Shown here piece after piece: positions 1 through 64,000 of a stretch of DNA of 64,000 bases. The position numbers and the translations under genes were made by a program. Each line of letters begins with the position of its first letter. Within the stretch, counting starts at the first letter, position 1. The notes beneath the pieces are model-generated. The model ran no database searches and was not told the origin of the DNA. It was given only the letters and a program-made list of their open reading frames with translations. Source of the stretch: Proteinivorax tanatarense (GTDB lineage Bacteria; Bacillota; Proteinivoracia; Proteinivoracales; Proteinivoracaceae). The stretch lies in the NCBI RefSeq assembly GCF_040267685.1, contig NZ_CP158367.1:372001-436000 (forward strand), given 5' to 3'.

Positions 1-2
1 AT

Positions 3-209
3 GCAAGGGCAGAGTATAATTTATACGATGATGATGGAGTTTCCTATGATTATAAAAAGGGCAAGGTATACAATACCAAAATTAAGGTTGCAAAAACTAG
101 CCAGGATTATATGATAGAGGTAAAAAATACAAACCCGTTTATTAAAGAAGCTGAGTTTACCATTGTTAACTCAGATAATAAAGTTATAAAGAAAACAATT
201 AAGTTATAG
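3..209 (+). CDS. GH31 alpha-glucosidase, C-terminal end (partial)
   Basis: Open from the window edge in frame 3 to a TAG stop. The 68 residues include YDDDGVSYDYKKGK, close to the (E/D)DDGxSYDYxKG signature of the DUF5110 beta-sandwich that ends many family 31 glycoside hydrolases. The catalytic barrel lies outside the window, so substrate cannot be judged. This assignment rests on recognising the C-terminal motif only. The nearest terminator-like hairpin is about 200 bases downstream. Confidence 0.72.
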   Translation, partial: ARAEYNLYDDDGVSYDYKKGKVYNTKIKVAKTSQDYMIEVKNTNPFIKEAEFTIVNSDNKVIKKTIKL

Positions 210-410
210 GATGGTGTTTATCTATTACTTTATTTTGTCTCAGAGATAAAAAAGTAAAGGAGAAAGGACTATTTTAATCTTTGAGAACCATGGATGACCA
301 GCCCTTATTAGCACTAAAGTAGTAAGGTATAAATATAATATTCAACTATCAAAAAACTGATATAACTTTAAATACTTAATTACATAGATTATTTATCCCC
401 CCAAAATACT

Positions 411-457
411 AACAAGGCTGCCTCAAATTTGCTCTAAAAATTTGAGGCAGCCTTGTT
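411..457. terminator. Long inverted repeat, probable terminator
   Basis: Arms of about 20 bases (AACAAGGCTGCCTCAAATTT and its complement) enclose a short loop. There is no immediate T-run on either strand, so efficiency is uncertain. It lies downstream of the GH31 gene. Confidence 0.6.
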
Positions 458-566
458 ATGGAGTTGTAGTAGTTTTTATTCTATGACTACCTAAATGTTT
501 AACTTTCAAATTATGATAAGGTGAATTTTGGAGACGTGATAATAAAGGTGACAAAGAAATAAAACA

Positions 567-604
567 AAAGTAGTGGCTATAAGCTTTATAGTCACTACTT
601 TTTG
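567..604 (+). terminator. Intrinsic terminator-like hairpin
   Basis: AGTAGTGGCTATA pairs with TATAGTCACTACT with one mismatch and is followed by TTTTTG. No complete gene ends immediately before it, which fits a rearranged region. Confidence 0.6.
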
Positions 605-948
605 TTTGCAAAGGAGACGTCGCGTTTTAAACCACAGAATTATATTACTCCATTAGGAATATATAGCAGAACAAGTATAGAAAATGAGGAAGATACAAAA
701 CTTCTGCCAATAAGTTACTTAGGAGGTTCAGGTTTTAAATTTTTACAGTGCAAGTAATCTGTGAATCCTTAGTTGAAATTTAAAAACAAAGGCACAAAAG
801 GGAAACGTAGGATGAAATTACAATTATTAATTGGTATAGAAGCAGGAAAAAACAAGAAAAAAGTCGAAATTGTCAGGTAATATCCTTTTGGAGTTTTTAT
901 TATTACTTTTTTGGCAGTAGTGTTCTGCAATGGTTTTGGAGAGGTTAT
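605..948. other. Non-coding stretch, nothing recognised
   Basis: AT-rich sequence with no credible coding frame or RNA motif. A 60-codon minus-strand frame here is hydrophobic low-complexity and lacks a ribosome binding site. The stretch probably contains the degraded upstream part of the EAL relic that follows. Confidence 0.5.
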
Positions 949-1362
949 CATTATCTGGAAGTTGAAGTAACTGAGTCAATAATGGTAGAGTCTTTTGAAA
1001 TTATTTACTCTACATTATCACAACTTCGTGAAAAAGGGATAAAAGTTGCCATTGATGATTTTGGGATAGGGTACTCATCTTTAAGTTATTTGACGAAGCT
1101 TCCTATTGATACAATAAAAATAGATAAATCCTTTGTTGATGGCATAGAAAGCGATAGTAAAAAGAAGCTTATGGTGAGTACTATTATGGAAATGGCCAAA
1201 ATTATGAGTTTAGAAATAGTAGTAGAAGGAGTGGAGAGTAAAGAGCAGTATGAGTATTTTGCAGATGTAAATAACACTAAAATACAAGGATATTATATCG
1301 CAAAACCAATGGCTGAACAGCAGGCGATAAATAAAATTAAAAAAATATTAATGAAAAAGTAG
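949..1362 (+). pseudogene. EAL-domain c-di-GMP phosphodiesterase remnant
   Basis: Recognisable family sequence starts at YLEVEVTES (around 952), the EAL-domain ExTES motif, and runs to the end of the domain. It keeps DDFGIGYSS, IKIDKSFV, EGVES and QGYYIAKP, which carry metal-binding and catalytic residues in active EAL enzymes. The first third of the domain, including the EAL signature and any sensor region, is missing, and no start with a good ribosome binding site precedes it (first ATG at 982). It is probably an inactive remnant. A short degenerate EAL protein cannot be excluded. Confidence 0.8.
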
Positions 1363-1453
1363 TATGAGATCTGAAGAATTTATACTGTTTTCTTCGATAA
1401 TATTTGTACAAAGATATTCCCTAAAATGACTATAATATAGTAAAGGATATGAT

Positions 1454-1720
1454 ATGGTGGCTATTATTAAAGAAAAACTAGAAATGAGAGGAATGTCAAG
1501 GGAAGAACTAGTGAATTATTTTAGTAGTATTTCAAGAAAAAATCACAATAATTGTTTATTTTACGGAGAAGGTTGGAAGGTAAAAGTAACTAATCAAAAA
1601 ATTACTATGATTTGTTCTTTAAAAATACCGTCTACAGTTGTTGAGTTTTATATACAGGAAGAAGTTTTTGATGATTTTTTAAAGGCCTTTAGACTGAAGT
1701 TTCTTTCGGCAGGAGGTTAG
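1454..1720 (+). CDS. Small hypothetical protein ending in Ala-Gly-Gly
   Basis: An 88-residue soluble protein with a charged N-terminus (MSREELVNYF), a central strand-rich stretch and a C-terminal FRLKFLSAGG. I do not recognise the family with confidence. The terminal Gly-Gly recalls ubiquitin-like sulfur carriers such as MoaD and ThiS, but the rest of the sequence does not clearly support that fold. An ATG start is used, with weak Shine-Dalgarno support. It stands alone, about 120 bases before the signalling operon and on the same strand. Confidence 0.6.
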   Translation: MVAIIKEKLEMRGMSREELVNYFSSISRKNHNNCLFYGEGWKVKVTNQKITMICSLKIPSTVVEFYIQEEVFDDFLKAFRLKFLSAGG

Positions 1721-1843
1721 GGTACTGGTTTTACCACCTGTTTTATTAAGATAAAGGGAAAATATCTAAAAATGTCGAATAAAGCAATGAAATACATTTT
1801 GAAAATTCAGTAATATAATCCTGACTATAATTGAGGTGATAAA

Positions 1844-3112
1844 GTGAAAATTTTAGTTGTTGATGATCAAAAGCTTAATTTAATGCTAGCAAAAGAAATG
1901 CTAACAGAACATTTTTCCGAACATGAAGTTTTATTGTGCAACGATTCTACAAAGGTAAAAGATATGGTTTTTGAGCAAAAAATAGATATCATTCTATTAG
2001 ATATTGTTATGCCTAAGCTTTCAGGAATTGATATACTAGCTGAACTAAAAGGTTACAAAGAAAAAGAAAATATTCAAATAATAATGCTTACAGCAAAAGA
2101 TGATGATAAAACATTTAAAACTTGTTTTGAGCTTGGAGCAAATGACTATATTATAAAACCTATTAAAAGTGTTGAGTTTCAAGCAAGGCTAAAGACTGCA
2201 ATAAAAGATAGAACAAACACGCTAAAAGAAAAAAAATTGCTCAAAGATATAAAAAGACAAAACCAAGAACTTCAAAAAATTAATGATAAATTAAAGGAAA
2301 CACAATTTTACCTGATTCAATCGGAAAAAATGGCTGCTATTGGAGAGTTGGCAGCGGGGGTGGCTCATGAAATAAATAATCCCATTGGATATATAAGTAG
2401 TAACATGGAAACACTGGATGCTTATACAAAAAAGCTACGAGAATATTATTTTTTTGCTAGGCAAAGGCTTGAACAAGCACAACAAATTGATATGTTAGAA
2501 CAGATAAAGGATAAAGACAATCAGCTAAACATAGAGTATGTATTAAACGACCTGCCAGAGCTTTTACAAGATTCGAAAGAAGGGGTTGACCGAGTATCTG
2601 AAATAGTGAGCTCTTTAAGGAACTTTGCAAGAACTGGCCGAGAAGACGAAAAAGGGTATACCTCTGTAGATGAAATCATAGCTCAAGTGTTATTGATTGT
2701 TAGAAATGAAGCGAAATTTATTGCTCAAGTGGAATATCAAGGAAACCAGGATGTTGAGATATGGTGTAACAAAGGTCAAATAAGTCAAGTTTTGTTAAAT
2801 ATAATACTCAATGCAATATTTGCTATAAAAAAACAAGAGCGCAAGGACTTAGGAAAGATAAATATCGCAGTGGAAAATGAAAAAAAATATGTAAGTATAA
2901 AAGTTTCTGATGATGGACCTGGGATAGAACAAAAGATTATTAACAAGATATTTGATCCGTTTTTTACGACAAAAGATGTGGGGGAGGGAACAGGCTTAGG
3001 ATTAAGTATTTCCTATGACATAATTATAAATAAGCACAAAGGGAAGATAGATGTAGCAACTGACATTAACAAAGGAACGACTTTCATAGTAAAGCTTCCA
3101 AAAGGTAAGTAA
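1844..3112 (+). CDS. Hybrid response regulator-histidine kinase
   Basis: A 422-residue cytoplasmic signalling protein without membrane segments. Residues 1-120 form a receiver domain (VVDDQK acidic pocket, phospho-acceptor Asp in LLDIVMP, Lys in IIKPIK). A coiled coil follows (about 125-155), then a dimerisation domain with AAGVAHEINNPIGYI, whose His is the autophosphorylation site. The ATPase domain has an N-box (LLNIILNAIF), G1 (DDGPGIE) and G2 (GTGLGLSIS). The receiver-first order implies it is itself controlled by phosphotransfer. The GTG start follows GAGGTGATAAA. It is first of three co-directional receiver-domain genes and probably passes phosphate to the next two. The input signal is unknown. 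Confidence 0.93.
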   Translation: MKILVVDDQKLNLMLAKEMLTEHFSEHEVLLCNDSTKVKDMVFEQKIDIILLDIVMPKLSGIDILAELKGYKEKENIQIIMLTAKDDDKTFKTCFELGANDYIIKPIKSVEFQARLKTAIKDRTNTLKEKKLLKDIKRQNQELQKINDKLKETQFYLIQSEKMAAIGELAAGVAHEINNPIGYISSNMETLDAYTKKLREYYFFARQRLEQAQQIDMLEQIKDKDNQLNIEYVLNDLPELLQDSKEGVDRVSEIVSSLRNFARTGREDEKGYTSVDEIIAQVLLIVRNEAKFIAQVEYQGNQDVEIWCNKGQISQVLLNIILNAIFAIKKQERKDLGKINIAVENEKKYVSIKVSDDGPGIEQKIINKIFDPFFTTKDVGEGTGLGLSISYDIIINKHKGKIDVATDINKGTTFIVKLPKGK

Positions 3113-3189
3113 GGGAGAGTGTTTTAAACTATTTTAGGGAGTAAATACTTTAGCTGGTTTAACCTATAAAAAGTATAGGGGGTATAGAA

Positions 3190-4395
3190 ATGAAAAGAGT
3201 TTTGCTGGTTGACGATGAAAAGCAAATTCTACGAGCTCTTTCTAGAGTTTTTTTAGAGTCTCCTTATAGTATTTATACAGCAGAAAGTGGTGAAGAAGCT
3301 TTAGCTATTTTAGACGAGCAAAAGATTGATATGATTGTAAGCGATATGAGGATGCCTTATATGAATGGCTATCAATTGTTAAATAAAGTAAAGGTTAGGC
3401 ATCCAAATATAATAAGACTTTTATTAAGTGGATATTCAGAAGAAAACACTATTCTTAAAGCGCTAAATGAAAATGTAGCGAAAACTTTTATTTTTAAACC
3501 TTGGGAGAATGAACAATTACTTTTATTAGTAGACAAAACTTTTAAAGTTTATGAATCTATGGAGAATAAAGATATAGCACAGTTTGTAAATAACATAGGC
3601 ACTATACCAGTTCTTGAAGGAAATCATAAAAGCTTGTTACAAGCTTTAGAAGAGAGTAATAATTTAGAAAAAATAAGTTGTATAGTCAAAAAAGATCAGG
3701 CGATTAGTGCAAAAATATTGAGAATAGCTCAATCATCATATTACCAAAAAAGGGATAAAACAAAAGCACTGAAAGTGGAAGAGGCTATAGAAGATATAGG
3801 TGCCAAAAATTTTAAAATGTTAGTTGACAAAACCTCAACGTGTGATTATTGCCATGAAAAACACAGTGAATATATTAGAGAAATATGGACTCAATCGCTT
3901 ATCTCAAATAAACTTGTATCACGATTTTATAAGACTATGATGCACAAACAACCTCCCTCTTTGGCTTTAGTTGCAGGGGCACTGCATAATATAGGAATGT
4001 TGCTGATGTTTAAAAGGTATAAAATGGAGTACCTAAGTTTGTTTGCGGAAAGCATCAAAAAGCGGAAAACAATAGAGCAAAAAGAAGTAGAGTTATTTGG
4101 TATAAGTCATGGGGAAATAGGAAGTTACTTATTAGACTGGTGGGAGTTTCCTCATGGAGTAGTAGAAGCTGCAATGTACCATCATAGCCCTACAGAAAAA
4201 GCAGTAGTCAATAAAAAACTGGTACATATAATACATTTAGTTAATTACTATACATTTAAACTTATGGGTATAGAGAATTACTCGAGATTAGACACTGAGG
4301 TTTTTACTAAACTAGATGTATCTCAAAGAAAATGGGAAAAAGAATTTGCAAAAATAAAAAAAGAAAGGTGGTATGATTGTGAGCAAAAAATATAA
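3190..4395 (+). CDS. Response regulator with HDOD output domain
   Basis: A 401-residue protein. The receiver (about 1-120) has LLVDDEK, phospho-acceptor Asp in IVSDMRMP, LLLSGYS and Lys in FKPW. Residues about 140-340 match the HDOD fold, a non-catalytic relative of HD hydrolases, with the helical stretch KKDQAISAKILRIAQSSYYQ and the histidine-bearing SLALVAGALHNIGMLL. HDOD proteins are signalling scaffolds, often tied to c-di-GMP, chemotaxis or stress circuits. The next gene starts inside the 3' end of this one, so the two are translationally coupled. The target is not evident. Confidence 0.9.
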   Translation: MKRVLLVDDEKQILRALSRVFLESPYSIYTAESGEEALAILDEQKIDMIVSDMRMPYMNGYQLLNKVKVRHPNIIRLLLSGYSEENTILKALNENVAKTFIFKPWENEQLLLLVDKTFKVYESMENKDIAQFVNNIGTIPVLEGNHKSLLQALEESNNLEKISCIVKKDQAISAKILRIAQSSYYQKRDKTKALKVEEAIEDIGAKNFKMLVDKTSTCDYCHEKHSEYIREIWTQSLISNKLVSRFYKTMMHKQPPSLALVAGALHNIGMLLMFKRYKMEYLSLFAESIKKRKTIEQKEVELFGISHGEIGSYLLDWWEFPHGVVEAAMYHHSPTEKAVVNKKLVHIIHLVNYYTFKLMGIENYSRLDTEVFTKLDVSQRKWEKEFAKIKKERWYDCEQKI

Positions 4396-5401
4396 TGTGC
4401 TTTTTGTAGACGATGAAGTTAATGTGCTAAACTCGATAAAGCGAGGCCTAATTGATGAAGACTATAATTGCTTATTTGCTAGCAGTGGAAAAGAAGCTTT
4501 GGAAATCATGGCAGAGAATGAGATTAGTGTAATAGTATCAGATATGCGGATGCCGAAAATGGATGGGCTAAAATTACTCAAAGAAGTTAGTAAGCAATCT
4601 CCAGAAACAGTAAAGATTATTTTATCGGGATATACACAATTACAACAAATATTAACTACAATCAATCAAGTAGACGTCTTTAAGTTTATTACTAAACCGT
4701 GGAAAATGGAGAGTGAGTTTAAAGTAATTATAAACCAAGCATTGGATTACTATAAAACAATAGAAGAAAATAAAAGGATAAAAGACTCATTAGAAAAGCA
4801 AAATGAAGCTTACAGAAATATGTTCAGCTCACTTAGTGGGAAAATAAAACTTCAAAAAAGAAATAATGAAGTATTACAATGGTTCATAGACGCAAATAAT
4901 GCTTTCGTTGCAAAAAAACTAGGGCATGACAAGGAAGTGTTGGAATCTATCATAGATATCCAAAAAAAGATTTATCAACAATTGATAGAAAATTTTGCTG
5001 AAGATGCTGGAGAAATGGAAGTGGGGAAGTTTGTTAGTAATTTAGAAAAAGATTTAGAGGAAAAAACAAAGTTAGTTAAGCATGCTCCTGAAGGTGATAA
5101 ACTAGGTCAAAAAAAGATAGAAAATCACTTTATAGTTTGGGTGGTGCAAGGAATTCTAACGATAATTACAGAAAAGAGCTATTATAAATCTTATATGACA
5201 ATAAAACAAGATACAGATAACACATCAAAGATACAAGTTTTGTTTGATGAAAAAGAAAATAACGTGGAACATTCCTTATCATATGAAGTTAGAAAAGAAA
5301 TGATAGAAGATTTAATACAGGCTATGCCTTTTTTAGAAGGTGTTTTAGTAGATGTTCAAAAACAAGATAAAAAAGTTGTTGTAGAAATATTACTTAAATA
5401 G
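4379..5401 (+). CDS. Response regulator with unrecognised C-terminal domain
   Basis: A 340-residue protein. The receiver (about 1-120) has VLFVDDEVN, phospho-acceptor Asp in IVSDMRMP, ILSGYT and Lys in ITKPW. A coiled coil (about 120-165) leads to a roughly 170-residue domain that I cannot assign; its end (QAMPFLEGVLVDVQKQDKKVVVEIL) could be a degenerate GHKL-type ATPase, but no N, G1 or G2 box is visible. GTG at 4379 is preferred over ATG at 4373 because AAAGGTGG lies about seven bases before GTG and almost touches ATG. It overlaps the preceding gene by 17 bases. Confidence 0.85.
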   Translation: MSKKYNVLFVDDEVNVLNSIKRGLIDEDYNCLFASSGKEALEIMAENEISVIVSDMRMPKMDGLKLLKEVSKQSPETVKIILSGYTQLQQILTTINQVDVFKFITKPWKMESEFKVIINQALDYYKTIEENKRIKDSLEKQNEAYRNMFSSLSGKIKLQKRNNEVLQWFIDANNAFVAKKLGHDKEVLESIIDIQKKIYQQLIENFAEDAGEMEVGKFVSNLEKDLEEKTKLVKHAPEGDKLGQKKIENHFIVWVVQGILTIITEKSYYKSYMTIKQDTDNTSKIQVLFDEKENNVEHSLSYEVRKEMIEDLIQAMPFLEGVLVDVQKQDKKVVVEILLK

Positions 5402-5434
5402 ATTCAGGTATTATAGAAAAGATTATATTTTGCA

Positions 5435-5475
5435 AGCTACAAATATCATTATTTTATGATGTTTGTAGCTTTTTT
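5435..5475 (+). terminator. Intrinsic terminator of the signalling operon
   Basis: AGCTACAAA pairs with TTTGTAGCT, with additional ATCAT/ATGAT pairing inside, followed by a run of T. Confidence 0.88.
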
Positions 5476-5627
5476 AAAGGGGTATAAGTAATTTTGCTTT
5501 TGCAGTTATCATTCAAAAAAATACAGTAACTTGTAAAAAACAACCCTGTCATTATAACAGTAATTTAATGCGGGTAAAACAGAATAAAAAACCTTATTAT
5601 TATGGTGCAAAAACATATAACAACCTA

Positions 5628-5656
5628 TTGCATTTTTAGCAAACACATTATATAAT
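5628..5656 (+). promoter_or_regulatory. Predicted sigma-A promoter for brnQ
   Basis: TTGCAT and TATAAT are separated by 17 bases. A transcript from here would carry a leader of about 260 bases before the transporter. Confidence 0.65.
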
Positions 5657-5663
5657 GTTAGTA

Positions 5664-5924
5664 AATAGTAAATAATAAAACTTTTTCAGTAAGTAATTAG
5701 TGTGGTTTGCGGAATTTCTTCATTCGAAGAACTTTATGAAAGTTTATTATGTAGGGGAGAATATTTTTTTTGCCGTACAAGTGAAAAAAATCACATCCGT
5801 TTACAAGCTGACTATGAATATGTAAAGTAACAAAATCTGTTTTTATATCTTTCCCATTAACATTAGAAGCAAAATAAATGGGGGGAAGTTATATATAAAA
5901 TTTTTAACAACTGGAGGAATTATT
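5664..5924 (+). other. Long 5' leader of brnQ, function unknown
   Basis: This untranslated stretch holds a small hairpin (TTCTTC-ATTC-GAAGAA near 5716-5731). I see no T-box TGGNACCGCG motif, no S-box and no clear terminator/antiterminator pair, although branched-chain amino-acid transporters are often leader-controlled. Confidence 0.4.
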
Positions 5925-7232
5925 ATGACTCAAAAAAGAAAGGATATCTTAGTAGTTGGATTCGCCTTATTTGCAATGTTTTTTGGTGCAGGTAATTTAA
6001 TTTTCCCCCCAGCATTAGGACAAGCGGCAGGGGAACAGGTGGTGCCAGTAATCTTTGGATTTTTGTTAACAGGAGTTGGTCTTCCACTTTTAGGTATAAT
6101 TGCAGTTTCAAAGTCTGGTGGAGATTTGGAAAGCTTGGCGTCTAAGGCCAGCAAAAAGTTTGGAAGGATATTGGCTTGCGGGGTAATTTTAACTTTAGGA
6201 CCACTGGTTGCTATTCCAAGGACAAGTGCAACTACCTATGAAATGGCAATCGCTCCATTTTTCCCTAATTTTAACCCTATTATTTTTTCAGCTATTTACT
6301 TTTTTATCGTGCTGGTATTTGTATTAAAGCCCTCTTCTTTAATTGATAATATCGGAAGAGTGCTTACACCAATTCTTTTTGTGACTATGATTACTATTAT
6401 TGCAAAAGGAATTATTCAGCCTCAAGGGGTGCTAATAGATACAGGAATAAATATTTCTTTTTCAAATGGCTTTTCTGAAGGGTACCAAACCATGGATGCC
6501 ATGGGTGCTACTATTCTGGGAGGAATTATTATAGCGGCAATACGAGCCAAGGGGTATACAAAAACAAAGGAAGTTTCACAAATTACTGTGCGAGCTGGAA
6601 TGGTAGCCGCAGCAGGATTGACTATAGTATACGGCGGGCTAGCTTATCTAGGTGCTACCGCTGGAGATATGCCGATGGAGTTATCGAGGCCAGCGTTAAT
6701 AATTCAGATCACCAATAATCTTTTAGGGACATTTGGTCAAGGTTTACTTGGGGTCGCTGTGGGAATGGCTTGTTTGACTACGGCCATTGGATTAACGGCT
6801 ACTGCTGGAGATTTTTTTAGCAGGACTTCTAATGGAAAATCAAATTATAAAGTTGTTAGTATTACTACCGCCATGGTAAGTATGGGGATCTCAAATATGG
6901 GGGTAGATAGAATTATCAACTTTGCAGAACCAATTCTACTTATTCTCTACCCCATGATTATCGTGTTAGTAGCATTAGCATTTTTAGATAAGCATATAAA
7001 AAGTGCATCAGTATACAAAGGTGCTGTGTTTTCTGCTTTATTTATCAGTGTAATGGATGTAATTGGTACTTTTATCTTCCCAATACCTATGATGACGAAA
7101 GCTATACAGGGTCTTCCGTTGGCTACTCAGGGTTTTGGATGGCTTGCACCGTCAATTTTCATTGGGTTGGTTTTCTACCTAAAAGATCACTATGTTAATT
7201 ATACTAGAAAAAAAGTGGGGTATACTCACTAA
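5925..7232 (+). CDS. brnQ: Branched-chain amino acid:cation symporter (BrnQ/LIVCS)
   Basis: A 435-residue, very hydrophobic protein with about twelve membrane helices. The N-terminus has the LIVCS family hallmark FALFAMFFGAGNLIFPP, and GPLVAIPRTSATTYE in helix 3 is also typical. Family members import leucine, isoleucine and valine with Na+ or H+. The ATG is preceded by TGGAGG at good spacing. It is monocistronic: promoter about 270 bases upstream, terminator directly downstream. Length and composition are normal for the family. The preferred amino acid and coupling ion cannot be read from the sequence. Confidence 0.95.
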   Translation: MTQKRKDILVVGFALFAMFFGAGNLIFPPALGQAAGEQVVPVIFGFLLTGVGLPLLGIIAVSKSGGDLESLASKASKKFGRILACGVILTLGPLVAIPRTSATTYEMAIAPFFPNFNPIIFSAIYFFIVLVFVLKPSSLIDNIGRVLTPILFVTMITIIAKGIIQPQGVLIDTGINISFSNGFSEGYQTMDAMGATILGGIIIAAIRAKGYTKTKEVSQITVRAGMVAAAGLTIVYGGLAYLGATAGDMPMELSRPALIIQITNNLLGTFGQGLLGVAVGMACLTTAIGLTATAGDFFSRTSNGKSNYKVVSITTAMVSMGISNMGVDRIINFAEPILLILYPMIIVLVALAFLDKHIKSASVYKGAVFSALFISVMDVIGTFIFPIPMMTKAIQGLPLATQGFGWLAPSIFIGLVFYLKDHYVNYTRKKVGYTH

Positions 7233-7247
7233 ATATGCACTTATTAT

Positions 7248-7288
7248 AAATGCCCAACAGGAATTTGTTCCCAGTTGGGCATTTATTT
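7248..7288 (+). terminator. Intrinsic terminator after brnQ
   Basis: AAATGCCCAAC pairs with GTTGGGCATTT around a loop of about 15 bases, followed by ATTTG. Confidence 0.85.
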
Positions 7289-7776
7289 GATATGAGGCTG
7301 AAACTAGGTGTAACTAATTTCCAAGTACGAGATACACTTAGGCATATATTACCAAATAAAACTTTGGGGGTTTCTTGTTATGGTAAATTGGGACCCTCTA
7401 GGAACCAACCATTAGCTTAGAATGACACTAAAGGCCCTTGAAATTTGGTGAATCTTATGGCAACGAAAGTTAAAACTTATTATTTCACGCTAATAAGTAA
7501 AGGAAAAAGGTTTTAGAAGATGGAGATCTTTATTAACGAGAATGTATAAAAAATTATAAAAACATAGAATTAAAACTCTTTAGAAGAACCATTTATATGG
7601 TCCTTTTGAGTGAGCAGAGACCGTAGCCTTAGGAAGAAAGCTGAACAATATATAAAGTTGTGGGAGTTTGAAAAGGTTACTATGGATAAAAACACGATAT
7701 TGAGGGGAAGAAAATGTGGTGATATAATAACAATAAATAAAAGTAAAGCCTTTTAGGTTTTGATAGGAGGGAAAAT
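7289..7776. other. Intergenic region before the GGDEF gene
   Basis: No coding frame is convincing. Two simple hairpins are visible: ACTTATTA/TAATAAGT near 7471-7497 and ACCAT/ATGGT near 7590-7602. I looked for c-di-GMP-I and -II aptamer consensus sequences, because a diguanylate cyclase follows, and did not find them. Confidence 0.45.
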
Positions 7777-8676
7777 ATGAGTATACCTAAACAGGATATT
7801 AAAGATATTGTTGAGAAGATTACTGCCTTTGATAAGATGTACCAGATCATGAGGATTGTAGACCCAATAAGAAAAAAAGTGTTGCTTGACCAGGGAGATA
7901 ATAACTTTATTGAAAAAGAAGAGGTTTGCCATGGTTTTTGGGAAAAAAACACTATATGTGAAAACTGTATTTCAACGAGGGCTTATAACGAAGATGATAC
8001 ATTTATTAAGTTGGAATACAAAGATAATAGAGTTTTCATGATTACAGCTGTGCCAATAAAGGCAGGAGAAACAAAGGTTGTAGTGGAGCTTTTAAAGGAT
8101 GTCACCAAAAGTATGATTTTAGAGGAAGAAGGACTTAGGGGTAATATAGAGCTGAAGTACTTACTAGACCAAGCTAACCTAGCCGCTGTAACTGATGAGC
8201 TTACTAAGATATATAATAAAAGGTATATTATCGAAAGATTGCCGGTAGACTTGCTAACTAACCATTTAAATAATGAACCTTTATCAATTATTATGGGTGA
8301 TTTAGATCATTTTAAGAATGTTAATGATACATACGGCCATAATGCAGGGGACTATGTTTTGAGAGAGTTTGCTCTGTTACTTAAGAATAATATTAGAGAA
8401 GATAGCGGTTGGGTAGCAAGGTTTGGGGGAGAGGAGTTTTTAGTTTGCCTTCCTACAACGGATTTAGAAGAGGCTTTAAAAATAGCAGAGCGAATACGAA
8501 CAGCAGTAAAGGAAAACAACTTTGTTTATAAGGAACACACAATTAAATTAACATCCAGCTTTGGAGTTTACACAGTTGAAGGCGGAAATATAAAAGTGTA
8601 TGAAGATGTAATCGAAGTTGCAGATAAAAACCTTTATAAAGCTAAGCAAAGTGGGAGAGATAGGGTGATAGGGTAA
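7777..8676 (+). CDS. Diguanylate cyclase with Cys-rich N-terminal sensor
   Basis: A 299-residue cytoplasmic enzyme making cyclic di-GMP from two GTP. The C-terminal GGDEF domain (about 130-299) has DELTKIYNKRY, GDLDHFKNVNDTYGH and the active GGEEF signature. No RxxD inhibitory site is obvious upstream of GGEEF. The N-terminal half looks like a PAS-type sensor and carries His and Cys residues in CHGFWEKNTICENC, which could bind a metal or sense redox state; that is inference. The ATG is preceded by GATAGGAGG. It is the first gene of a four-gene run ending in a polysaccharide synthase and a ferritin-like protein. Confidence 0.94.
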   Translation: MSIPKQDIKDIVEKITAFDKMYQIMRIVDPIRKKVLLDQGDNNFIEKEEVCHGFWEKNTICENCISTRAYNEDDTFIKLEYKDNRVFMITAVPIKAGETKVVVELLKDVTKSMILEEEGLRGNIELKYLLDQANLAAVTDELTKIYNKRYIIERLPVDLLTNHLNNEPLSIIMGDLDHFKNVNDTYGHNAGDYVLREFALLLKNNIREDSGWVARFGGEEFLVCLPTTDLEEALKIAERIRTAVKENNFVYKEHTIKLTSSFGVYTVEGGNIKVYEDVIEVADKNLYKAKQSGRDRVIG

Positions 8677-8707
8677 TACCAAAATAAATTATAGGTAGGA
8701 GAAGGAG

Positions 8708-9796
8708 ATGTCTTCAACAGTACTATTGATTACTTATATAACCATAATTATTTTAAGCATAGCCAATGTAATTATTTTATTTTTTACACTTTTTAAGTTT
8801 TTTAATGATAAGTTGAAATATAATCGCTATGTTAAGGCTTATCAGGAAATGGAGCCCTCGGTTTTAGCATATGTTCAGAAGAGAAGGAATTTATCTAGAA
8901 AATTAAAAGGAAAAATCAAAGATAGTTATTATAAAAAAATTGTGTTGGACATCCTCTTAGATTATAGTCAAGAGAATAATAAAGATATATCCCATGTTTT
9001 TGAGGAGTTGGATTATCATACTTACCTTATAAATAAAGGTGAAAAAAAACTTACTTTTTCAATCATAAAAAAACTTGGCATTACAAGGAGTTTTTATGCT
9101 TATTCTATTTTAACTACAGGCACACAAGATAAAAATTTTGAAAAATGCTATGCATGTTATTATGCTATTTCACAACTAAACTTAAATCAAGAACAAAAAG
9201 AAAAGGTTTTAAATTCTTTGGTCTACTCGAATATACAAAGGGATAGAATTACAGAAATTGTAGAGAATTTAAAATTTACAACTGAACAGCTGGTAGCATT
9301 ATTAGAAGAGCAGACAACTGAGCTAGGTAAGGTAGTCCTAATTCGAAGCTTGAAAAGTTCATCGAACATAAAAGGATATGTTAAAAACTTTAGGATAGGT
9401 AACTATCTTTATGATGAATCTATGGAAGTTAGGATAGCGACAATAAACACTTTAGCCTTTATAGGAGACCCAGTTTTTTTGCCTTCCTTGAGGAGGCTGT
9501 ATTTTAAAGACAAAGCTTGGCAGGTAAGGGCTGCTATTGCTAAGGTAATGCATAGATTTTCGCATAGTGAAGCTATTGGTATTTCAACAGACATGGTAAA
9601 TGACAAATGGTGGTGGGTAAAATTTAATGCAATTGAGGGATTATCAAGGATGGGTGTTGAAGGGGTGGAGGCGTTAGTAGATGTTTCCCTAACAAGTTCT
9701 GACAAGCAAAGTGCTAACTTAGCATACTATATTCTAAACGCCAATAATGCAGTTTATAAAACTGTGAAAGGTTATTCGGTGAGTGACGATGAATGA
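8708..9796 (+). CDS. HEAT-repeat membrane-anchored protein
   Basis: A 362-residue protein with one N-terminal membrane helix (about 5-30) and a cytoplasmic, alpha-helical remainder. Residues about 210-350 show HEAT/PBS-type repeats: VRIATINTLAFIGDPVFLPSL, VRAAIAKVMHRFS and VKFNAIEGLSRMGVEGVEAL. Such proteins often act as scaffolds. The downstream glycosyltransferase start overlaps its stop codon, so the two are probably made together and may form one membrane complex. The ATG is preceded by TAGGAGAAGGAG. The exact partner is inferred from context. Confidence 0.85.
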   Translation: MSSTVLLITYITIIILSIANVIILFFTLFKFFNDKLKYNRYVKAYQEMEPSVLAYVQKRRNLSRKLKGKIKDSYYKKIVLDILLDYSQENNKDISHVFEELDYHTYLINKGEKKLTFSIIKKLGITRSFYAYSILTTGTQDKNFEKCYACYYAISQLNLNQEQKEKVLNSLVYSNIQRDRITEIVENLKFTTEQLVALLEEQTTELGKVVLIRSLKSSSNIKGYVKNFRIGNYLYDESMEVRIATINTLAFIGDPVFLPSLRRLYFKDKAWQVRAAIAKVMHRFSHSEAIGISTDMVNDKWWWVKFNAIEGLSRMGVEGVEALVDVSLTSSDKQSANLAYYILNANNAVYKTVKGYSVSDDE

Positions 9797-11186
9797 AATA
9801 ATAAAAAACATTATCTACTATTATAGCTTGGGAATGTTTCTTTATTTTTTGATAGTAAACTTATTATATATAATAGTTATAGTAATATCCTTAGATCGAT
9901 TAAAAAAGACTGTAAAAATTAACAGTGGTGATATAACTGCCGTTAGTGATTACACAAAACCAATTTCCATATTAGTTCCCGCATATAATGAACAAGCAAC
10001 CATAGTTAATAGTATTCAATCTCTCTTAGCACTTGATTATCCTCAGTTTGAGATCATTGTGGTAAACGATGGATCTAAAGATAGTACATTACATGAAGTT
10101 ATTTCCTATTATAACCTACGTAGAATTGACGTGGAGTTGAATAATCAAGTTCCTTCTGAACGAATACGTGGTGTTTACTCATCTTTTGATAGGCCTAACC
10201 TAGTAGTTGTAGATAAAGAAAACGGGGGTAAGGCAGATGCCTTAAATGCAGGTATTAACGTATCTAGGTTTCCCTTGTTTTGTGCTATTGATGCTGATAG
10301 CTTTATAGAAAGAAAAGCGTTGATAAAAGTTGCGAAACCATTTCTAAAATACCCAGAAACTATTGCTAGTGGAGGAATAGTTAGAATTGCTAATGGATGC
10401 AATATTGAAAATGGAAGGTTGATAAAAGCAAGCCTGCCTAAAAAAATGGTGGAAAGGTTTCAAGTTATTGAATATTTTAGGGCCTTTTTAACTAGTCGAG
10501 TGGGTTGGGAGTCGTTAAATTCACTTTTAATAATTTCTGGAGCTTTCGGACTATTTAGAAAGTCTGCTGTAATAAAAGTTGGTGGTTATAAAAAGACAAT
10601 CGGTGAAGATATGGAGTTAATTTTAAGGTTGCATAAAGCATATATTAAAGAAAAGATTCCATATAAGATAAGTTTTGCCTCTGACGCTGTTTGTTGGACC
10701 CAAGCACCAGACAATTTAAAAGGGCTAAAAAGTCAACGGATACGCTGGCATAGGGGGCTAATTGACAGTATGCTAAGGCACAAAGAGATGCTATTAAACC
10801 CTAGGTATGGAAAAGTTGGTATGTTATCCATGTCATACTTTTGCTTTGTTGAAATGCTAGGACCAGTGATAGAAATTTTAGGGTATATTGTATTAGGGAT
10901 GGCTATTTATTATGGAATTTTGAGCAACGTGGTGATATATATTTTTTTAATGGCATTTTTGTTTGGGGTGTTATTTTCGTATTCTGGAATATTACTTGAG
11001 CAGCTTTCTTATAAAAGATATAGAAGTATAGTCGATATATGTTCGCTGTTTTTTTATAGTTTATTTGAACAGGTAGGGTATAGACAAATAACAGTTTGGT
11101 GGAGATTTTCAGCTTTTTTAAATTTTAAAGAAGGAAGCAAGCAATGGGGAAGTATTCAAAGAAAATCATTTACAAAGGGGAGTTAG
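9789..11186 (+). CDS. Processive family 2 glycosyltransferase (PgaC/BcsA-like)
   Basis: A 465-residue inner-membrane synthase: one N-terminal helix, a cytoplasmic GT2 domain (about 50-330) and a cluster of C-terminal helices. Family residues are present: SILVPAYNEQ, VVNDGSKD, AIDADS (DxD), GEDMEL and the QxxRW-type motif SQRIRWHRG, which marks processive polysaccharide synthases. The polymer could be poly-N-acetylglucosamine, a glucan or hyaluronan-like; the sequence does not settle which. GTG at 9783 and ATG at 9789 are both possible; ATG is chosen, overlapping the HEAT gene by eight bases. Control by the cyclase at the head of the operon is plausible, but no PilZ domain is encoded nearby. 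Confidence 0.93.
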   Translation: MNEIIKNIIYYYSLGMFLYFLIVNLLYIIVIVISLDRLKKTVKINSGDITAVSDYTKPISILVPAYNEQATIVNSIQSLLALDYPQFEIIVVNDGSKDSTLHEVISYYNLRRIDVELNNQVPSERIRGVYSSFDRPNLVVVDKENGGKADALNAGINVSRFPLFCAIDADSFIERKALIKVAKPFLKYPETIASGGIVRIANGCNIENGRLIKASLPKKMVERFQVIEYFRAFLTSRVGWESLNSLLIISGAFGLFRKSAVIKVGGYKKTIGEDMELILRLHKAYIKEKIPYKISFASDAVCWTQAPDNLKGLKSQRIRWHRGLIDSMLRHKEMLLNPRYGKVGMLSMSYFCFVEMLGPVIEILGYIVLGMAIYYGILSNVVIYIFLMAFLFGVLFSYSGILLEQLSYKRYRSIVDICSLFFYSLFEQVGYRQITVWWRFSAFLNFKEGSKQWGSIQRKSFTKGS

Positions 11187-11188
11187 CT

Positions 11189-11635
11189 TTGGAGCTAAAA
11201 GATTGCTTAAAACACTTTATTCAATTGGAATTGAAGGCGGCAAAGTTTTATGAAGAAATTGCAAAGAATAACAAAGGGGAGATAGCACAAGTTGCAAAAA
11301 AATTTCAAAAAGAAGAAACTTCCCATGCCCAAAAATTAAAGGAGTTATTGACTACCGCAGAACTTGTTATGGATTCAACCATTAATAAAGAGGTTTTATT
11401 AATGTCCCAATATGGAATAGACGTTAACCTATTTGGAAAAGAACTTAAGGTAGATACAAGGAAACAACTTTTTACATTTGCGTTACAAGCTGAAAAAGAC
11501 TCTATACTAATGTATCAAGAATTAGTTAGTCAAGTCCCTAAGAATTCTAAGCCATACCGTTTGTTTAGTGATTTAATAAAGGAAGAGAGAGGACATATGT
11601 TTTTTATATTAAAACAACTTCATGAATTAAGTTAA
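11189..11635 (+). CDS. Ferritin-like/rubrerythrin-type diiron protein
   Basis: A 148-residue four-helix protein. Two half-repeats each carry a Glu on the first helix (LELKAAKFYEEI and LQAEKDSILMYQEL) and an ExxH on the second (EETSHAQ and EERGH), as expected for a diiron site in rubrerythrin-type peroxidases. The C-terminal rubredoxin domain of classical rubrerythrins is absent. A frame starting at 11144 would overlap the glycosyltransferase by 43 bases. TTG at 11189, six bases after AAAGGGGAG, fits better and starts just after the previous stop. Its role in a polysaccharide operon is unclear; oxidative protection is inferred. Confidence 0.85.
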   Translation: MELKDCLKHFIQLELKAAKFYEEIAKNNKGEIAQVAKKFQKEETSHAQKLKELLTTAELVMDSTINKEVLLMSQYGIDVNLFGKELKVDTRKQLFTFALQAEKDSILMYQELVSQVPKNSKPYRLFSDLIKEERGHMFFILKQLHELS

Positions 11636-11849
11636 GTTTTTTATAAAGGTTAAAAATAGGCTTAGTAAGAATCCTTAAGATATAGGGAGACAAGAAGTTA
11701 TAATATTCATTCTTTATGATAGGTAAGTGAAAAATAAAAACTATTACTATGATGAGATTCATGAAAGCTTCAGTCAAGCTGAGGTTACAAGATTACTCTT
11801 ACAATTTACTGTAATCATAAAGATAAAGGCTAGTAAAAAACATGATAAC

Positions 11850-11894
11850 AAAACGAAAAATCAGCGGGCCTTTTCCCCGCTGATTTTTCGTTTT
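11850..11894. terminator. Bidirectional intrinsic terminator
   Basis: A near-perfect hairpin of about 19 base pairs has AAAACGAAAAATCAGCGGG as its left arm. A-rich and T-rich flanks let it work for both converging transcripts: the polysaccharide operon from the left and the flavoprotein gene from the right. Confidence 0.9.
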
Positions 11895-11937
11895 GTTTAG
11901 AAAGTTTTAATGCCTAGGCTTTACTCCACCGCCAGAG

Positions 11938-13362
11938 TTATTTCTGTAAAGTTGCAGCATTTTCACCTGCTATTCTGCCATAGACAATAGCATCTAACAA
12001 GGAATTTCCCCCCAATCTATTTAAACCATGGATACCTCCAGTCGCCTCTCCAGCAGCAAACAGGCCTGGAATTGGGGAGTCATTATCTCCTATAACTTGT
12101 GCCTGTGGGTTAATCATCACCCCTCCCATACAATAATGGACTCCTGGTATGACCTGTATAGCGTAAAAAGGGCCTTCTGATAAAGGGGTATTTAAAGATT
12201 GTCTATTGAAATCTTTATCATTATTTCTTTGGATAAAGCTGTTATATCGGTCTAGCGTGTTAGAAAGAGCGGATGGGTCTACTCTTATTTTATTTGCCAG
12301 CCCTTCAATGGTATCAGAGGTTAGTATTATGTTCATGTCTATATAGTCGTCGCTGGCAGCGAGAGTTTGGCGGATATTTTCATTAAATATTAAGTATACT
12401 TCGCGGTCAGGTTGTGCTAGGAGAACTTCACTAAGATAGTCTCTGTTTTTCATTTCATCTGCAAATCTAACTCCTTGATTATTTACTAATATACCACCAT
12501 TACCACGTATAGCTTCCGTGATTAACATGCCGTACCTAGGTGAGACAGTAGGATGAGTTTGTATATACTCCATGTCAGTAAGCTGTGCATCTATTTGAGC
12601 AGCTAACTCAATGAAATCACCGGTAGCGCTAGGGCTATTAGTGGTATGATACCCTTTTAAGTTTTGGTTATAATAAACAAAAAGTTCACTACTACCCCCG
12701 AATCCTCCTGTTGCTATTACAACACTTTTACATCTTATTGTATAAACTCTTCCTGTTTTGTCTATAGCCTTTACTTCCTTTGCTTTACCTTCTCTATCTA
12801 ATATAATTTCTATTGCTTTATGTTCCAGTTTTAAATCTACATTTGATTTTTTTATGGCACTACTAAGTGTTTTTACTACCTCATTACCTATAGGCTGCCC
12901 ACCTGAGGGTCTGTGAGTTCTTGGCTTGGTATGACCTGCTAAAATGCCAACATCACTCAAATCTGCTCCTAGGTCACTAAGCCAATTTATGGCATCAGCA
13001 CTGTGGTCGATTAAAACCTCTATCATTTCAACAGAATTTAACCCATGCCCTGATTCCAAAATATCATTTAAAAAAATCTCCTTGCCATCTTTAATATCTC
13101 TATCTTTTTGCTGTGGAGTAAGTACTGCATTCATTCCTGCTGTTGCACGAACAGTATTGCCACCCACATAAGGCATTTTTTCTAATAAAACTACTGAAGC
13201 TCCTTGTTTTTCAGCTTCTAGGGCGGCACTCATACCACCAGCCCCTGCACCTATAACTACTACATCAACTTCAGTAACTGGTTCAAATAAAAACCAGTAC
13301 GCTAAAGAAATGGGTATTAAAAGTAATATTAAAGTAATTATAACAATTTTGGTTTTAGTCAT
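11938..13362 (-). CDS. Membrane-anchored fumarate-reductase-type flavoprotein
   Basis: A 474-residue FAD protein of the fumarate reductase/flavocytochrome c family. An N-terminal membrane helix (about 5-25) precedes the FAD-binding VVVIGAGAGGMSAA. Active-site elements are present: HPTVSPR, TEAIRGNGG (the proton-donating Arg in homologues) and GLNRLGGNSL. No heme motif or FMN-binding domain is present, so an outside electron donor is needed. Homologues reduce fumarate or related enoates, sometimes urocanate or acrylates. The gene lies immediately downstream of a CitB-type response regulator on the same strand, suggesting dicarboxylate-type induction, though that sensor is damaged. Exact substrate unknown. 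Confidence 0.88.
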   Translation of the reverse strand: MTKTKIVIITLILLLIPISLAYWFLFEPVTEVDVVVIGAGAGGMSAALEAEKQGASVVLLEKMPYVGGNTVRATAGMNAVLTPQQKDRDIKDGKEIFLNDILESGHGLNSVEMIEVLIDHSADAINWLSDLGADLSDVGILAGHTKPRTHRPSGGQPIGNEVVKTLSSAIKKSNVDLKLEHKAIEIILDREGKAKEVKAIDKTGRVYTIRCKSVVIATGGFGGSSELFVYYNQNLKGYHTTNSPSATGDFIELAAQIDAQLTDMEYIQTHPTVSPRYGMLITEAIRGNGGILVNNQGVRFADEMKNRDYLSEVLLAQPDREVYLIFNENIRQTLAASDDYIDMNIILTSDTIEGLANKIRVDPSALSNTLDRYNSFIQRNNDKDFNRQSLNTPLSEGPFYAIQVIPGVHYCMGGVMINPQAQVIGDNDSPIPGLFAAGEATGGIHGLNRLGGNSLLDAIVYGRIAGENAATLQK

Positions 13363-13365
13363 TAT

Positions 13366-14037
13366 TTAATCTTCTCCAATCCACAAGTAAGTTTTTTGTG
13401 GTCTACCTACTTTACCATAGTTGAATTCTTCTTTTACGAGATTTTTTTCTGCCATGTGTTCTAAATAACGTCTAACAGTAACTCTAGCTAGTTCGGTGGC
13501 ATTACTTATTTGTTGAGCGGTCATGGGCCTATCTTGATGTTTTATAAACTTTTTAATGGATTGGTATGTGGAAATATTTATCCCTTTTTCTTGAACCATT
13601 TCCTTGTTATCAGTTTTTTGGACCCATAGATCAAGGGTATCTTGAGTTATCTTTTGGCCACTTTTTAATTTTTGTCGTCGACCAATAGCATTAGTTAACG
13701 CTTGTTTAAATCTATCAAAATTAAAAGGCTTAATGATATAATCAATAGCCCCTAAGCGTAACACCATTTCTATAGTTTCGGCGCTATTGTCTGCTGTTAT
13801 TAAAATTACATCAACATTAAAATCATTTTCTCTAACCCATTTTAGCAATGTGGGGCCATTGACATCTCCCAAATATATATCTAATAAGATTATATCTAAA
13901 TTGTTATTTGCAACTACTTCTTTTGCACTTTCAACATTACTTGTTTCATATACTTCATAACTAGAATTTATTTTTTTTACAAAACCCATATTGATGTTTC
14001 TCACCATTGGATCATCTTCAACAATCAAAATCTTCAA
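13366..14037 (-). CDS. CitB/DcuR-type response regulator
   Basis: A 223-residue transcription factor. The receiver (1-120) has ILIVEDDPMV, phospho-acceptor Asp in IILLDIYLG and Lys in IIKPFN. A C-terminal winged-helix region (about 150-215) has TAQQISNATELARVTVRRYLEHM, typical of regulators partnered with citrate- or C4-dicarboxylate-sensing kinases. It sits one base from the kinase gene upstream and four bases from the flavoprotein gene downstream, so the three form an operon. With the kinase disrupted, the regulator may be unphosphorylated or fed by another kinase. Confidence 0.92.
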   Translation of the reverse strand: MKILIVEDDPMVRNINMGFVKKINSSYEVYETSNVESAKEVVANNNLDIILLDIYLGDVNGPTLLKWVRENDFNVDVILITADNSAETIEMVLRLGAIDYIIKPFNFDRFKQALTNAIGRRQKLKSGQKITQDTLDLWVQKTDNKEMVQEKGINISTYQSIKKFIKHQDRPMTAQQISNATELARVTVRRYLEHMAEKNLVKEEFNYGKVGRPQKTYLWIGED

Positions 14038-14038
14038 G

Positions 14039-15324
14039 TTAAACTTCCTTTCTTTTCATTGGTAAACTTACTTTTACACATAAGCCTTCCTGACTTTTAA
14101 ACTCTATATGCCCGTTTAGATATTCTACGATAGTTTTAACTATATATAGTCCATAACCTCGATCTTCTCCTTTTGTGCTAAATCCCTTTTTAAAACAATT
14201 TCTTAAGGAGTCATCATTCATTCCAGGGCCATTATCCCAAACAGTTATGGCGAATTGTTCATTATCTTGGTACATATCCAGATAAATCTTACCGCCGTCT
14301 TCTTTTGCTAATGCATCCATAGCATTATCGATTAAATTACCAATAATAGAAGTTATATCTTCTTCTAATGCCCCTTCAGGAATTTTACTGATATGGGCTT
14401 CTTCATCAATTATTAAATCTATTTTTCGCTCCGCTCCTTTTGAGTGTTTAGCTAAAATAAGTCCTGCTATTGCAGGAACCTTTATACGTTGGTTGAGGGC
14501 GTCTACTATTGCTTTTCTGGCTTGTGTTATTTTTTCTATATAATTTAGCGCAGACTGATGTTCATTTAGTTGGATTAAACCAGTTATGGTGTGCAATTTA
14601 TTCATAAATTCATGGTTTTGTGCCCTAAGTGCTTGGGTCATTTGTTTCATATTAGTTAGCTCTTCAGCCCGTTGACGCACTAAACTCATGTCTTCTATTT
14701 TATATAAAAATCCTAGCCGCTCATTGACTTCCCGTAAATCAACTACGTTTACCTTAACTATTTTATTTTCACTAACCCGCCATTCTTCTTCATTTTTGAG
14801 GGAAGTTTTTTAAATAGTTTAAAAACAGGCAGGTTAGTTATTTTCATGCCGAGCTTTAAGTTAGGAATTTCTAAAAGAGATTTTGCATTTTCGTTGACTA
14901 ATAAAATTTCTCCTATATGGTTAGTTGCTACAATGCCTTCACCAATATATTCCAAAACAGTTTCTTGCTGATTTAATAAAAGTGCTATCGCTTCAGGCTC
15001 TAAATTGTACATATTCTTTTTGATATTTTTAGACAGACTATAGGCAATAATAACACCTAAAAACACTGCTAAAACAGAAAACATAACTAACCGAAAAGCG
15101 TGACCTTTTATAGTTTGTAGAATCCTGCCATTATACATACTGACTATAGCTACCCCACTTTGTATACCATCGGTATATATGGGCACATATGCTTCTACCA
15201 TTGCATCTTTATATAAGCTATAATGATACATAGGTGCTGTAACTAAGGGGTCTAACTTTGTGTCTCCCTCTTGGTAATAGGTATTTACTTTTTCTGGTAT
15301 TGGGTGGGCAAAATACCTGCCCCA
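14039..15324 (-). pseudogene. CitA/DcuS-type sensor kinase, frameshifted and truncated
   Basis: Two frames together make one kinase. The 5' part (from 15324) encodes the end of a sensor region, a membrane helix (FRLVMFSVLAVFLGVIIAYS) and a PAS domain (TNHIGEILLVNENAKSLLEI). The 3' part encodes the transmitter: LRAQNHEFMNKLHTITGLIQL-like H-box with phospho-accepting His, N-box GNLIDNAMDAL, DNGPGMN and GYGLYIVK. They are joined by a one-base loss in an A-run near 14796-14800; adding one A gives continuous KNEEEWRVSEN. The first helix and most of the external ligand domain are missing, with a stop just upstream at 15325-15327. The frameshift could be an assembly error; the truncation looks real. 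Confidence 0.85.
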
Positions 15325-15335
15325 TCATACTTTAA

Positions 15336-16016
15336 CGAAACACTACTAAACAATACATCAAGATTCATTGTTGTTACACTGGGACCTTATGGTATCTTGT
15401 GATTTTGTTAGCTATCCAGGCTGTAGTTTTTTATTTTAATCTAAACGGGTACGAAGCTAACTTAGATTTTATGGCTCTTATTAGTCAACCTTCTATGGCT
15501 TATATGTTTGTTATAGGAATACTAGTGTTTTTGAACTATTTTGGATATTTTGTAAAGAATGGTGTGACCCGAAGGGATTATTTTATCGGTTCAGCGATAG
15601 CAGCAGGGGGAGTAGCCTTTTCTATTAATATTATTGGGGCTATTACAACTGTAATAATCTATATGGTAGGGGCTTTGCTTAATTCATGGGAAATGGATAT
15701 GATAGATCCTTTTTTAAAAACAAAACAAGTTATATCTCTTAGCTTAATTCTTTATGGGTACTATATAGCTGGCTGGATTGTGGCTGCAGGTTTCTATGGT
15801 TTTAGTAGATGGTACAAATCAGCATCTATAGCAATAGCTGTTCTGTATGCTGGGATAATAAATTTAATATGGAAAGGTGAGATGACGATTCAAAACTTAT
15901 ATTTTAGATTAGATTTACCCCCGATGATAGCAATAATTCTGGTTATAATTATGATAGTTTTAGGATTAACTTTAATACGAAAAGCAACTAAACAGATGCC
16001 TGTAAAAATTGATTAA
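15336..16016 (+). pseudogene. ABC-2-type membrane permease, N-terminally truncated
   Basis: A hydrophobic frame with about six membrane helices. The listed start at 15399 (GTG, no ribosome binding site) is internal, because in-frame sequence upstream (QYIKIHCCYTGTLWYLV) looks like the natural membrane-proximal N-terminus of ABC-2 permeases. The frame closes at 15333-15335 with no proper start. This end abuts the truncated end of the divergent sensor kinase, so both were probably cut by one deletion. No cognate ATPase gene remains beside it. The family assignment is moderate, from topology and general resemblance. Confidence 0.6.
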
Positions 16017-16356
16017 AATGTGACAAGGCATATTACAACAAAGTGAAATAAGATGATACATTTTCGCGCTACAAGTCACTATCATAAAAAAAGATAAACA
16101 TAATAAGTACTTGATGCTTAAGGTTCATGTTAGTGGTCTAAAGACGGTGTCGAGCTAGGGGAAAGCTCAAATTATATAAAAATTTTCTTTATATATGCAG
16201 AGTAGGTGTGAACGCCCAAATCCACACACCAAACATATGTTTTGTGAAATATGTCATGATTTAAGTGAGTTATATCCCTATTATATTGTTTAAGTCTTTA
16301 GTATGATAATAATGCAGGACTTAATAACTATAATAAATAATCAACGTGAGGTGAAA
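16017..16356. other. Intergenic region, small hairpins only
   Basis: Two hairpins are visible: GAGCT/AGCTC near 16151-16167 and GGTGTG/CACACC near 16205-16231. The second may weakly terminate transcription. No riboswitch class or coding sequence recognised. Confidence 0.4.
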
Positions 16357-17328
16357 ATGATGAGCAAGAAAAAAATAATTAAAGGGATTTTGATTGGGGT
16401 TCCGGTTTTGTTAGTTTTGGGTATAACTTTGATAGTTGTAAGCAGTTATGTCGAACATAGAAGGTTAGTGGAGCAGGAAAAAGCACAATACCCTGCTCCT
16501 GGTAATCTTGTGGATGTGAACAATGATGGTAATAAGTTGCATGTGTATACAGAAGGGGAAGGGGATGAAACACTTGTATTTATGTCGGGGCTTGGTACTA
16601 GCTCTCCAGTATATGATTTCCAGGTACTTTATAACCAATTATCAACTGACTATCGAATTGCTGTAGTAGAGAGGGCTGGTTACGGTTGGAGCGATATTAC
16701 AACTAGCCCTAGAGATATTGATACTGTGTTAGAAGAAACTCGTACTGCTTTGCAGCTATCTGGAGAAAGTCCTCCTTATATTCTGTATCCACATTCTTTG
16801 TCCGGGCTAGAAGCAATATATTGGGCTAACCTGCATCCAGAAGAAATCAAAGCTATTGTTGGTTTAGATTCTCTTGTGCCAGAGTATTATGAGCAAACTA
16901 AGGAAGAACCTTCTCTTTCCCGTGTTATTGGTTTTATGACACGTAGTGGCCTTGTGCGAAATCAGCCAGAAGTTTTTGATAATAGTTTTCCAGCAATGGA
17001 AAAAGGACACTTAACGGAAGAGGAAGCTAAGGTTGCTAGAACTATTTTTTATCGTCGAGTACAAACGGAAAATATGTGGGAAGAATCAGATATGTTGCTA
17101 ACTAACTCTAAAAAAGTTGCTGGCCAAGGGAAACCTGATGTGCCTTTTTATATATTTATTTCTGAAGAAAATGAAGATGCGTACTGGAAGAAAAGTCTAG
17201 TTTCGTATGCTGAAACAACTGGTGGAGAACATTTCATATTAGATGGTGGACATTATATTCACCTCGATAGGCCTGAATTCATTGCAGAAAAGAGCAGAGA
17301 GATAATTAAAAAAATTAATGAAAATTAA
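16357..17328 (+). CDS. Membrane-anchored alpha/beta hydrolase
   Basis: A 323-residue protein with an N-terminal membrane helix (about 8-30) and an extracytoplasmic alpha/beta-hydrolase domain. The nucleophile elbow reads PHSLSG, with Pro in place of the usual first Gly, as in several Firmicute homologues. The oxyanion loop region is FMSGLGTSSP and the catalytic His lies in GGHYIHLDRPE. ATG at 16357 follows GTGAGGTG; upstream in-frame codons lack a binding site. No neighbour suggests a substrate. It stands alone between two non-coding stretches. Confidence 0.88.
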   Translation: MMSKKKIIKGILIGVPVLLVLGITLIVVSSYVEHRRLVEQEKAQYPAPGNLVDVNNDGNKLHVYTEGEGDETLVFMSGLGTSSPVYDFQVLYNQLSTDYRIAVVERAGYGWSDITTSPRDIDTVLEETRTALQLSGESPPYILYPHSLSGLEAIYWANLHPEEIKAIVGLDSLVPEYYEQTKEEPSLSRVIGFMTRSGLVRNQPEVFDNSFPAMEKGHLTEEEAKVARTIFYRRVQTENMWEESDMLLTNSKKVAGQGKPDVPFYIFISEENEDAYWKKSLVSYAETTGGEHFILDGGHYIHLDRPEFIAEKSREIIKKINEN

Positions 17329-17780
17329 ATAAAAGCTTGTTACTTCTTTAGAATAAAAAAAGAAGATTGTATGGATTTTCAGCTAAAGTATTAAGTAAGT
17401 GTAAGACATAAACTACACCTACTACAAAATATAGTAATTGAGGCTATAACCAAAATATTATATAAGTATTTAAGGCTACAAATGTTACAAGAATGATGGA
17501 ATATAGTTGCACCAAAAAACAAAAGTTCTTTTCAATTATCGAATTTTGATGTGAACCTGGCTAGAGTTGTTGTCTAGTTTCGCTCTTAACTCGTATAACG
17601 GTATGTTTTAAAAGTTTAAAGAAAAACTTGATTTAGAATAGCTCTTAAGATATAAATTTTTAATTAGGCCAAAATAATTTTAAAAAATTGATATAAATCA
17701 TCTATTTTTATGTTATTATTTTATTAGGTAAACTGCGATAATGGGAATGAACATTATGAAAACTAAAGGGGGTATGCTAA
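17329..17780. other. Intergenic region, nothing recognised
   Basis: About 450 AT-rich bases with no coding frame, strong hairpin or known RNA motif visible. The 3' part presumably holds the promoter of the following lipoprotein gene. Confidence 0.45.
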
Positions 17781-18305
17781 ATGAAAAAGAAGTTTACTTG
17801 TATCTTAGTATTGTTAATATTTGCATTTGCTTTAACTGGTTGCGGAGAGTCTTCAGATGAAATTGAAGAAGAAGAGTATGCTAGAAAGGTTAATGGGTTA
17901 ATTCGTGAATTTGTAACTGTTAAAACAGAATTTGAGAATTTCTTTGATGGCTTTGACCAAAACCTTGTAAATAATTTAAATAATTTACGGGGTAATAAAT
18001 GGGTGGAAGAAATCGAAGAAACTATGGATGATGTTGCTGAGATAATCAATAAAATCACTAACTTAGAAGCACCTAAAGCAGTTCAGGAGCTACATAATGA
18101 ACTAGTTTATGTGTTGGAAAATCTCGAAGAAGCTAAAAATGATATTATTAATAGTTACGAAGAAAGGGATATGAGAACATTTGCAAGTTCTTTGCAAAAC
18201 TATCAAAGGCTGCTTGGTGATTTACTAGAAGTTACAGAAGGCATACAATCACTATTGCCAGAATCTGAAAGAACAGATTTTGAATCAGATCTTGATTCCA
18301 AATAA
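17781..18305 (+). CDS. Small lipoprotein of unknown function
   Basis: A 174-residue exported protein. It has a type II signal peptide with lipobox LTGC (residues 18-21), so Cys21 should be lipidated and the protein held at the outer face of the membrane. The mature part is acidic and almost entirely helical, with heptad-like stretches, and resembles other uncharacterised Firmicute lipoproteins. No catalytic motif is visible. The ATG follows AAAGGGGGT. Monocistronic, with a terminator immediately downstream. Confidence 0.85.
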   Translation: MKKKFTCILVLLIFAFALTGCGESSDEIEEEEYARKVNGLIREFVTVKTEFENFFDGFDQNLVNNLNNLRGNKWVEEIEETMDDVAEIINKITNLEAPKAVQELHNELVYVLENLEEAKNDIINSYEERDMRTFASSLQNYQRLLGDLLEVTEGIQSLLPESERTDFESDLDSK

Positions 18306-18339
18306 TAAAAAATCCCCTTTTTTATAAGGGGATTTTTTA
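18306..18339 (+). terminator. Intrinsic terminator after the lipoprotein gene
   Basis: AAAATCCCC pairs with GGGGATTTT and is followed by T residues. Confidence 0.92.
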
Positions 18340-18551
18340 TTCCCCAATTTAAGGCGTTTGTAGATTTACCCTTATGTTTAAATCAAAGGGCTGAAAAAAG
18401 TGGCTTTAGATGAGTATTAGCTTAAGTATTAACAGCATTATTAGGGAAAACCTATATTAAATAGGATACTTTTAGAAGGGATAATTGCGAAAGATGTCGA
18501 AGTGAATACATTAATATAAACTTATGCTCAAAGTTTACAGGGGGAAGTATA

Positions 18552-19853
18552 GTGAAAAATGATAAATTATTAACTAAAGAAGAAATAGAAGTGTTGGAGA
18601 ATTTAAGTGACGATATGAGTGAAAAAGAACAAAAAGCTTTAGAAAGGATGGCTCACAAAATACAGGGGCTTACAAAAAAACAGTTTAATGATTTATTAAA
18701 AAGAAGCATTGAGGTGGCTGATGGTGTTAAGAATAAAATAGAAATTAGCCCGCCTTATACTTTAGAAAAGTTTTTGTCTACCTTAAAAAAAGAGGAACTT
18801 ACAGAAATAAGAAGAAGCTTAGACATTAAAGGTCTGAGCAAGTATAACAAAGAGGATTTGATAGAAGCTTTAGTGGTTAAAATTCCATATTCAATAGAAG
18901 AGCTAATAAGTTATTTTGACAAAAACCAGTATGAACTTTTGATAAAAATGTCAAAAAAAGAAGTGTTAGTGTCAGAAATAGAGGGCGATTATACTTTTTT
19001 TCAGCGGCTTGGGATGGCTTTTGTTTATTTAAAACCAGATGGTGAGCCAGTTATGGTTATGCCTGAAGAAATAGCTACAAGATTTAGGGAAATCTCTCGC
19101 AAAGAAACTATAAAAAATATGATAAAAAGAAATACTAGGTGGGTTGAAGTAGTTCACGGGATTATGTTTAACTATGGCGCTTTAAAGTCCGAAGATTTTT
19201 TCAGACTTGTTCAAGAGTACGGGGAGATTGATGATAAAGATTTTAAAGAGTTAATTAGAATAATTTTAATTGCAGAAGAGTTTTATGGACAGTTTGAGAG
19301 CAATGTAATGTCTGAGCTTATATTTTATCATATGTTAGTTTATAAGCCGGAGCATACTCTAAAGCTACAACAATCTAACAACTTTGATTTCTACCCATAT
19401 ACATCCAAAGAAATCACTAATACTGAACTTTTAAATAGTGCGCAATCTCAGACAGTTAAAAGCCTAATAGATTTTTTTGTCAAAAATTATGAAGATTTAT
19501 ATGAAGTACAAGCTAAATATATTGTAGAAGAGATTATTATAAATATTAAAAATTCACAAGATGCTGCAAAGATAGTTAACAATCTTCAATTTGAATTAGA
19601 AATTCCTAATTCAGAGATATTTAAAAAATTAACAAGACTAGTAGTTCAGCTTGAATATGATACAAGGCAATGGGGGTTAAAAGGGTATAAGCCAAGTGAA
19701 ATAAACGAAAAAGAAGAAAGCCAACAAAAAACAGAGATAAAGCCAGGGTTAAGATTAGTAGTGGATAACACCAAAGATGATCCAAAGGTTAGTAGAAATA
19801 AACCCTGTCCATGTGGCAGCAACAAAAAATACAAAAACTGTTGTGGAAAGTAA
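18552..19853 (+). CDS. SEC-C zinc-motif protein with SAP/Rho-N-like region
   Basis: A 433-residue soluble protein. The C-terminal RNKPCPCGSNKKYKNCCGK is the SEC-C motif, a CxCx(8)CC zinc site known from the SecA tail and many stand-alone proteins. An early segment (about 67-107, KKEELTEIRRSLDIKGLSKY) resembles SAP/Rho-N helix-extended-helix modules that can bind nucleic acid. The middle is helical and unassigned. The GTG start follows GGGGGAAG. It lies just upstream of the tandem repeat array and the Wadjet operon, but an ordinary housekeeping or accessory role is equally possible. Confidence 0.82.
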   Translation: MKNDKLLTKEEIEVLENLSDDMSEKEQKALERMAHKIQGLTKKQFNDLLKRSIEVADGVKNKIEISPPYTLEKFLSTLKKEELTEIRRSLDIKGLSKYNKEDLIEALVVKIPYSIEELISYFDKNQYELLIKMSKKEVLVSEIEGDYTFFQRLGMAFVYLKPDGEPVMVMPEEIATRFREISRKETIKNMIKRNTRWVEVVHGIMFNYGALKSEDFFRLVQEYGEIDDKDFKELIRIILIAEEFYGQFESNVMSELIFYHMLVYKPEHTLKLQQSNNFDFYPYTSKEITNTELLNSAQSQTVKSLIDFFVKNYEDLYEVQAKYIVEEIIINIKNSQDAAKIVNNLQFELEIPNSEIFKKLTRLVVQLEYDTRQWGLKGYKPSEINEKEESQQKTEIKPGLRLVVDNTKDDPKVSRNKPCPCGSNKKYKNCCGK

Positions 19854-19976
19854 GCGTTTATTATAGGAATGAAGGGTTTAGAAGGTTAATAAATATTAAA
19901 GGTTTAAAAGCTGTAGAATACATAAAATTATTATTTAGTTAAAGACAAAGGCGGTAACTGCCTTTGTCTTTAACTT

Positions 19977-21150
19977 TCTACGGTGGTGTATGGGGGAGCA
20001 TTTAGTGTAACTGTTTTTCCGGGCTACGATAGTGTGTTGGATAAATTTATGAAGGATAATTCAGTTTCCCGAGATATAAGAAGATATAGAGAAAAATCCC
20101 CCGTAGAGGGGAATTCATTCCCCGTTGTGTAAAGAATTTTGAGAGGCTGTAATGTTTAAAGGGGGGCGTCTATGTGCCTCTAATATCCGCAGGCAATGAA
20201 TTACCTGCTACGGTGGTGTATGGGGGAGCATTTAGTGTAACTGTTTTTCCGGGCTACGATAGTGTGTTGGATAAATTTATGAAGGATAATTCAGTTTCCC
20301 GAGATATAAGAGGATATAGAGAAAAATCCCCCGTAGAGGGGAATTCATTCTCCGTTGTGTAAAGAATTTTGAGAGGCTGCCATGTTTAAAGGAGTCGTCT
20401 ATGTGTCTCTAATATCCGCAGGCAATGAATTACCTGCTACGGTGGTGTATGGGGGAAGCATTTAGTGTAACTGTTTCCCGGCTACAATAGTGTGTTGGAT
20501 AAATTTATGAAGGATAATTCAGTTTCCCTATAAGAGGATATAAGAAAAAATCCCCCGTAGAGGGGAATTCATTCCCCGTTGTGTAAAGAATTTTGAGAGG
20601 CTGCCATGTTTAAAGGGACCGTCTATGTGTCTCTAATATTCGCAGGCAATGAATTACCTGCTACGGTGGTGTATGGGGGAAGCATTTAGTGTAACTGTTT
20701 CCCGGCTACAATAGTGTGTTGGATAAATTTATGAAGGATAATTCAGTTTCCCTATAAGAGGATATAAGAAAAAATCCCCCGTAGAGGGGAATTCATTCCC
20801 CGTTGTGTAAAGAATTTTGAGAGGGCTGCCATGTTTAAAGGGACCGTCTATGTGTCTCTAATATTCGCAGGCAATGAATTACCTGCTACGACGGTGTAGG
20901 GGAAGATTTTAGGGCAACTGTTTGCCGAGCTACGATTGTGTGTTGGACAAACCTATGTAAGTATAATTCAGTTTCCCGAGGTATAAGAGGATATAAGAAA
21001 AAATCTTCCGTAGAGGGGAATTCATTCTCCGTTGTGTAAAGAACTCTGTGAGGCTGTCATGTTTAAAGGGGGGCGTCTATGTGCCTCTAATATCCGCAGG
21101 CAATGAATTACCTGCTACGACGGTGTATGGGGGAAAGCATTTAAGTGTTA
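19977..21150. repeat. Tandem array of ~225-230 bp units (five full copies plus ends)
   Basis: A recurring junction (C[G/A][G/A]CGGTGTA-like) occurs at 19981, 20211, 20440, 20664, 20889 and 21118, so unit lengths are 230, 229, 224, 225 and 229. Units 3 and 4 are identical except for one added G, showing recent duplication; unit 5 is the most diverged. Each unit has CAGGCAATGAATTACCTG (imperfect palindrome), CCCC-GTAGA-GGGG and overlapping GGGGAAT-TC-ATTCCCC, so two hairpins compete. Each can also be read as a short protein containing SAGNELPATVVYGG; unit 2 (20174-20362, GTG start) is open for 62 codons, but units 3 and 4 are frameshifted. No IS, CRISPR or known RNA matches. Confidence 0.9.
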
Positions 21151-21318
21151 AAACTTCGTCTCATTTTTATTAGGAAGAGTTTTAATTAAGCTGAAGGCTC
21201 ACCATGTTATTATAGATAAATGAAAAGAGTATAGATAAATTAAATATCTAAAGGAATTTACTAATTGTTGCCGAATTTAGTTAGTGAAGGTTGTATTTTT
21301 TGGTTGGAGGTGTATACA

Positions 21319-22356
21319 ATGGGGCAAGATAAGGAATTATTTATGCGAGAAAAAATTATATCGCATTTAAAATCTAGTAAAAAGACTACGGTTAAACTTA
21401 ATGAACTTCAGGGGTTGTTTAGCGGTGATGTGTCCTACAATGAGTTTACTCATGTTATTCAGTCTTTAGAGCAGAAAGGTTTGTTAAAGCCGGTTAAATC
21501 TCACAACACCAACAACAAGAAAATACCCCTTTACAATACATATAGAATTAACAAATTAGCTTTTAAAGACCAGCTTGTAGATGATATTCAAAAATTTAAG
21601 CTTTCCAGTCATCCTCTAATTGATTTAAGTTATTACTTTTCTAGCTCTGAAAGTCAGTGGCAAAAGGATCTGCCTTTTATTAAGCTGGTGGATAACTATT
21701 TAAGATATAGCGGTGTCCCACACAAGGAGGCATCTGCTGCAGAGCGTTCTTACCAAATAACAGGGGATGAAAAGTGGATTGATTTTAAAGGGGGCAAAAG
21801 CTTACTTAACCGGATAGCAGTTTACGATAAATTAAGAATTGCCTACAACGCCGATCCTTTAATGGTTGCTGTAAATCCCAAAAACTTCACCTCACCATAT
21901 ATTCATTTGATTGTTGAAAACAAAGCCACTTTTTATGATTTTCAGCACTTTATGGAAGAAAGCTTTTTAACTTCGCTAATATATGGAAGTGGTTGGAAGA
22001 TAATAGGTAATATTAACCTTTTACAAAAACAACTATCCCTGCCAGATAAGGGCCATAGGTTTTATTATTTTGGCGATTTAGATTGGGAAGGGCTATCTAT
22101 ATGGAGTGGGGTTTTTGAAAAGCAGAAGGTGCTACCTGCAGCCGGCTTTTACCAGATGCTTTTGACAAAACCAGCTACCAGCGGCAAGAAAAATCAAAAA
22201 AGGAACAAAGAGGCTTTAGAAAAATTTACAAAACACTTTAACGAAAATGAAGCTGAAAAGATAAAAAAACTACTAGCAGGCGGCTACTATTACCCTCAAG
22301 AGGGGTTAGGTAGGGATGAAATAGCTAAGGTTATGGAGGAAATGCAATGGATTTAG
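21319..22356 (+). CDS. jetD: Wadjet JetD, Toprim-domain nuclease subunit
   Basis: A 345-residue protein. The N-terminal half is a winged-helix/DNA-binding-like region (KTTVKLNELQGLF, FTHVIQSLEQKGLL). The C-terminal half is a Toprim domain related to topoisomerase VI A/Spo11: catalytic Glu in IVENKATF and the DxD pair in YYFGDLDWEGL. In Wadjet, JetD cleaves small circular DNA after the SMC-like JetABC complex extrudes it. ATG at 21319 follows TTGGAGGTG at good spacing; the frame is open further upstream to a TTG without a binding site. It is the first gene of the operon and overlaps jetA by ten bases. This D-first order differs from the best-known A-B-C-D order. Confidence 0.92.
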   Translation: MGQDKELFMREKIISHLKSSKKTTVKLNELQGLFSGDVSYNEFTHVIQSLEQKGLLKPVKSHNTNNKKIPLYNTYRINKLAFKDQLVDDIQKFKLSSHPLIDLSYYFSSSESQWQKDLPFIKLVDNYLRYSGVPHKEASAAERSYQITGDEKWIDFKGGKSLLNRIAVYDKLRIAYNADPLMVAVNPKNFTSPYIHLIVENKATFYDFQHFMEESFLTSLIYGSGWKIIGNINLLQKQLSLPDKGHRFYYFGDLDWEGLSIWSGVFEKQKVLPAAGFYQMLLTKPATSGKKNQKRNKEALEKFTKHFNENEAEKIKKLLAGGYYYPQEGLGRDEIAKVMEEMQWI

Positions 22357-23861
22357 ACATAAAAACCATCACCGAAAATTATAGAGAGCGGGTGCAGAGG
22401 ATTGCTCTTTTTGACTGCCTTTATAAGCTGCAAAGCAAAAAAAGAAAGGATAACTCTCAAAAGGAGATAGACTTTTTTGGTCTAGGGATTTTAACTTTGC
22501 TGTTCTTTTTTGAAAACATGCTTATTCGCAATAATAAAACAGGAAGTGATGAGCTTGCTGATTTCTTTTATAAGGTAAATGATGGTGAGATAGATTTAGA
22601 TAAAGAAGGCTTTGAGAAAATAGCCCGAGAGATTATTGAAATTTTTCGTCCGCCCCGGGGAACAAGAAATAGTAGAAGCTTTTATAATTGGCAGGACAGA
22701 CAGCAGCAAACGGTGGAATACTCTATTTTGCAGGCGGGCAGATCTGATATAAAGACTAACAAACAATATTATAAATTGGACGATGATGGCTTAGAGCTTA
22801 TATTTGCTACAAAAGAGTACTTTAGCGAATTTCAGCTGTCTATAAGTCAATTGCTTTTAAGAAAGCAGCTGGAAAAGGGAGAGTTTGTCAGCGCTTTAAG
22901 GCAAATTGACGAAATGCGGATAGCGGTGGAAAGTCTGGAGGAGCGTATTGTTAAAATTAAGCAGGAAGTGCAGCGGAACATCCTAGATGAAAAGACCTAT
23001 AAAAGATACAAAGAGCTTGTTGAGGATATCAACAATAGATTAACTCGGGAAAGTGATGAATTTGAGGAGTTAAAGGGTTTTGTAAAAGAGGCAAGAGATA
23101 CCTTATTTTATGAAATAAAAAATGAAAAGGATGAAAGGGCCTATAAGTTTATGGTTAAAATTCAGCAGGAGTTAGAGCAAGTTCACTCCTTTCATACGGT
23201 ACTTTTGCAAAAAAGTGTGGAGCTTAAAACAACCACTTTGCAGTCAGCCCAGGAATCACTGTACTATGTAGGGGTTGACTCATTTAACTTTAAACAGGAA
23301 TTAGTTTCTCGGATGTTTTCCTCGCCCTTGCCGCTAGAAAGCAGCAAAACCTTGGCCAAACCTTTTTTATATCTTCAGCATAACAAAACGTGGTCCCCTT
23401 TGTCTGTTTTTGCGCCCCAGCGGATTACAAATCGAGAGCAGGAAAATAAAAGCTCGGAGTTTATGAACATGAAAGCTGAGGATGAGCGGCAAAAAGAGTT
23501 AAAAGCGCAGCAGCAAAACCTCAGATTTATAGGTGAGATAGTGCTAAAGGCTATGGACGGAGAAAATGAAATAACCTTAGCTAAAGTGGTGGATTACATG
23601 GATAAAAACAATTATGAAAATATCTTAAGCCAGCCCCTTTTTGCCCACTTTTTTATAATGTTGCACCAAAAGTCGCCGTTAGCTTTAGATAACAATTCAT
23701 ATGAAAAAGAAAAGATGCTTAAAGAGGTAATAGCACTACTTAAAACTCGCTACCAACGCTTAAGTGTACGGGAAATTCCTAAAAAACTAATAATTGTCAG
23801 GGATAGATTTAAAATGCAGGATATGGCCATAAGATTGGAGGAGAGAAATTTTGGGTTATGA
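22347..23861 (+). CDS. jetA: Wadjet JetA, kleisin-like subunit
   Basis: A 504-residue helical protein with long charged segments (about 190-290) suited to bridging SMC heads. Its position, size and neighbours match JetA, the MukF-like kleisin that links the JetC dimer to JetB. It appears closest to the Firmicute JetA subfamily (DUF5716-like), but that is a judgement from memory of the family. The start overlaps jetD by ten bases and its end overlaps jetB by eleven, so translation is coupled across the operon. No catalytic motif is expected or seen. Confidence 0.85.
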   Translation: MDLDIKTITENYRERVQRIALFDCLYKLQSKKRKDNSQKEIDFFGLGILTLLFFFENMLIRNNKTGSDELADFFYKVNDGEIDLDKEGFEKIAREIIEIFRPPRGTRNSRSFYNWQDRQQQTVEYSILQAGRSDIKTNKQYYKLDDDGLELIFATKEYFSEFQLSISQLLLRKQLEKGEFVSALRQIDEMRIAVESLEERIVKIKQEVQRNILDEKTYKRYKELVEDINNRLTRESDEFEELKGFVKEARDTLFYEIKNEKDERAYKFMVKIQQELEQVHSFHTVLLQKSVELKTTTLQSAQESLYYVGVDSFNFKQELVSRMFSSPLPLESSKTLAKPFLYLQHNKTWSPLSVFAPQRITNREQENKSSEFMNMKAEDERQKELKAQQQNLRFIGEIVLKAMDGENEITLAKVVDYMDKNNYENILSQPLFAHFFIMLHQKSPLALDNNSYEKEKMLKEVIALLKTRYQRLSVREIPKKLIIVRDRFKMQDMAIRLEERNFGL

Positions 23862-24615
23862 TAACAATCAGGTGACTAAAGCTTTTAAAATATATTCTAA
23901 GCTTGCTGCAGGTTCTGTGGCAGATGAAGAGGATTTAAAACAGTACTTGGCAGATGATAACGTCCGGGGGCTGGTGGACCAATTCGTCGATCAGGTTGAT
24001 TGTGTTTTAGTTGTGGCGGGGGATTTGATTTACATGATTCCCAAGGCAAGTTCTTCGATGTTTCATATAAGCAATGAAACCATAAAAAAGGACTATCTGC
24101 CTACGAGCGCTAAAAATTCAGATATTTATTTGATGTATGTAGCAACTATTGTTCTTTTTGGAGAGTTTTATGACGGTTATCAATCTATGAACCCCACCAG
24201 AGATTTTATCACTATGGAAGAGTGGCTAAGTCAGTTAAACCAAAGAATTTTTTCCATAAAGGAACATGGTACAGAAAAGCTAAAGGAGCTAGAAAAGAAG
24301 TATCAGTATAATTGGATAGATATTATAGAAAAATGGGAAGCGTTAGATGATTTAAAGGAGCATGTAAAAAAGCAGCAGGCTAATGTCGCCAGTAGGCTAA
24401 GCTCTTTATACATAACTAAAAGGTTTTTAGAAAAGCAAGAACTAATTAACGACTTAGGAAATGATGAAATAGAGCTTACTCAAAAGGCCAAGATAATTGT
24501 GCAAAGGTACTACATGGAATATGATTTTAACAGAGGGATTTTAGATTTTATATATGGTCTTGAGGAAGAAAGGGAGGATGAAGATGCCATCGATATCCAA
24601 GATTCGCTTAACTAA
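23851..24615 (+). CDS. jetB: Wadjet JetB, MukE/KITE-like subunit
   Basis: A 254-residue protein with helical N- and C-terminal parts and a central strand-rich segment (VLVVAGDLIYMIPKASSSMFHIS), consistent with the tandem winged-helix KITE fold of MukE-type subunits. It is assigned as JetB from its position between the kleisin and the SMC gene; the closest named family is probably DUF6063. The TTG start follows GGAGGAG six bases upstream. It overlaps jetA by 11 bases and jetC by 32. Confidence 0.83.
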   Translation: MGYDNNQVTKAFKIYSKLAAGSVADEEDLKQYLADDNVRGLVDQFVDQVDCVLVVAGDLIYMIPKASSSMFHISNETIKKDYLPTSAKNSDIYLMYVATIVLFGEFYDGYQSMNPTRDFITMEEWLSQLNQRIFSIKEHGTEKLKELEKKYQYNWIDIIEKWEALDDLKEHVKKQQANVASRLSSLYITKRFLEKQELINDLGNDEIELTQKAKIIVQRYYMEYDFNRGILDFIYGLEEEREDEDAIDIQDSLN

Positions 24616-27600
24616 CGTAGTATATGAAAACGGCGGCAAGCGGTTTAATGATGATATATTTTTATTTGATGGATATAACGGCGCTATCTTACTAGAAAAT
24701 GGCGGGGGGAAAACTGTGCTAGTGCAAACGGTACTCCAAGCGATTCTGCCACACCATGATTTAGAGGAACGGAAGATAAAGGATACGCTGCTGCTGGAAG
24801 GGAACCCCTGCCACATAGCTATCGAATGGATTTTAAATGATTCCCCTCGAACCTATTTGCTAACCGCCGTGACTCTATATTTGCACAATAACAAGCTAGA
24901 TTCTTATCGCTATACTTATGAGTATGACTACGAGGACAAACATAACATCGAAACCATTCCTTTTGTGCAAGACACCATCGACGGCGGGAAAAGACCTGCT
25001 GATAAGGGTGAAATTAGCGATTATCATCAGCAGATGCAAAAGCGAAGCATGAATGCAAAAACCTTTAAAACCATAAAAGAGTATCATGACTATTTAGAGC
25101 AAAACTATAAAATTATTCCCCAAGAGTGGCGTAGTATAGCTCGGATTAACAGCGCTGAAGGTGGAGTGGAAGGTTACTTTGAAAATTGTAAAACAACAAC
25201 CCAGCTTGTAGATCGGCTGCTGATTCCTGTGGTGGAAGATGCTATTTCCACTGGAGGAAGCAAAAGCTTTGTAAAAACCTTTGAGGAGCAGCGAGAAAGG
25301 TTTAAAGAACATAGACGGCTAAAGGATAAGATAGAGGAAAGCAAAAAGATACAGTTGAAAATTGAGGATTATGTTCAGGTGTATAAAGGATATGATGATG
25401 TTGTAGCTAGCTTAAACGCTGAAAAACAGCATACAAAAGCGTTATTTCAGTACTTAGAAAAGGAAAAAGAGGATATAGGCAAAGACATTGAAGCTGCAAT
25501 CAAAGAGGCAGAAGAGTTAGAGGAGCTATATAAAGAAGTACAAAGAAAGGAAAAGTCTTATGATTTAGCAAAGTTTGAGCAGGGATTAGACCATGCTCAA
25601 CAAAAACTTGAGCAGCAGCAAAAAGAGTTTAGTAAAGTAAACGATGAATATCAAAAAGTAGAAAATGAAATTGAAAACTTGGAGATAGCTGACTTAAAAG
25701 GCAAAATAAAGTTGCAACAGGAAGTTATAAAAGACACAAGTCAGCAGCTTAAACAGCTAGAGGCAAAAGTAGATATTAAGGAAATCCGAACAAGTCTTGA
25801 GGAAAATGGCAAGAAGTTAAAGGGATATTACGTAAATGTAGAAAAGCGCTTAGACCAAGATATAGTAGAGATAAACAGACAGCAAAAGCTTATGGAGAAT
25901 CGACATAAAAATGAAGAAGAAGTGTGGGAGAATCTAAACGAGCAAAACCAGCAGTTGCTAAAAGAAATAAATGAAAAAAGAGGACAGCTGAGTACAACAA
26001 AAAAGGATATTCAGGAAAAAAGAAGCAATCTTCACAACCTCTCACCTAAAGAGGATATTAACAGCAAGTTATATCAGTGGAACAACAAAGTAGGTGAGTT
26101 AGAGGAGAAAAATGTAAAGCACAGCAATAATATAAAAAATCTCCAACATGAGAAAAGTCAGCTTGACTTGGATCTGTCCAAGCAGAGAAAAGAAAAAGAA
26201 AACTTAAATACCCAAATTGCTACTTTGCAACAAAAACTTGATGATATAGCAAAAGAACAAAAAGCGCTTATGGATCAAATTGTGCAGTATAATGATGGGT
26301 GGCACAATATTGACTCTATTTATACCAAAGAAAGCTCTATTTGTAACTTCTTTGAAGATAAGGTAGAGCGGCTTTTAAATGAGAAGGAAGACGCTTTGCT
26401 AAAAGAGCGGGTGGTTGGCAGGTCAAAAGACGATTACGGACATAGCAAACACTTTACTCCACAGCCTAAGCTGGAGCAATGGGTGGATAGCTGGAAAAGA
26501 GAGTTTGATTATATCGAAACAGGAGTAACCTACATACAACGAGCTGCCAAAGCCTCTGGACAGCAGGAAAGCCAGTTGCTAGAAGACTACCCATATTGGC
26601 CTGTTTCCATTGTGGTAGAAGACAAAGAGATGGATATTTTGCAGGAAAAGTTAAAGATAATCGCTGATAAGATAACTTATCCTGTTATAGTGCTAGGTCA
26701 AAAAGAGGCATTTAGCCTAATCAAAGGGGAAAAAAGTAACAACGAATTGATTTTTTTGCCTAAGCTGTGGCAGGAAAACGTTAACCAACAAAAATTTGAA
26801 AATTGGAAGCATCAAATAGAAAATGAGTTGCAGTTAACAACAAATAAAAGGAAAGAAAAGGAGCAGCAGATAAGCAATTGCAGCGCAATTTTAATGAATT
26901 TGCGCAAATTTTTTGATAGCTACTCCTATGACTATTACAAGGAGTTACAAACGAAATTAGTACAGTTTAAGGAATCTATTGCAAAAACAAAGGAGCAGAT
27001 TGAAAATAGCGAAAGTCGCCTACAACAGATAGACCTAGAAGTAAAAAACTTAACAGATATTATTAGCAGCAACAAAGATGAAATAAATGTGCTAAATAAT
27101 TGGGTTAAATTAGCGATGGAAATAATCGCTAAGGAAAAAGAAATAAAGGCTATAAAGTCTGCGGTGGAGCAAAAGGAGTTGGCTCAAAAAGAAATTGTAG
27201 CTAAGCTAGCGGTGACGAAAAAAAGCATAAAACAGCTGGAAGAAAATATCTGGGATAAAAAGGAGAAGGGCAAAGACCTTCACCGTCGCAAGTTGGAGCT
27301 AACCAAAGATAGGTATTATGATGAAGTGCAGCCGCTTTACCCTATCTTAGGAGACTTCAGCAAAGAGGCCTTAGTTAAACAACGGGAAAGTTTGTACGAC
27401 CAGCTCCATGATAGACAAGGGGAGATAAAACATTATCAGGACAAGATAAATGAAGCGACGAAAATGTTAAAGGGGCATCAAAACGGTTTAAAAAGAAAAA
27501 GAGACAAATGCCGTTACCCTATTGATGAAGAGGTGGTTTTTGAGGTATACGGTGAAGAACACTTAGATGCTCTTTATCAAAAAGAAAAAGAGCTTAACCC

Positions 27601-29029
27601 TATTTTAGAATTTGAGAATAAGAAGCTTACAATTCTCCAAAAAGAATACGAAAAGCTACAAAGTCAGTATGATGTTTATGAAAGGCAATTCTATGAGCTG
27701 TATAGCAAGAAGGTAACCTTTACAATGCCACTTTCTGAGGTTAAAGAAAGTATTGATAGAGAAAAGACAGAATTGCATACAAGTAAACAAGATAATAAAG
27801 AGGAGATAGACAAGTTAAAAGCTCAAAATCGGCAGTTAGAAAAGCTGATTAGAGATATGGAAATAGAAAATGGCAAATTTCAGTTTTTGGGCAAAACAGT
27901 TTCCACTGTAGAGCTAGAGGAGGGTACATTAAGAAACCTGCCTTATAAACGGGAAGAGATAATCAATACCTGCTTAGAAAAACTAAGGGATCTGCAACAA
28001 ACCTTAACTGCAGCCCAAGAACAGCTAACTAGGAAAAAGCAAAGCTTTCTAAGATTTTGTGCAGAAGAGATTAACGATCCAAAGCGAAGAAAATTGACAG
28101 AAGCTGGGGTCTCGCAAAAGGATAGTTTTCCGCTGGTTTTGGATTGGCAAACAAAAATGGAAAAGAGTATTTCAAACAGCATTCGAATATGGGAGGACGA
28201 CATAAGAGAGCATGACAAAGACTTAAAACAGTTTATTGAATATTTAGCAACCTACTTGCAAACCTTGACAGAGGAGCTTAAAGTTATTCCTAAAAAGACT
28301 AGAATTAAAATTGGTGATAAGTGGAAGGAAGTCTTTCAGTTTGTAATACCTCAGTGGACTATTCAAGAAGGAAAAGAAGCGGTTAGAAAACATATAAACT
28401 GGATGATTGATCAGCTTGATAGCGATAGGTATAAAGAAGATGATGGAAGTGACAACCACACACTGATTCGCAAAGACATTGAAAAGTGGTTAGATGCCAA
28501 GCAGCTGTTATCGGTTATCTTAAAGGATGAAAAAATAAAGGTGAACTGTCGAAAAGTAACCAACGACAATGCTATAAGCTCTAGACTTTCCAGCTGGCAA
28601 AGCTCCAACCAATGGTCGGGAGGGGAAAAATGGAGCAAGAACATGACGCTGTTTTTAGGGGTATTAAACTATTTAGCTGAAAAGCGGCAGGGGCTAATCA
28701 CTAAAAACAAAGCCAATCGCACTGTGATAGTGGATAACCCATTTGGCAAAGCTTCCAGCGACCACGTGTTAGACCCGGTATTTTTTATCGCGGAGAAACT
28801 AGGTTTTCAAGTCATAGCGTTAACCGCCCACAGCGAAGGCAGCTTTATTAGAAACTATTTTCCGATAGTATATAGCCTGAGGCTAAGAGAGGCAGAAAGT
28901 AATGACAAATTGATTATAGACAAAGAAAAGGAAATACATCACGCCTTTTTCCAAGATAAAGACCCAGACGCTTTAAATAGATTGGAGGAAAAGAAGCAGA
29001 TTAGCTTGTTTGACCAGTTAATTGACTAG
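24584..29029 (+). CDS. jetC: Wadjet JetC, SMC/MukB-like ATPase
   Basis: A 1481-residue SMC-like motor. The head's N-terminal half has Walker A ENGGGKT (about residue 38-44). Two long coiled-coil arms (about 250-600 and 770-1200) flank a central hinge-like segment (about 610-740). The C-terminal head has ABC signature QWSGGEK, Walker B VIVDNPFG and an H-loop in ALTAHSE. JetC dimers extrude DNA loops and present plasmid-sized circles to JetD. ATG at 24584, just after GGGAGGATGAAG, is preferred over an upstream ATG at 24554. It is the last gene of the operon and all key motifs look intact. Confidence 0.94.
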   Translation: MPSISKIRLTNVVYENGGKRFNDDIFLFDGYNGAILLENGGGKTVLVQTVLQAILPHHDLEERKIKDTLLLEGNPCHIAIEWILNDSPRTYLLTAVTLYLHNNKLDSYRYTYEYDYEDKHNIETIPFVQDTIDGGKRPADKGEISDYHQQMQKRSMNAKTFKTIKEYHDYLEQNYKIIPQEWRSIARINSAEGGVEGYFENCKTTTQLVDRLLIPVVEDAISTGGSKSFVKTFEEQRERFKEHRRLKDKIEESKKIQLKIEDYVQVYKGYDDVVASLNAEKQHTKALFQYLEKEKEDIGKDIEAAIKEAEELEELYKEVQRKEKSYDLAKFEQGLDHAQQKLEQQQKEFSKVNDEYQKVENEIENLEIADLKGKIKLQQEVIKDTSQQLKQLEAKVDIKEIRTSLEENGKKLKGYYVNVEKRLDQDIVEINRQQKLMENRHKNEEEVWENLNEQNQQLLKEINEKRGQLSTTKKDIQEKRSNLHNLSPKEDINSKLYQWNNKVGELEEKNVKHSNNIKNLQHEKSQLDLDLSKQRKEKENLNTQIATLQQKLDDIAKEQKALMDQIVQYNDGWHNIDSIYTKESSICNFFEDKVERLLNEKEDALLKERVVGRSKDDYGHSKHFTPQPKLEQWVDSWKREFDYIETGVTYIQRAAKASGQQESQLLEDYPYWPVSIVVEDKEMDILQEKLKIIADKITYPVIVLGQKEAFSLIKGEKSNNELIFLPKLWQENVNQQKFENWKHQIENELQLTTNKRKEKEQQISNCSAILMNLRKFFDSYSYDYYKELQTKLVQFKESIAKTKEQIENSESRLQQIDLEVKNLTDIISSNKDEINVLNNWVKLAMEIIAKEKEIKAIKSAVEQKELAQKEIVAKLAVTKKSIKQLEENIWDKKEKGKDLHRRKLELTKDRYYDEVQPLYPILGDFSKEALVKQRESLYDQLHDRQGEIKHYQDKINEATKMLKGHQNGLKRKRDKCRYPIDEEVVFEVYGEEHLDALYQKEKELNPILEFENKKLTILQKEYEKLQSQYDVYERQFYELYSKKVTFTMPLSEVKESIDREKTELHTSKQDNKEEIDKLKAQNRQLEKLIRDMEIENGKFQFLGKTVSTVELEEGTLRNLPYKREEIINTCLEKLRDLQQTLTAAQEQLTRKKQSFLRFCAEEINDPKRRKLTEAGVSQKDSFPLVLDWQTKMEKSISNSIRIWEDDIREHDKDLKQFIEYLATYLQTLTEELKVIPKKTRIKIGDKWKEVFQFVIPQWTIQEGKEAVRKHINWMIDQLDSDRYKEDDGSDNHTLIRKDIEKWLDAKQLLSVILKDEKIKVNCRKVTNDNAISSRLSSWQSSNQWSGGEKWSKNMTLFLGVLNYLAEKRQGLITKNKANRTVIVDNPFGKASSDHVLDPVFFIAEKLGFQVIALTAHSEGSFIRNYFPIVYSLRLREAESNDKLIIDKEKEIHHAFFQDKDPDALNRLEEKKQISLFDQLID

Positions 29030-29062
29030 GTCTAGGTTGTTAATAAATGATTTTTCCATAAA

Positions 29063-29121
29063 AAACAATAATAAAGGATCAACTCTTGCTAACTAAGGAG
29101 TTGTTCCTTTATTATTGTTTT
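29063..29121 (+). terminator. Intrinsic terminator of the Wadjet operon
   Basis: A two-step hairpin: AAAACAATAATAAAGGA pairs with TCCTTTATTATTGTTTT and CAACTC with GAGTTG, ending in a T-run. Confidence 0.92.
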
Positions 29122-29225
29122 AAAATAGTAACAGAATAAATAAAGCATAAAAGGCTTATAAAGATATGGGAAATATTACAAAGGTAGCTAAGATTGAAAA
29201 CGAAATTAGTGTATGAAAGGATTAT

Positions 29226-29265
29226 AATAGTTGCTATAATAGAAGGAGAAATTATAGCAATTATA
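29226..29265. promoter_or_regulatory. Inverted repeat upstream of hsdM
   Basis: ATAGTTGCTATAAT and ATTATAGCAATTAT are inverted copies with one mismatch, separated by ten bases. The left arm contains a -10-like TATAAT. It could be an operator for autoregulation of the restriction-modification genes or an mRNA hairpin. Confidence 0.5.
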
Positions 29266-29288
29266 ATACTAGTTATGAGGAGGACAAG

Positions 29289-30740
29289 ATGGTTACAGGA
29301 GACTTAAGAACTAAAGTAGATAAGATATGGGAAATATTTTGGTCAGGGGGGATTACAAACCCTCTGACTGTAATTGAACAATTTACTTACTTATTATTTA
29401 TGAAAGGTTTAGACGATAAGCAAACAGACTTAGAGCAAAACGCTGAAATTTTAGGCATAGAGCCGGAAAAAATTTTTAATGAAGATCAACAGGGGTTAAG
29501 ATGGAAAAACTTTAAACAGCTGCCTGCCGACGCTATGTATGAGGTGGTAGTTAAACAGGTATTTCCATTTATTAAGAATATGGATAGTAATAAAAAATCT
29601 GCCTTTGCTCAATACATGAATGATGCAATTTTTATGATTCCTACTTCGCAAATGTTAGAAAAAATTGTCACAAACATCGATTCTTTACCTTTAGATGATA
29701 GAGATGCTAACGGAGATTTATACGAGTATTTGCTTTCTAAGGTGGCCACAGCAGGTACAAACGGACAATTTAGAACTCCGAGACATATAATTAAAATGAT
29801 GGTGGAGCTAATGCAGCCTACACCAACAGATATTATTATCGACCCCGCAGCTGGTTCAGCTGGTTTTTTGGTAGCAGCTGGCGAGTATTTACAAGAAAAT
29901 AATGAAGATCTTTTTTCCGTAAAAGAGCTAAAAGAGCATTATAATAGAACTATGTTCTACGGCAATGACATGGATAGGACGATGTTGAGAATAGGCGCCA
30001 TGAACATGATGCTACACGGGGTTGAAAAACCAAACATTGAATATAGGGACTCGTTAGCTGAGGTTAATAAAGATAAAGAACAATACACCTTAGTGCTTGC
30101 TAATCCGCCATTTAAAGGGTCGTTAGACTATGAAGGTGTATCTAACGAGCTTCTTAAAATAACAAAAACCAAAAAAACAGAACTACTGTTTTTGTCTCTT
30201 TTTATTCGAATTTTGAAAAAGGGTGGGCGTTGTGCGTCTATTGTGCCTGATGGTGTTCTCTTTGGAAGTTCAACAGCCCATAAATCCATAAGAAAAGAAA
30301 TTGTGGAAAACCAACATTTACATGGGGTTATATCTATGCCTAGCGGTGTATTTAAGCCTTATGCTGGAGTGTCTACTGCCATATTACTATTTACTAAGAC
30401 AGGGGCAGGTGGCACCGATAAAGTTTGGTTTTATGATATGAAAGCAGACGGGTTTTCTCTTGATGATAAAAGACAGCCTATAGAGGAAAGTGATATAAAA
30501 GATATCATAGAAAGATTTCACCATAGAGAAGATGAAAAAGACAGAAAAAGAACGGAGCAATCATTTTTAGTTGATAAAGCCGAGATTGCTAAAAATGATT
30601 ATGACTTGTCTATTAATAGTTATAAAGAAATTGAATACGAAAAAATAGAATATGAAACGCCAAAAGTAATTATAGATAAAATAAGAAAACTAGAGCAGCA
30701 GATTCTTGATAGTTTGAGTGATATCGAGAGGATGGTGTGA
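29289..30740 (+). CDS. hsdM: Type I restriction-modification methyltransferase subunit HsdM
   Basis: A 483-residue N6-adenine methyltransferase subunit. The N-terminal helical domain begins LRTKVDKIWEIFWSGG. The catalytic domain has the SAM-binding loop IDPAAGSAGFL and active-site NPPF in LVLANPPFKG. With HsdS it methylates the recognition sequence and protects the host. The ATG follows GAGGAGGACAAG. hsdS overlaps its stop codon. It looks fully intact, unlike hsdR. Confidence 0.97.
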   Translation: MVTGDLRTKVDKIWEIFWSGGITNPLTVIEQFTYLLFMKGLDDKQTDLEQNAEILGIEPEKIFNEDQQGLRWKNFKQLPADAMYEVVVKQVFPFIKNMDSNKKSAFAQYMNDAIFMIPTSQMLEKIVTNIDSLPLDDRDANGDLYEYLLSKVATAGTNGQFRTPRHIIKMMVELMQPTPTDIIIDPAAGSAGFLVAAGEYLQENNEDLFSVKELKEHYNRTMFYGNDMDRTMLRIGAMNMMLHGVEKPNIEYRDSLAEVNKDKEQYTLVLANPPFKGSLDYEGVSNELLKITKTKKTELLFLSLFIRILKKGGRCASIVPDGVLFGSSTAHKSIRKEIVENQHLHGVISMPSGVFKPYAGVSTAILLFTKTGAGGTDKVWFYDMKADGFSLDDKRQPIEESDIKDIIERFHHREDEKDRKRTEQSFLVDKAEIAKNDYDLSINSYKEIEYEKIEYETPKVIIDKIRKLEQQILDSLSDIERMV

Positions 30741-30742
30741 AA

Positions 30743-31873
30743 ATGGAGTTTAGAAGATTAGGTGATTATGTAAAAATAACTACTGGGAAGCTAAATGCAA
30801 ACGCTAGCGATGAAGATGGCATATATCCCTTTTTTACATGTTCCGCTGGCACATTAAAAATCAACTCCTATTCTTATGACTGCGAGTGTGTATTAGTTGC
30901 AGGAAATGGAGACTTAAATGTTAAGTACTATAACGGGAAATTTGATGCATACCAAAGGACGTATATTATTCAGTCTAAGAATGATGAAATATTAAATGTT
31001 AGATTTCTATACTACTTTATGAGCAAATATGTTGATAAGTTAAGAAGTTCATCAATAGGAGGAGTAATAAAGTACATTAAATTGAAGAACTTAACAGAAG
31101 CAGAATTTCCTCTGCCCTCCTTGCAAGTGCAACAGAAAATAGTGGAAGTGCTAGATAAAGCTCAAACTGTTATAGATACAAGAAAAGAACAAATAAGCCT
31201 CTTAGATGATTTAGTCCAATCTTTTTATCATGACATGTTTAATGACCCGGTTAGTAATCCCATGGGGTGGGATAAAGAAGTTTTAAAAAATCTATGTACA
31301 AAAATTGGTTCAGGTGCTACTCCGCGAGGTGGGAAGTCTAGCTATAAAAAAGAAGGTATAAGCTTAATCAGAAGCATGAACGTCCATAACGGTTATTTTA
31401 AGTATAATGATTTAGCATTTATCGATGAAAACCAAGCTGAAAAACTAAAAAATGTTATTATTGAGCCGGGAGATGTACTAATAAATATTACAGGGGCCTC
31501 AGTAGCTAGATCATGTACTGTACCTATTGAAGTTTTACCAGCTAGAGTTAATCAACATGTAGCCTTGCTTAGACCTGTGTTGAAAAAAATAGACAGTTGC
31601 TTTTTAAACTATTCATTAATAAATAGTAGCTACCAGCAGCATTTGTTGAAATTAGCAACCTCTGGTGGGGCTACCAGAGAAGCTATCAATAAAAAGCAAT
31701 TAGAAGAATTACAGATTCCGGTTCCACCTCTACAACTGCAACATAAATTCGCAGAAATTATTAAAAAAATTGACCTGCAAAGAGAAATGATGAGGAAATC
31801 TTTGTTGCATATGGAAAACAATTATAACAGTTTAATAAGCGGAGCCTTTTCAGGTGAACTTCTATCTAATTAA
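30743..31873 (+). CDS. hsdS: Type I restriction-modification specificity subunit HsdS
   Basis: A 376-residue protein with two target-recognition domains (about 1-130 and 185-325), each followed by a helical spacer (QQKIVEVLDKAQTVIDTRKE and LQHKFAEIIKKIDLQREM). Each domain recognises one half of a bipartite DNA site. GTG at 30737 overlaps the hsdM stop; ATG at 30743 is equally usable and is chosen here. The two recognition domains differ from each other, implying an asymmetric target. Recognition sequence not predictable here. Confidence 0.95.
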   Translation: MEFRRLGDYVKITTGKLNANASDEDGIYPFFTCSAGTLKINSYSYDCECVLVAGNGDLNVKYYNGKFDAYQRTYIIQSKNDEILNVRFLYYFMSKYVDKLRSSSIGGVIKYIKLKNLTEAEFPLPSLQVQQKIVEVLDKAQTVIDTRKEQISLLDDLVQSFYHDMFNDPVSNPMGWDKEVLKNLCTKIGSGATPRGGKSSYKKEGISLIRSMNVHNGYFKYNDLAFIDENQAEKLKNVIIEPGDVLINITGASVARSCTVPIEVLPARVNQHVALLRPVLKKIDSCFLNYSLINSSYQQHLLKLATSGGATREAINKKQLEELQIPVPPLQLQHKFAEIIKKIDLQREMMRKSLLHMENNYNSLISGAFSGELLSN

Positions 31874-31898
31874 TAGCTAAAAAATAGGGGGAGGATGT

Positions 31899-33996
31899 AT
31901 GTGCTTTAATTTTGAGTTTCTTAAAAAAGAAGAAAAGTATAGCTCTTTTAGTCAAGCTTGTATAGAGGCGGAAAAAAGTTTGGTAGTTTCTTATGCAACA
32001 ACAGCTATACTATCAAGGCGGGCGCTAGAACTTTCGGTGAAATGGTTGTATAGTTTTGATGAGGAGTTAACTGTACCCTATGATGATAAGCTTAGTGCCT
32101 TAATACATGATTTTAAATTTAAAAGCATCATAGACAGCCAGCTGTTTCCCATGCTTAAATTTATTCAAAAATTGGGTAACAAAGCGGTCCACTCGTCAAC
32201 ACCTATAACTAGGGAGCAGGCAGTGCTATCTCTTCGCAATCTTTTTGAGTTTATATCCTGGATAGATTATTGTTATTCTGATGAGTTTAACGAAGTCTCC
32301 TTTGACGAAAGCATTTTAGGAGATAACCAAAATCAGAAAAAGAGCAGAAAAGAGCTTGAGGATTTATATCAACGTCTAGGTGAAAAGGATAAAAAACTTG
32401 AAGAGATTATAAAAGAAAACCAACAACTTAGAAAACAAAACGCCGAAAAGCGGGAGAAAAATAGAAGAAATAGAGATTTCAATGTTGATGAAATCTCAGA
32501 GTTTAAAACACGCAAGATGTATATTGATTTAGAGCTTGAATTAAACAACTGGGTTTTTGGGAATGACTGTTTAGAGGAAGTTGAAGTTTCCGGCATGCCA
32601 AATAGCACGGGAAAAGGCTATATAGATTATGTCCTATATAGTGATGATGGAAAACCCCTAGCTTTGGTGGAAGCTAAAAAAACCAGCGTAGATCCTAAAA
32701 TTGGACAAGTACAGGCAGAAAACTACGCCAACTGCTTAGAGAAGCAATACGGTGTTAGACCGATTATCTTTTACACCAACGGCTTTGAGTACTACTTATG
32801 GGATGATAAAGCCTATCCAGAGCGAATGGTTTCAGGTCTTTATACAAAAGAAGAGCTAGAGTGGATGATTTTTAAGAGGCAGCATAAGCAGTCTTTAAAA
32901 AATCCTGAAATTAAAGACGAAATTACCAATAGACCTTATCAAAAAATGGCTATAAATGCTGTCTGTGATGCCGTTGATAGAGGTAATCGAAAGGCGCTGC
33001 TGGTAATGGCTACTGGTTCAGGAAAAACTCGTACCGCTATATCTATAGTTGAAATTTTAATCCGTAAAGGATGGGTAAAAAACGCCTTATTTTTAGCAGA
33101 CAGAACAGCCCTTGTAAAGCAAGCCAAGAAAAACTTTGGTTACTTACTACCGGAACTATCTTTGTGTAACTTATTAGACGGAAAAGATAATCCAGGAAGT
33201 AGGATGGTATTTTCTACTTATCCAACCATGATGAATGCCATAGACGATGTCAAAAGTAACAGCGGTGAAAAGCTTTATACAAGAGGCCATTTTGACCTCA
33301 TTATCATAGATGAAAGCCACCGGAGTATATATAAAAAATATCAGGCTATTTTCAACTATTTTGACGGAATTCTTTTAGGACTTACCGCAACACCTAGGGA
33401 TGATATAGATAAAAACACATATGAAATATTTGAGCTAGAAAACAATGTGCCCACCTACGCCTACGAACTTGATGAAGCTATAGATGATGAATATTTAGTT
33501 CCTTATCATACTATAGAGACCAAAATGAAGTTTATGGAAAAAGGTGTTCATTACGATGATTTATCAGAGAAAGAAAAGGAAGAATTTGAAGAAACCTTTG
33601 AAGATGGAGTCCGGGAGATAAGTGGAGAAGAGTTAAACTCCTTTTTATTTAACAGCGATACCCGTTGATAGAGTGCTTCAAGAGTTGATGGAAAAAGGTT
33701 TAAAGGTAGAAGGTGGAGATAAATTAGGAAAAACTATTATCTTTGCTAAAAACAAAAAGCATGCCGATTTTATTATAAAGCGGTTTAACATTCTATACCC
33801 TGAGTATAACGGCAATTTTACTAAACCTGTATATAACGGTATCAAGTATGTGGACAGTACAATGGACAACTTTGGCACAAAAGATAAGATGCCACAAATA
33901 GCAGTATCTGTTGATATGCTAGATACTGGTGTAGATATCCCTGAAATCTTAAAAAGCGGGGAACAGCTAGTTTTCAAACTAATATTCAGCAGCTAA
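31899..33996 (+). pseudogene. hsdR: Type I restriction subunit HsdR, frameshifted and truncated
   Basis: The first frame (589 residues) has an N-terminal DUF4145-like region, nuclease motif residues (YIDYVLYSDDG, ALVEAKK) and translocase motifs ATGSGKT, IIDESHRS and GLTATPR. It stops at 33668. One extra C in the CCC near 33660-33662 explains this: removing it gives SDTVDRVLQEL and continues in the next frame with KTIIFAKNKKHADFI and VSVDMLDTGVDIPE. That part then ends abruptly after about 105 codons, before the helicase motif VI (QMIGRGTR) and the C-terminal HsdM-docking domain. So the protein is doubly damaged. TGA is followed at once by TAG, ruling out readthrough. Confidence 0.93.
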
Positions 33997-34207
33997 AAAG
34001 CCACTGTGATTGATGCAAAATAAAAACCTAACTTGGAAAATAAGCATTGATTTCACGATAGGTTTTTCTTTTAGTTACCCCCTTTGTAAAACTTTAAATA
34101 GTTTGAGCTCAAAAAGTGACAAGGTATTTTTTAGATACCTGTCGAATATTGCTAGGGAAATAATTATATGTTTTTGTTTTAAAATTTATTTTGGGAGAAG
34201 GGTCATA

Positions 34208-34465
34208 ATGCAAACATATCTTGTTATCTATTTATTTTTGATGAATGTCGTTGGCTTACTAGCTATGAAAATTGATAAAAATAGGGCTATCAAGGGAAAG
34301 TGGCGTACAAAAGAAAAAACTTTTTTAGTAATTGCTCTAGCTGGGGGAAGTTTTGGCATTTATATAGGGTTACATGCATTTAGACATAAAACAAAACATA
34401 TCACATTTAAGTATGGTATACCTTTAATAATTTTGGTGCAGTTTTTTTTATTTGTTTACTTTTAA
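34208..34465 (+). CDS. DUF1294 small membrane protein
   Basis: An 85-residue protein with three hydrophobic segments. It matches the DUF1294 pattern: an N-terminal helix ending GLLAMKIDKNRA, then KWRTKEKTFLVIALAGGSFGIYIGLHAFRHKT split across a turn, then a last helix. Its function is unknown. The frame is open upstream to 34010, but that segment is not family-like and ATG at 34208 is preceded by GGGAGAAGGG. It stands alone just after the broken hsdR. Confidence 0.88.
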   Translation: MQTYLVIYLFLMNVVGLLAMKIDKNRAIKGKWRTKEKTFLVIALAGGSFGIYIGLHAFRHKTKHITFKYGIPLIILVQFFLFVYF

Positions 34466-34589
34466 AGCTTTAACTTGGTTTGGAAAAAATAGATCTTTTT
34501 GATAGTATGATAAATAAAAGCATTGCAAAAACACATGGAAAGTCATTTTGCAATCGTCTAAGAAAGATAATCCATAAGGAGGGCTAAGT

Positions 34590-35093
34590 TTGAATTCATT
34601 ATTTGAAAGAAGAAGCATTCGAAAGTTCAAAAACAAGCCGGTAGAAAACACCTTAATCAAACAAGTTTTAAAGGCGGGGATGTGTGCACCTTCTGCATGT
34701 AACAGTAAACCATGGCACTTTATAGTAATTGATGACAGGCAGATATTAGATCAAATTCCTAAATTTCATAATTACGCACAAATGGTTAAAGAAAGTCCTG
34801 TGGCCATTTTGGTTTGCGCACAACCCTCTAATGAAAAAATTAAAGGTTTTTGGCCACAAGATTGTGCCGCAGCCACACAAAACATTTTAGTTGAAGCTGT
34901 AGAGAAAGGTTTAGGAACTGTTTGGGTAGGGGTACACCCTAATGAGCAGTTTGAGAAAGATTTTAGGGAGCTTTTAGACATACCAAAAGATATTGTCCCT
35001 TTTGCCTTAATTCCTATGGGGTATCCTGACGAGCATAAAGGTATAAACGATAGATATTTAGAGGAACGAGTACATCAGAATAAATGGCAATAA
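34590..35093 (+). CDS. Nitroreductase-family FMN oxidoreductase
   Basis: A 167-residue FMN-binding flavoprotein. Family elements are present: N-terminal ERRSIRKFKNKPVE with the Arg contacts to FMN phosphate, APSACNSKPWHFIV, and the C-terminal LIPMGYPDE. Such enzymes use NAD(P)H or ferredoxin-linked electrons to reduce nitro, quinone or flavin substrates. The start is TTG, eight bases after AAGGAGGGC. A decayed copy of this gene's 3' end with a similar terminator occurs near 49.7 kb. Physiological substrate unknown. Confidence 0.93.
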   Translation: MNSLFERRSIRKFKNKPVENTLIKQVLKAGMCAPSACNSKPWHFIVIDDRQILDQIPKFHNYAQMVKESPVAILVCAQPSNEKIKGFWPQDCAAATQNILVEAVEKGLGTVWVGVHPNEQFEKDFRELLDIPKDIVPFALIPMGYPDEHKGINDRYLEERVHQNKWQ

Positions 35094-35122
35094 AATAGCT
35101 GGCCTTCTGGCCAGCTATTTTT
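35094..35122 (+). terminator. Intrinsic terminator after the nitroreductase gene
   Basis: ATAGCTGGCC-TTCT-GGCCAGCTAT followed by T residues. It probably also ends the converging minus-strand flavoprotein gene. Confidence 0.92.
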
Positions 35123-35129
35123 AATGAAC

Positions 35130-35993
35130 TTATTTGCTCCCTTTATCTAAATATGAACACGCAGATAATGCTGCTATATTCCCTTCGCCTGCAGCTTTAA
35201 TGTATTGATAGGGTTGGCCTACAATATCCCCAGCAGCAAAACAACCATCGAGATTAGTTTTCATATTTTTATCAACTTCAACATGGTTATTTTTTACGCT
35301 TAAGCCTGGGACAAGATGAGCTGGTGATATACTATCACGTAGTATAAAAACTCCATCTATATCAAGAGTGGTGTTTTTTAACACTAACTTATCGGCTTTT
35401 TTAGTGCCTGTTATTTTTAGCGGGATATCTTTGATTACTTCTATGTCTTTATTTACGGCTATTTCTTCCTTATACATGGGGATGTAATAAACTTTAGAGG
35501 CTACAGTGGAAAGAAAATTTGCCTCTGACTCATCCTTTTTATTTTGGGCAATAACCGCCACAACCTTTCCTTTATACAGTGCAGCGTCACAAGTTGCGCA
35601 GTAACCCACTCCTTTGCCTAACCACTCCTCTTCGCCTTTAAAGGGCTTGCCAAAGTTAACACCTGAAGCTAGGATAATAGATGATGCTTCATATACCTTA
35701 TCATTGGCCATTAAAGCATAGTAATCCCCCATAGCGTAGATGTTGTTAATTTTCTCGTTAAAAATACTAATATTCATTTTTTTTAAGTGACTAGAGAAAC
35801 TATTTTTTAACTCTATCCCACTGACATTTGGGAACCCCAAGTAATTATCTATTTGCTTAGCTTTAATTAACTTATTACTTAAATCATCGGAACCGAAAAT
35901 AATAAAATTTTTTCCTCTTATTTTAGCATTTAATGCAGCAGATAATCCGGCAGGGCCGCTCCCCACTATAGCAATGTCATACCTAACTGACAT
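35130..35993 (-). CDS. Thioredoxin-reductase-like flavoprotein lacking the NADPH motif
   Basis: A 287-residue flavoprotein of the low-Mr thioredoxin reductase fold. It has FAD motifs IAIVGSGPAGLSAA and GCFAAGDIVG and the redox disulfide CATCDA. Where canonical enzymes have GGGNSA and HRRxxxR for NADPH, this one has AQNKKDES and IPMYKEE. That pattern is known from ferredoxin-dependent flavin thioredoxin reductase of clostridia and related NADPH-independent classes, so ferredoxin is a likely donor (inference). ATG at 35993 is chosen, with AAAGGGG upstream; GTG at 36002 is less likely. It lies about 20 bases after the stop of the HesB-like gene, in one operon. Confidence 0.88.
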   Translation of the reverse strand: MSVRYDIAIVGSGPAGLSAALNAKIRGKNFIIFGSDDLSNKLIKAKQIDNYLGFPNVSGIELKNSFSSHLKKMNISIFNEKINNIYAMGDYYALMANDKVYEASSIILASGVNFGKPFKGEEEWLGKGVGYCATCDAALYKGKVVAVIAQNKKDESEANFLSTVASKVYYIPMYKEEIAVNKDIEVIKDIPLKITGTKKADKLVLKNTTLDIDGVFILRDSISPAHLVPGLSVKNNHVEVDKNMKTNLDGCFAAGDIVGQPYQYIKAAGEGNIAALSACSYLDKGSK

Positions 35994-36013
35994 AATGACC
36001 ACACCCCTTTATC

Positions 36014-36301
36014 CTAAATATTTTTTAATTTAAATTTTCCTTTTCCAAATATACCTTTAGAAAAATCTAGTGTTTTGTTTTGAAAATAAATGCTTTGCTT
36101 TTTACTTAATAAAAAAGTAATGTCATGTTTAACTACTTTTTCATCATTTTCTTTTTGAGACTCTTCCAGAGTCACCTGTAATTGGGGGCCACCTCATCCT
36201 GGTGCCATAGATAACCTTATATAAACATCCCCAGGGTTTATTTTTTGGCTGTTAAGTTCCTTTATTAAATAGTCAGCAGCTGCCGTTGTAACATTAATCA
36301 T
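36014..36301 (-). CDS. HesB/IscA-like protein, probable selenoprotein with in-frame UGA
   Basis: Reading from ATG at 36301, eight bases after AGGAGG, gives 95 codons with one internal TGA at codon 36 (36194-36196) and a TAG end. Around it the protein reads SMAPG-U-GGPQLQV. HesB-like selenoproteins carry GUGGP exactly here and relatives have GCGGP, so TGA most likely encodes selenocysteine. Twenty bases after TGA is a 5-bp hairpin with loop TGGAA. The sequence is otherwise intact on both sides, with a family-like tail. It heads an operon with the thioredoxin-reductase-like gene. Without Sec insertion only a 35-residue peptide results. Molecular function of the family is not established; Fe-S or redox roles are suggested. 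Confidence 0.85.
36159..36173 (-). promoter_or_regulatory. Candidate bacterial SECIS hairpin
   Basis: GACTC-TGGAA-GAGTC on the minus strand, starting 20 bases after the in-frame TGA. Distance, short stem and G in the first two loop positions fit bacterial SECIS rules, but the stem is short and coding constraint is not excluded. Confidence 0.6.
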
Positions 36302-36535
36302 TTTTCGAACCTCCTATTTTATTAAATTAATACCCTACAGGGGTATATGGATAGTATATATTATTATTTAAATAATTACAACCACTATAATATAAGAGAA
36401 GTTTTTTAAAAATATATTATCATTCAAAATTAAGAAATGTAAGCTGTCACTTTGAATAATTTGTGTAAAAGGTGCCACTTTATGTATGGGATTTATTATA
36501 CTCTTGTTTAGGAATAGAAATTTTTCCTCAAGTGT

Positions 36536-36564
36536 TTGACATCCTTTTAAATAAGTGTTAACAT
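36536..36564 (+). promoter_or_regulatory. Predicted sigma-A promoter of the S-box transcript
   Basis: TTGACA and TAACAT with 17-base spacing, about 18 bases before the first aptamer. Confidence 0.7.
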
Positions 36565-36581
36565 AGTTTAAACTAAAATAG

Positions 36582-36666
36582 CTTATCAAGAATAGGGGAG
36601 AGAGTTAGCTCGTTGAACCTATGCCAACCTATTTTATAATAAGGTGGTTCTGCTAACATCGATAAG
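36582..36666 (+). ncRNA. Divergent S-box (SAM-I clan) aptamer without P4
   Basis: P1 is CTTATC/GATAAG with the flanking AAGA typical of S-box RNAs. P2 keeps S-box layout: TAGG/CCTA and GAG/CTC, followed by GTTGAA where S-boxes have ATGAA. P3 (CCAACC...AAGGTGG) matches the S-box GCAACC...AAGGTGC with a compensating base-pair change. The L2 segment GTTAGC is complementary over six bases to GCTAAC in J3/1, the expected pseudoknot. The P4 hairpin of SAM-I is absent, as in SAM-IV-like relatives. The ligand is probably SAM but not certain. A terminator follows directly. Confidence 0.72.
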
Positions 36667-36685
36667 AACGGATTACTTTGTTATA

Positions 36686-36721
36686 AAAATCCTTCCTACA
36701 TGATGTTAGGAAGGATTTTTT
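36686..36721 (+). terminator. Terminator controlled by the first aptamer
   Basis: AAATCCTTCCTA and TAGGAAGGATTT form a hairpin followed by T residues. GGATT at 36670-36674 could compete for the AATCC arm as part of an antiterminator. Confidence 0.88.
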
Positions 36722-36742
36722 GTATTTAGAAAAACTTAATAT

Positions 36743-36847
36743 TTCTTATCAAGAGAGGTGGAGGGATCGGCCCTATGAAACCCGGCAACAGCCAGTTAAA
36801 ACTGGAAATGTGCTAAATCCTACAGCTTTAAAGCTGAAAGATAAGAA
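36743..36847 (+). ncRNA. SAM-I (S-box) riboswitch aptamer, canonical
   Basis: Contains all the S-box landmarks in order: TTCTTATCAAGAGAGGTGGAG with P1 left arm, GGCCCTATGAAACCCGGCAAC, GTGCTAAATCC, P4 hairpin CAGCTTTAAAGCTG and GAAAGATAAGAA closing P1. S-box RNAs bind S-adenosylmethionine and terminate transcription of methionine-related genes. It lies about 340 bases before an NhaC/MetT-type transporter gene. Confidence 0.95.
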
Positions 36848-36870
36848 GGAAATAGTATCTTAGGATTCTA

Positions 36871-36902
36871 AAACACTTCTTATCATTGAGAAGTGTTTTT
36901 TT
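36871..36902 (+). terminator. Terminator controlled by the SAM-I riboswitch
   Basis: AAACACTTCT and AGAAGTGTTT enclose a short loop, followed by seven T residues. Confidence 0.9.
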
Positions 36903-37183
36903 ATGCTTTAAGCATGTGGATAAGTATTGTAGTAAAAAATTTAAAACAGTCATGATTAATTAATGTCAATTAGCTAACAAGCCTTGGTATTAATGAGTTG
37001 ATGTAAAAAAATTGAAAGGAGCTGATAAAACAAACATATAGTCAGGTAAAAACAGGTTCACCATGTAGGCAAATAGCTTTACAAAGTTTTAATAGAAACA
37101 AAAATTATAAAAACTGTTAAGAAGTTTGGATTAACTTAGCACTCTTGACAAAGAGGACTATTATTGCAATGGGAGATGATTAA

Positions 37184-38522
37184 ATGGGAGAAAATAAGAA
37201 TCATAAATCTAATGGATGGGCATTGTTACCGTTTTTAATTTTTGTAACAGTATTTTTGGGTGCTGGGATTATTTTAGAAGTTCAAGGTGTGGATATGGCA
37301 TTTTATGAATTTCCAGCACCTATAGCTGCTTTATGTGGTGTTATATCGGCTTTTATTGTGTTTAAAGGGACTATTAAAGAGAAAATTAACGACTTTGTAA
37401 AAGGTTGTGGCAATGAAGATATTATTACTATGTGTATTATTTATCTGCTAGCAGGTGGTTTTGCTGCGGTTACCGAAGCTATGGGAGGCATTGAATCTAC
37501 TGTAAACTTAGGGTTAACTTATGTGCCGGCACAGTATGTAACTGCGGGGTTATTTATAATTGCTGCTTTTGTTTCTGTGGCAACTGGATCATCTATGGGT
37601 TCTATTGCAGCAGTGGGTCCCATTGCAGTGGGAGTTGCTAACGCAGCTGGTACTGACTTAGCCCTTACCTTAGCCGCAGTGCTAGGTGGTTGTATGTGTG
37701 GCGATAACTTATCAATAATTTCTGATACAACCATTGCAGCTACACGAACTCAAGGTGTTGCTATGAAGGATAAATTTAGAGTTAACTTGTTGATAGTCAT
37801 GCCAGCGGCTCTGCTAACAATTGTACTATTAATTTTCTTTGGAAACCCAGAGAGAGTTGTAGAGATGGAAACATATGAGTATAACTTAATAAAAGTAATT
37901 CCTTACATCTGGAATGAATGTTTTTGTTGTGTTAACTGGTGGTATTTTTATTTCAGGAGTTATAGGAATTTTTTATAATCAGTTATCTATACTTTCATTT
38001 GCGCAGCAAACTTATCAAGGTTTTAGTGGAATGTTTGAGATTTTTTTGCTATCCATGTTTACAGGCGGACTGGCAGCTATGGTAACCAAAGCCGGGGGAG
38101 TACAATTTTTGCTGGATAAGATCCAAAAACTTATTAAAGGAACTAAATCTGCAGAGTTAGGAACAGCAGCTTTAGTTTCATTAACAGATGCTGCTGTTGC
38201 TAATAACACTGTAGCTATAATAATAAATGGTCCTATTGTTAAAGAAATTAGTAATAAATATAAGGTTGATCCTAGAAGAAGTGCTGCAATGCTAGATATT
38301 TTTTCATGCGTCATCCAGGGAGCAATACCTTATGGTGCGCAGATGTTGCTTATTGGCACACTCTCTGGAGGACAGGTTTCTCCATTAAATATTATACCGT
38401 TATTATGGTATCAAATGTTTTTAGCGGTAGCAGCTATAATTTCAATTTACATTCCTTATGCAAATGGTTTAATTAACAAAGAACCTTGGGACTGGGATAA
38501 AAAAGAAAAAGACGTAGCTTAA
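37184..38522 (+). pseudogene. metT: NhaC-family transporter (MetT-like), frameshifted
   Basis: Two overlapping frames together make one 11-12 helix transporter of the NhaC family. The 5' frame has GSSMGSIAAVGPIAVGVA and GGCMCGDNLSIISDTTIAAT, the family's core motifs; the 3' frame resumes at GMNVFVVLTGGI and contains TDAAVANNTVAIII and QGAIPYGAQML. The frame changes near 37905-37914, and around eight residues between VIPYI and GMNVF seem missing, so a short deletion is more likely than one base. S-box-regulated NhaC homologues have been predicted to be methionine transporters (MetT), and the riboswitches upstream support this. It is probably inactive unless the junction is an assembly fault. 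Confidence 0.85.
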
Positions 38523-38730
38523 AGTATTTTTACAGAAAACCTAAGTTTTGCTTATATCTTAATTGTTCCAGCTTTTAAAAGCGATGCTAAAAAATATATC
38601 TCGCTACAAAGTTTTTTTGATGGCCCCGTTTATTTAACCACTTATAAATATGTCACTAGACATTCCCCTCAGGTAGCTTGGGGGGAATGTTGTAGAGTTT
38701 TATAACAGCTATAAGCGTTACCCGTTATAA
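38523..38730. other. Intergenic region with a hairpin
   Basis: The inverted repeat ACATTCCCC/GGGGAATGT lies at 38660-38690 without a clear T-run. Otherwise nothing is recognised. The missing 5' half of the following aldolase gene was presumably deleted here. Confidence 0.5.
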
Positions 38731-40139
<1,409 letters not shown>

Positions 40140-40145
40140 ATAAAA

Positions 40146-40799
40146 TTGTATAACACAGTTATTTTTGACATGGATGGTGTTCTCATTGACTCTGAGCCCA
40201 TATTTAGAGAAGTGGAAGATGAAATGCTTAGAGAACTGGGAATTGAGTTTACTGATGAAGATTTTGATTATTATGTAGGAAGACCTGGCCAAGAGTTTTG
40301 GAAAGAAATTATTGAAAAGTACGATTTAAAGAACTTAACTGTTGAAGAGGTTTTTAAAGACAATGTAAATAGATATATTAGAAGGCTAAAGGAGCGGGAA
40401 AATATTACTCTTATCAATGGCGTGGAGTATTGGATTAAAAGGATGAAAGAGGATAGTAAAAATATAATTATTGCCTCATCCTCTCCTCAAATAATAATTG
40501 ATGTTGTGTTAGACAAGTTTTCTATTAAGAAACATTTCCCAAAGGTGATAGCAGGGGATAGTGTTGAAAAAGGAAAGCCAAATCCAGAAATCTTTCTAAA
40601 GGCAGCCTCTGTATTTGATACACCACCAGACAGATGTTTAGTTATTGAAGATTCTGCTAACGGCATAAAAGCAGCAAAAGCAGCTGGCATGTATTGTGTT
40701 GCCTATAGAAACGAAAACTCAGGTGTGCAAAATTATGGTGCAGCTGATTATAGTATTAGTGAATTTTCTAAAAAAGAATATGATAATATATTCAAGTAG
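40146..40799 (+). CDS. HAD-superfamily phosphatase/phosphomutase (beta-PGM-like)
   Basis: A 217-residue HAD hydrolase, subfamily IA. Motif I is DMDGVLIDSEP (nucleophile and acid-base Asp), motif II ASSSP, motif III Lys in EKGKPNPEIF, and motif IV VIEDSANGI. The cap-domain placement fits beta-phosphoglucomutase-like and sugar-phosphate phosphatase members. The start is TTG with AGGGGG upstream. It is the last gene of the sugar operon, six bases after pfkB and followed by a terminator. It likely acts on a phosphosugar of the same pathway. Confidence 0.9.
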   Translation: MYNTVIFDMDGVLIDSEPIFREVEDEMLRELGIEFTDEDFDYYVGRPGQEFWKEIIEKYDLKNLTVEEVFKDNVNRYIRRLKERENITLINGVEYWIKRMKEDSKNIIIASSSPQIIIDVVLDKFSIKKHFPKVIAGDSVEKGKPNPEIFLKAASVFDTPPDRCLVIEDSANGIKAAKAAGMYCVAYRNENSGVQNYGAADYSISEFSKKEYDNIFK

Positions 40800-40868
40800 T
40801 ATAGTTAACAAGTTATATAGCAAAAGGAATAAGTTCTTGTAGGTCTAGAAGAAGTTAAAGCATAACTC

Positions 40869-40920
40869 AAACTAACAATGAACGGGAAAAAGTTTCTCAG
40901 TTCCTTGTTAGTTTTCTTTT
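40869..40920 (+). terminator. Intrinsic terminator of the sugar operon
   Basis: AACTAACAA pairs with TTGTTAGTT around a 25-base internal segment, followed by T-rich sequence. Confidence 0.75.
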
Positions 40921-41093
40921 ATTGACTTAGGATAATTATAATCATGCTTAAACGACCTAATTTATTATAGTTAACAAAACTATTATTTTATGGATACAAT
41001 TTATAAATTTCATAAATTTTCACCCTACCAAGCGAATAAAAATCACTTGGGAGGGTGAAAATTATAAAGAACAGTATTAGTAGGAGGGAAAGC

Positions 41094-42455
41094 ATGGATC
41101 TAATGAGTATTATACAAAGTATAAATAGTGTTCTTTGGGGACCGATTATGTTAGTTCTTTTGCTGGGTACAGGAGTTTTGTTTACAATTAAACTAAGATT
41201 TATTCAAATTAGGAGAATTAAAGATGTATTGAAAGAGCCATTTAAAGGGAATAAAGGAGTTCAGGCAGATGAAGAAGGGATGAGCTCTTTTCAAGCCCTT
41301 GCTACTGCAATTGCTGCTCAGGTTGGAACAGGAAACCTTGCAGGAGTGGCAACAGCAATAGCTGCAGGAGGACCAGGTGCTGTATTTTGGATGTGGATAA
41401 GTGGCCTTTTTGGAATGGGAACTATTTTTGCTGAAGCTGTAATATCGCAAGTTCATACTGAGAAGGTTAACGGTCAGGTTACCGGTGGGCCAGCCTATTA
41501 TATAAAAAAAGGGCTAGGCAGCAATTTTTTAGCAGCTTTTTTTGCTGTAGCTATAGTACTAGCCCTTGGGTTTATGGGAAATATGGTACAATCCAATTCT
41601 ATAGCTCAGGCCATTAACGGGGTTTTTGAGATTTCAACCTTATCTGTGGGCGTATTAATTGCGGTGATAGTAGGGTTGATTATTATAGGAGGAATAAAAA
41701 GAATAGCTGTATTTACATCAAATATAGTTCCGGTGATGGCTATATTTTACTTTATCGGAAGTATTGCTATACTTTTTTTAAATTATGAACAAATCATACC
41801 AGCTTTTCAAATGATTATACATGCTGCATTTGATCCAGTGGCAGCTACTGGTGGTGTAATAGGTGTTTCTGTCAAAGAAGCTTTTAGGTATGGTATTGCC
41901 CGAGGACTATTTTCCAACGAAGCAGGTATGGGTTCTACTCCACACGCACATGCTGTTGCAAAAGTTAAGCATCCAGCACAACAAGGATTAGTGGGAATAT
42001 TTGGCGTTTTATTTGATACGGGTATCGCTTGTACAATGACTGCTCTTGTTATTATTATAACTGGAGTTTATGAAACTGGTCTTTATGGTATTGAATTGAC
42101 ACAACAGGGTTTTGTAGAAGGATTGGGATCTTTCGGTGGTTACTTTATCGCTATTAGTATGTTTTTCTTTGCATTATCAACTATTATAAGTTGGTACTTT
42201 TTTGCGGAAGCTAATGTTAGGTATTTGTTGGGTAGTCGCTTTATCAGAGTATTTCAAGTAATGGTTTTAATTTGTATTGTTTATGGCACAACCATGGATG
42301 CAGAGATAGTATGGGAGTTGGCAGATACTTTTAACGGTTTAATGATAATACCTAACTTGATTGCATTAGTGGGGATGTTTTCTTTAGTTATTAAGATACT
42401 TAATGATTATGAAAATAAGTTCGAGAAAGATGAACCATCAGAGTTTGAAAAATAA
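41094..42455 (+). CDS. Amino acid:sodium symporter, AGCS family (alanine/glycine)
   Basis: A 453-residue membrane protein with about eleven helices. It carries the AGCS signatures AIAAQVGTGNLAGVATAIAAGG and GGPAYYIKKG and the conserved NEAGMGSTPHAHA. These carriers import alanine, glycine or related small amino acids with Na+. ATG at 41094, seven bases after TAGGAGGG, is preferred over GTG at 41055. Monocistronic, flanked by terminators. The substrate could also be serine or glutamine in some homologues. Confidence 0.95.
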   Translation: MDLMSIIQSINSVLWGPIMLVLLLGTGVLFTIKLRFIQIRRIKDVLKEPFKGNKGVQADEEGMSSFQALATAIAAQVGTGNLAGVATAIAAGGPGAVFWMWISGLFGMGTIFAEAVISQVHTEKVNGQVTGGPAYYIKKGLGSNFLAAFFAVAIVLALGFMGNMVQSNSIAQAINGVFEISTLSVGVLIAVIVGLIIIGGIKRIAVFTSNIVPVMAIFYFIGSIAILFLNYEQIIPAFQMIIHAAFDPVAATGGVIGVSVKEAFRYGIARGLFSNEAGMGSTPHAHAVAKVKHPAQQGLVGIFGVLFDTGIACTMTALVIIITGVYETGLYGIELTQQGFVEGLGSFGGYFIAISMFFFALSTIISWYFFAEANVRYLLGSRFIRVFQVMVLICIVYGTTMDAEIVWELADTFNGLMIIPNLIALVGMFSLVIKILNDYENKFEKDEPSEFEK

Positions 42456-42510
42456 AATTCTCAAACTAAAAGTGAAGTTCGATTACTATCGTTAGAAAAA
42501 CCATAAAAAT

Positions 42511-42554
42511 AAGAATGAAAATAGCTGAAAATGTCAGTTATTTTCATTCTTTTA
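42511..42554 (+). terminator. Intrinsic terminator after the AGCS gene
   Basis: AAGAATGAAAATA and TATTTTCATTCTT form the stem, ending in T residues. Confidence 0.88.
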
Positions 42555-42710
42555 TAAAAAGTTAATTAAAAATTAAGTGTCGAACAGAAATAGATGATTG
42601 GTAAGCGCCTTCAATTATTGATTGCACAACGCTAGTGAAAAGTCTCTTGACTTAGCTTTAATTCAGCGGAATGAATCGTAATTTAAATTAAGAAAGCTCG
42701 CTTTTAAAAA

Positions 42711-43652
42711 TTAATTTAAAGCTGCTTTTACGTCTTTTATCATTATATTAGTGCCTTCTAATCCTCCAGCAGCTGTATACCACACTGGAGCATTTAAGTA
42801 ATATATATCATTACTTTGGTAAGCAGATGTCATTTCAACCAACTCATTATCTAAAATTTGGGCAGCAGTGTTGCTTCCTCCTGTAATTTCTGCTCTGTCT
42901 ATTACAAACATAATATCTGGGTTGGTTTCTACTATATACTCAAAGGATATGTTATGTCCATGATTTGATACTTCGATATTTTTGTCTGCAGGATCAAACC
43001 CAAATTCCTGGTGAATAACGTTAAATCTAGAATCTACACCATAGGCGCTTAACGCACCGTCATTTGCCATTACAATTAAAACTTCTTTATCTAATGCTGA
43101 TGCTTTATCATTAACTTTGGAAACCACATCTTCAATTTCAACTAATTTTTCTTCAACAAAATCTTGTTTATCAAAGATTTCCCCTAATGTATTTAGGTTT
43201 TGACTAAAGGAACCAAGATAATCTTCGTTATCTATGGCAAGATAGATTGTTGGAGCAATATCTTCTAAATCATCGTATACTTCTGCCTGCCTGCCAGAAA
43301 TTATAATTAAATCAGGATCCATGCTGTAGATTTTTTCAAAATCTGGTTCAAAAAGAGTGCCTATATCTTTGTAGTTTTCACCGTTATATTTTTCAAGGTA
43401 TTCTGGCATTGTTGATTTTACCACACCATCAACTTCCACTCCCATTTGGTTTAAAGAGTCTAAGGTTGCATAGTCAAACACTACTATAGTATCTGGGTTT
43501 TTAGCTACTTGTGTTTTCCCTAACTGGTGTTCAATAGTAACCATTTCTTTTTTCTCACCTTTATCAGTGTCGTTAGCAGTGTTGGAGCAAGCCACCATTG
43601 TTGCAGTTAGCACTATTGCTATTATTAACAGTAATGGTTTTTTAAAATTCAT
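42711..43652 (-). CDS. Siderophore-binding lipoprotein (FatB/YclQ-like)
   Basis: A 313-residue exported lipoprotein with lipobox MVAC (Cys22). It has the two-lobed FecB/TroA fold: FEPDFEKIYSMDPDLIIISGR and FEYIVETNPDIMFVIDR mark the two lobe segments, and its layout resembles YclQ/FatB, which bind catecholate siderophores such as petrobactin. ATG at 43652 is chosen with GGGAGAG upstream. It is the last gene of the importer operon and follows the ATPase. Ligand assignment is by resemblance only. Confidence 0.92.
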   Translation of the reverse strand: MNFKKPLLLIIAIVLTATMVACSNTANDTDKGEKKEMVTIEHQLGKTQVAKNPDTIVVFDYATLDSLNQMGVEVDGVVKSTMPEYLEKYNGENYKDIGTLFEPDFEKIYSMDPDLIIISGRQAEVYDDLEDIAPTIYLAIDNEDYLGSFSQNLNTLGEIFDKQDFVEEKLVEIEDVVSKVNDKASALDKEVLIVMANDGALSAYGVDSRFNVIHQEFGFDPADKNIEVSNHGHNISFEYIVETNPDIMFVIDRAEITGGSNTAAQILDNELVEMTSAYQSNDIYYLNAPVWYTAAGGLEGTNIMIKDVKAALN

Positions 43653-43671
43653 TTCAAATCTCTCCCTTTTT

Positions 43672-44426
43672 TTAGAAATATACACATATTTTTTGTTTAT
43701 TTATATTTTCAATTTGAAAATCTAGGTCATAGATATTTTTAAGTACTTGTTTATCTATAATTTCTTCTGTTGTACCTTCTTTATAAACTTTTCCATTGTT
43801 TAGCGCCACTATATAGTCAGAGTAGCAAGATGCAAAGTTAATATCATGAATAACTAATATGACCGTTTTTCCCAAAGAATTAACGAGCCAGCGTAGAATC
43901 TTCATAATTTCTACGGCATGCTTCATATCTAAGTTATTTAGCGGCTCATCTAATAAAATATACTTAGTGTTTTGTGCTATAACCATTGCTATATATGCTC
44001 GTTGCTTTTGCCCTCCACTTAGTTGATCTAAAAACTTATGTTGGATGTCTTCTAATTTCATATAAGAAATAGCGGTATCTATATGCTGTTCATCCTGCTT
44101 AGTTAAATTTCCTTGAGAATATGGAAATCGCCCAAAGCTGACCAATTCTCTAATAGTTAACCTAATGTCAATATGATTGGACTGCCTTAAAATAGCAATT
44201 TTTTTAGAAAGATCGTTGTTTTCCCAGTTTTCCACGTTTTTTCCATCGATTAAAACTTCACCTCCTTCTCGAGCTAATAGTCTACTCATTATAGATAAAA
44301 CTGTACTTTTCCAGCACCGTTTGGACCTATAAATGAAGTTATTTTATTTTCTGGTATTTTTAATGAAACATCATCCACAACTTTTTTGTCGTTGTACTTT
44401 TTAACAAGTTTTTTAACTTCTATCAT
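43672..44426 (-). pseudogene. Siderophore ABC transporter ATPase (FatE/YclP-like), one-base frameshift
   Basis: From ATG at 44426 the frame gives MIEVKKLVKKYNDKKV and Walker A GPNGAGK, then breaks at the A-run at 44307-44310. Adding one A restores KSTVLSIMSRLLAREGGE and the rest of a 250-residue FepC-type ATPase, with Q-loop ILRQSNH, signature LSGGQKQRAY, Walker B YILLDEP and H-loop VIHDIN. The ATG overlaps the permease stop (ATGA). Everything else in the operon is intact, so this is either an assembly error or a very recent inactivation. Without repair only a Walker-A-less protein would be made. Confidence 0.9.
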
Positions 44427-45373
44427 ACTGTTTTCCCCTTTAATAAAAGATAAATAAAATATATTCCTCCTGCAAAGTTAACAATTACGCTGATAGGTAC
44501 ACCTAAATTTAAAATTCTTTCGGAGACTAATTGTCCACCTATTAATGCTAAACCACTGATTATGACAGCCATTGAAATTATATATTTATGCTTGTAAGTA
44601 GTTAATATTTCTCTAGCTAGATTGGCTACTAAAATCCCTAAAAAAGTGATGGGACCTACTAAAGCTGTTGATACTGCAACTAAAATAACAATAACAATCA
44701 GTAGTCTTTTGATCACTTTATCGTAGTTAACACCTAGGTTTATAGCATGATCTCTTCCCAGCGATAACACATCAAGCTGTTTAATTAAAGGAAAAGTGTA
44801 AATGCCGGCTGCTATAAATATAAAAAATGAAATAGTTAAAAGGTCGGTGTTTACATTGTTAAAACTAGCAAACATTCTATCTTGCACTATATGAAATTCA
44901 TTAGGGTCAATTAACATTTGCATAAAAGAGGCTAAGCTGCTAAATAGAGTGCTAAATATTATACCTATGAGCAATAAATAATATATGTTTTCTCTTTGTT
45001 TTTTAAAAAACAATACATATAATATAGTAGAAAATCCCACCATGGCAGATACAGAAACAACAAAGTTCATTTCAGCAGACAAAAGTATAAAAGAGTTACT
45101 GCCCAATATGAAAACCACTAAAGTTTGGGTAAACAAATAAAGAGAATCTAGGCCCAACACACTGGGTGTTAGTATCCTGTTGTTAGTAATAGTTTGAAAA
45201 ACTACAGAAGAAAAAGCTATTCCTCCACCAGTCAACAAGATTGCAAATACCCTGGGAATCCTCCTGGAAAGTGCATATCGCCAGCTATTAGCATTAAGGT
45301 CTAAGCAGAGATATAGTAAAGTTATAATTAGCAAAATTGTACCTAATAGCAGAATTTTTTTCTTATGATCCAT
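44423..45373 (-). CDS. Siderophore ABC transporter permease 2 (FecCD family)
   Basis: A 316-residue membrane protein with about nine or ten helices. The cytoplasmic coupling region reads SLGRDHAINLGVNYDKVIK and is followed by GPITFLGILVANLARE, the FecCD family signature. It pairs with the upstream permease to form the iron-siderophore channel. It overlaps or abuts both neighbours by one to four bases, so the operon is tightly coupled. Similar to YclO/FatC in position and size. Confidence 0.94.
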   Translation of the reverse strand: MDHKKKILLLGTILLIITLLYLCLDLNANSWRYALSRRIPRVFAILLTGGGIAFSSVVFQTITNNRILTPSVLGLDSLYLFTQTLVVFILGSNSFILLSAEMNFVVSVSAMVGFSTILYVLFFKKQRENIYYLLLIGIIFSTLFSSLASFMQMLIDPNEFHIVQDRMFASFNNVNTDLLTISFFIFIAAGIYTFPLIKQLDVLSLGRDHAINLGVNYDKVIKRLLIVIVILVAVSTALVGPITFLGILVANLAREILTTYKHKYIISMAVIISGLALIGGQLVSERILNLGVPISVIVNFAGGIYFIYLLLKGKTV

Positions 45374-46317
45374 TATTTATCCCCCCTTAGCACTAAGTAC
45401 AGAAATACTATACTGCCTATAACTCCCACGGTAAGCCCAATAGAAATTTCGTAGGGATAAATAATTACTCTGCCTAAGATGTCGCAAAATAATAAAAATA
45501 CCGACCCTAATAAAGCAGTAGTCATGAGGTTTTTCTTTAAATGGTCTCCGCTATAGATAGTGACTATGTTTGGGATTATAAGACCTAAAAAAGGTATTCT
45601 TCCCACAATAATTACTACTAGTGCAGTGGATAGAGCCACAATGGTTAGTCCTATATTTACTACTCTGTTGTAATTTAAACCTAAGTTTTTGGAAAAATTC
45701 TCTCCCATCCCCGCAACTGTAAACTTATTGGCATAAAAATAAGCTAATGTTAGTAAGGGGATACTGATATACAACAGTTCATATCTACCACTTATAATCA
45801 TAGAAAAATCTCCTTCTAACCAAGAAGATACATTCTGTATTAGATCATGTCGGTAAGCAAAGAACGTAGTGATAGAGTTAATGATATTACCTAACATTAT
45901 ACCTACCAAAGGGATAATGACTTTGTTTTTGACCTTTACTTTTTTTAGTATTTTTACAAACACAATAGTACCAGCTAAAGCAAATGCAAAAGAAACAATC
46001 ATTCTAGTAAATATGCTAGAACTTGAAAATAAAAGCAACGAAACTAAAACACCCAGCCTAGCACTGTCCATAGTGGCAGCTGTAGTTGGTGAAACAAACT
46101 TGTTGCGAGTTATCTGCTGCATTATCAGTCCGCTTATAGCCATACTAGCTCCAGCAACAATGATACTGATCAACCTTGGCAAACGACTAACCTTCATGAT
46201 TGTTACCTGATCTTCTGTGAGATTAAAAAGATCTAAAAAACTAATTTCACTAACTCCCACAAAAAGGGATAGAATTGCTAATATTACTAAAATTATAGCT
46301 AAATATAAATTCTTCAT
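45373..46317 (-). CDS. Siderophore ABC transporter permease 1 (FecCD family)
   Basis: A 314-residue membrane protein with about nine or ten helices and the FecCD signatures GASMAISGLIMQQITRN, GMGENFSKNLGLNYNRV and GRIPFLGLIIPNI. ATG at 46317 lies directly after AGGAGGTTCT; the frame is open to 46374, but that extension covers a Fur-box-like site and has no binding site. First gene of the importer operon. Similar to YclN/FatD. Confidence 0.94.
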   Translation of the reverse strand: MKNLYLAIILVILAILSLFVGVSEISFLDLFNLTEDQVTIMKVSRLPRLISIIVAGASMAISGLIMQQITRNKFVSPTTAATMDSARLGVLVSLLLFSSSSIFTRMIVSFAFALAGTIVFVKILKKVKVKNKVIIPLVGIMLGNIINSITTFFAYRHDLIQNVSSWLEGDFSMIISGRYELLYISIPLLTLAYFYANKFTVAGMGENFSKNLGLNYNRVVNIGLTIVALSTALVVIIVGRIPFLGLIIPNIVTIYSGDHLKKNLMTTALLGSVFLLFCDILGRVIIYPYEISIGLTVGVIGSIVFLYLVLRGDK

Positions 46318-46333
46318 AGAACCTCCTTTATGA

Positions 46334-46348
46334 TGAAAACCATTATCA
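46334..46348. promoter_or_regulatory. Fur-box-like operator before the importer operon
   Basis: TGAAAACCATTATCA matches the 7-1-7 Fur consensus TGATAATNATTATCA at 13 of 15 positions, just upstream of the first permease start. Confidence 0.7.
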
Positions 46349-46481
46349 GTCATCTTTACACATAACACACCCAATGGATAGTTTTGCAGAAAACCTGTTT
46401 AACTGCAGTTTATGAAAGAGGAGAGGTAAAGATTGATTAAAGGTTAATTTTTACAAAAAATAGATGATGAAGATAACGCAG

Positions 46482-46496
46482 TGAAAATCATTCTCA
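46482..46496. promoter_or_regulatory. Fur-box-like operator in the divergent promoter region
   Basis: TGAAAATCATTCTCA matches the 7-1-7 consensus at 13 of 15 positions. It lies in the middle of the divergent interval, followed by TTATAATAAAG, which may be a -10 for the regulator gene. Confidence 0.7.
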
Positions 46497-46588
46497 ATCA
46501 TTACTTTATTATGTTATAATAAAGTTGAAGTTGATGTTTGTAATTTTTTTAGGTTTTTGTCGATTTTTTTTGTTTTTTTCAGTTTGAA

Positions 46589-46603
46589 TGAGAATCATTT
46601 TCA
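46589..46603. promoter_or_regulatory. Fur-box-like operator before the AraC regulator
   Basis: TGAGAATCATTTTCA matches the 7-1-7 consensus at 13 of 15 positions and ends 16 bases before the regulator start. Confidence 0.7.
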
Positions 46604-46619
46604 TATAAAGGTGGTCTTT

Positions 46620-47303
46620 ATGGCAAAACAGTTTTTTGATTTAGAAAGTGCAAGCTATATGTTTGAGAAGGAATTATTGGATTATATTAACAAAGGGGAT
46701 ACTACTAAAGCGGTAGAGATATTTAATGAGTTTGCGATGAGATTCACCGGTTTAACGAAAAACCGACTGCGAGGATTCAAAAATAATTTAATAGGTTTAA
46801 CTTCGCTAATCTCTTACCAGTTGATAGAACAAGGAGTTCCTGCCCACTGTGCTAAAAATAAAAATCAAACTTATATACAGATGATCGAGGATGCTGATTC
46901 AGAAAAAGAGACTATAAAAATAGGTGTAAAATTTATAATAGATTATATTCATATAGTCATATCCCAAAAACAAAATAAGGAATATAGCAGCCATATAAAA
47001 AAAGCTGTTGATTTTATGCACTGTCATTTAGAAGATGAATTAAGTTTGGATAAAGTTTCGCAATATGTAAATCTAAATAGGAGTTACTTTTCTAGTCAGT
47101 TCAAAAAAGAGATGGGAGTAACCTTTAATCAATACTTAATTAGTTTAAAAATAGAAAAAAGCAAATTTTACTTAGTCCATAGCGACAAATATATAATAGA
47201 CATAGCAGTTAAGTTAGGATTTAACAGCCAAAGCTATTTTTGCGCTATATTTAAAAAAAACACGGGACTTTCTCCAAAACAATTTAGAAACAGTCATTAC
47301 TAG
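46620..47303 (+). CDS. AraC-family regulator beside the siderophore operon
   Basis: A 227-residue transcription factor. The C-terminal AraC domain (about 128-227) has two helix-turn-helix units, SLDKVSQYVNLNRSYFSSQF and IDIAVKLGFNSQSYFCAIFKK, ending in the usual GLSPKQFR. The helical N-terminal half is not a typical sugar-binding cupin. Divergent placement, and a Fur-like box before each gene, suggest an iron- and perhaps siderophore-responsive activator of the importer. ATG at 46620 follows AAAGGTGG; a longer frame from 46557 would cover the Fur box. Confidence 0.9.
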   Translation: MAKQFFDLESASYMFEKELLDYINKGDTTKAVEIFNEFAMRFTGLTKNRLRGFKNNLIGLTSLISYQLIEQGVPAHCAKNKNQTYIQMIEDADSEKETIKIGVKFIIDYIHIVISQKQNKEYSSHIKKAVDFMHCHLEDELSLDKVSQYVNLNRSYFSSQFKKEMGVTFNQYLISLKIEKSKFYLVHSDKYIIDIAVKLGFNSQSYFCAIFKKNTGLSPKQFRNSHY

Positions 47304-47392
47304 ATACAACGGTAAGATTTTCTTCGATGACAATAATATTGTGTAATTGTCTTTTTGTTCCGTCGTTTTTATAGGGATTTTTCTCTTAAAAA

Positions 47393-47427
47393 CTTTTTAT
47401 GATAAGCACTAGCTAAGAGTTTTTTTG
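47393..47427 (+). terminator. Probable terminator after the AraC gene
   Basis: CTCTTA pairs with TAAGAG across a long loop and is followed by seven T residues. Confidence 0.6.
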
Positions 47428-47490
47428 TATGTAAAGAATTTAAATTAAAAGTTATAAAAAAGTGGTCGGTTTATTTTTGAAGTTATTTTA

Positions 47491-47530
47491 CCTAGCCAAT
47501 AATATATATAACATGGTTAATGGCATATGA
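47491..47530. repeat. Degenerate second copy of the 50.2 kb operator element
   Basis: GCCAATAATA, an 8-base spacer, then ATGGTTAATGGCATATGA, nearly identical to the element before the DUF5320 gene. The right arm TGGCATATG is intact; the left arm is degraded. No gene starts within 170 bases downstream. Confidence 0.75.
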
Positions 47531-47707
47531 AATATTGTAAAAAGATGTGAAATCCTCGTTTGGTATAGCTCCATATTTTCTGGGCTACCTCTTTTTTAAA
47601 CTCCTTACAATTATTTAGGGGTTTTATACAAAAAATTAAAATAGTCTAAAATTTAATTGACTTTCAACTGTATCTAGTGTATAGTTACAGTATAAGGAGG
47701 TGGGGGC

Positions 47708-48091
47708 TTGAATATACTTATTTCTAAGCTTTCTCAAACGCCTATTTACGAACAGATTGAAAAGCAAGTCAAAGAAAATATCTTATCTGGCAAAATAACG
47801 GCAGGTGAGCAGCTGCCTTCGATAAGGGGCCTTGCCCGAGAGTTAAAGGTAGGTATAATTACCGTTAAAAGAGCTTATGAAGAACTAGAAAAAGCCGGGA
47901 TAATAGTTAATATCCAAGGTAGAGGATCGTTTGTTAAGGATATTGATGTTAGTCAAATAAAAGTTATCCATTTAGAAATGTTACGCGAGCGGCTTGTTGA
48001 TATCAAAGATTTTTGTCAGGCTTCTGATATATCTATGGATGAACTTATGGAGGAAATCAAGTATTTATATGGAGGGGAAAAAGATGAGTGA
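47708..48091 (+). CDS. GntR-family regulator (YtrA subfamily)
   Basis: A 127-residue repressor with an N-terminal GntR winged helix (QTPIYEQIEKQVKENILSGK, GEQLPSIRGLARELKVGIIT) and a short C-terminal dimerisation tail instead of an effector domain, as in YtrA-type regulators. These usually control the ABC transporter encoded next to them. The start is TTG with AAGGAGGTG upstream. The ATPase gene begins inside its last codons. Confidence 0.92.
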   Translation: MNILISKLSQTPIYEQIEKQVKENILSGKITAGEQLPSIRGLARELKVGIITVKRAYEELEKAGIIVNIQGRGSFVKDIDVSQIKVIHLEMLRERLVDIKDFCQASDISMDELMEEIKYLYGGEKDE

Positions 48092-48953
48092 TAATGCGTT
48101 GGATGTTAAAGGCTTAAGTGCAACTGTTGGAGGTTTTAAACTGCAAGATATAAATTTATCGGTACAAAAGGGGACTATAATGGGGCTTATCGGTGAAAAC
48201 GGTGCTGGTAAAACTACTTTAATAAAGTCAATACTTAATAGGATTCAAAGGGAAAAAGGCAAGGTGTTTTTTCATGGTAAAGAATTAGTAGGAAATGAAA
48301 AAGCTATTAAAGCCAAGCTAGGTGTCGTTTTTGATGAAAACATCTACCCCGGTAGCTATAAACCTAAAAAAATATATAAAAGCTTTGCTCCTTTTTATAA
48401 AGGGAACTATGAAAAAAGGTTTTTCGAGCTGATGGAGCGGTTTAAGCTCGATCCTAATAAAAAGTTCATTGACTACTCGAAAGGAATGCAGGTTAAGTTT
48501 TCGATTGTTATGGCGCTGTTTCATGACCCGGACCTAATAATATTAGATGAGCCTACAGCAGGAATTGATCCAGTAGCTAGGACTGACATCTTAGACTTGG
48601 TTTTAGATATCATGCAAAACGAGGAAAAGTCAGTGTTATTTTCTACCCATATAACTACTGATCTTGAAAAGATTGCAGATTTTATAACCTTGATTGATAG
48701 AGGCAGAATTGTTTTTTCTGAGCAAAAAGATGAACTTTTAGATAGTTTTGCGGTAGTTAATGTTGAAGAATCGGCCATGACAGATACTCTCAGAGATAAC
48801 CTTATAGGGGTAAAGAAAAGTTTATTCGGCTATACAGGTTTGTCCTCAGACAAAGAAGTGCTTAACGGCTTAAGCGGGATAAAGTTGGCTAGGCCCACTA
48901 TTGAAGATATAATGGTTTATTCAAATGAAGTAGGTGGTGATATTTATGATTAG
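48084..48953 (+). CDS. ABC transporter ATPase of the YtrB/YhcG type
   Basis: A 289-residue ABC ATPase with Walker A GENGAGKTT, signature YSKGMQVKF (a divergent LSGGQ typical of this subfamily), Walker B LIILDEPTAGID and H-loop STHI. The C-terminal 80 residues are a family extension. ATG at 48084 follows GGAGGGG; an open frame further upstream overlaps the regulator gene and is not family-like. Works with the membrane protein that follows, probably in export or envelope stress. Confidence 0.94.
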   Translation: MSDNALDVKGLSATVGGFKLQDINLSVQKGTIMGLIGENGAGKTTLIKSILNRIQREKGKVFFHGKELVGNEKAIKAKLGVVFDENIYPGSYKPKKIYKSFAPFYKGNYEKRFFELMERFKLDPNKKFIDYSKGMQVKFSIVMALFHDPDLIILDEPTAGIDPVARTDILDLVLDIMQNEEKSVLFSTHITTDLEKIADFITLIDRGRIVFSEQKDELLDSFAVVNVEESAMTDTLRDNLIGVKKSLFGYTGLSSDKEVLNGLSGIKLARPTIEDIMVYSNEVGGDIYD

Positions 48954-49635
48954 AAGGTTTATAGCTTATCAAAGGCTATTGCTTAACTCCAGTTCGACAT
49001 ATAATACCAAGACAATATTTCTTGCGGGGCTATTTATTGGTTTTTTAATAAAATTTTTCGGTTTTGATTCGCTTTTTATGCTACCTTTTATTAGTCTAAT
49101 AATTATTCACCAAATAGTTGAAGGCCATAGAAAGTTGTATGAGCTGGTGCCAGTAAGTTCTTGGTATGCGGTAGTAAGTTTATTCGCGACAGCCTTGTTT
49201 ATGGTGCTATTTGTCCACGTTTTTATATTACTTGTTGTTATTATATTTATGGGAGGTTTCATGCTATTAGCGTGGTTTGGAGGAGCTGAAATCGGGATGG
49301 ACGGACCTACTGGACCGACGTTTGAGGCTACTGCTACTAGCGGGGAGAGTACCTTGTTTATGCTGCTAATGGTTATTCTAATACTCTTTATCGGTACAGC
49401 TATAGCTCTAATTAGAAATAAAAAGTGCAAAACTGTGGCTAATATAAGTGCATTTGGATTGCTAATGGGTTTTTTGTATTGGCTAAAGATATCGCTACCT
49501 ATCAATGGAGACTTTTATGAAAGCTTTACTGTAGCGCCACAAGCAGATTTATTGCTAATAGGTTTTGGAGTGATTACAGTTGTTGCTGTACCGCTGTCAA
49601 TAATAGCCGGACATAGGTTTTATAGCAGTTACTAG
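48946..49635 (+). CDS. ABC-2-like membrane partner of the GntR-ABC module
   Basis: A 229-residue membrane protein with about six helices, partner permease of the preceding ATPase, whose stop codon it overlaps. Between helices 4 and 5 there is an exposed loop rich in Gly and Thr (GMDGPTGPTFEATATSGES). The family is diverse and substrate cannot be named. ATG at 48946 follows GTAGGTGG. Confidence 0.85.
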   Translation: MIRRFIAYQRLLLNSSSTYNTKTIFLAGLFIGFLIKFFGFDSLFMLPFISLIIIHQIVEGHRKLYELVPVSSWYAVVSLFATALFMVLFVHVFILLVVIIFMGGFMLLAWFGGAEIGMDGPTGPTFEATATSGESTLFMLLMVILILFIGTAIALIRNKKCKTVANISAFGLLMGFLYWLKISLPINGDFYESFTVAPQADLLLIGFGVITVVAVPLSIIAGHRFYSSY

Positions 49636-49662
49636 TGATGATAAATTGCCATTGTCATCCTG

Positions 49663-49767
49663 CTTTTAGGCATACCCGAGGATCTAATACCTATGGGATA
49701 TCCTGATGAGGATAAAGGTAAAAATGATAGGTATTTAGAAGACCGGGTACATCAGAATAAATGTAAC
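49663..49767 (+). pseudogene. Nitroreductase 3'-end remnant
   Basis: In frame from 49663 it encodes LLGIPEDLIPMGYPDEDKG and then NDRYLEDRVHQNK, clearly homologous to the last 35 residues of the nitroreductase at 34.6 kb, with five residues deleted. The rest of the gene is missing, and a terminator resembling the intact gene's follows. Confidence 0.88.
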
Positions 49768-49800
49768 AAAAGAGCTGGCCACTTTAGGCCAGCTCTTTTT
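49767..49800. terminator. Terminator hairpin behind the nitroreductase remnant
   Basis: AAAAGAGCTGGCC-ACTTTA-GGCCAGCTCTTTTT, a relative of the terminator at 35.1 kb. Confidence 0.88.
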
Positions 49801-49845
49801 GGCTGTTTTATATACTATTATTGATTTAAAGGTATGCGCCTTAGT

Positions 49846-50181
49846 AATACTGAACTTAAACTTATTTAACTCCCAACTTCCATTGTCGTTTAAGCCTTTT
49901 TCATAAAAATTTACATTGCCGGACTTGTTAATTAAAATTACTGTTTTTATCCTCGTCCCATAGTTAGGAGTATCGATATGGATTGGGGAGAGCATGCGCT
50001 CTTTGTCAAGCGTAAGGCCTGTATCTGGTAAATTTTCATCTGGTGCAATTTCAGTATCGTCAAGTATTTCAAAAATCTGCGGGACAGAAAAACCTAGCTT
50101 TAATAGGAAAGATAGTCGGTTTTTGGCTTTAACATCTTTAGGCCAGTGTGTAATATCATTACTCTGTTTTTTTAGTATCAC
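49846..50181 (-). pseudogene. NRDE/TANGO2-like protein, C-terminal remnant
   Basis: The frame encodes THWPKDVKAKNRL, IAPDENLPDTGL, ERMLSPIHIDTPNYGTR and a final strand FKFSI, the second half of the NRDE (Ser/Thr-rich, TANGO2-like) family. The catalytic-looking N-terminal half with the NRDE motif is absent and no ribosome binding site precedes the GTG at 50181. The frame runs on to 49735 through the terminator, so the natural stop is lost too. Probably non-functional. Confidence 0.72.
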
Positions 50182-50193
50182 ACTCCGAGTTAT

Positions 50194-50222
50194 TTGACAT
50201 ATGCCAATAATACAACTATAAT
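50194..50222 (+). promoter_or_regulatory. Consensus sigma-A promoter of the DUF5320-Mrp operon
   Basis: Perfect TTGACA and TATAAT with 17-base spacing. Confidence 0.85.
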
Positions 50223-50239
50223 ATGGTTAATGGCATATG
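50198..50239. promoter_or_regulatory. Paired operator arms around the promoter
   Basis: CATATGCCA (50198-50206, in the spacer) and TGGCATATG (50231-50239, at the start point) are perfect inverted copies with centres 33 bases apart, about three helical turns. This layout suits a dimeric or looping repressor. The element recurs in degraded form near 47.5 kb. Confidence 0.75.
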
Positions 50240-50267
50240 ATAATAACAGCGAGAGGAGGTGACTGGG

Positions 50268-50516
50268 ATGCCTAATCTGGATGGAACAGGCCCAATATCA
50301 AATGTTTCAACAACTAGAAAAGGTTTTGGGATCTGTAATAATGATATTTTTGGCAGGCGGTACCAGAGAGCAGGTTTTGGCCGAAGAAGGAGGGCAAAAA
50401 GAGATTTCGGAAATAGCTTTGGTTTTGGCAAGAAAAAAGAAACCAATCTCAAAAGGCAAAAAGAGTTATTAGAAGCAAAACTTGAGTCTATTGATAAGCA
50501 GTTAGAAAGTCTATAG
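50268..50516 (+). CDS. DUF5320-type small protein
   Basis: An 82-residue protein beginning MPNLDGTGP, the DUF5320 opening (M-P-x-x-D-x-T-G-P), with an Arg/Gly/Phe-rich middle and a C-terminal coiled coil (QKELLEAKLESIDKQLESL). Members sit beside NifX-like and Mrp/NBP35 genes in clostridia, archaea and Desulfo-type bacteria; their function is not known. ATG at 50268 follows GAGAGGAGGTGA. Confidence 0.85.
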   Translation: MPNLDGTGPISNVSTTRKGFGICNNDIFGRRYQRAGFGRRRRAKRDFGNSFGFGKKKETNLKRQKELLEAKLESIDKQLESL

Positions 50517-50519
50517 TCT

Positions 50520-50552
50520 TCAGCTGGTCAAGGACATGCCTTGACCAGCTGA
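50520..50552 (+). other. Intercistronic hairpin
   Basis: CAGCTGGTCAAGG-ACATG-CCTTGACCAGCTG is a perfect 13-bp stem between the DUF5320 and NifX-like genes, followed by AAAAAGGAGG rather than T residues. It is more likely an mRNA processing or stability element than a terminator. Confidence 0.7.
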
Positions 50553-50569
50553 AAAAGGAGGAGTTTAGA

Positions 50570-50938
50570 ATGAAGGTAGTTATGCCTATGGAAGAAAAAT
50601 CATTAAAGGGCAGTGTTTGTGATTCGTTTGGCAGAGCTCCATATTTTTTGATATACGATACAGAAACAAAAAACGAAGACTTCTTTGAAAGTGTTGCCTC
50701 TAGAACACAAGGTGGAGCAGGAGTTATGACTGCACAAATTATTGCAGATAAAAAAGTAGATGCCGTGATTACACCTAGATGTGGAGAAAAGGCAGCAAAT
50801 GTTTTAAAGGCAGCTAAGATAGAGATTTTTAAATCTAATTCTCCTATAGCTCAAGAAAATATTGAAAGCTTTCAAGAAAAAAAATTAAATAAGCTAGAGG
50901 AAGTCCATAAGGGGTTTCACCATCATGGCGGAAGGTAA
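50570..50938 (+). CDS. NifX/NafY-like (MTH1175-type) dinitrogenase cofactor-binding family protein
   Basis: A 122-residue protein of the dinitrogenase iron-molybdenum cofactor-binding family: KGSVCDSFGRAPYFLIYD, GGAGVMTAQIIADKKVDAVI and a His-rich tail (HKGFHHHGGR). Without nitrogenase genes nearby it is better read as an MTH1175-type metal or Fe-S cluster carrier acting with the adjacent Mrp-type ATPases. The ATG follows AAAAAGGAGGAG. The next gene overlaps its end by 14 bases. Confidence 0.93.
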   Translation: MKVVMPMEEKSLKGSVCDSFGRAPYFLIYDTETKNEDFFESVASRTQGGAGVMTAQIIADKKVDAVITPRCGEKAANVLKAAKIEIFKSNSPIAQENIESFQEKKLNKLEEVHKGFHHHGGR

Positions 50939-51797
50939 GACTCAGATAGCTGTACTAAGTGGCAAGGGTGGCACAGGCAAGACAATGTTATCCGTTAACT
51001 TAGCTGCGGCGATAGAAAATTCACTTTATGTCGACTGTGATGTTGAAGAACCCAACGGTCATCTTTTTTTAAAGCCTAGCACCGAAAATGAAAAAAATGT
51101 ATTTGTTCAACATCCTAAAGTTTGTGAACAAAGTTGTAATGGGTGTCGCTTATGCGTAAAATTTTGTAATTTTAATGCCTTAGCATATATTCAGGAAAAA
51201 CTGATGGTTTTTGAAGATATATGTCACAGTTGTGGTGGTTGTGCTCTTGTATGTCCTCAGAAGGCTATATCAGAAGAAGATAGGACTATTGGCAAAATTA
51301 GTGAGGGCAAGTCACAAAATGTTAAAGTTTTAACAGGAGTTCTTAACCCCGGCGAGCAATCAGGGGTTCCGATAATTAGTGAGCTTGTAAAAATGTGTAG
51401 AAAAGAGGCTGGTACTACCATCATTGACTGCCCTCCAGGAAGCTCCTGTGTAGTTATGGATAGCATTAAAGATGCCGATTACTGTATTTTAGTAGCAGAG
51501 CCTACAATATTTGGGGCTTCTAATTTAGAAATGGTATATGAACTAGTGAAGTTGTTTAACAAACCTTTTGGTGTTGTACTTAATAAATGTTTAAAAGACA
51601 AAAATCCTGCAGAAGAATTTTGTAAAGAAAAAGGCATAACAGTAGTAGGAAAAATCCCTTTTGACCATAGACTAGGCAAGTTAAACGGTGATGGTCAGAT
51701 AGCTGTTAGAGAAAGTAAACTTTATAAAAGGATGTTTTCTGATTTATATGTTAGAGTAGCTAAGGAGGTAAAGCATGAAACAGTTATTAATCCTTAG
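50925..51797 (+). CDS. MinD/Mrp-type ATPase with inserted ferredoxin domain (copy 1)
   Basis: A 290-residue P-loop ATPase with the deviant Walker motif LSGKGGTGKT at the N-terminus and an inserted 2[4Fe-4S] domain (about 60-110): CEQSCNGCRLCVKFC and CHSCGGCALVCP. IIDCPPGSSC follows Walker A' style. Such ATPases are thought to assemble or transfer Fe-S clusters. It is the first of two adjacent paralogues that overlap by 23 bases and probably act as a pair. Confidence 0.94.
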   Translation: MAEGKTQIAVLSGKGGTGKTMLSVNLAAAIENSLYVDCDVEEPNGHLFLKPSTENEKNVFVQHPKVCEQSCNGCRLCVKFCNFNALAYIQEKLMVFEDICHSCGGCALVCPQKAISEEDRTIGKISEGKSQNVKVLTGVLNPGEQSGVPIISELVKMCRKEAGTTIIDCPPGSSCVVMDSIKDADYCILVAEPTIFGASNLEMVYELVKLFNKPFGVVLNKCLKDKNPAEEFCKEKGITVVGKIPFDHRLGKLNGDGQIAVRESKLYKRMFSDLYVRVAKEVKHETVINP

Positions 51798-52659
51798 TGG
51801 CAAAGGTGGAACCGGAAAAACAACGGTGGCTAGCGCTTTTATAAAATTGCATAACGCAAAAGTATACGCAGACTGCGATGTTGATGCACCCAATTTACAC
51901 CTTGTTACAAATCAGGGCATAAAACCTAAAAATAGTGATTATTATGGATTGCCGAAGGCTAAAATTGATAATTTACTATGTGCTAGATGTGGGATATGTA
52001 TTCAGCATTGCAGATTTGATGCAATTTATAAGGCAGAAGTCTATAAGGTAAATGAATATCAATGCGAGGGCTGTGGCGTTTGTGAACTAGTGTGCCCTAA
52101 CAAAGCTGTGACCTTACAACCTGATATAGCTGGACAGTTGACTCTTTACGATGATAGCGAGGTTTTTTCCACTGCACAACTAAAGATGGGCAGAGGAACC
52201 TCAGGACTGTTGGTTTCGGAGGTTAAAAAGCAGATTACCTCCCCTTCGATTAAAACTGATTTAGCTATTATCGATGGGTCGCCTGGTATTGGGTGTCCAG
52301 TTATTGCCTCTATAAAAGGGGTGGACATGGTACTTGTTGTAGCTGAACCTTCGGTTTCCGGTTTATCTGATATAAAACGTATCATCAAAACTGCAGAAAA
52401 GTTTCAGGTAAAAACAGCATTGTGTATCAATAAATACGATTTAAACCTAGAAAAAAGTAAAGAGATAGAACGCTACTGTGATAAAAAGCAAATCTTTTTT
52501 GCAGGACGAATTCCGTTTGATGGTAAAGCGGCAAAAGTAGTTAATAGCGGTAAAAGCATTGTGGATTGCGATGGTGAAGCAGCAGAAGCAATAAAGGATA
52601 TTTTTAATAGCGTTTATGGTAGGATAAATGGCTATAAACACACACCAAATGAAGATTAG
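51775..52659 (+). CDS. MinD/Mrp-type ATPase with inserted ferredoxin domain (copy 2)
   Basis: A 294-residue paralogue of the preceding protein, with LSGKGGTGKTT, cluster motifs CARCGICIQHC and CEGCGVCELVCP, and AIIDGSPGIGCP. The two differ enough to suggest a stable heterodimer rather than recent duplication. ATG follows TAAGGAGGTAAAG, inside the end of copy 1. Confidence 0.94.
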   Translation: MKQLLILSGKGGTGKTTVASAFIKLHNAKVYADCDVDAPNLHLVTNQGIKPKNSDYYGLPKAKIDNLLCARCGICIQHCRFDAIYKAEVYKVNEYQCEGCGVCELVCPNKAVTLQPDIAGQLTLYDDSEVFSTAQLKMGRGTSGLLVSEVKKQITSPSIKTDLAIIDGSPGIGCPVIASIKGVDMVLVVAEPSVSGLSDIKRIIKTAEKFQVKTALCINKYDLNLEKSKEIERYCDKKQIFFAGRIPFDGKAAKVVNSGKSIVDCDGEAAEAIKDIFNSVYGRINGYKHTPNED

Positions 52660-52695
52660 ATTTATAAAAAGTATTTGCAAACGAGGAGGATTTAA

Positions 52696-53898
52696 ATGGA
52701 TACAAGCTGTAATGTAAAAAGAGAAAATGAAAACCAAACAATAGAAGACTTAAAAGCAGAATTACATCCTAAAAGTAATGTAAAAAAAGTAATCGGTATA
52801 GTAAGTGGTAAAGGAGGGGTAGGCAAGTCTTTAGTGACCTCAATGTTAGCTGTCAGCATGAAAAACAAAGGCTATAAAACTGCTATTTTAGACGCTGACA
52901 TAACAGGTCCGTCTATCCCAAAAATGTTTGGGCTAAAAGGACATGTCGTTGGAAATGAGAAAGAAATAAAACCTGCCAAAAGTAAAGAAGGGATAGACAT
53001 TATGTCTATAAATTTATTGTTAGAAAAAGATACTGATCCAGTGATTTGGCGGGGGCCGATTATAGGCAATATAGTAAAACAATTTTGGACAGACGTCATA
53101 TGGGAAGATATTGATTATATGTTTATAGACATGCCACCTGGAACCGGTGACGTGCCTCTTACAGCTTTTCAATCTTTAGATATAGATGGAATCGTTATAG
53201 TAACATCACCTCAAGAACTTGTTTCTATGATAGTATCTAAAGCTGTCACTATGGCTGACAAGATGAATATACCTATTTTAGGGTTGGTAGAAAATATGGC
53301 ATATTTTAAATGCTCTAAATGTGATAACGAGCATAAAATATTTGGTGAAAGCGATATTAAAAAGATTGCGGCAAAGTATAATATCCAATCTATTGCTAGA
53401 CTACCTATTGAACCTAAAATAGCTTCTGCCTGTGACAACGGTGAGATAGAAACCATAGATCCCTTGTGGCTTAATCCTATCATACCAAGCTTAAAACTAG
53501 ATAAAAGCAAACAGACAAAAGGAGATGGAAAAATGACACAAAAGATTGCCATAGCTAGTGAAAAAGATCTTGTTTCTGGCCATTTTGGGCATTGTGAAGG
53601 TTTTAGTATTTATGATATAAAAGAAGGCAAAATTGACAAAAAAGAATTTGTTCCAAACCCCGGGCATAGACCAGGGTTTTTACCTAACTTTTTGAACGAA
53701 CAAGGAGTAAACATAATTATTTCAGGTGGAATGGGACAAAGTGCTATTAACATTTTTAATGAGAAAGGGATACAAGTAATTACAGGTGCCACAGGAAATG
53801 TTAATAATGTTATAAAAGAGTATTTAGAAGGAAACCTTAGATCCACTGGCTCTGTTTGCCGTGAGCATAATTATGCAGGCGAATGTGAAGAGCATTAA
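52696..53898 (+). CDS. Mrp/NBP35-type ATPase fused to a NifX-like domain
   Basis: A 400-residue fusion. Residues about 1-275 form an Mrp/ApbC ATPase: VSGKGGVGKSLV, MFIDMPPGTGDVPLT and CSKCDNEHKIFG, whose CxxC would hold a bridging Fe-S cluster in the dimer. From about residue 280 a NifX/MTH1175-like domain begins (MTQKIAIASEKDLVSGHFGH, GGMGQSAINIFNEKGI). At the join, AAAGGAG precedes ATG at 53533, so the second domain could also be made alone. ATG at 52696 follows CGAGGAGG. Last gene of the operon; a delivery factor for Fe-S clusters is the best guess. Confidence 0.93.
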   Translation: MDTSCNVKRENENQTIEDLKAELHPKSNVKKVIGIVSGKGGVGKSLVTSMLAVSMKNKGYKTAILDADITGPSIPKMFGLKGHVVGNEKEIKPAKSKEGIDIMSINLLLEKDTDPVIWRGPIIGNIVKQFWTDVIWEDIDYMFIDMPPGTGDVPLTAFQSLDIDGIVIVTSPQELVSMIVSKAVTMADKMNIPILGLVENMAYFKCSKCDNEHKIFGESDIKKIAAKYNIQSIARLPIEPKIASACDNGEIETIDPLWLNPIIPSLKLDKSKQTKGDGKMTQKIAIASEKDLVSGHFGHCEGFSIYDIKEGKIDKKEFVPNPGHRPGFLPNFLNEQGVNIIISGGMGQSAINIFNEKGIQVITGATGNVNNVIKEYLEGNLRSTGSVCREHNYAGECEEH

Positions 53899-53920
53899 AG
53901 TTGGCACAACCTGCTTTTTA

Positions 53921-53957
53921 AACGGGGCTGTCTCAGTTACTTGAGACAGCCCCGTTT
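53921..53957. terminator. Intrinsic terminator of the DUF5320-Mrp operon
   Basis: AACGGGGCTGTCTCA pairs with TGAGACAGCCCCGTT, followed by T. The same GGGGCTGTCTC stem core recurs in the terminator at 60.95 kb. Confidence 0.92.
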
Positions 53958-53960
53958 CAT

Positions 53961-53989
53961 TTGACAACGGCTTTATGGTACATTATAAT
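53961..53989 (+). promoter_or_regulatory. Consensus sigma-A promoter of the RND-TetR operon
   Basis: Perfect TTGACA and TATAAT with 17-base spacing. The -10 box is the left end of the 48-bp palindrome. Confidence 0.88.
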
Positions 53990-54031
53990 TTACATTACTG
54001 ACCGACCAGTCGGTCAGTAATGTAAATTATA
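53984..54031. promoter_or_regulatory. 48-bp palindromic TetR-type operator
   Basis: Two perfect 23-base arms around a CA centre. The core TGACCGACCAGTCGGTCA matches the TGACYGAC-type operators of many TetR regulators, and the arms extend outward to include the -10 box. The regulator encoded downstream is the obvious ligand-responsive repressor. Confidence 0.9.
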
Positions 54032-54047
54032 GAAATGGAGTGAAAAT

Positions 54048-57000
54048 ATGCTATCTTTATTTAGTGTTAGAAAGCCACATACAATAGTAGTAGCTGTAAT
54101 AATAATTGCAATACTGGGTTGGGTATCTTTTACTAACATGACAACTGAGTTGATGCCTAACATAAACTTACCTTTTACTGTTATTACCACATCTTATGCA
54201 GGGGCTAGCCCCGAAGAGGTAGAAAGTGTGTTAACAAGACCTATGGAACAGTCCATGGCAACTTTAAGTAATATAAGTGAAATAAGTTCTGTATCGCAAG
54301 AAAACTTCTCGTTGATTATTTTAGAGTTTGAAGAATCAGCTAATATGGACACCGCTATGATAGAAATTCGGGAAAACTTAGACATGATTTCCGCTACCAT
54401 GCCTGATGAAGTGGGTTCTTCTACGATAATGAGGTTAAATCCTGATATGATGCCTGTTATGTCCGTATCTGCATCAGTAGAAGGTCAAAGCATTGCAGAA
54501 GCCTCACAGATGATACAGGATAATGTTATTTTAGATCTTGAAAGTGTTGAGGGTGTTGCTTCTGTTACTCCTTCAGGCTTAGGAGAACACCAAATTGAAG
54601 TTATTATAAGACAAGAAAAAATTGATAAAGTTAATAAAGAATTACAGCAAGAGATTATGGAGCAAATGACTGTTTCTAATCAAGACCGTTCATATGCTCC
54701 ACAAGGAGATGATTTAGACACAGGTGATTTTGAACAAACAGAAATAGAAATCACCAAAGATATGATTTCAAGCATATTGAAGGGGCAAAATTTTAGCATG
54801 CCCGCTGGCTATATCAGTGAAGATGGTGTTGATTACTTAGTTAGAACAGGGGATGATATTAAAGATATAGAAGAGTTAAAGGGGTTGAAAATCGTTCCAG
54901 CGCCTATGGAAGGACTTTCTTCTATAGCGTTAGAAGATGTGGCGGAAGTCAATGTTATAAACAGCTCTGATAGCTCTTATGCCAAGGTAAATGGTGAAGA
55001 CGCTATAATTTTAGATATCCAAAAACAGACAGATTATTCTACAGCAGGGGTAGCTCAAGATGTGAGAGAGCGTATGGAAGAAATTATGGACAGTTATGAA
55101 GGGGTTACCATGAATTCGCTCATGGATCAAGGGGAGTATGTAGATATAGTTATTTCATCTATAACAAACAACTTAGTAGCTGGTGGGGTGCTTGCTATAT
55201 TAATCTTGTTGTTATTTTTGAGAGATTTTAAGCCGACAATAGCTGTAGGCTTTGCAATTCCAGTTAGTTTAGTGACAGCTTTTGTAATGATGTATTTTAG
55301 TAATGTTTCGCTAAATATTATCTCTATGGGGGGATTAGCCTTAGGTGTAGGTATGCTAGTGGATAATTCCATCGTCGTTATTGAAAATATTTACAGGATG
55401 AAAAATGAAGGGAAGAGCGCTAAAGATGCGGCAATAGAAGGGGCAAGACAGGTAGCTGGTGCCATTACTGCTTCTACTTTGACTACTGTTTCTGTTTTTG
55501 TGCCTATACTGTTTACTCATGGACTAACTAGAGAAATTTTTGGAGACATGGGGCTTACCATAGCATATTCGTTAGTTGCAAGTCTTTTAATTTCTTTAAC
55601 CTTAGTTCCTATGATAGCGTCTAATGTTATGACTTCTGATAAGCAAAAGGAGCATAGAGTTTTAGAGGCAATAAAAACTAAATACACAAAAGTTCTAATT
55701 TTTTGCCTGGGCAGAAAATGGCTTGCAATTATAACTGCTATAGTGTTATTTGTCGGCAGTGTGTACGGAGCTTTTGGTTTAGGGACAGAATTTATGCCTG
55801 CTACTGACGCTGGTCAGCTTAACGTTAGAATGGAGTTACAAGAGGATATTTCTTTTGAAGAAGCTACAGAAAAATCTGATGAAATTATGGATCTAATTTA
55901 TAATATCGAAGGTGTGAAAACTGTCGGAGCCTTTTTAGGTGGAGACATGATGGGTATGGGCGGAAGTAGTGAATCTATTTCTATGTATGTTCTCCTTGAT
56001 GAAGGTGATCGTAGACCAACAAATGAAGTAACTCAAGAGATTAGGGACATTACAGATCATTTTGATTCTGAAATAACTGTAAATGATGATAATATGGATA
56101 TGGCCGCTATGGGTGGTGCTGGAGTTTCGCTAAGTATCGTTGGCAGGGATCTAGATATTTTGGAACAAACAGCAAAAGAAGTTGCGGAAATAATTGAAGG
56201 TGTTGAAGGGACCATAAATGTTTCTGATGGTTTAGATAGAACGTCCCCTGAGTATAGCATTGTTGTGGACAAAGACAGAAGTATAGCACATGGCCTAACA
56301 GTAGCCCAAGTTTTTGGAGAGGTTAATAACTTGCTTAGCGATAGCGAAGCGGCAACCACACTTTCTATAGGGTTAGACGATTACGATATTTTTGTATTGG
56401 ATGATGATAGTAAAGAAGGAATTGAGTATCAAGATCTTGAAAATCTAACAATAGAATCCTCTCAAGGTGAAGATGTGTTAATTACAGACATATCTTCCAT
56501 TGAAGAAACCACAGGTTTTTCTTCGATTAACCGCTCAGGTCAACAAAGATACGTGACGATATCTGCAGAAATTGAAGAAGGTTACAATATCGGTTTGGTT
56601 AGCAACGAAATTGAAGATGCTCTAACCGATTATGAGCAGCCGGAAGGTTATCGTATCGACATAGGTGGAGAAATGGAAATGATTATGGACGCATTTGCTG
56701 ACCTTTTCTTAATGCTTGCCTTGGGGATTATATTTATATATCTTATAATGGTAGCACAGTTTCAATCTCTTCTTTCACCTTTTATCGTTATGTTTACTAT
56801 CCCTCTAGCATTTACTGGTGGTTTTTTAGCGTTGATAATAACTAGAAACCCTGTAAGTATAATTGGATTTGTAGGACTTATAATACTAGCAGGCGTGGTG
56901 GTAAATAATGGGATTGTTTTTGTAGATTACATTAACAAACTGAGGAAATCTGGTATGGATAAAAAAGAGGCAATTATTTTAGCTGGTAACACAAGGCTAC

Positions 57001-57194
57001 GCCCCATTGTTATGACTGCTATAACAACGGTAATAGCTCTTTCTACTATGTCTTTAGGAGTGGGGACAGGAATGGAAATGATTCAACCAATGGCTATTAC
57101 AGCAGTGGGAGGATTAATATATTCTACAGTGTTAACACTTATAATAATTCCCGTGCTTTATGATGCTTTTAATAGAAAAGATCACTTAGGATAG
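54048..57194 (+). CDS. RND-family efflux pump (HAE1/SwrC-like)
   Basis: A 1048-residue inner-membrane pump with twelve helices and two large external loops (about 35-335 and 555-870). Motifs include the N-terminal FSVRKPHTIVVAVIIIAILG, GGLALGVGMLVDNSIVVIENI and LAGVVVNNGIVFVDYIN. Central helix 4 carries the D in VGMLVDNS used for proton relay in HAE pumps. No membrane-fusion or outer-membrane partner is encoded, as in Gram-positive SwrC/YerP pumps that export surfactants, bile salts or drugs. The ATG follows ATGGAGTG. Confidence 0.94.
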   Translation: MLSLFSVRKPHTIVVAVIIIAILGWVSFTNMTTELMPNINLPFTVITTSYAGASPEEVESVLTRPMEQSMATLSNISEISSVSQENFSLIILEFEESANMDTAMIEIRENLDMISATMPDEVGSSTIMRLNPDMMPVMSVSASVEGQSIAEASQMIQDNVILDLESVEGVASVTPSGLGEHQIEVIIRQEKIDKVNKELQQEIMEQMTVSNQDRSYAPQGDDLDTGDFEQTEIEITKDMISSILKGQNFSMPAGYISEDGVDYLVRTGDDIKDIEELKGLKIVPAPMEGLSSIALEDVAEVNVINSSDSSYAKVNGEDAIILDIQKQTDYSTAGVAQDVRERMEEIMDSYEGVTMNSLMDQGEYVDIVISSITNNLVAGGVLAILILLLFLRDFKPTIAVGFAIPVSLVTAFVMMYFSNVSLNIISMGGLALGVGMLVDNSIVVIENIYRMKNEGKSAKDAAIEGARQVAGAITASTLTTVSVFVPILFTHGLTREIFGDMGLTIAYSLVASLLISLTLVPMIASNVMTSDKQKEHRVLEAIKTKYTKVLIFCLGRKWLAIITAIVLFVGSVYGAFGLGTEFMPATDAGQLNVRMELQEDISFEEATEKSDEIMDLIYNIEGVKTVGAFLGGDMMGMGGSSESISMYVLLDEGDRRPTNEVTQEIRDITDHFDSEITVNDDNMDMAAMGGAGVSLSIVGRDLDILEQTAKEVAEIIEGVEGTINVSDGLDRTSPEYSIVVDKDRSIAHGLTVAQVFGEVNNLLSDSEAATTLSIGLDDYDIFVLDDDSKEGIEYQDLENLTIESSQGEDVLITDISSIEETTGFSSINRSGQQRYVTISAEIEEGYNIGLVSNEIEDALTDYEQPEGYRIDIGGEMEMIMDAFADLFLMLALGIIFIYLIMVAQFQSLLSPFIVMFTIPLAFTGGFLALIITRNPVSIIGFVGLIILAGVVVNNGIVFVDYINKLRKSGMDKKEAIILAGNTRLRPIVMTAITTVIALSTMSLGVGTGMEMIQPMAITAVGGLIYSTVLTLIIIPVLYDAFNRKDHLG

Positions 57195-57206
57195 GGAGTG
57201 TTTTTT

Positions 57207-57812
57207 ATGCCTACTGAAGAGAAAAAAGAATTCATTTACGAGGCTGCCTTAAGTCTCATAGATGAAAGTGATGACTTAAGTAAAATTAAAGTGATGGACA
57301 TAGCCCAAAAAGCCAATATTGGAAAAGGAACAGTATATGAATATTTTAACAGCAAAGAGCAACTTATAGCAGAAGCTATCACTTATATGCTTAAAAGGTG
57401 GATTAACCACCTAGAAGAGTCATTTGCAGATGAACGCAGTTTTAAAGAAAACTATACTTTAATGTTAGAAAGTGTATTATCTTTATTGGAGAAAAAGCAC
57501 CGCACTATCTTAGGATTTATATCAATGTCAGAATCGGGCAGTCACTTGTATAAATCAATTAACACCTTAATGCAAGAAAGTTTTGAAGAACTTCAAAAAA
57601 GCAATCTGCGTTTTTATGAAAAGATAGTGGATAAAAGTGTAGAAGAAGGAGTAGTTAAGGAAAAACCACCATTATTCGATTGGTACTTTGCTATTTCCTC
57701 GTCTATATTGTGCGTTATTATTCATGAAAAACATTTTGAAGGTGACGTAGGATACAGCCATAAACAGATAATAGAAAAGGCTTATAACACATACGTCAAA
57801 CTATTATCTTAA
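57207..57812 (+). CDS. TetR-family repressor of the RND pump
   Basis: A 201-residue regulator. The N-terminal helix-turn-helix spans about residues 18-50 (VMDIAQKANIGKGTVYEYF, SKEQLIAEA). The C-terminal helical domain would bind the pump substrate. ATG at 57207 follows TAGGGAGTG; GTG at 57198 is an alternative. It lies 12 bases after the pump gene and is cotranscribed, giving negative feedback through the palindrome at the operon promoter. Confidence 0.93.
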   Translation: MPTEEKKEFIYEAALSLIDESDDLSKIKVMDIAQKANIGKGTVYEYFNSKEQLIAEAITYMLKRWINHLEESFADERSFKENYTLMLESVLSLLEKKHRTILGFISMSESGSHLYKSINTLMQESFEELQKSNLRFYEKIVDKSVEEGVVKEKPPLFDWYFAISSSILCVIIHEKHFEGDVGYSHKQIIEKAYNTYVKLLS

Positions 57813-57837
57813 AGTGTTTACGGTAATGAAATTATAA

Positions 57838-57886
57838 TAAAAAGTAACCTCGATTTTATTTAAAAATAAAACTGAGGTTACTTTTT
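57838..57886. terminator. Bidirectional terminator between TetR and radical SAM genes
   Basis: AAAAGTAACCTC pairs with GAGGTTACTTTT, with inner ATTTTATTT/AAATAAAA pairing. Confidence 0.9.
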
Positions 57887-57963
57887 TAAGTTATACTTTT
57901 TGTCACAAACAAAATAAAATTAAGCTAAAATTACTCAACAACATTACAAGTAAAAGTTTTGTG

Positions 57964-59160
57964 TTATTTATCATAAACCTTTAAAAATGCCTTTTGTAAT
58001 TCCTTATTGGTTCCCAAATTATTGCATGCACCGCATTGGGTTTTAAGATTAGTTAAAAGGTTAGGATATTTTTCGTTTACTAAACGAAGGGCATGTCCTA
58101 TCGCTTTTGATTGAACATTACTATCTGAAGATAGTTGCAAGAGGGCATTAAAAGTTTTTCTATTTAGGTAGAAATTACTTGTTTTAGTTGGGTTGTTAAC
58201 GCCTTCTATTATAGATGTCAAAGATTCTTCTAAAACATTACCGATTGGATAGGCATGATTTCCACAAGTATATACAACTCCATCAAAATCAACAAACAAA
58301 TCACCATGATATTTTCCATTATCGTAGGCATTTTTTCTTTCTATAAAGTGGGGGCAGCTAATGTTGAAAAGTTGCTCTATTGCTTTATTTTCCAATCTAT
58401 TAGTATCTAAACTGGCTGCATCCCCAATATCTGCGATTTCCAAATGTTTAAGAAGTATTTTGCCTTTTGTATTACTATATACCTTTGTCTGTTGAGAAGA
58501 GCTATATTCAAGTTTCATTTCCAAAGAGTTTATTAGTGTTTGTAGGATTTTATTAGTAGAATTACTCCATGAACCACTAGATGTGGCAGATACCCTGAGT
58601 TTATACCCAATAGCGTCCAGCTTATGTTTTTGTCCATATCCTTCGTTTAAAAATTCGCCGATGACGTTAGTAAGCACTTCTACTGGGACAGCATTATAGA
58701 CTCCCGAGCTTGCTTTGGACAATGTTGAATGATTATTGTCTATGCTAAAATATATTCGGCTTAGCCCAGCATCTTTTAGCCTTTTTATAACTTCATTTGT
58801 AGTTAAGTCGTATAAGCCAGCTTTTTCAAGAAAACTTTTGTTGAGATTTTTATATTTATCGAAAGCACCGATCAACCCTCCATTTGTAACAATAGTGGGA
58901 AGCATATATTTCTGCCTTGAATACTCAATTAAGTAAAGCAGCTTATGATACTCAACTAAGGGTTCACCGCCACTCCAATACGTTCCTATCATTCCTAGAT
59001 TTGCCCCTTCGTCGATTAGTTCTTTAATTTTGTTTAGGGATAGTTCTGATTGCTTACCATTTTTAGAGCGGGTAGTGCTGTTAAGACAGATAGGACAATC
59101 ATTATTACAATCCGGTGTTAGGGCAATTTTAAGTTGAGCCGTTGGTTGAAACATAACCAT
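57964..59160 (-). CDS. Radical SAM protein with SPASM-like C-terminal cysteines
   Basis: A 398-residue radical SAM enzyme. The [4Fe-4S] motif is CNNDCPIC (CxxxCxxC) near residue 18-25, with the SAM-binding YWSGGEP at about 63. The C-terminal half has SCPHF, DFDGVVYTCGNHAYPIGNV and CGACNN, so extra Fe-S clusters of the SPASM/twitch kind are likely. Such proteins modify peptides or sugars or activate enzymes; no precursor peptide or target gene was seen within 200 bases on either side. ATG at 59160 follows TTGGAGTG. Monocistronic. Confidence 0.88.
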   Translation of the reverse strand: MVMFQPTAQLKIALTPDCNNDCPICLNSTTRSKNGKQSELSLNKIKELIDEGANLGMIGTYWSGGEPLVEYHKLLYLIEYSRQKYMLPTIVTNGGLIGAFDKYKNLNKSFLEKAGLYDLTTNEVIKRLKDAGLSRIYFSIDNNHSTLSKASSGVYNAVPVEVLTNVIGEFLNEGYGQKHKLDAIGYKLRVSATSSGSWSNSTNKILQTLINSLEMKLEYSSSQQTKVYSNTKGKILLKHLEIADIGDAASLDTNRLENKAIEQLFNISCPHFIERKNAYDNGKYHGDLFVDFDGVVYTCGNHAYPIGNVLEESLTSIIEGVNNPTKTSNFYLNRKTFNALLQLSSDSNVQSKAIGHALRLVNEKYPNLLTNLKTQCGACNNLGTNKELQKAFLKVYDK

Positions 59161-59389
59161 TATTTAACACTCCAATACTAAGTTATAAAATATATATAAA
59201 TATTCAGCTTAACATAAGTAATTAAAAAGTCAAACGAATTTTTGGTGAAATTTCAATAAATGTGAAGGTATAAGATAAAAAGACTAGAATAATAAAAAAA
59301 AGTAATAATTAGTACTAGTTATATCTCTAGCTTTTTTAAAAACAGCATATTGGAAGGTATGTGACTAGTTTACAAAGGAGGGTAATAAC

Positions 59390-60931
59390 ATGAAAATCGG
59401 CATAGTGGGAGCAGGCCCCGGTGGATTGGCAGCGGGGATGTTGCTTGCCTCAAAAGGTTTGGACGTAACTATATATGAGAGAGATAATTTAGTGGGAGGA
59501 CGCTGTGGAAAGATAACCGATAAAAATGGCAGGTATGTTTTTGACATAGGTCCTACTTTTTTAATGATGCCTTTTATTTTAGAAGATATATTTAGCAAGT
59601 GCGGCAAAAACCTTCATGATTATGTAGAGCTAAATTTATTGGAGCCATTTTATAGGCTAAGTTATAGAGATGGCACCTCTTTTCATCCGGGACAGAATTA
59701 CGATAGGGTTAAAAGAGATATCTCTGAACTCTGTCCTGGTGATGAAATTGGCTTTGAAAATTATATGAAGGATAATTGTAAAAAGTTTGAGAAAGCATTC
59801 CCGGTTTTGCAAGGAGATTATCAAAAATTCCGTGATATTTTGAACTTTAACACGTTAAAGTTTTTAACTGTGTTGAGACCATGGTCTACTCTTTGGGAGG
59901 ATTTAAGTAAGCACTTTAAAGATGATCGGATTAAGGTAGGTTTTACATTTCAGCCTAAAAACTTAGGGATGTCACCGATGAGTTGTCCGTCGGTGTTTAG
60001 CATACTGTCTTTTATTGAGTACAGTTCGGGGGTATATCATGTCCGCGGTGGATTAAATCAACTTTCGGAGGGAATGGCAAAAGCCTTTAAAGAGATGGGG
60101 GGGGAATTGAAATTAGGATGCGATGTAGAGGAAATAATAGTTAAAAATAAACAGGCTAAGGGCATAAAACTTTCTGACGGAACTGAGCAATATTTAGATG
60201 AAATAATAATGAATGCAGATTTTGCTTGGGGAATGCAAAACTTGGTTGATAATGAAAAGCGGGTAAAATATAAAGATGAAAAATTGGAGCAAAAAAAATA
60301 TTCCTGTTCTACTTTTATGTTGTACCTTGGTTTAAACAAAAAATATGGTCATCTGCCCCATCATAGCATTTATATATCACAAGACTATAAAAAGAATTTT
60401 GATGACATAGAATCAGGGGAGTTTTCCCAAGACCCTTCTTTTTATATTCAAAATCCCTGTGTAACTGAAGAAAGCTTAGCTCCGGAAAACCACTCTACAT
60501 TATATGTTTTGGTACCGGTTCCCAATTTAAAGAATTATATAAGCTGGGATTTTCATAAGACCGAAGATTTTAAACGAAAGATATTAAAGCTTATGGAAGA
60601 AAGAGCTGGGCTTGAAGGGATTGAAGAGCATATAGAATTTATGGATGTTGTTACTCCTCAGGATTGGGAAAATAGGTTTAGAGTTGGATATGGAGCAACA
60701 TTTAACCTAGCTCACAACATAAGGCAATTGACGGTATTTAGGCCGAGAAATAAGTTTGAAGAATTTGACAATATGTGGCTAGTGGGAGGGGGGACAAATC
60801 CCGGTAGTGGGTTACCAACTATATATGAGTCTGGCCGGATAACAGCTTATGGAATTTTTAAAAAGTATAATATCGAAACACCAGCTGTTATAACTCCCCC
60901 AGTTACTTCGGGGATACAAATTAGTAATTAA
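59390..60931 (+). CDS. Phytoene-desaturase-like (CrtI/CrtN) FAD oxidoreductase
   Basis: A 513-residue flavoprotein with the FAD motif GIVGAGPGGLAAGMLLASKG, the CrtI-family NLVGGRCGKITDKNGRYVFD and VRGGLNQLSEGMAKAF, and the C-terminal VGGGTNPGSGLPTIYESGR. CrtI/CrtN enzymes desaturate carotenoid precursors, but no CrtM/CrtB synthase is nearby. In non-pigmented clostridia similar proteins may act on other isoprenoids or polyenes. The ATG follows AAAGGAGGG. Monocistronic and intact; substrate unknown. Confidence 0.9.
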   Translation: MKIGIVGAGPGGLAAGMLLASKGLDVTIYERDNLVGGRCGKITDKNGRYVFDIGPTFLMMPFILEDIFSKCGKNLHDYVELNLLEPFYRLSYRDGTSFHPGQNYDRVKRDISELCPGDEIGFENYMKDNCKKFEKAFPVLQGDYQKFRDILNFNTLKFLTVLRPWSTLWEDLSKHFKDDRIKVGFTFQPKNLGMSPMSCPSVFSILSFIEYSSGVYHVRGGLNQLSEGMAKAFKEMGGELKLGCDVEEIIVKNKQAKGIKLSDGTEQYLDEIIMNADFAWGMQNLVDNEKRVKYKDEKLEQKKYSCSTFMLYLGLNKKYGHLPHHSIYISQDYKKNFDDIESGEFSQDPSFYIQNPCVTEESLAPENHSTLYVLVPVPNLKNYISWDFHKTEDFKRKILKLMEERAGLEGIEEHIEFMDVVTPQDWENRFRVGYGATFNLAHNIRQLTVFRPRNKFEEFDNMWLVGGGTNPGSGLPTIYESGRITAYGIFKKYNIETPAVITPPVTSGIQISN

Positions 60932-60944
60932 AAATAAGTAAAAT

Positions 60945-60992
60945 AAGGGGCTGTCTCACGCAGGAATAAACCCTGTAGAGACAGCCCTTTTT
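60945..60992. terminator. Bidirectional terminator between CrtI-like and chemoreceptor genes
   Basis: AAGGGGCTGTCTC pairs with GAGACAGCCCTT, with a further CAGG/CCTG pairing in the loop, ending in T residues. Confidence 0.9.
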
Positions 60993-61000
60993 GAATAACT

Positions 61001-63031
61001 TTATACTTCAAATTGTTCTACTTTCTTTTTCATTTCATCGGCAAGCTTTGAAAGTGATTCGCTAGCTTTAAGTATTTCTTCAATGGCTTGAGACTGCGAT
61101 TCCATGCTAGCCGATACTTCCTCAGTACTGGCGGCATTTTCTTCAGAAATAGCTGCTAGATTATCTATGACATTGATTATTTCTTTGCGCTTTTTATTCA
61201 TTTCATCGCTGGAGTCGTTTACATACTGGATTACTTGTTCCATTTCCTCCAAGGATGTGGCGATGCTATCAAACTGACTATAGGTGCTTTTAACGCTTTC
61301 AGTTTGGTTTTTCATAGTTTCCTCTAATTCTCTTACAGTGTTTACACCCATATCTGTTTCTTCTTTTAGGTTAGAAATAACATTTGTTATTTCTTCGCTA
61401 AAGGAATTGGATTGTTCTGCTAATTTTCTAATTTCATCTGCTACTACAGCAAAACCTTTCCCTGCCTCTCCGGCACGAGCGGCTTCTATGCTAGCATTTA
61501 GAGCAAGTAAATTAGTTTGCTGTGCTATGCTACCGATATTTTCGATGGCGTCTGTTATTGTGCTGGCGCTATCGTTGGTTTTTGTTATCAATGTGCTAAG
61601 ATTTTTTGTTGCGTTATCGCTGTTTTCCGCATCTTCCACAAGAGTGTTAACAGTTTTTACTCCTGTATCTTTTAGTGCTGTGATTTTATCTATAAAAGTA
61701 TTTAAATCTTCCATCTTTTCTCTGTTTACATCCATAGTTTCTCCTAGCTCTTGAACATTTACTGCACCTGTTTGAGTTTCTTCAGCCTGTCCTGTAGCGC
61801 CAGTGGCTATTTGTTCTACGGCACCGCTTATTTCGCTTGAAGAGCGGGATGAATTTTCACTTATCTTTTCTAAATTATTAGATGAGTCAGCTAGAGATTT
61901 AGAACGATTAGTGATATCTTGGATCATATCTTTGTTATTTTTATGGGTTTGATTTAGCGCTTCGGCGATTTCACCAAACTCACTTTTATCTTTCAGTAGT
62001 TCTTCATCAATGCTAGTTTTAAAGTTACCCCTGCCCAACTGTTCAACAAAAGATTTAATTTTGCTTAAAGTTTTAACTGAGCGACTAGTAATTAAAAAGA
62101 ATGTAGCCCCTAGAATCAAGAAAACAGCTATGGATATTCCAATAATTGTAGTAACCATTGTAAAAATTGTTTCATTTACCCTATCCATAGAATAGCCTAT
62201 ATTTACAGCCCCTAAAACTTCTCCATCTATTTCAACAGGGGAGACAATGTCAAAGACAGGAATGTCATCATCGGTGTATAAAGTCTCCTGTGACGATCTT
62301 TCATGTTCTAATATAGCGTTGCTAATTCTTTGGTCATCGGACATATCAGTTCCAATAAAGTCGTCGTTACTATGAGCGATAGCCTCCATATTCTGGTCGT
62401 AGAAAATTGCATACTCTATTTCATCATCGTTGGCTAAATCATTAACTAAAGTTTGGTATTCCGCATCTTCTAACAGAGCATGGATAATGTTTGCATTAAT
62501 TCCTACTTGAACAATGTTATTATTATCCAATCTTAAGTATCCGAACTTGAAAAAATCTCCAGCTACTTCTGTACTTTCTCTTATGTCCTCAATTAAAATA
62601 TCATCGTCGCTCTCTATAAAATCATGTAATATATGCCCATCTGGGACTTCCAGACCTTCAAAGCCATCTGTGGCAGAATGAGCCACTTCGTAAATTTCTG
62701 TATCCCAATAATGGATCCGATGGACATCTAAATCCTCTGCCAATTCCATCAATCGTTCACTTGTGATTGTGTCAACTTCTCTTTGAACCACTGCAGCAGT
62801 GTTAATTATCTGTTCTTCTAATAATTGGTCAATAGTTTCAATGGACATCATTGAGCCTTCTAGTCTTTCTATAAAATCTTCCGATCTATTAAAGCCTTCT
62901 CTTTCCATATCAGTAAAAATCTGATTTCTTACTATAAATAAAGTTGCACCTGCAATTACAGTGACTCCAACAAAAACAATTAATAAAGGTATAACAACTA
63001 AACGAAACTTTAATGAATATAACATTTTCAA
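61001..63031 (-). CDS. Methyl-accepting chemotaxis protein
   Basis: A 676-residue transmembrane chemoreceptor. TM1 spans about 10-31; the external sensor (about 32-290) is Cache-like and acidic; TM2 is about 297-320; a HAMP linker follows. The signalling hairpin tip holds the conserved [20 protein letters not shown]. The acidic sensor would suit a saline or alkaline habitat, but this is inference. The TTG start at 63031 has GAGGAGGGG eight bases upstream; ATG six bases later is an alternative. No che genes nearby. Ligand unknown. Confidence 0.94.
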
Positions 63032-63261
63032 AGTAAACCCCTCCTCTTCTAAACACTGCCTTAAATAAATCGAACTAATAAGTAATAAAGCATTAGTGCA
63101 AATCTAATATGTTTTTTGTTCACCTCCTTTTTATCTTAATGAGAACAGAAAAACTAGCAAAGACTATAGTCGAATTATATCACATTATGTCGTTTTTCGC
63201 AAAAGTCGAATATTTCAAAAAATGATGAGCGGAGTGTAAGAGAAAATCAAATACATAAACC

Positions 63262-63290
63262 TTGAAAATAAAGTTAAAACTAGGTACAAT
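63262..63290 (+). promoter_or_regulatory. Predicted sigma-A promoter of deoD
   Basis: TTGAAA and TACAAT with 17-base spacing, about 60 bases before the start codon. Confidence 0.65.
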
Positions 63291-63351
63291 TCTATATACA
63301 GTTAAAATTAACCACAATAAAAAATATTTATTTTAGAAGGAGGAAGTTATA

Positions 63352-64000
63352 ATGTTACCAACGCCACATATTGAATCAAAGAACAAGGATGAAATAGCAA
63401 AAACCGTGTTGATGCCGGGGGATCCATTACGAGCAAAATTTATTGCTGACACTTTTTTAGAGGATGTAAAACAATTTAATAAGGTTAGAAATGTTTTGGG
63501 ATACACCGGTACATATAAAGGAAAAAGAATTTCAGTTATGGCTAGCGGTATGGGGATGCCAAGTATCGGAATTTATTCTTATGAACTGTACAAGTTTTAT
63601 GGTGTAGAGAATATAATTCGTATAGGCTCATGTGGTGGTTATACTCCAGATGTAAAACTTTATGATGTTATATTGGCAAAAGATGCATGGAGTGAGTCGA
63701 GCTTTGCCAAAGTGCAAGGAGGGTATGATAGTGATGTTATCGAGGGTACCCCAGCATTAAACGAGCAGCTTAAAAAGTATGCCGAGGAATTAAATATTCC
63801 TATGCATATAGAGAGAATTCACTCATCTGATGTATTTTATAGAGAGAACTTTGGTGAATATAAAGAAATCTATGATAAGCATGGTTGTGTTGCTGTTGAA
63901 ATGGAGGCTTTTGCATTATTTCATAACGCCAAAGTAACTGGAAAAAAAGCAGCATGTATACTTACTGTGTCAGATAACTTAGCGACAAAAGAAGAAACAA
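63352..64000 (+). CDS. deoD: Purine-nucleoside phosphorylase DeoD (5' part)
   Basis: The first 216 residues of a roughly 235-residue trimer-of-dimers enzyme that splits purine (deoxy)ribonucleosides with phosphate. It has the N-terminal TPHIESK with His4-type neighbour contact, phosphate site MPGDPLRAKFIADTFLED, RIGSCGGYTPDV, the ribose site VEMEAFALF and the catalytic Asp in TVSDNLAT. The ATG follows AGAAGGAGGAAG. The gene runs off the window before its stop; nothing abnormal is visible. Confidence 0.95.
   Translation, partial: MLPTPHIESKNKDEIAKTVLMPGDPLRAKFIADTFLEDVKQFNKVRNVLGYTGTYKGKRISVMASGMGMPSIGIYSYELYKFYGVENIIRIGSCGGYTPDVKLYDVILAKDAWSESSFAKVQGGYDSDVIEGTPALNEQLKKYAEELNIPMHIERIHSSDVFYRENFGEYKEIYDKHGCVAVEMEAFALFHNAKVTGKKAACILTVSDNLATKEET

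What the first reader, a model, noticed from the sequence alone, without database searches (positions are those of the whole stretch)
36014..36301. Hidden HesB-like selenoprotein gene with in-frame UGA
An uninterrupted frame except for TGA at codon 36 encodes a HesB/IscA-like protein in which U falls exactly in the GUGGP motif known from HesB-like selenoproteins, with a good ribosome binding site and a hairpin 20 bases after TGA. ORF callers miss it. It implies the organism has selA, selB, selC and selD.
Basis: partly seen in the sequence, partly recalled or inferred. Interest (0 to 1): 0.8.

Follow-up and report, generated by a model that had tools for sequence, protein, structure and literature searches.

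The report
Overlooked HesB-like selenoprotein lacking cysteines
A small gene that ordinary annotation would cut short at a stop codon almost certainly encodes a selenocysteine-containing member of the known HesB/IscA-like family, and it belongs to a branch that has lost the C-terminal cysteines these proteins normally use, leaving one selenium atom as its only thiol-like reactive group.

Summary
With TGA read as Sec it gives a 95-residue HesB/IscA-fold protein with a GUGGP motif. Homologues with TGA at the same codon occur in 12 of 13 held genomes of the class. TGA-bearing homologues also occur in 71 of 398 sampled genomes of the phylum, 67 of which carry selA. A hairpin 25-26 nt after the UGA is kept across the UGA homologues scanned, with compensatory changes, and is lost in Cys homologues. 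So it is a real selenoprotein of an already known family (HesB-like, TIGR01911/NF038090). It scores below the NCBIfam cut-offs, so annotation may well miss it. Not predicted: it belongs to a strongly supported clade of 16 sequences without the C-terminal Cys motif. Fourteen of these have no Cys at all, and this is the only A-type-carrier-like gene found in the genome. Classical three-cysteine Fe-S scaffolding is therefore unlikely. A lone selenolate binding metal or sulfur is my favoured but untested mechanism.

The parts
36014..36301 (-). HesB/IscA-like selenoprotein gene: ATG 36301-36299, Sec-UGA 36196-36194 (codon 36), TAG 36016-36014; 95 aa, no Cys
36194..36196 (-). Sec UGA codon in the GUGGP motif
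   Evidence: TGA at the same codon in 12 of 13 class genomes
36157..36175 (-). bSECIS hairpin (stem-GGA loop-stem), loop 26 nt after the UGA
   Evidence: absent in Cys homologues
36310..36315 (-). ribosome binding site AGGAGG, 8 nt before the ATG
   Evidence: read directly from the sequence
35130..36002 (-). downstream co-directional gene, 11 nt after the hesB stop: thioredoxin reductase closest to the 6gna/6gnb/6gnc/6gnd chains (E down to 1e-113), CATC active site, no GxGxxA NADPH motif; ferredoxin-dependent type inferred. Possibly one operon with hesB
   Evidence: adjacency not seen in relatives

Best explanation
It is a functional selenoprotein gene of the HesB-like family. SelB, Sec-tRNA(Sec) and the hairpin just after UGA-36 insert selenocysteine at the position of the first conserved cysteine of IscA-type proteins (Cys35 in E. 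coli IscA). The product has the IscA fold but lacks the C-terminal Cys-x-Cys tail, so Sec36 is its only thiol/selenol-type group. The most likely mode of action (inferred, not shown) is a lone selenolate that binds a metal or accepts sulfane sulfur (persulfide type) or an oxidant, and is recycled by a thioredoxin/ferredoxin-linked system, rather than building an Fe-S cluster on three cysteines. Decoding as Sec: about 0.97. Non-scaffold mode of action: about 0.5, and the sulfur/redox-handling version about 0.35. The confidence below is for the identity and decoding as a whole.
For: Decoding: full selA-selB-selD(Sec)-selC cluster in the genome; TGA at the same codon in 12 of 13 class genomes; 67 of 71 TGA carriers have selA against 190 of 327 other genomes (Fisher p 4e-10), and the Cys-only carriers have it in 10 of 25 (p 6e-8); hairpin at 25-26 nt in every UGA homologue scanned, with compensatory changes, lost in Cys homologues. 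Fold: AlphaFold pLDDT 93.6, best PDB matches IscA, SufA, HI1723 and DsrR. No tail: no Cys in the protein; tail-less sequences form one clade at 100/99, and 99/97 with the Sec and C-terminal columns removed. Sole PF01521 match in the genome. Context: thioredoxin reductase 11 nt downstream; in Cytobacillus pBO1 the tail-less homologue lies among rhodanese, TusA, DsrE and rhodanese-fused MBL hydrolase genes, and in Mesobacillus a rhodanese-like ORF follows it.
Against: No protein-level evidence. The window's own hairpin is not stronger than shuffles. The reductase neighbour is not conserved next to the gene in relatives, and neighbourhoods in the class differ. The sulfur-gene context comes from two plasmid loci only, and selA is not on those plasmids (their chromosomes were not searched). 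A dimer or tetramer with ligands from small thiols or a partner could still hold a cluster.
Confidence: 0.85

Rival explanations
1. A pseudogene or short 35-residue peptide: TGA is a real stop in a decaying hesB gene.
For: Table 11 reads a stop at codon 36. Other genes in this window look broken.
Against: The frame is open to TAG after the TGA, and the same TGA is kept in 12 of 13 class genomes and in dozens of others; the sequence after the TGA keeps the family's residues; sel genes are present.
Confidence: 0.02
2. The organism reads TGA as an ordinary amino acid (reassigned code), not as Sec.
For: The frame is open if TGA is read as any residue.
Against: Complete Sec machinery with a UGA-reading tRNA-Sec; selD carries its TGA inside a GUG motif where selenocysteine is known; TGA-bearing homologues track selA across the phylum; a hairpin specific to the TGA forms.
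Confidence: 0.01
3. A selenium-containing A-type Fe-S carrier: Sec36 replaces Cys35 as cluster or iron ligand, the others being supplied by a second subunit or a small thiol, so that it does the job of IscA/ErpA/SufA.
For: IscA fold; only PF01521 gene found in the genome, so no Cys paralogue to do that job; Sec at the position of the first Cys ligand.
Against: The C-terminal Cys pair postulated to bind iron in IscA (PMC6495748) is missing in the whole clade. DsrR, one of the matched folds, is described as an IscA-like protein without iron or Fe-S binding (title cited in PMC11406059). Many anaerobes lack A-type carriers (own knowledge), so the job may not be needed.
Confidence: 0.3

Closest known systems
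HesB-like selenoproteins (TIGR01911 HesB_rel_seleno; NF038090 IscA_HesB_Se; UxGP motif in PMC13188914)
   Same: Small HesB-fold protein, Sec in G-U-G-G-P, bSECIS after the UGA, found with sel genes.
   Different: Scores far below both curated cut-offs (39.1 against 85; 28 against 66.35); lacks the C-terminal Cys seen in the 24 other Sec homologues compared.
IscA / SufA / ErpA A-type Fe-S carriers (PF01521, TIGR00049)
   Same: Fold and position of the first conserved Cys (here Sec).
   Different: No CGCG tail, Sec instead of Cys, below the TIGR00049 cut-off (35.5 against 58.8).
DsrR of Allochromatium vinosum (PDB 2k4z)
   Same: IscA fold; [quoted passage not shown]
   Different: Restricted to four phyla, mainly Pseudomonadota, and tied to regulation of sulfur oxidation; not a selenoprotein as far as I know; 18% identity in the fold match.
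M. maripaludis HesB-like selenoprotein (MMJJ_08070)
   Same: The one HesB-like selenoprotein with 75Se evidence met in the papers read; distantly related to IscA (PMC11097638).
   Different: Archaeal, with another type of SECIS; its function is also unknown, and a disruption mutant still fixed nitrogen.

Membership tests
Bacterial selenoprotein | In-frame UGA aligned with Cys/Sec of homologues | tested here: met
Bacterial selenoprotein | bSECIS hairpin: G in the first two loop positions, 16-37 nt spacing, MFE <= -7.5 | tested here: met
   spacing 26, loop GGA, -7.6 kcal/mol (criteria); covariation
Bacterial selenoprotein | selA, selB, selC, selD in the genome | tested here: met
Bacterial selenoprotein | Selenium in the protein product | not testable with these tools
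   needs 75Se labelling or mass spectrometry
HesB-like selenoprotein family | HesB/PF01521 domain | tested here: met
   33.7 bits against cut-off 26.3; IscA fold
HesB-like selenoprotein family | Sec in the U-x-G-P motif | tested here: met
   GUGGP (motif)
HesB-like selenoprotein family | Score above the curated NCBIfam cut-offs (TIGR01911, NF038090); an annotation threshold, not a biological feature | tested here: not met
   28.0 against 66.35 and 39.1 against 85; several UGA relatives with the tail also miss them, so the models are narrow. I file it in the family on domain, motif, SECIS and tree, not on these models
A-type Fe-S carrier (IscA/SufA/ErpA) | Three conserved Cys (35, 99, 101 in E. 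coli IscA) | tested here: not met
   Sec at the first position, both tail Cys absent
A-type Fe-S carrier (IscA/SufA/ErpA) | Binds and transfers iron or Fe-S clusters | not testable with these tools
   biochemistry needed

The most novel reading that the evidence does not exclude
The tail-less, mostly cysteine-free HesB-like selenoproteins are a functionally separate subfamily: an IscA fold turned from Fe-S cluster carrier into a lone-selenolate protein that handles sulfane sulfur, metal or oxidants, shared by a class of Bacillota-type anaerobes and by plasmids of soil and marine Bacillaceae.
Probability: 0.35. Interest if true: 0.6.

Novelty: new variant of a known kind. Interest (0 to 1): 0.42.

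Why it matters
HesB-like selenoproteins have been listed for about 20 years without a clear function. A natural clade with selenium but without the usual cluster-binding cysteines separates the two candidate roles: if Sec alone is kept while the tail is lost, the conserved chemistry is that of the selenolate and not of a three-cysteine cluster site. It also shows that the curated models miss UGA-bearing members of a whole class.

Tried and rejected
The + strand reading of the coordinates (stops). A chance open frame and a pseudogene. A reassigned genetic code. A conserved operon partner: the thioredoxin-reductase gene is not next to the homologues in relatives; one weaker match (31%) lies about 2 kb away in one genome, and neighbourhoods in the class differ. 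Viral collection: no relatives. The genome-contig scan with the protein found one distant relative only, also with UGA. The short model PF12390 found no selA, but the full selA model did.

Full report
What is there. The stretch 36014-36301 holds an open frame on the minus strand (36301..36014), not on the + strand. Its only internal stop is TGA at codon 36; with TGA read as Sec it gives 95 residues with G-U-G-G-P. AGGAGG lies 8 nt before the ATG. The product matches PF01521 (Fe-S_biosyn) above the curated cut-off. It also matches NF038090, TIGR00049 and TIGR01911, but below their cut-offs.

Sec machinery. In the same 3.09-Mb genome, selA, selB, selD and tRNA-Sec lie together at about 2.699-2.704 Mb. 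selD itself carries an in-frame TGA, and ARAGORN reads the tRNA as tRNA-SeC with anticodon tca. A search with the short PF12390 model missed selA, but the full model found it.

Conservation of the UGA. All five held genomes of the family and order and 12 of 13 of the class have the gene with an in-frame TGA, at the same codon where read; the thirteenth (G005) has selA but no match. In a sample of 398 genomes of the phylum, 96 have a homologue. TGA-bearing ones occur in 71 genomes, 67 of them with selA; the other four are G189, G240, G263 and G334, of which the last three are incomplete (63-79%) assemblies. Genomes with only stop-free homologues have selA in 10 of 25 cases.

SECIS. In the 31 UGA homologues scanned a hairpin of the bSECIS type has its loop 25-26 nt after the UGA (weak in L050). 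On a gapless alignment of 26 of them the 8-pair stem is 93.8% paired, with 13 double-changed cells and three pairs with changes on both sides. No shuffle out of 500 reaches the paired percentage, the double-changed cells or the covariation score, and sliding the partners destroys it. RNAalifold predicts the same stem. In six Cys homologues the same positions are 39.6% paired. In genome G015 both forms exist and only the UGA copy keeps the hairpin. The window's hairpin alone would not convince: -7.6 kcal/mol, no better than shuffles; 2.6% of synonymous recodings reach its local energy. It meets the published constraints.

Structure and the missing tail. AlphaFold with 21 sequences gives pLDDT 93.6. 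The best solved matches are IscA, SufA, HI1723 and DsrR. The protein has no cysteine. Among the homologues compared, 16 Sec sequences (12 genomes of the class, two Bacillaceae plasmids, two other genomes) lack the C-terminal tail cysteines; 14 have no Cys at all, and two (L043, L048) have one elsewhere. The 24 other Sec sequences keep one to three Cys near the C-terminus. The tail-less group is one side of a branch with 100/99 support, and with 99/97 after removal of the Sec column and the C-terminal columns. The search profile was built mostly from this group, so the numbers do not measure how common it is. This gene is the only PF01521 match in the genome.

Context. The next gene downstream (36002..35130) is a thioredoxin reductase whose best solved relatives by far are chains 6gnc, 6gna and 6gnd (E about 1e-107 to 1e-113; ordinary reductases 1e-36 or weaker). 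It has CATC but not the GxGxxA motif that marks NADPH-dependent enzymes (motif described in PMC10880999). I infer a ferredoxin-dependent type (FFTR); that these PDB entries are clostridial FFTRs is from my own knowledge. The adjacency is not conserved. In Cytobacillus plasmid pBO1 the tail-less homologue sits without a listed gene among rhodanese, TusA, DsrE, TauE and rhodanese-fused MBL hydrolase genes; in a Mesobacillus plasmid a rhodanese-like ORF follows it. No selA is on either plasmid.

Mechanism. Shown by comparison: UGA, SECIS and sel genes go together, so decoding as Sec is about 0.97 likely. Inferred: without the C-terminal cysteine pair (Cys99 and Cys101 in E. coli IscA; PMC6495748), classical three-cysteine Fe-S scaffolding is unlikely. 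A lone selenolate that binds metal or handles sulfane sulfur or oxidants, recharged by a thioredoxin-type system, is my favoured reading (about 0.35-0.5). A Sec-ligated cluster carrier is the main rival (0.3).

Known or new. HesB-like selenoproteins are an established family (PMC1794560; PMC13188914), so the gene as such is a new member. The tail-less clade looks like a new variant; I found no paper describing it in the open-access library, which does not prove that none exists.

Noticed in passing
36580-36668 and 36743-36847, + strand: Two SAM riboswitches in tandem (53.7 and 94.4 bits), each with a terminator-like hairpin at or after its end, upstream of a transporter-like gene that starts at 37184.
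   Followed up: partly
31899-33996, 37184-38522, 38520-39213, + strand: Several genes look broken: a type I restriction R subunit with a frame change near 33668 and an early end, a transporter with a frame change near 37915, and an aldolase-like gene without its N-terminal half. Either real decay or small assembly errors.
   Followed up: partly
L047 5001-5273 (Cytobacillus oceanisediminis plasmid pBO1) and L048 4920-5204 (Mesobacillus foraminis plasmid): Tail-less HesB-like selenoprotein genes, not listed in the gene table, with intact SECIS hairpins on large plasmids of Bacillaceae, next to sulfur-transfer genes; selA is not on these plasmids.
   Followed up: partly
L067/L077 (G015), L069/L078 (G346), L071/L086 (G385): Genomes with both a Cys and a Sec HesB-like copy; the tree places the three Cys copies inside a group of Sec copies, which suggests a Sec-to-Cys change with decay of the hairpin.
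   Followed up: partly
L029 3202-4122, - strand: A LysR-type regulator gene lies between selB and selD in the sel cluster.
   Followed up: no
L038 (G002 contig 11, 383-520): A second, partial hesB-like fragment without the Sec region near a contig end; possibly a remnant copy.
   Followed up: no
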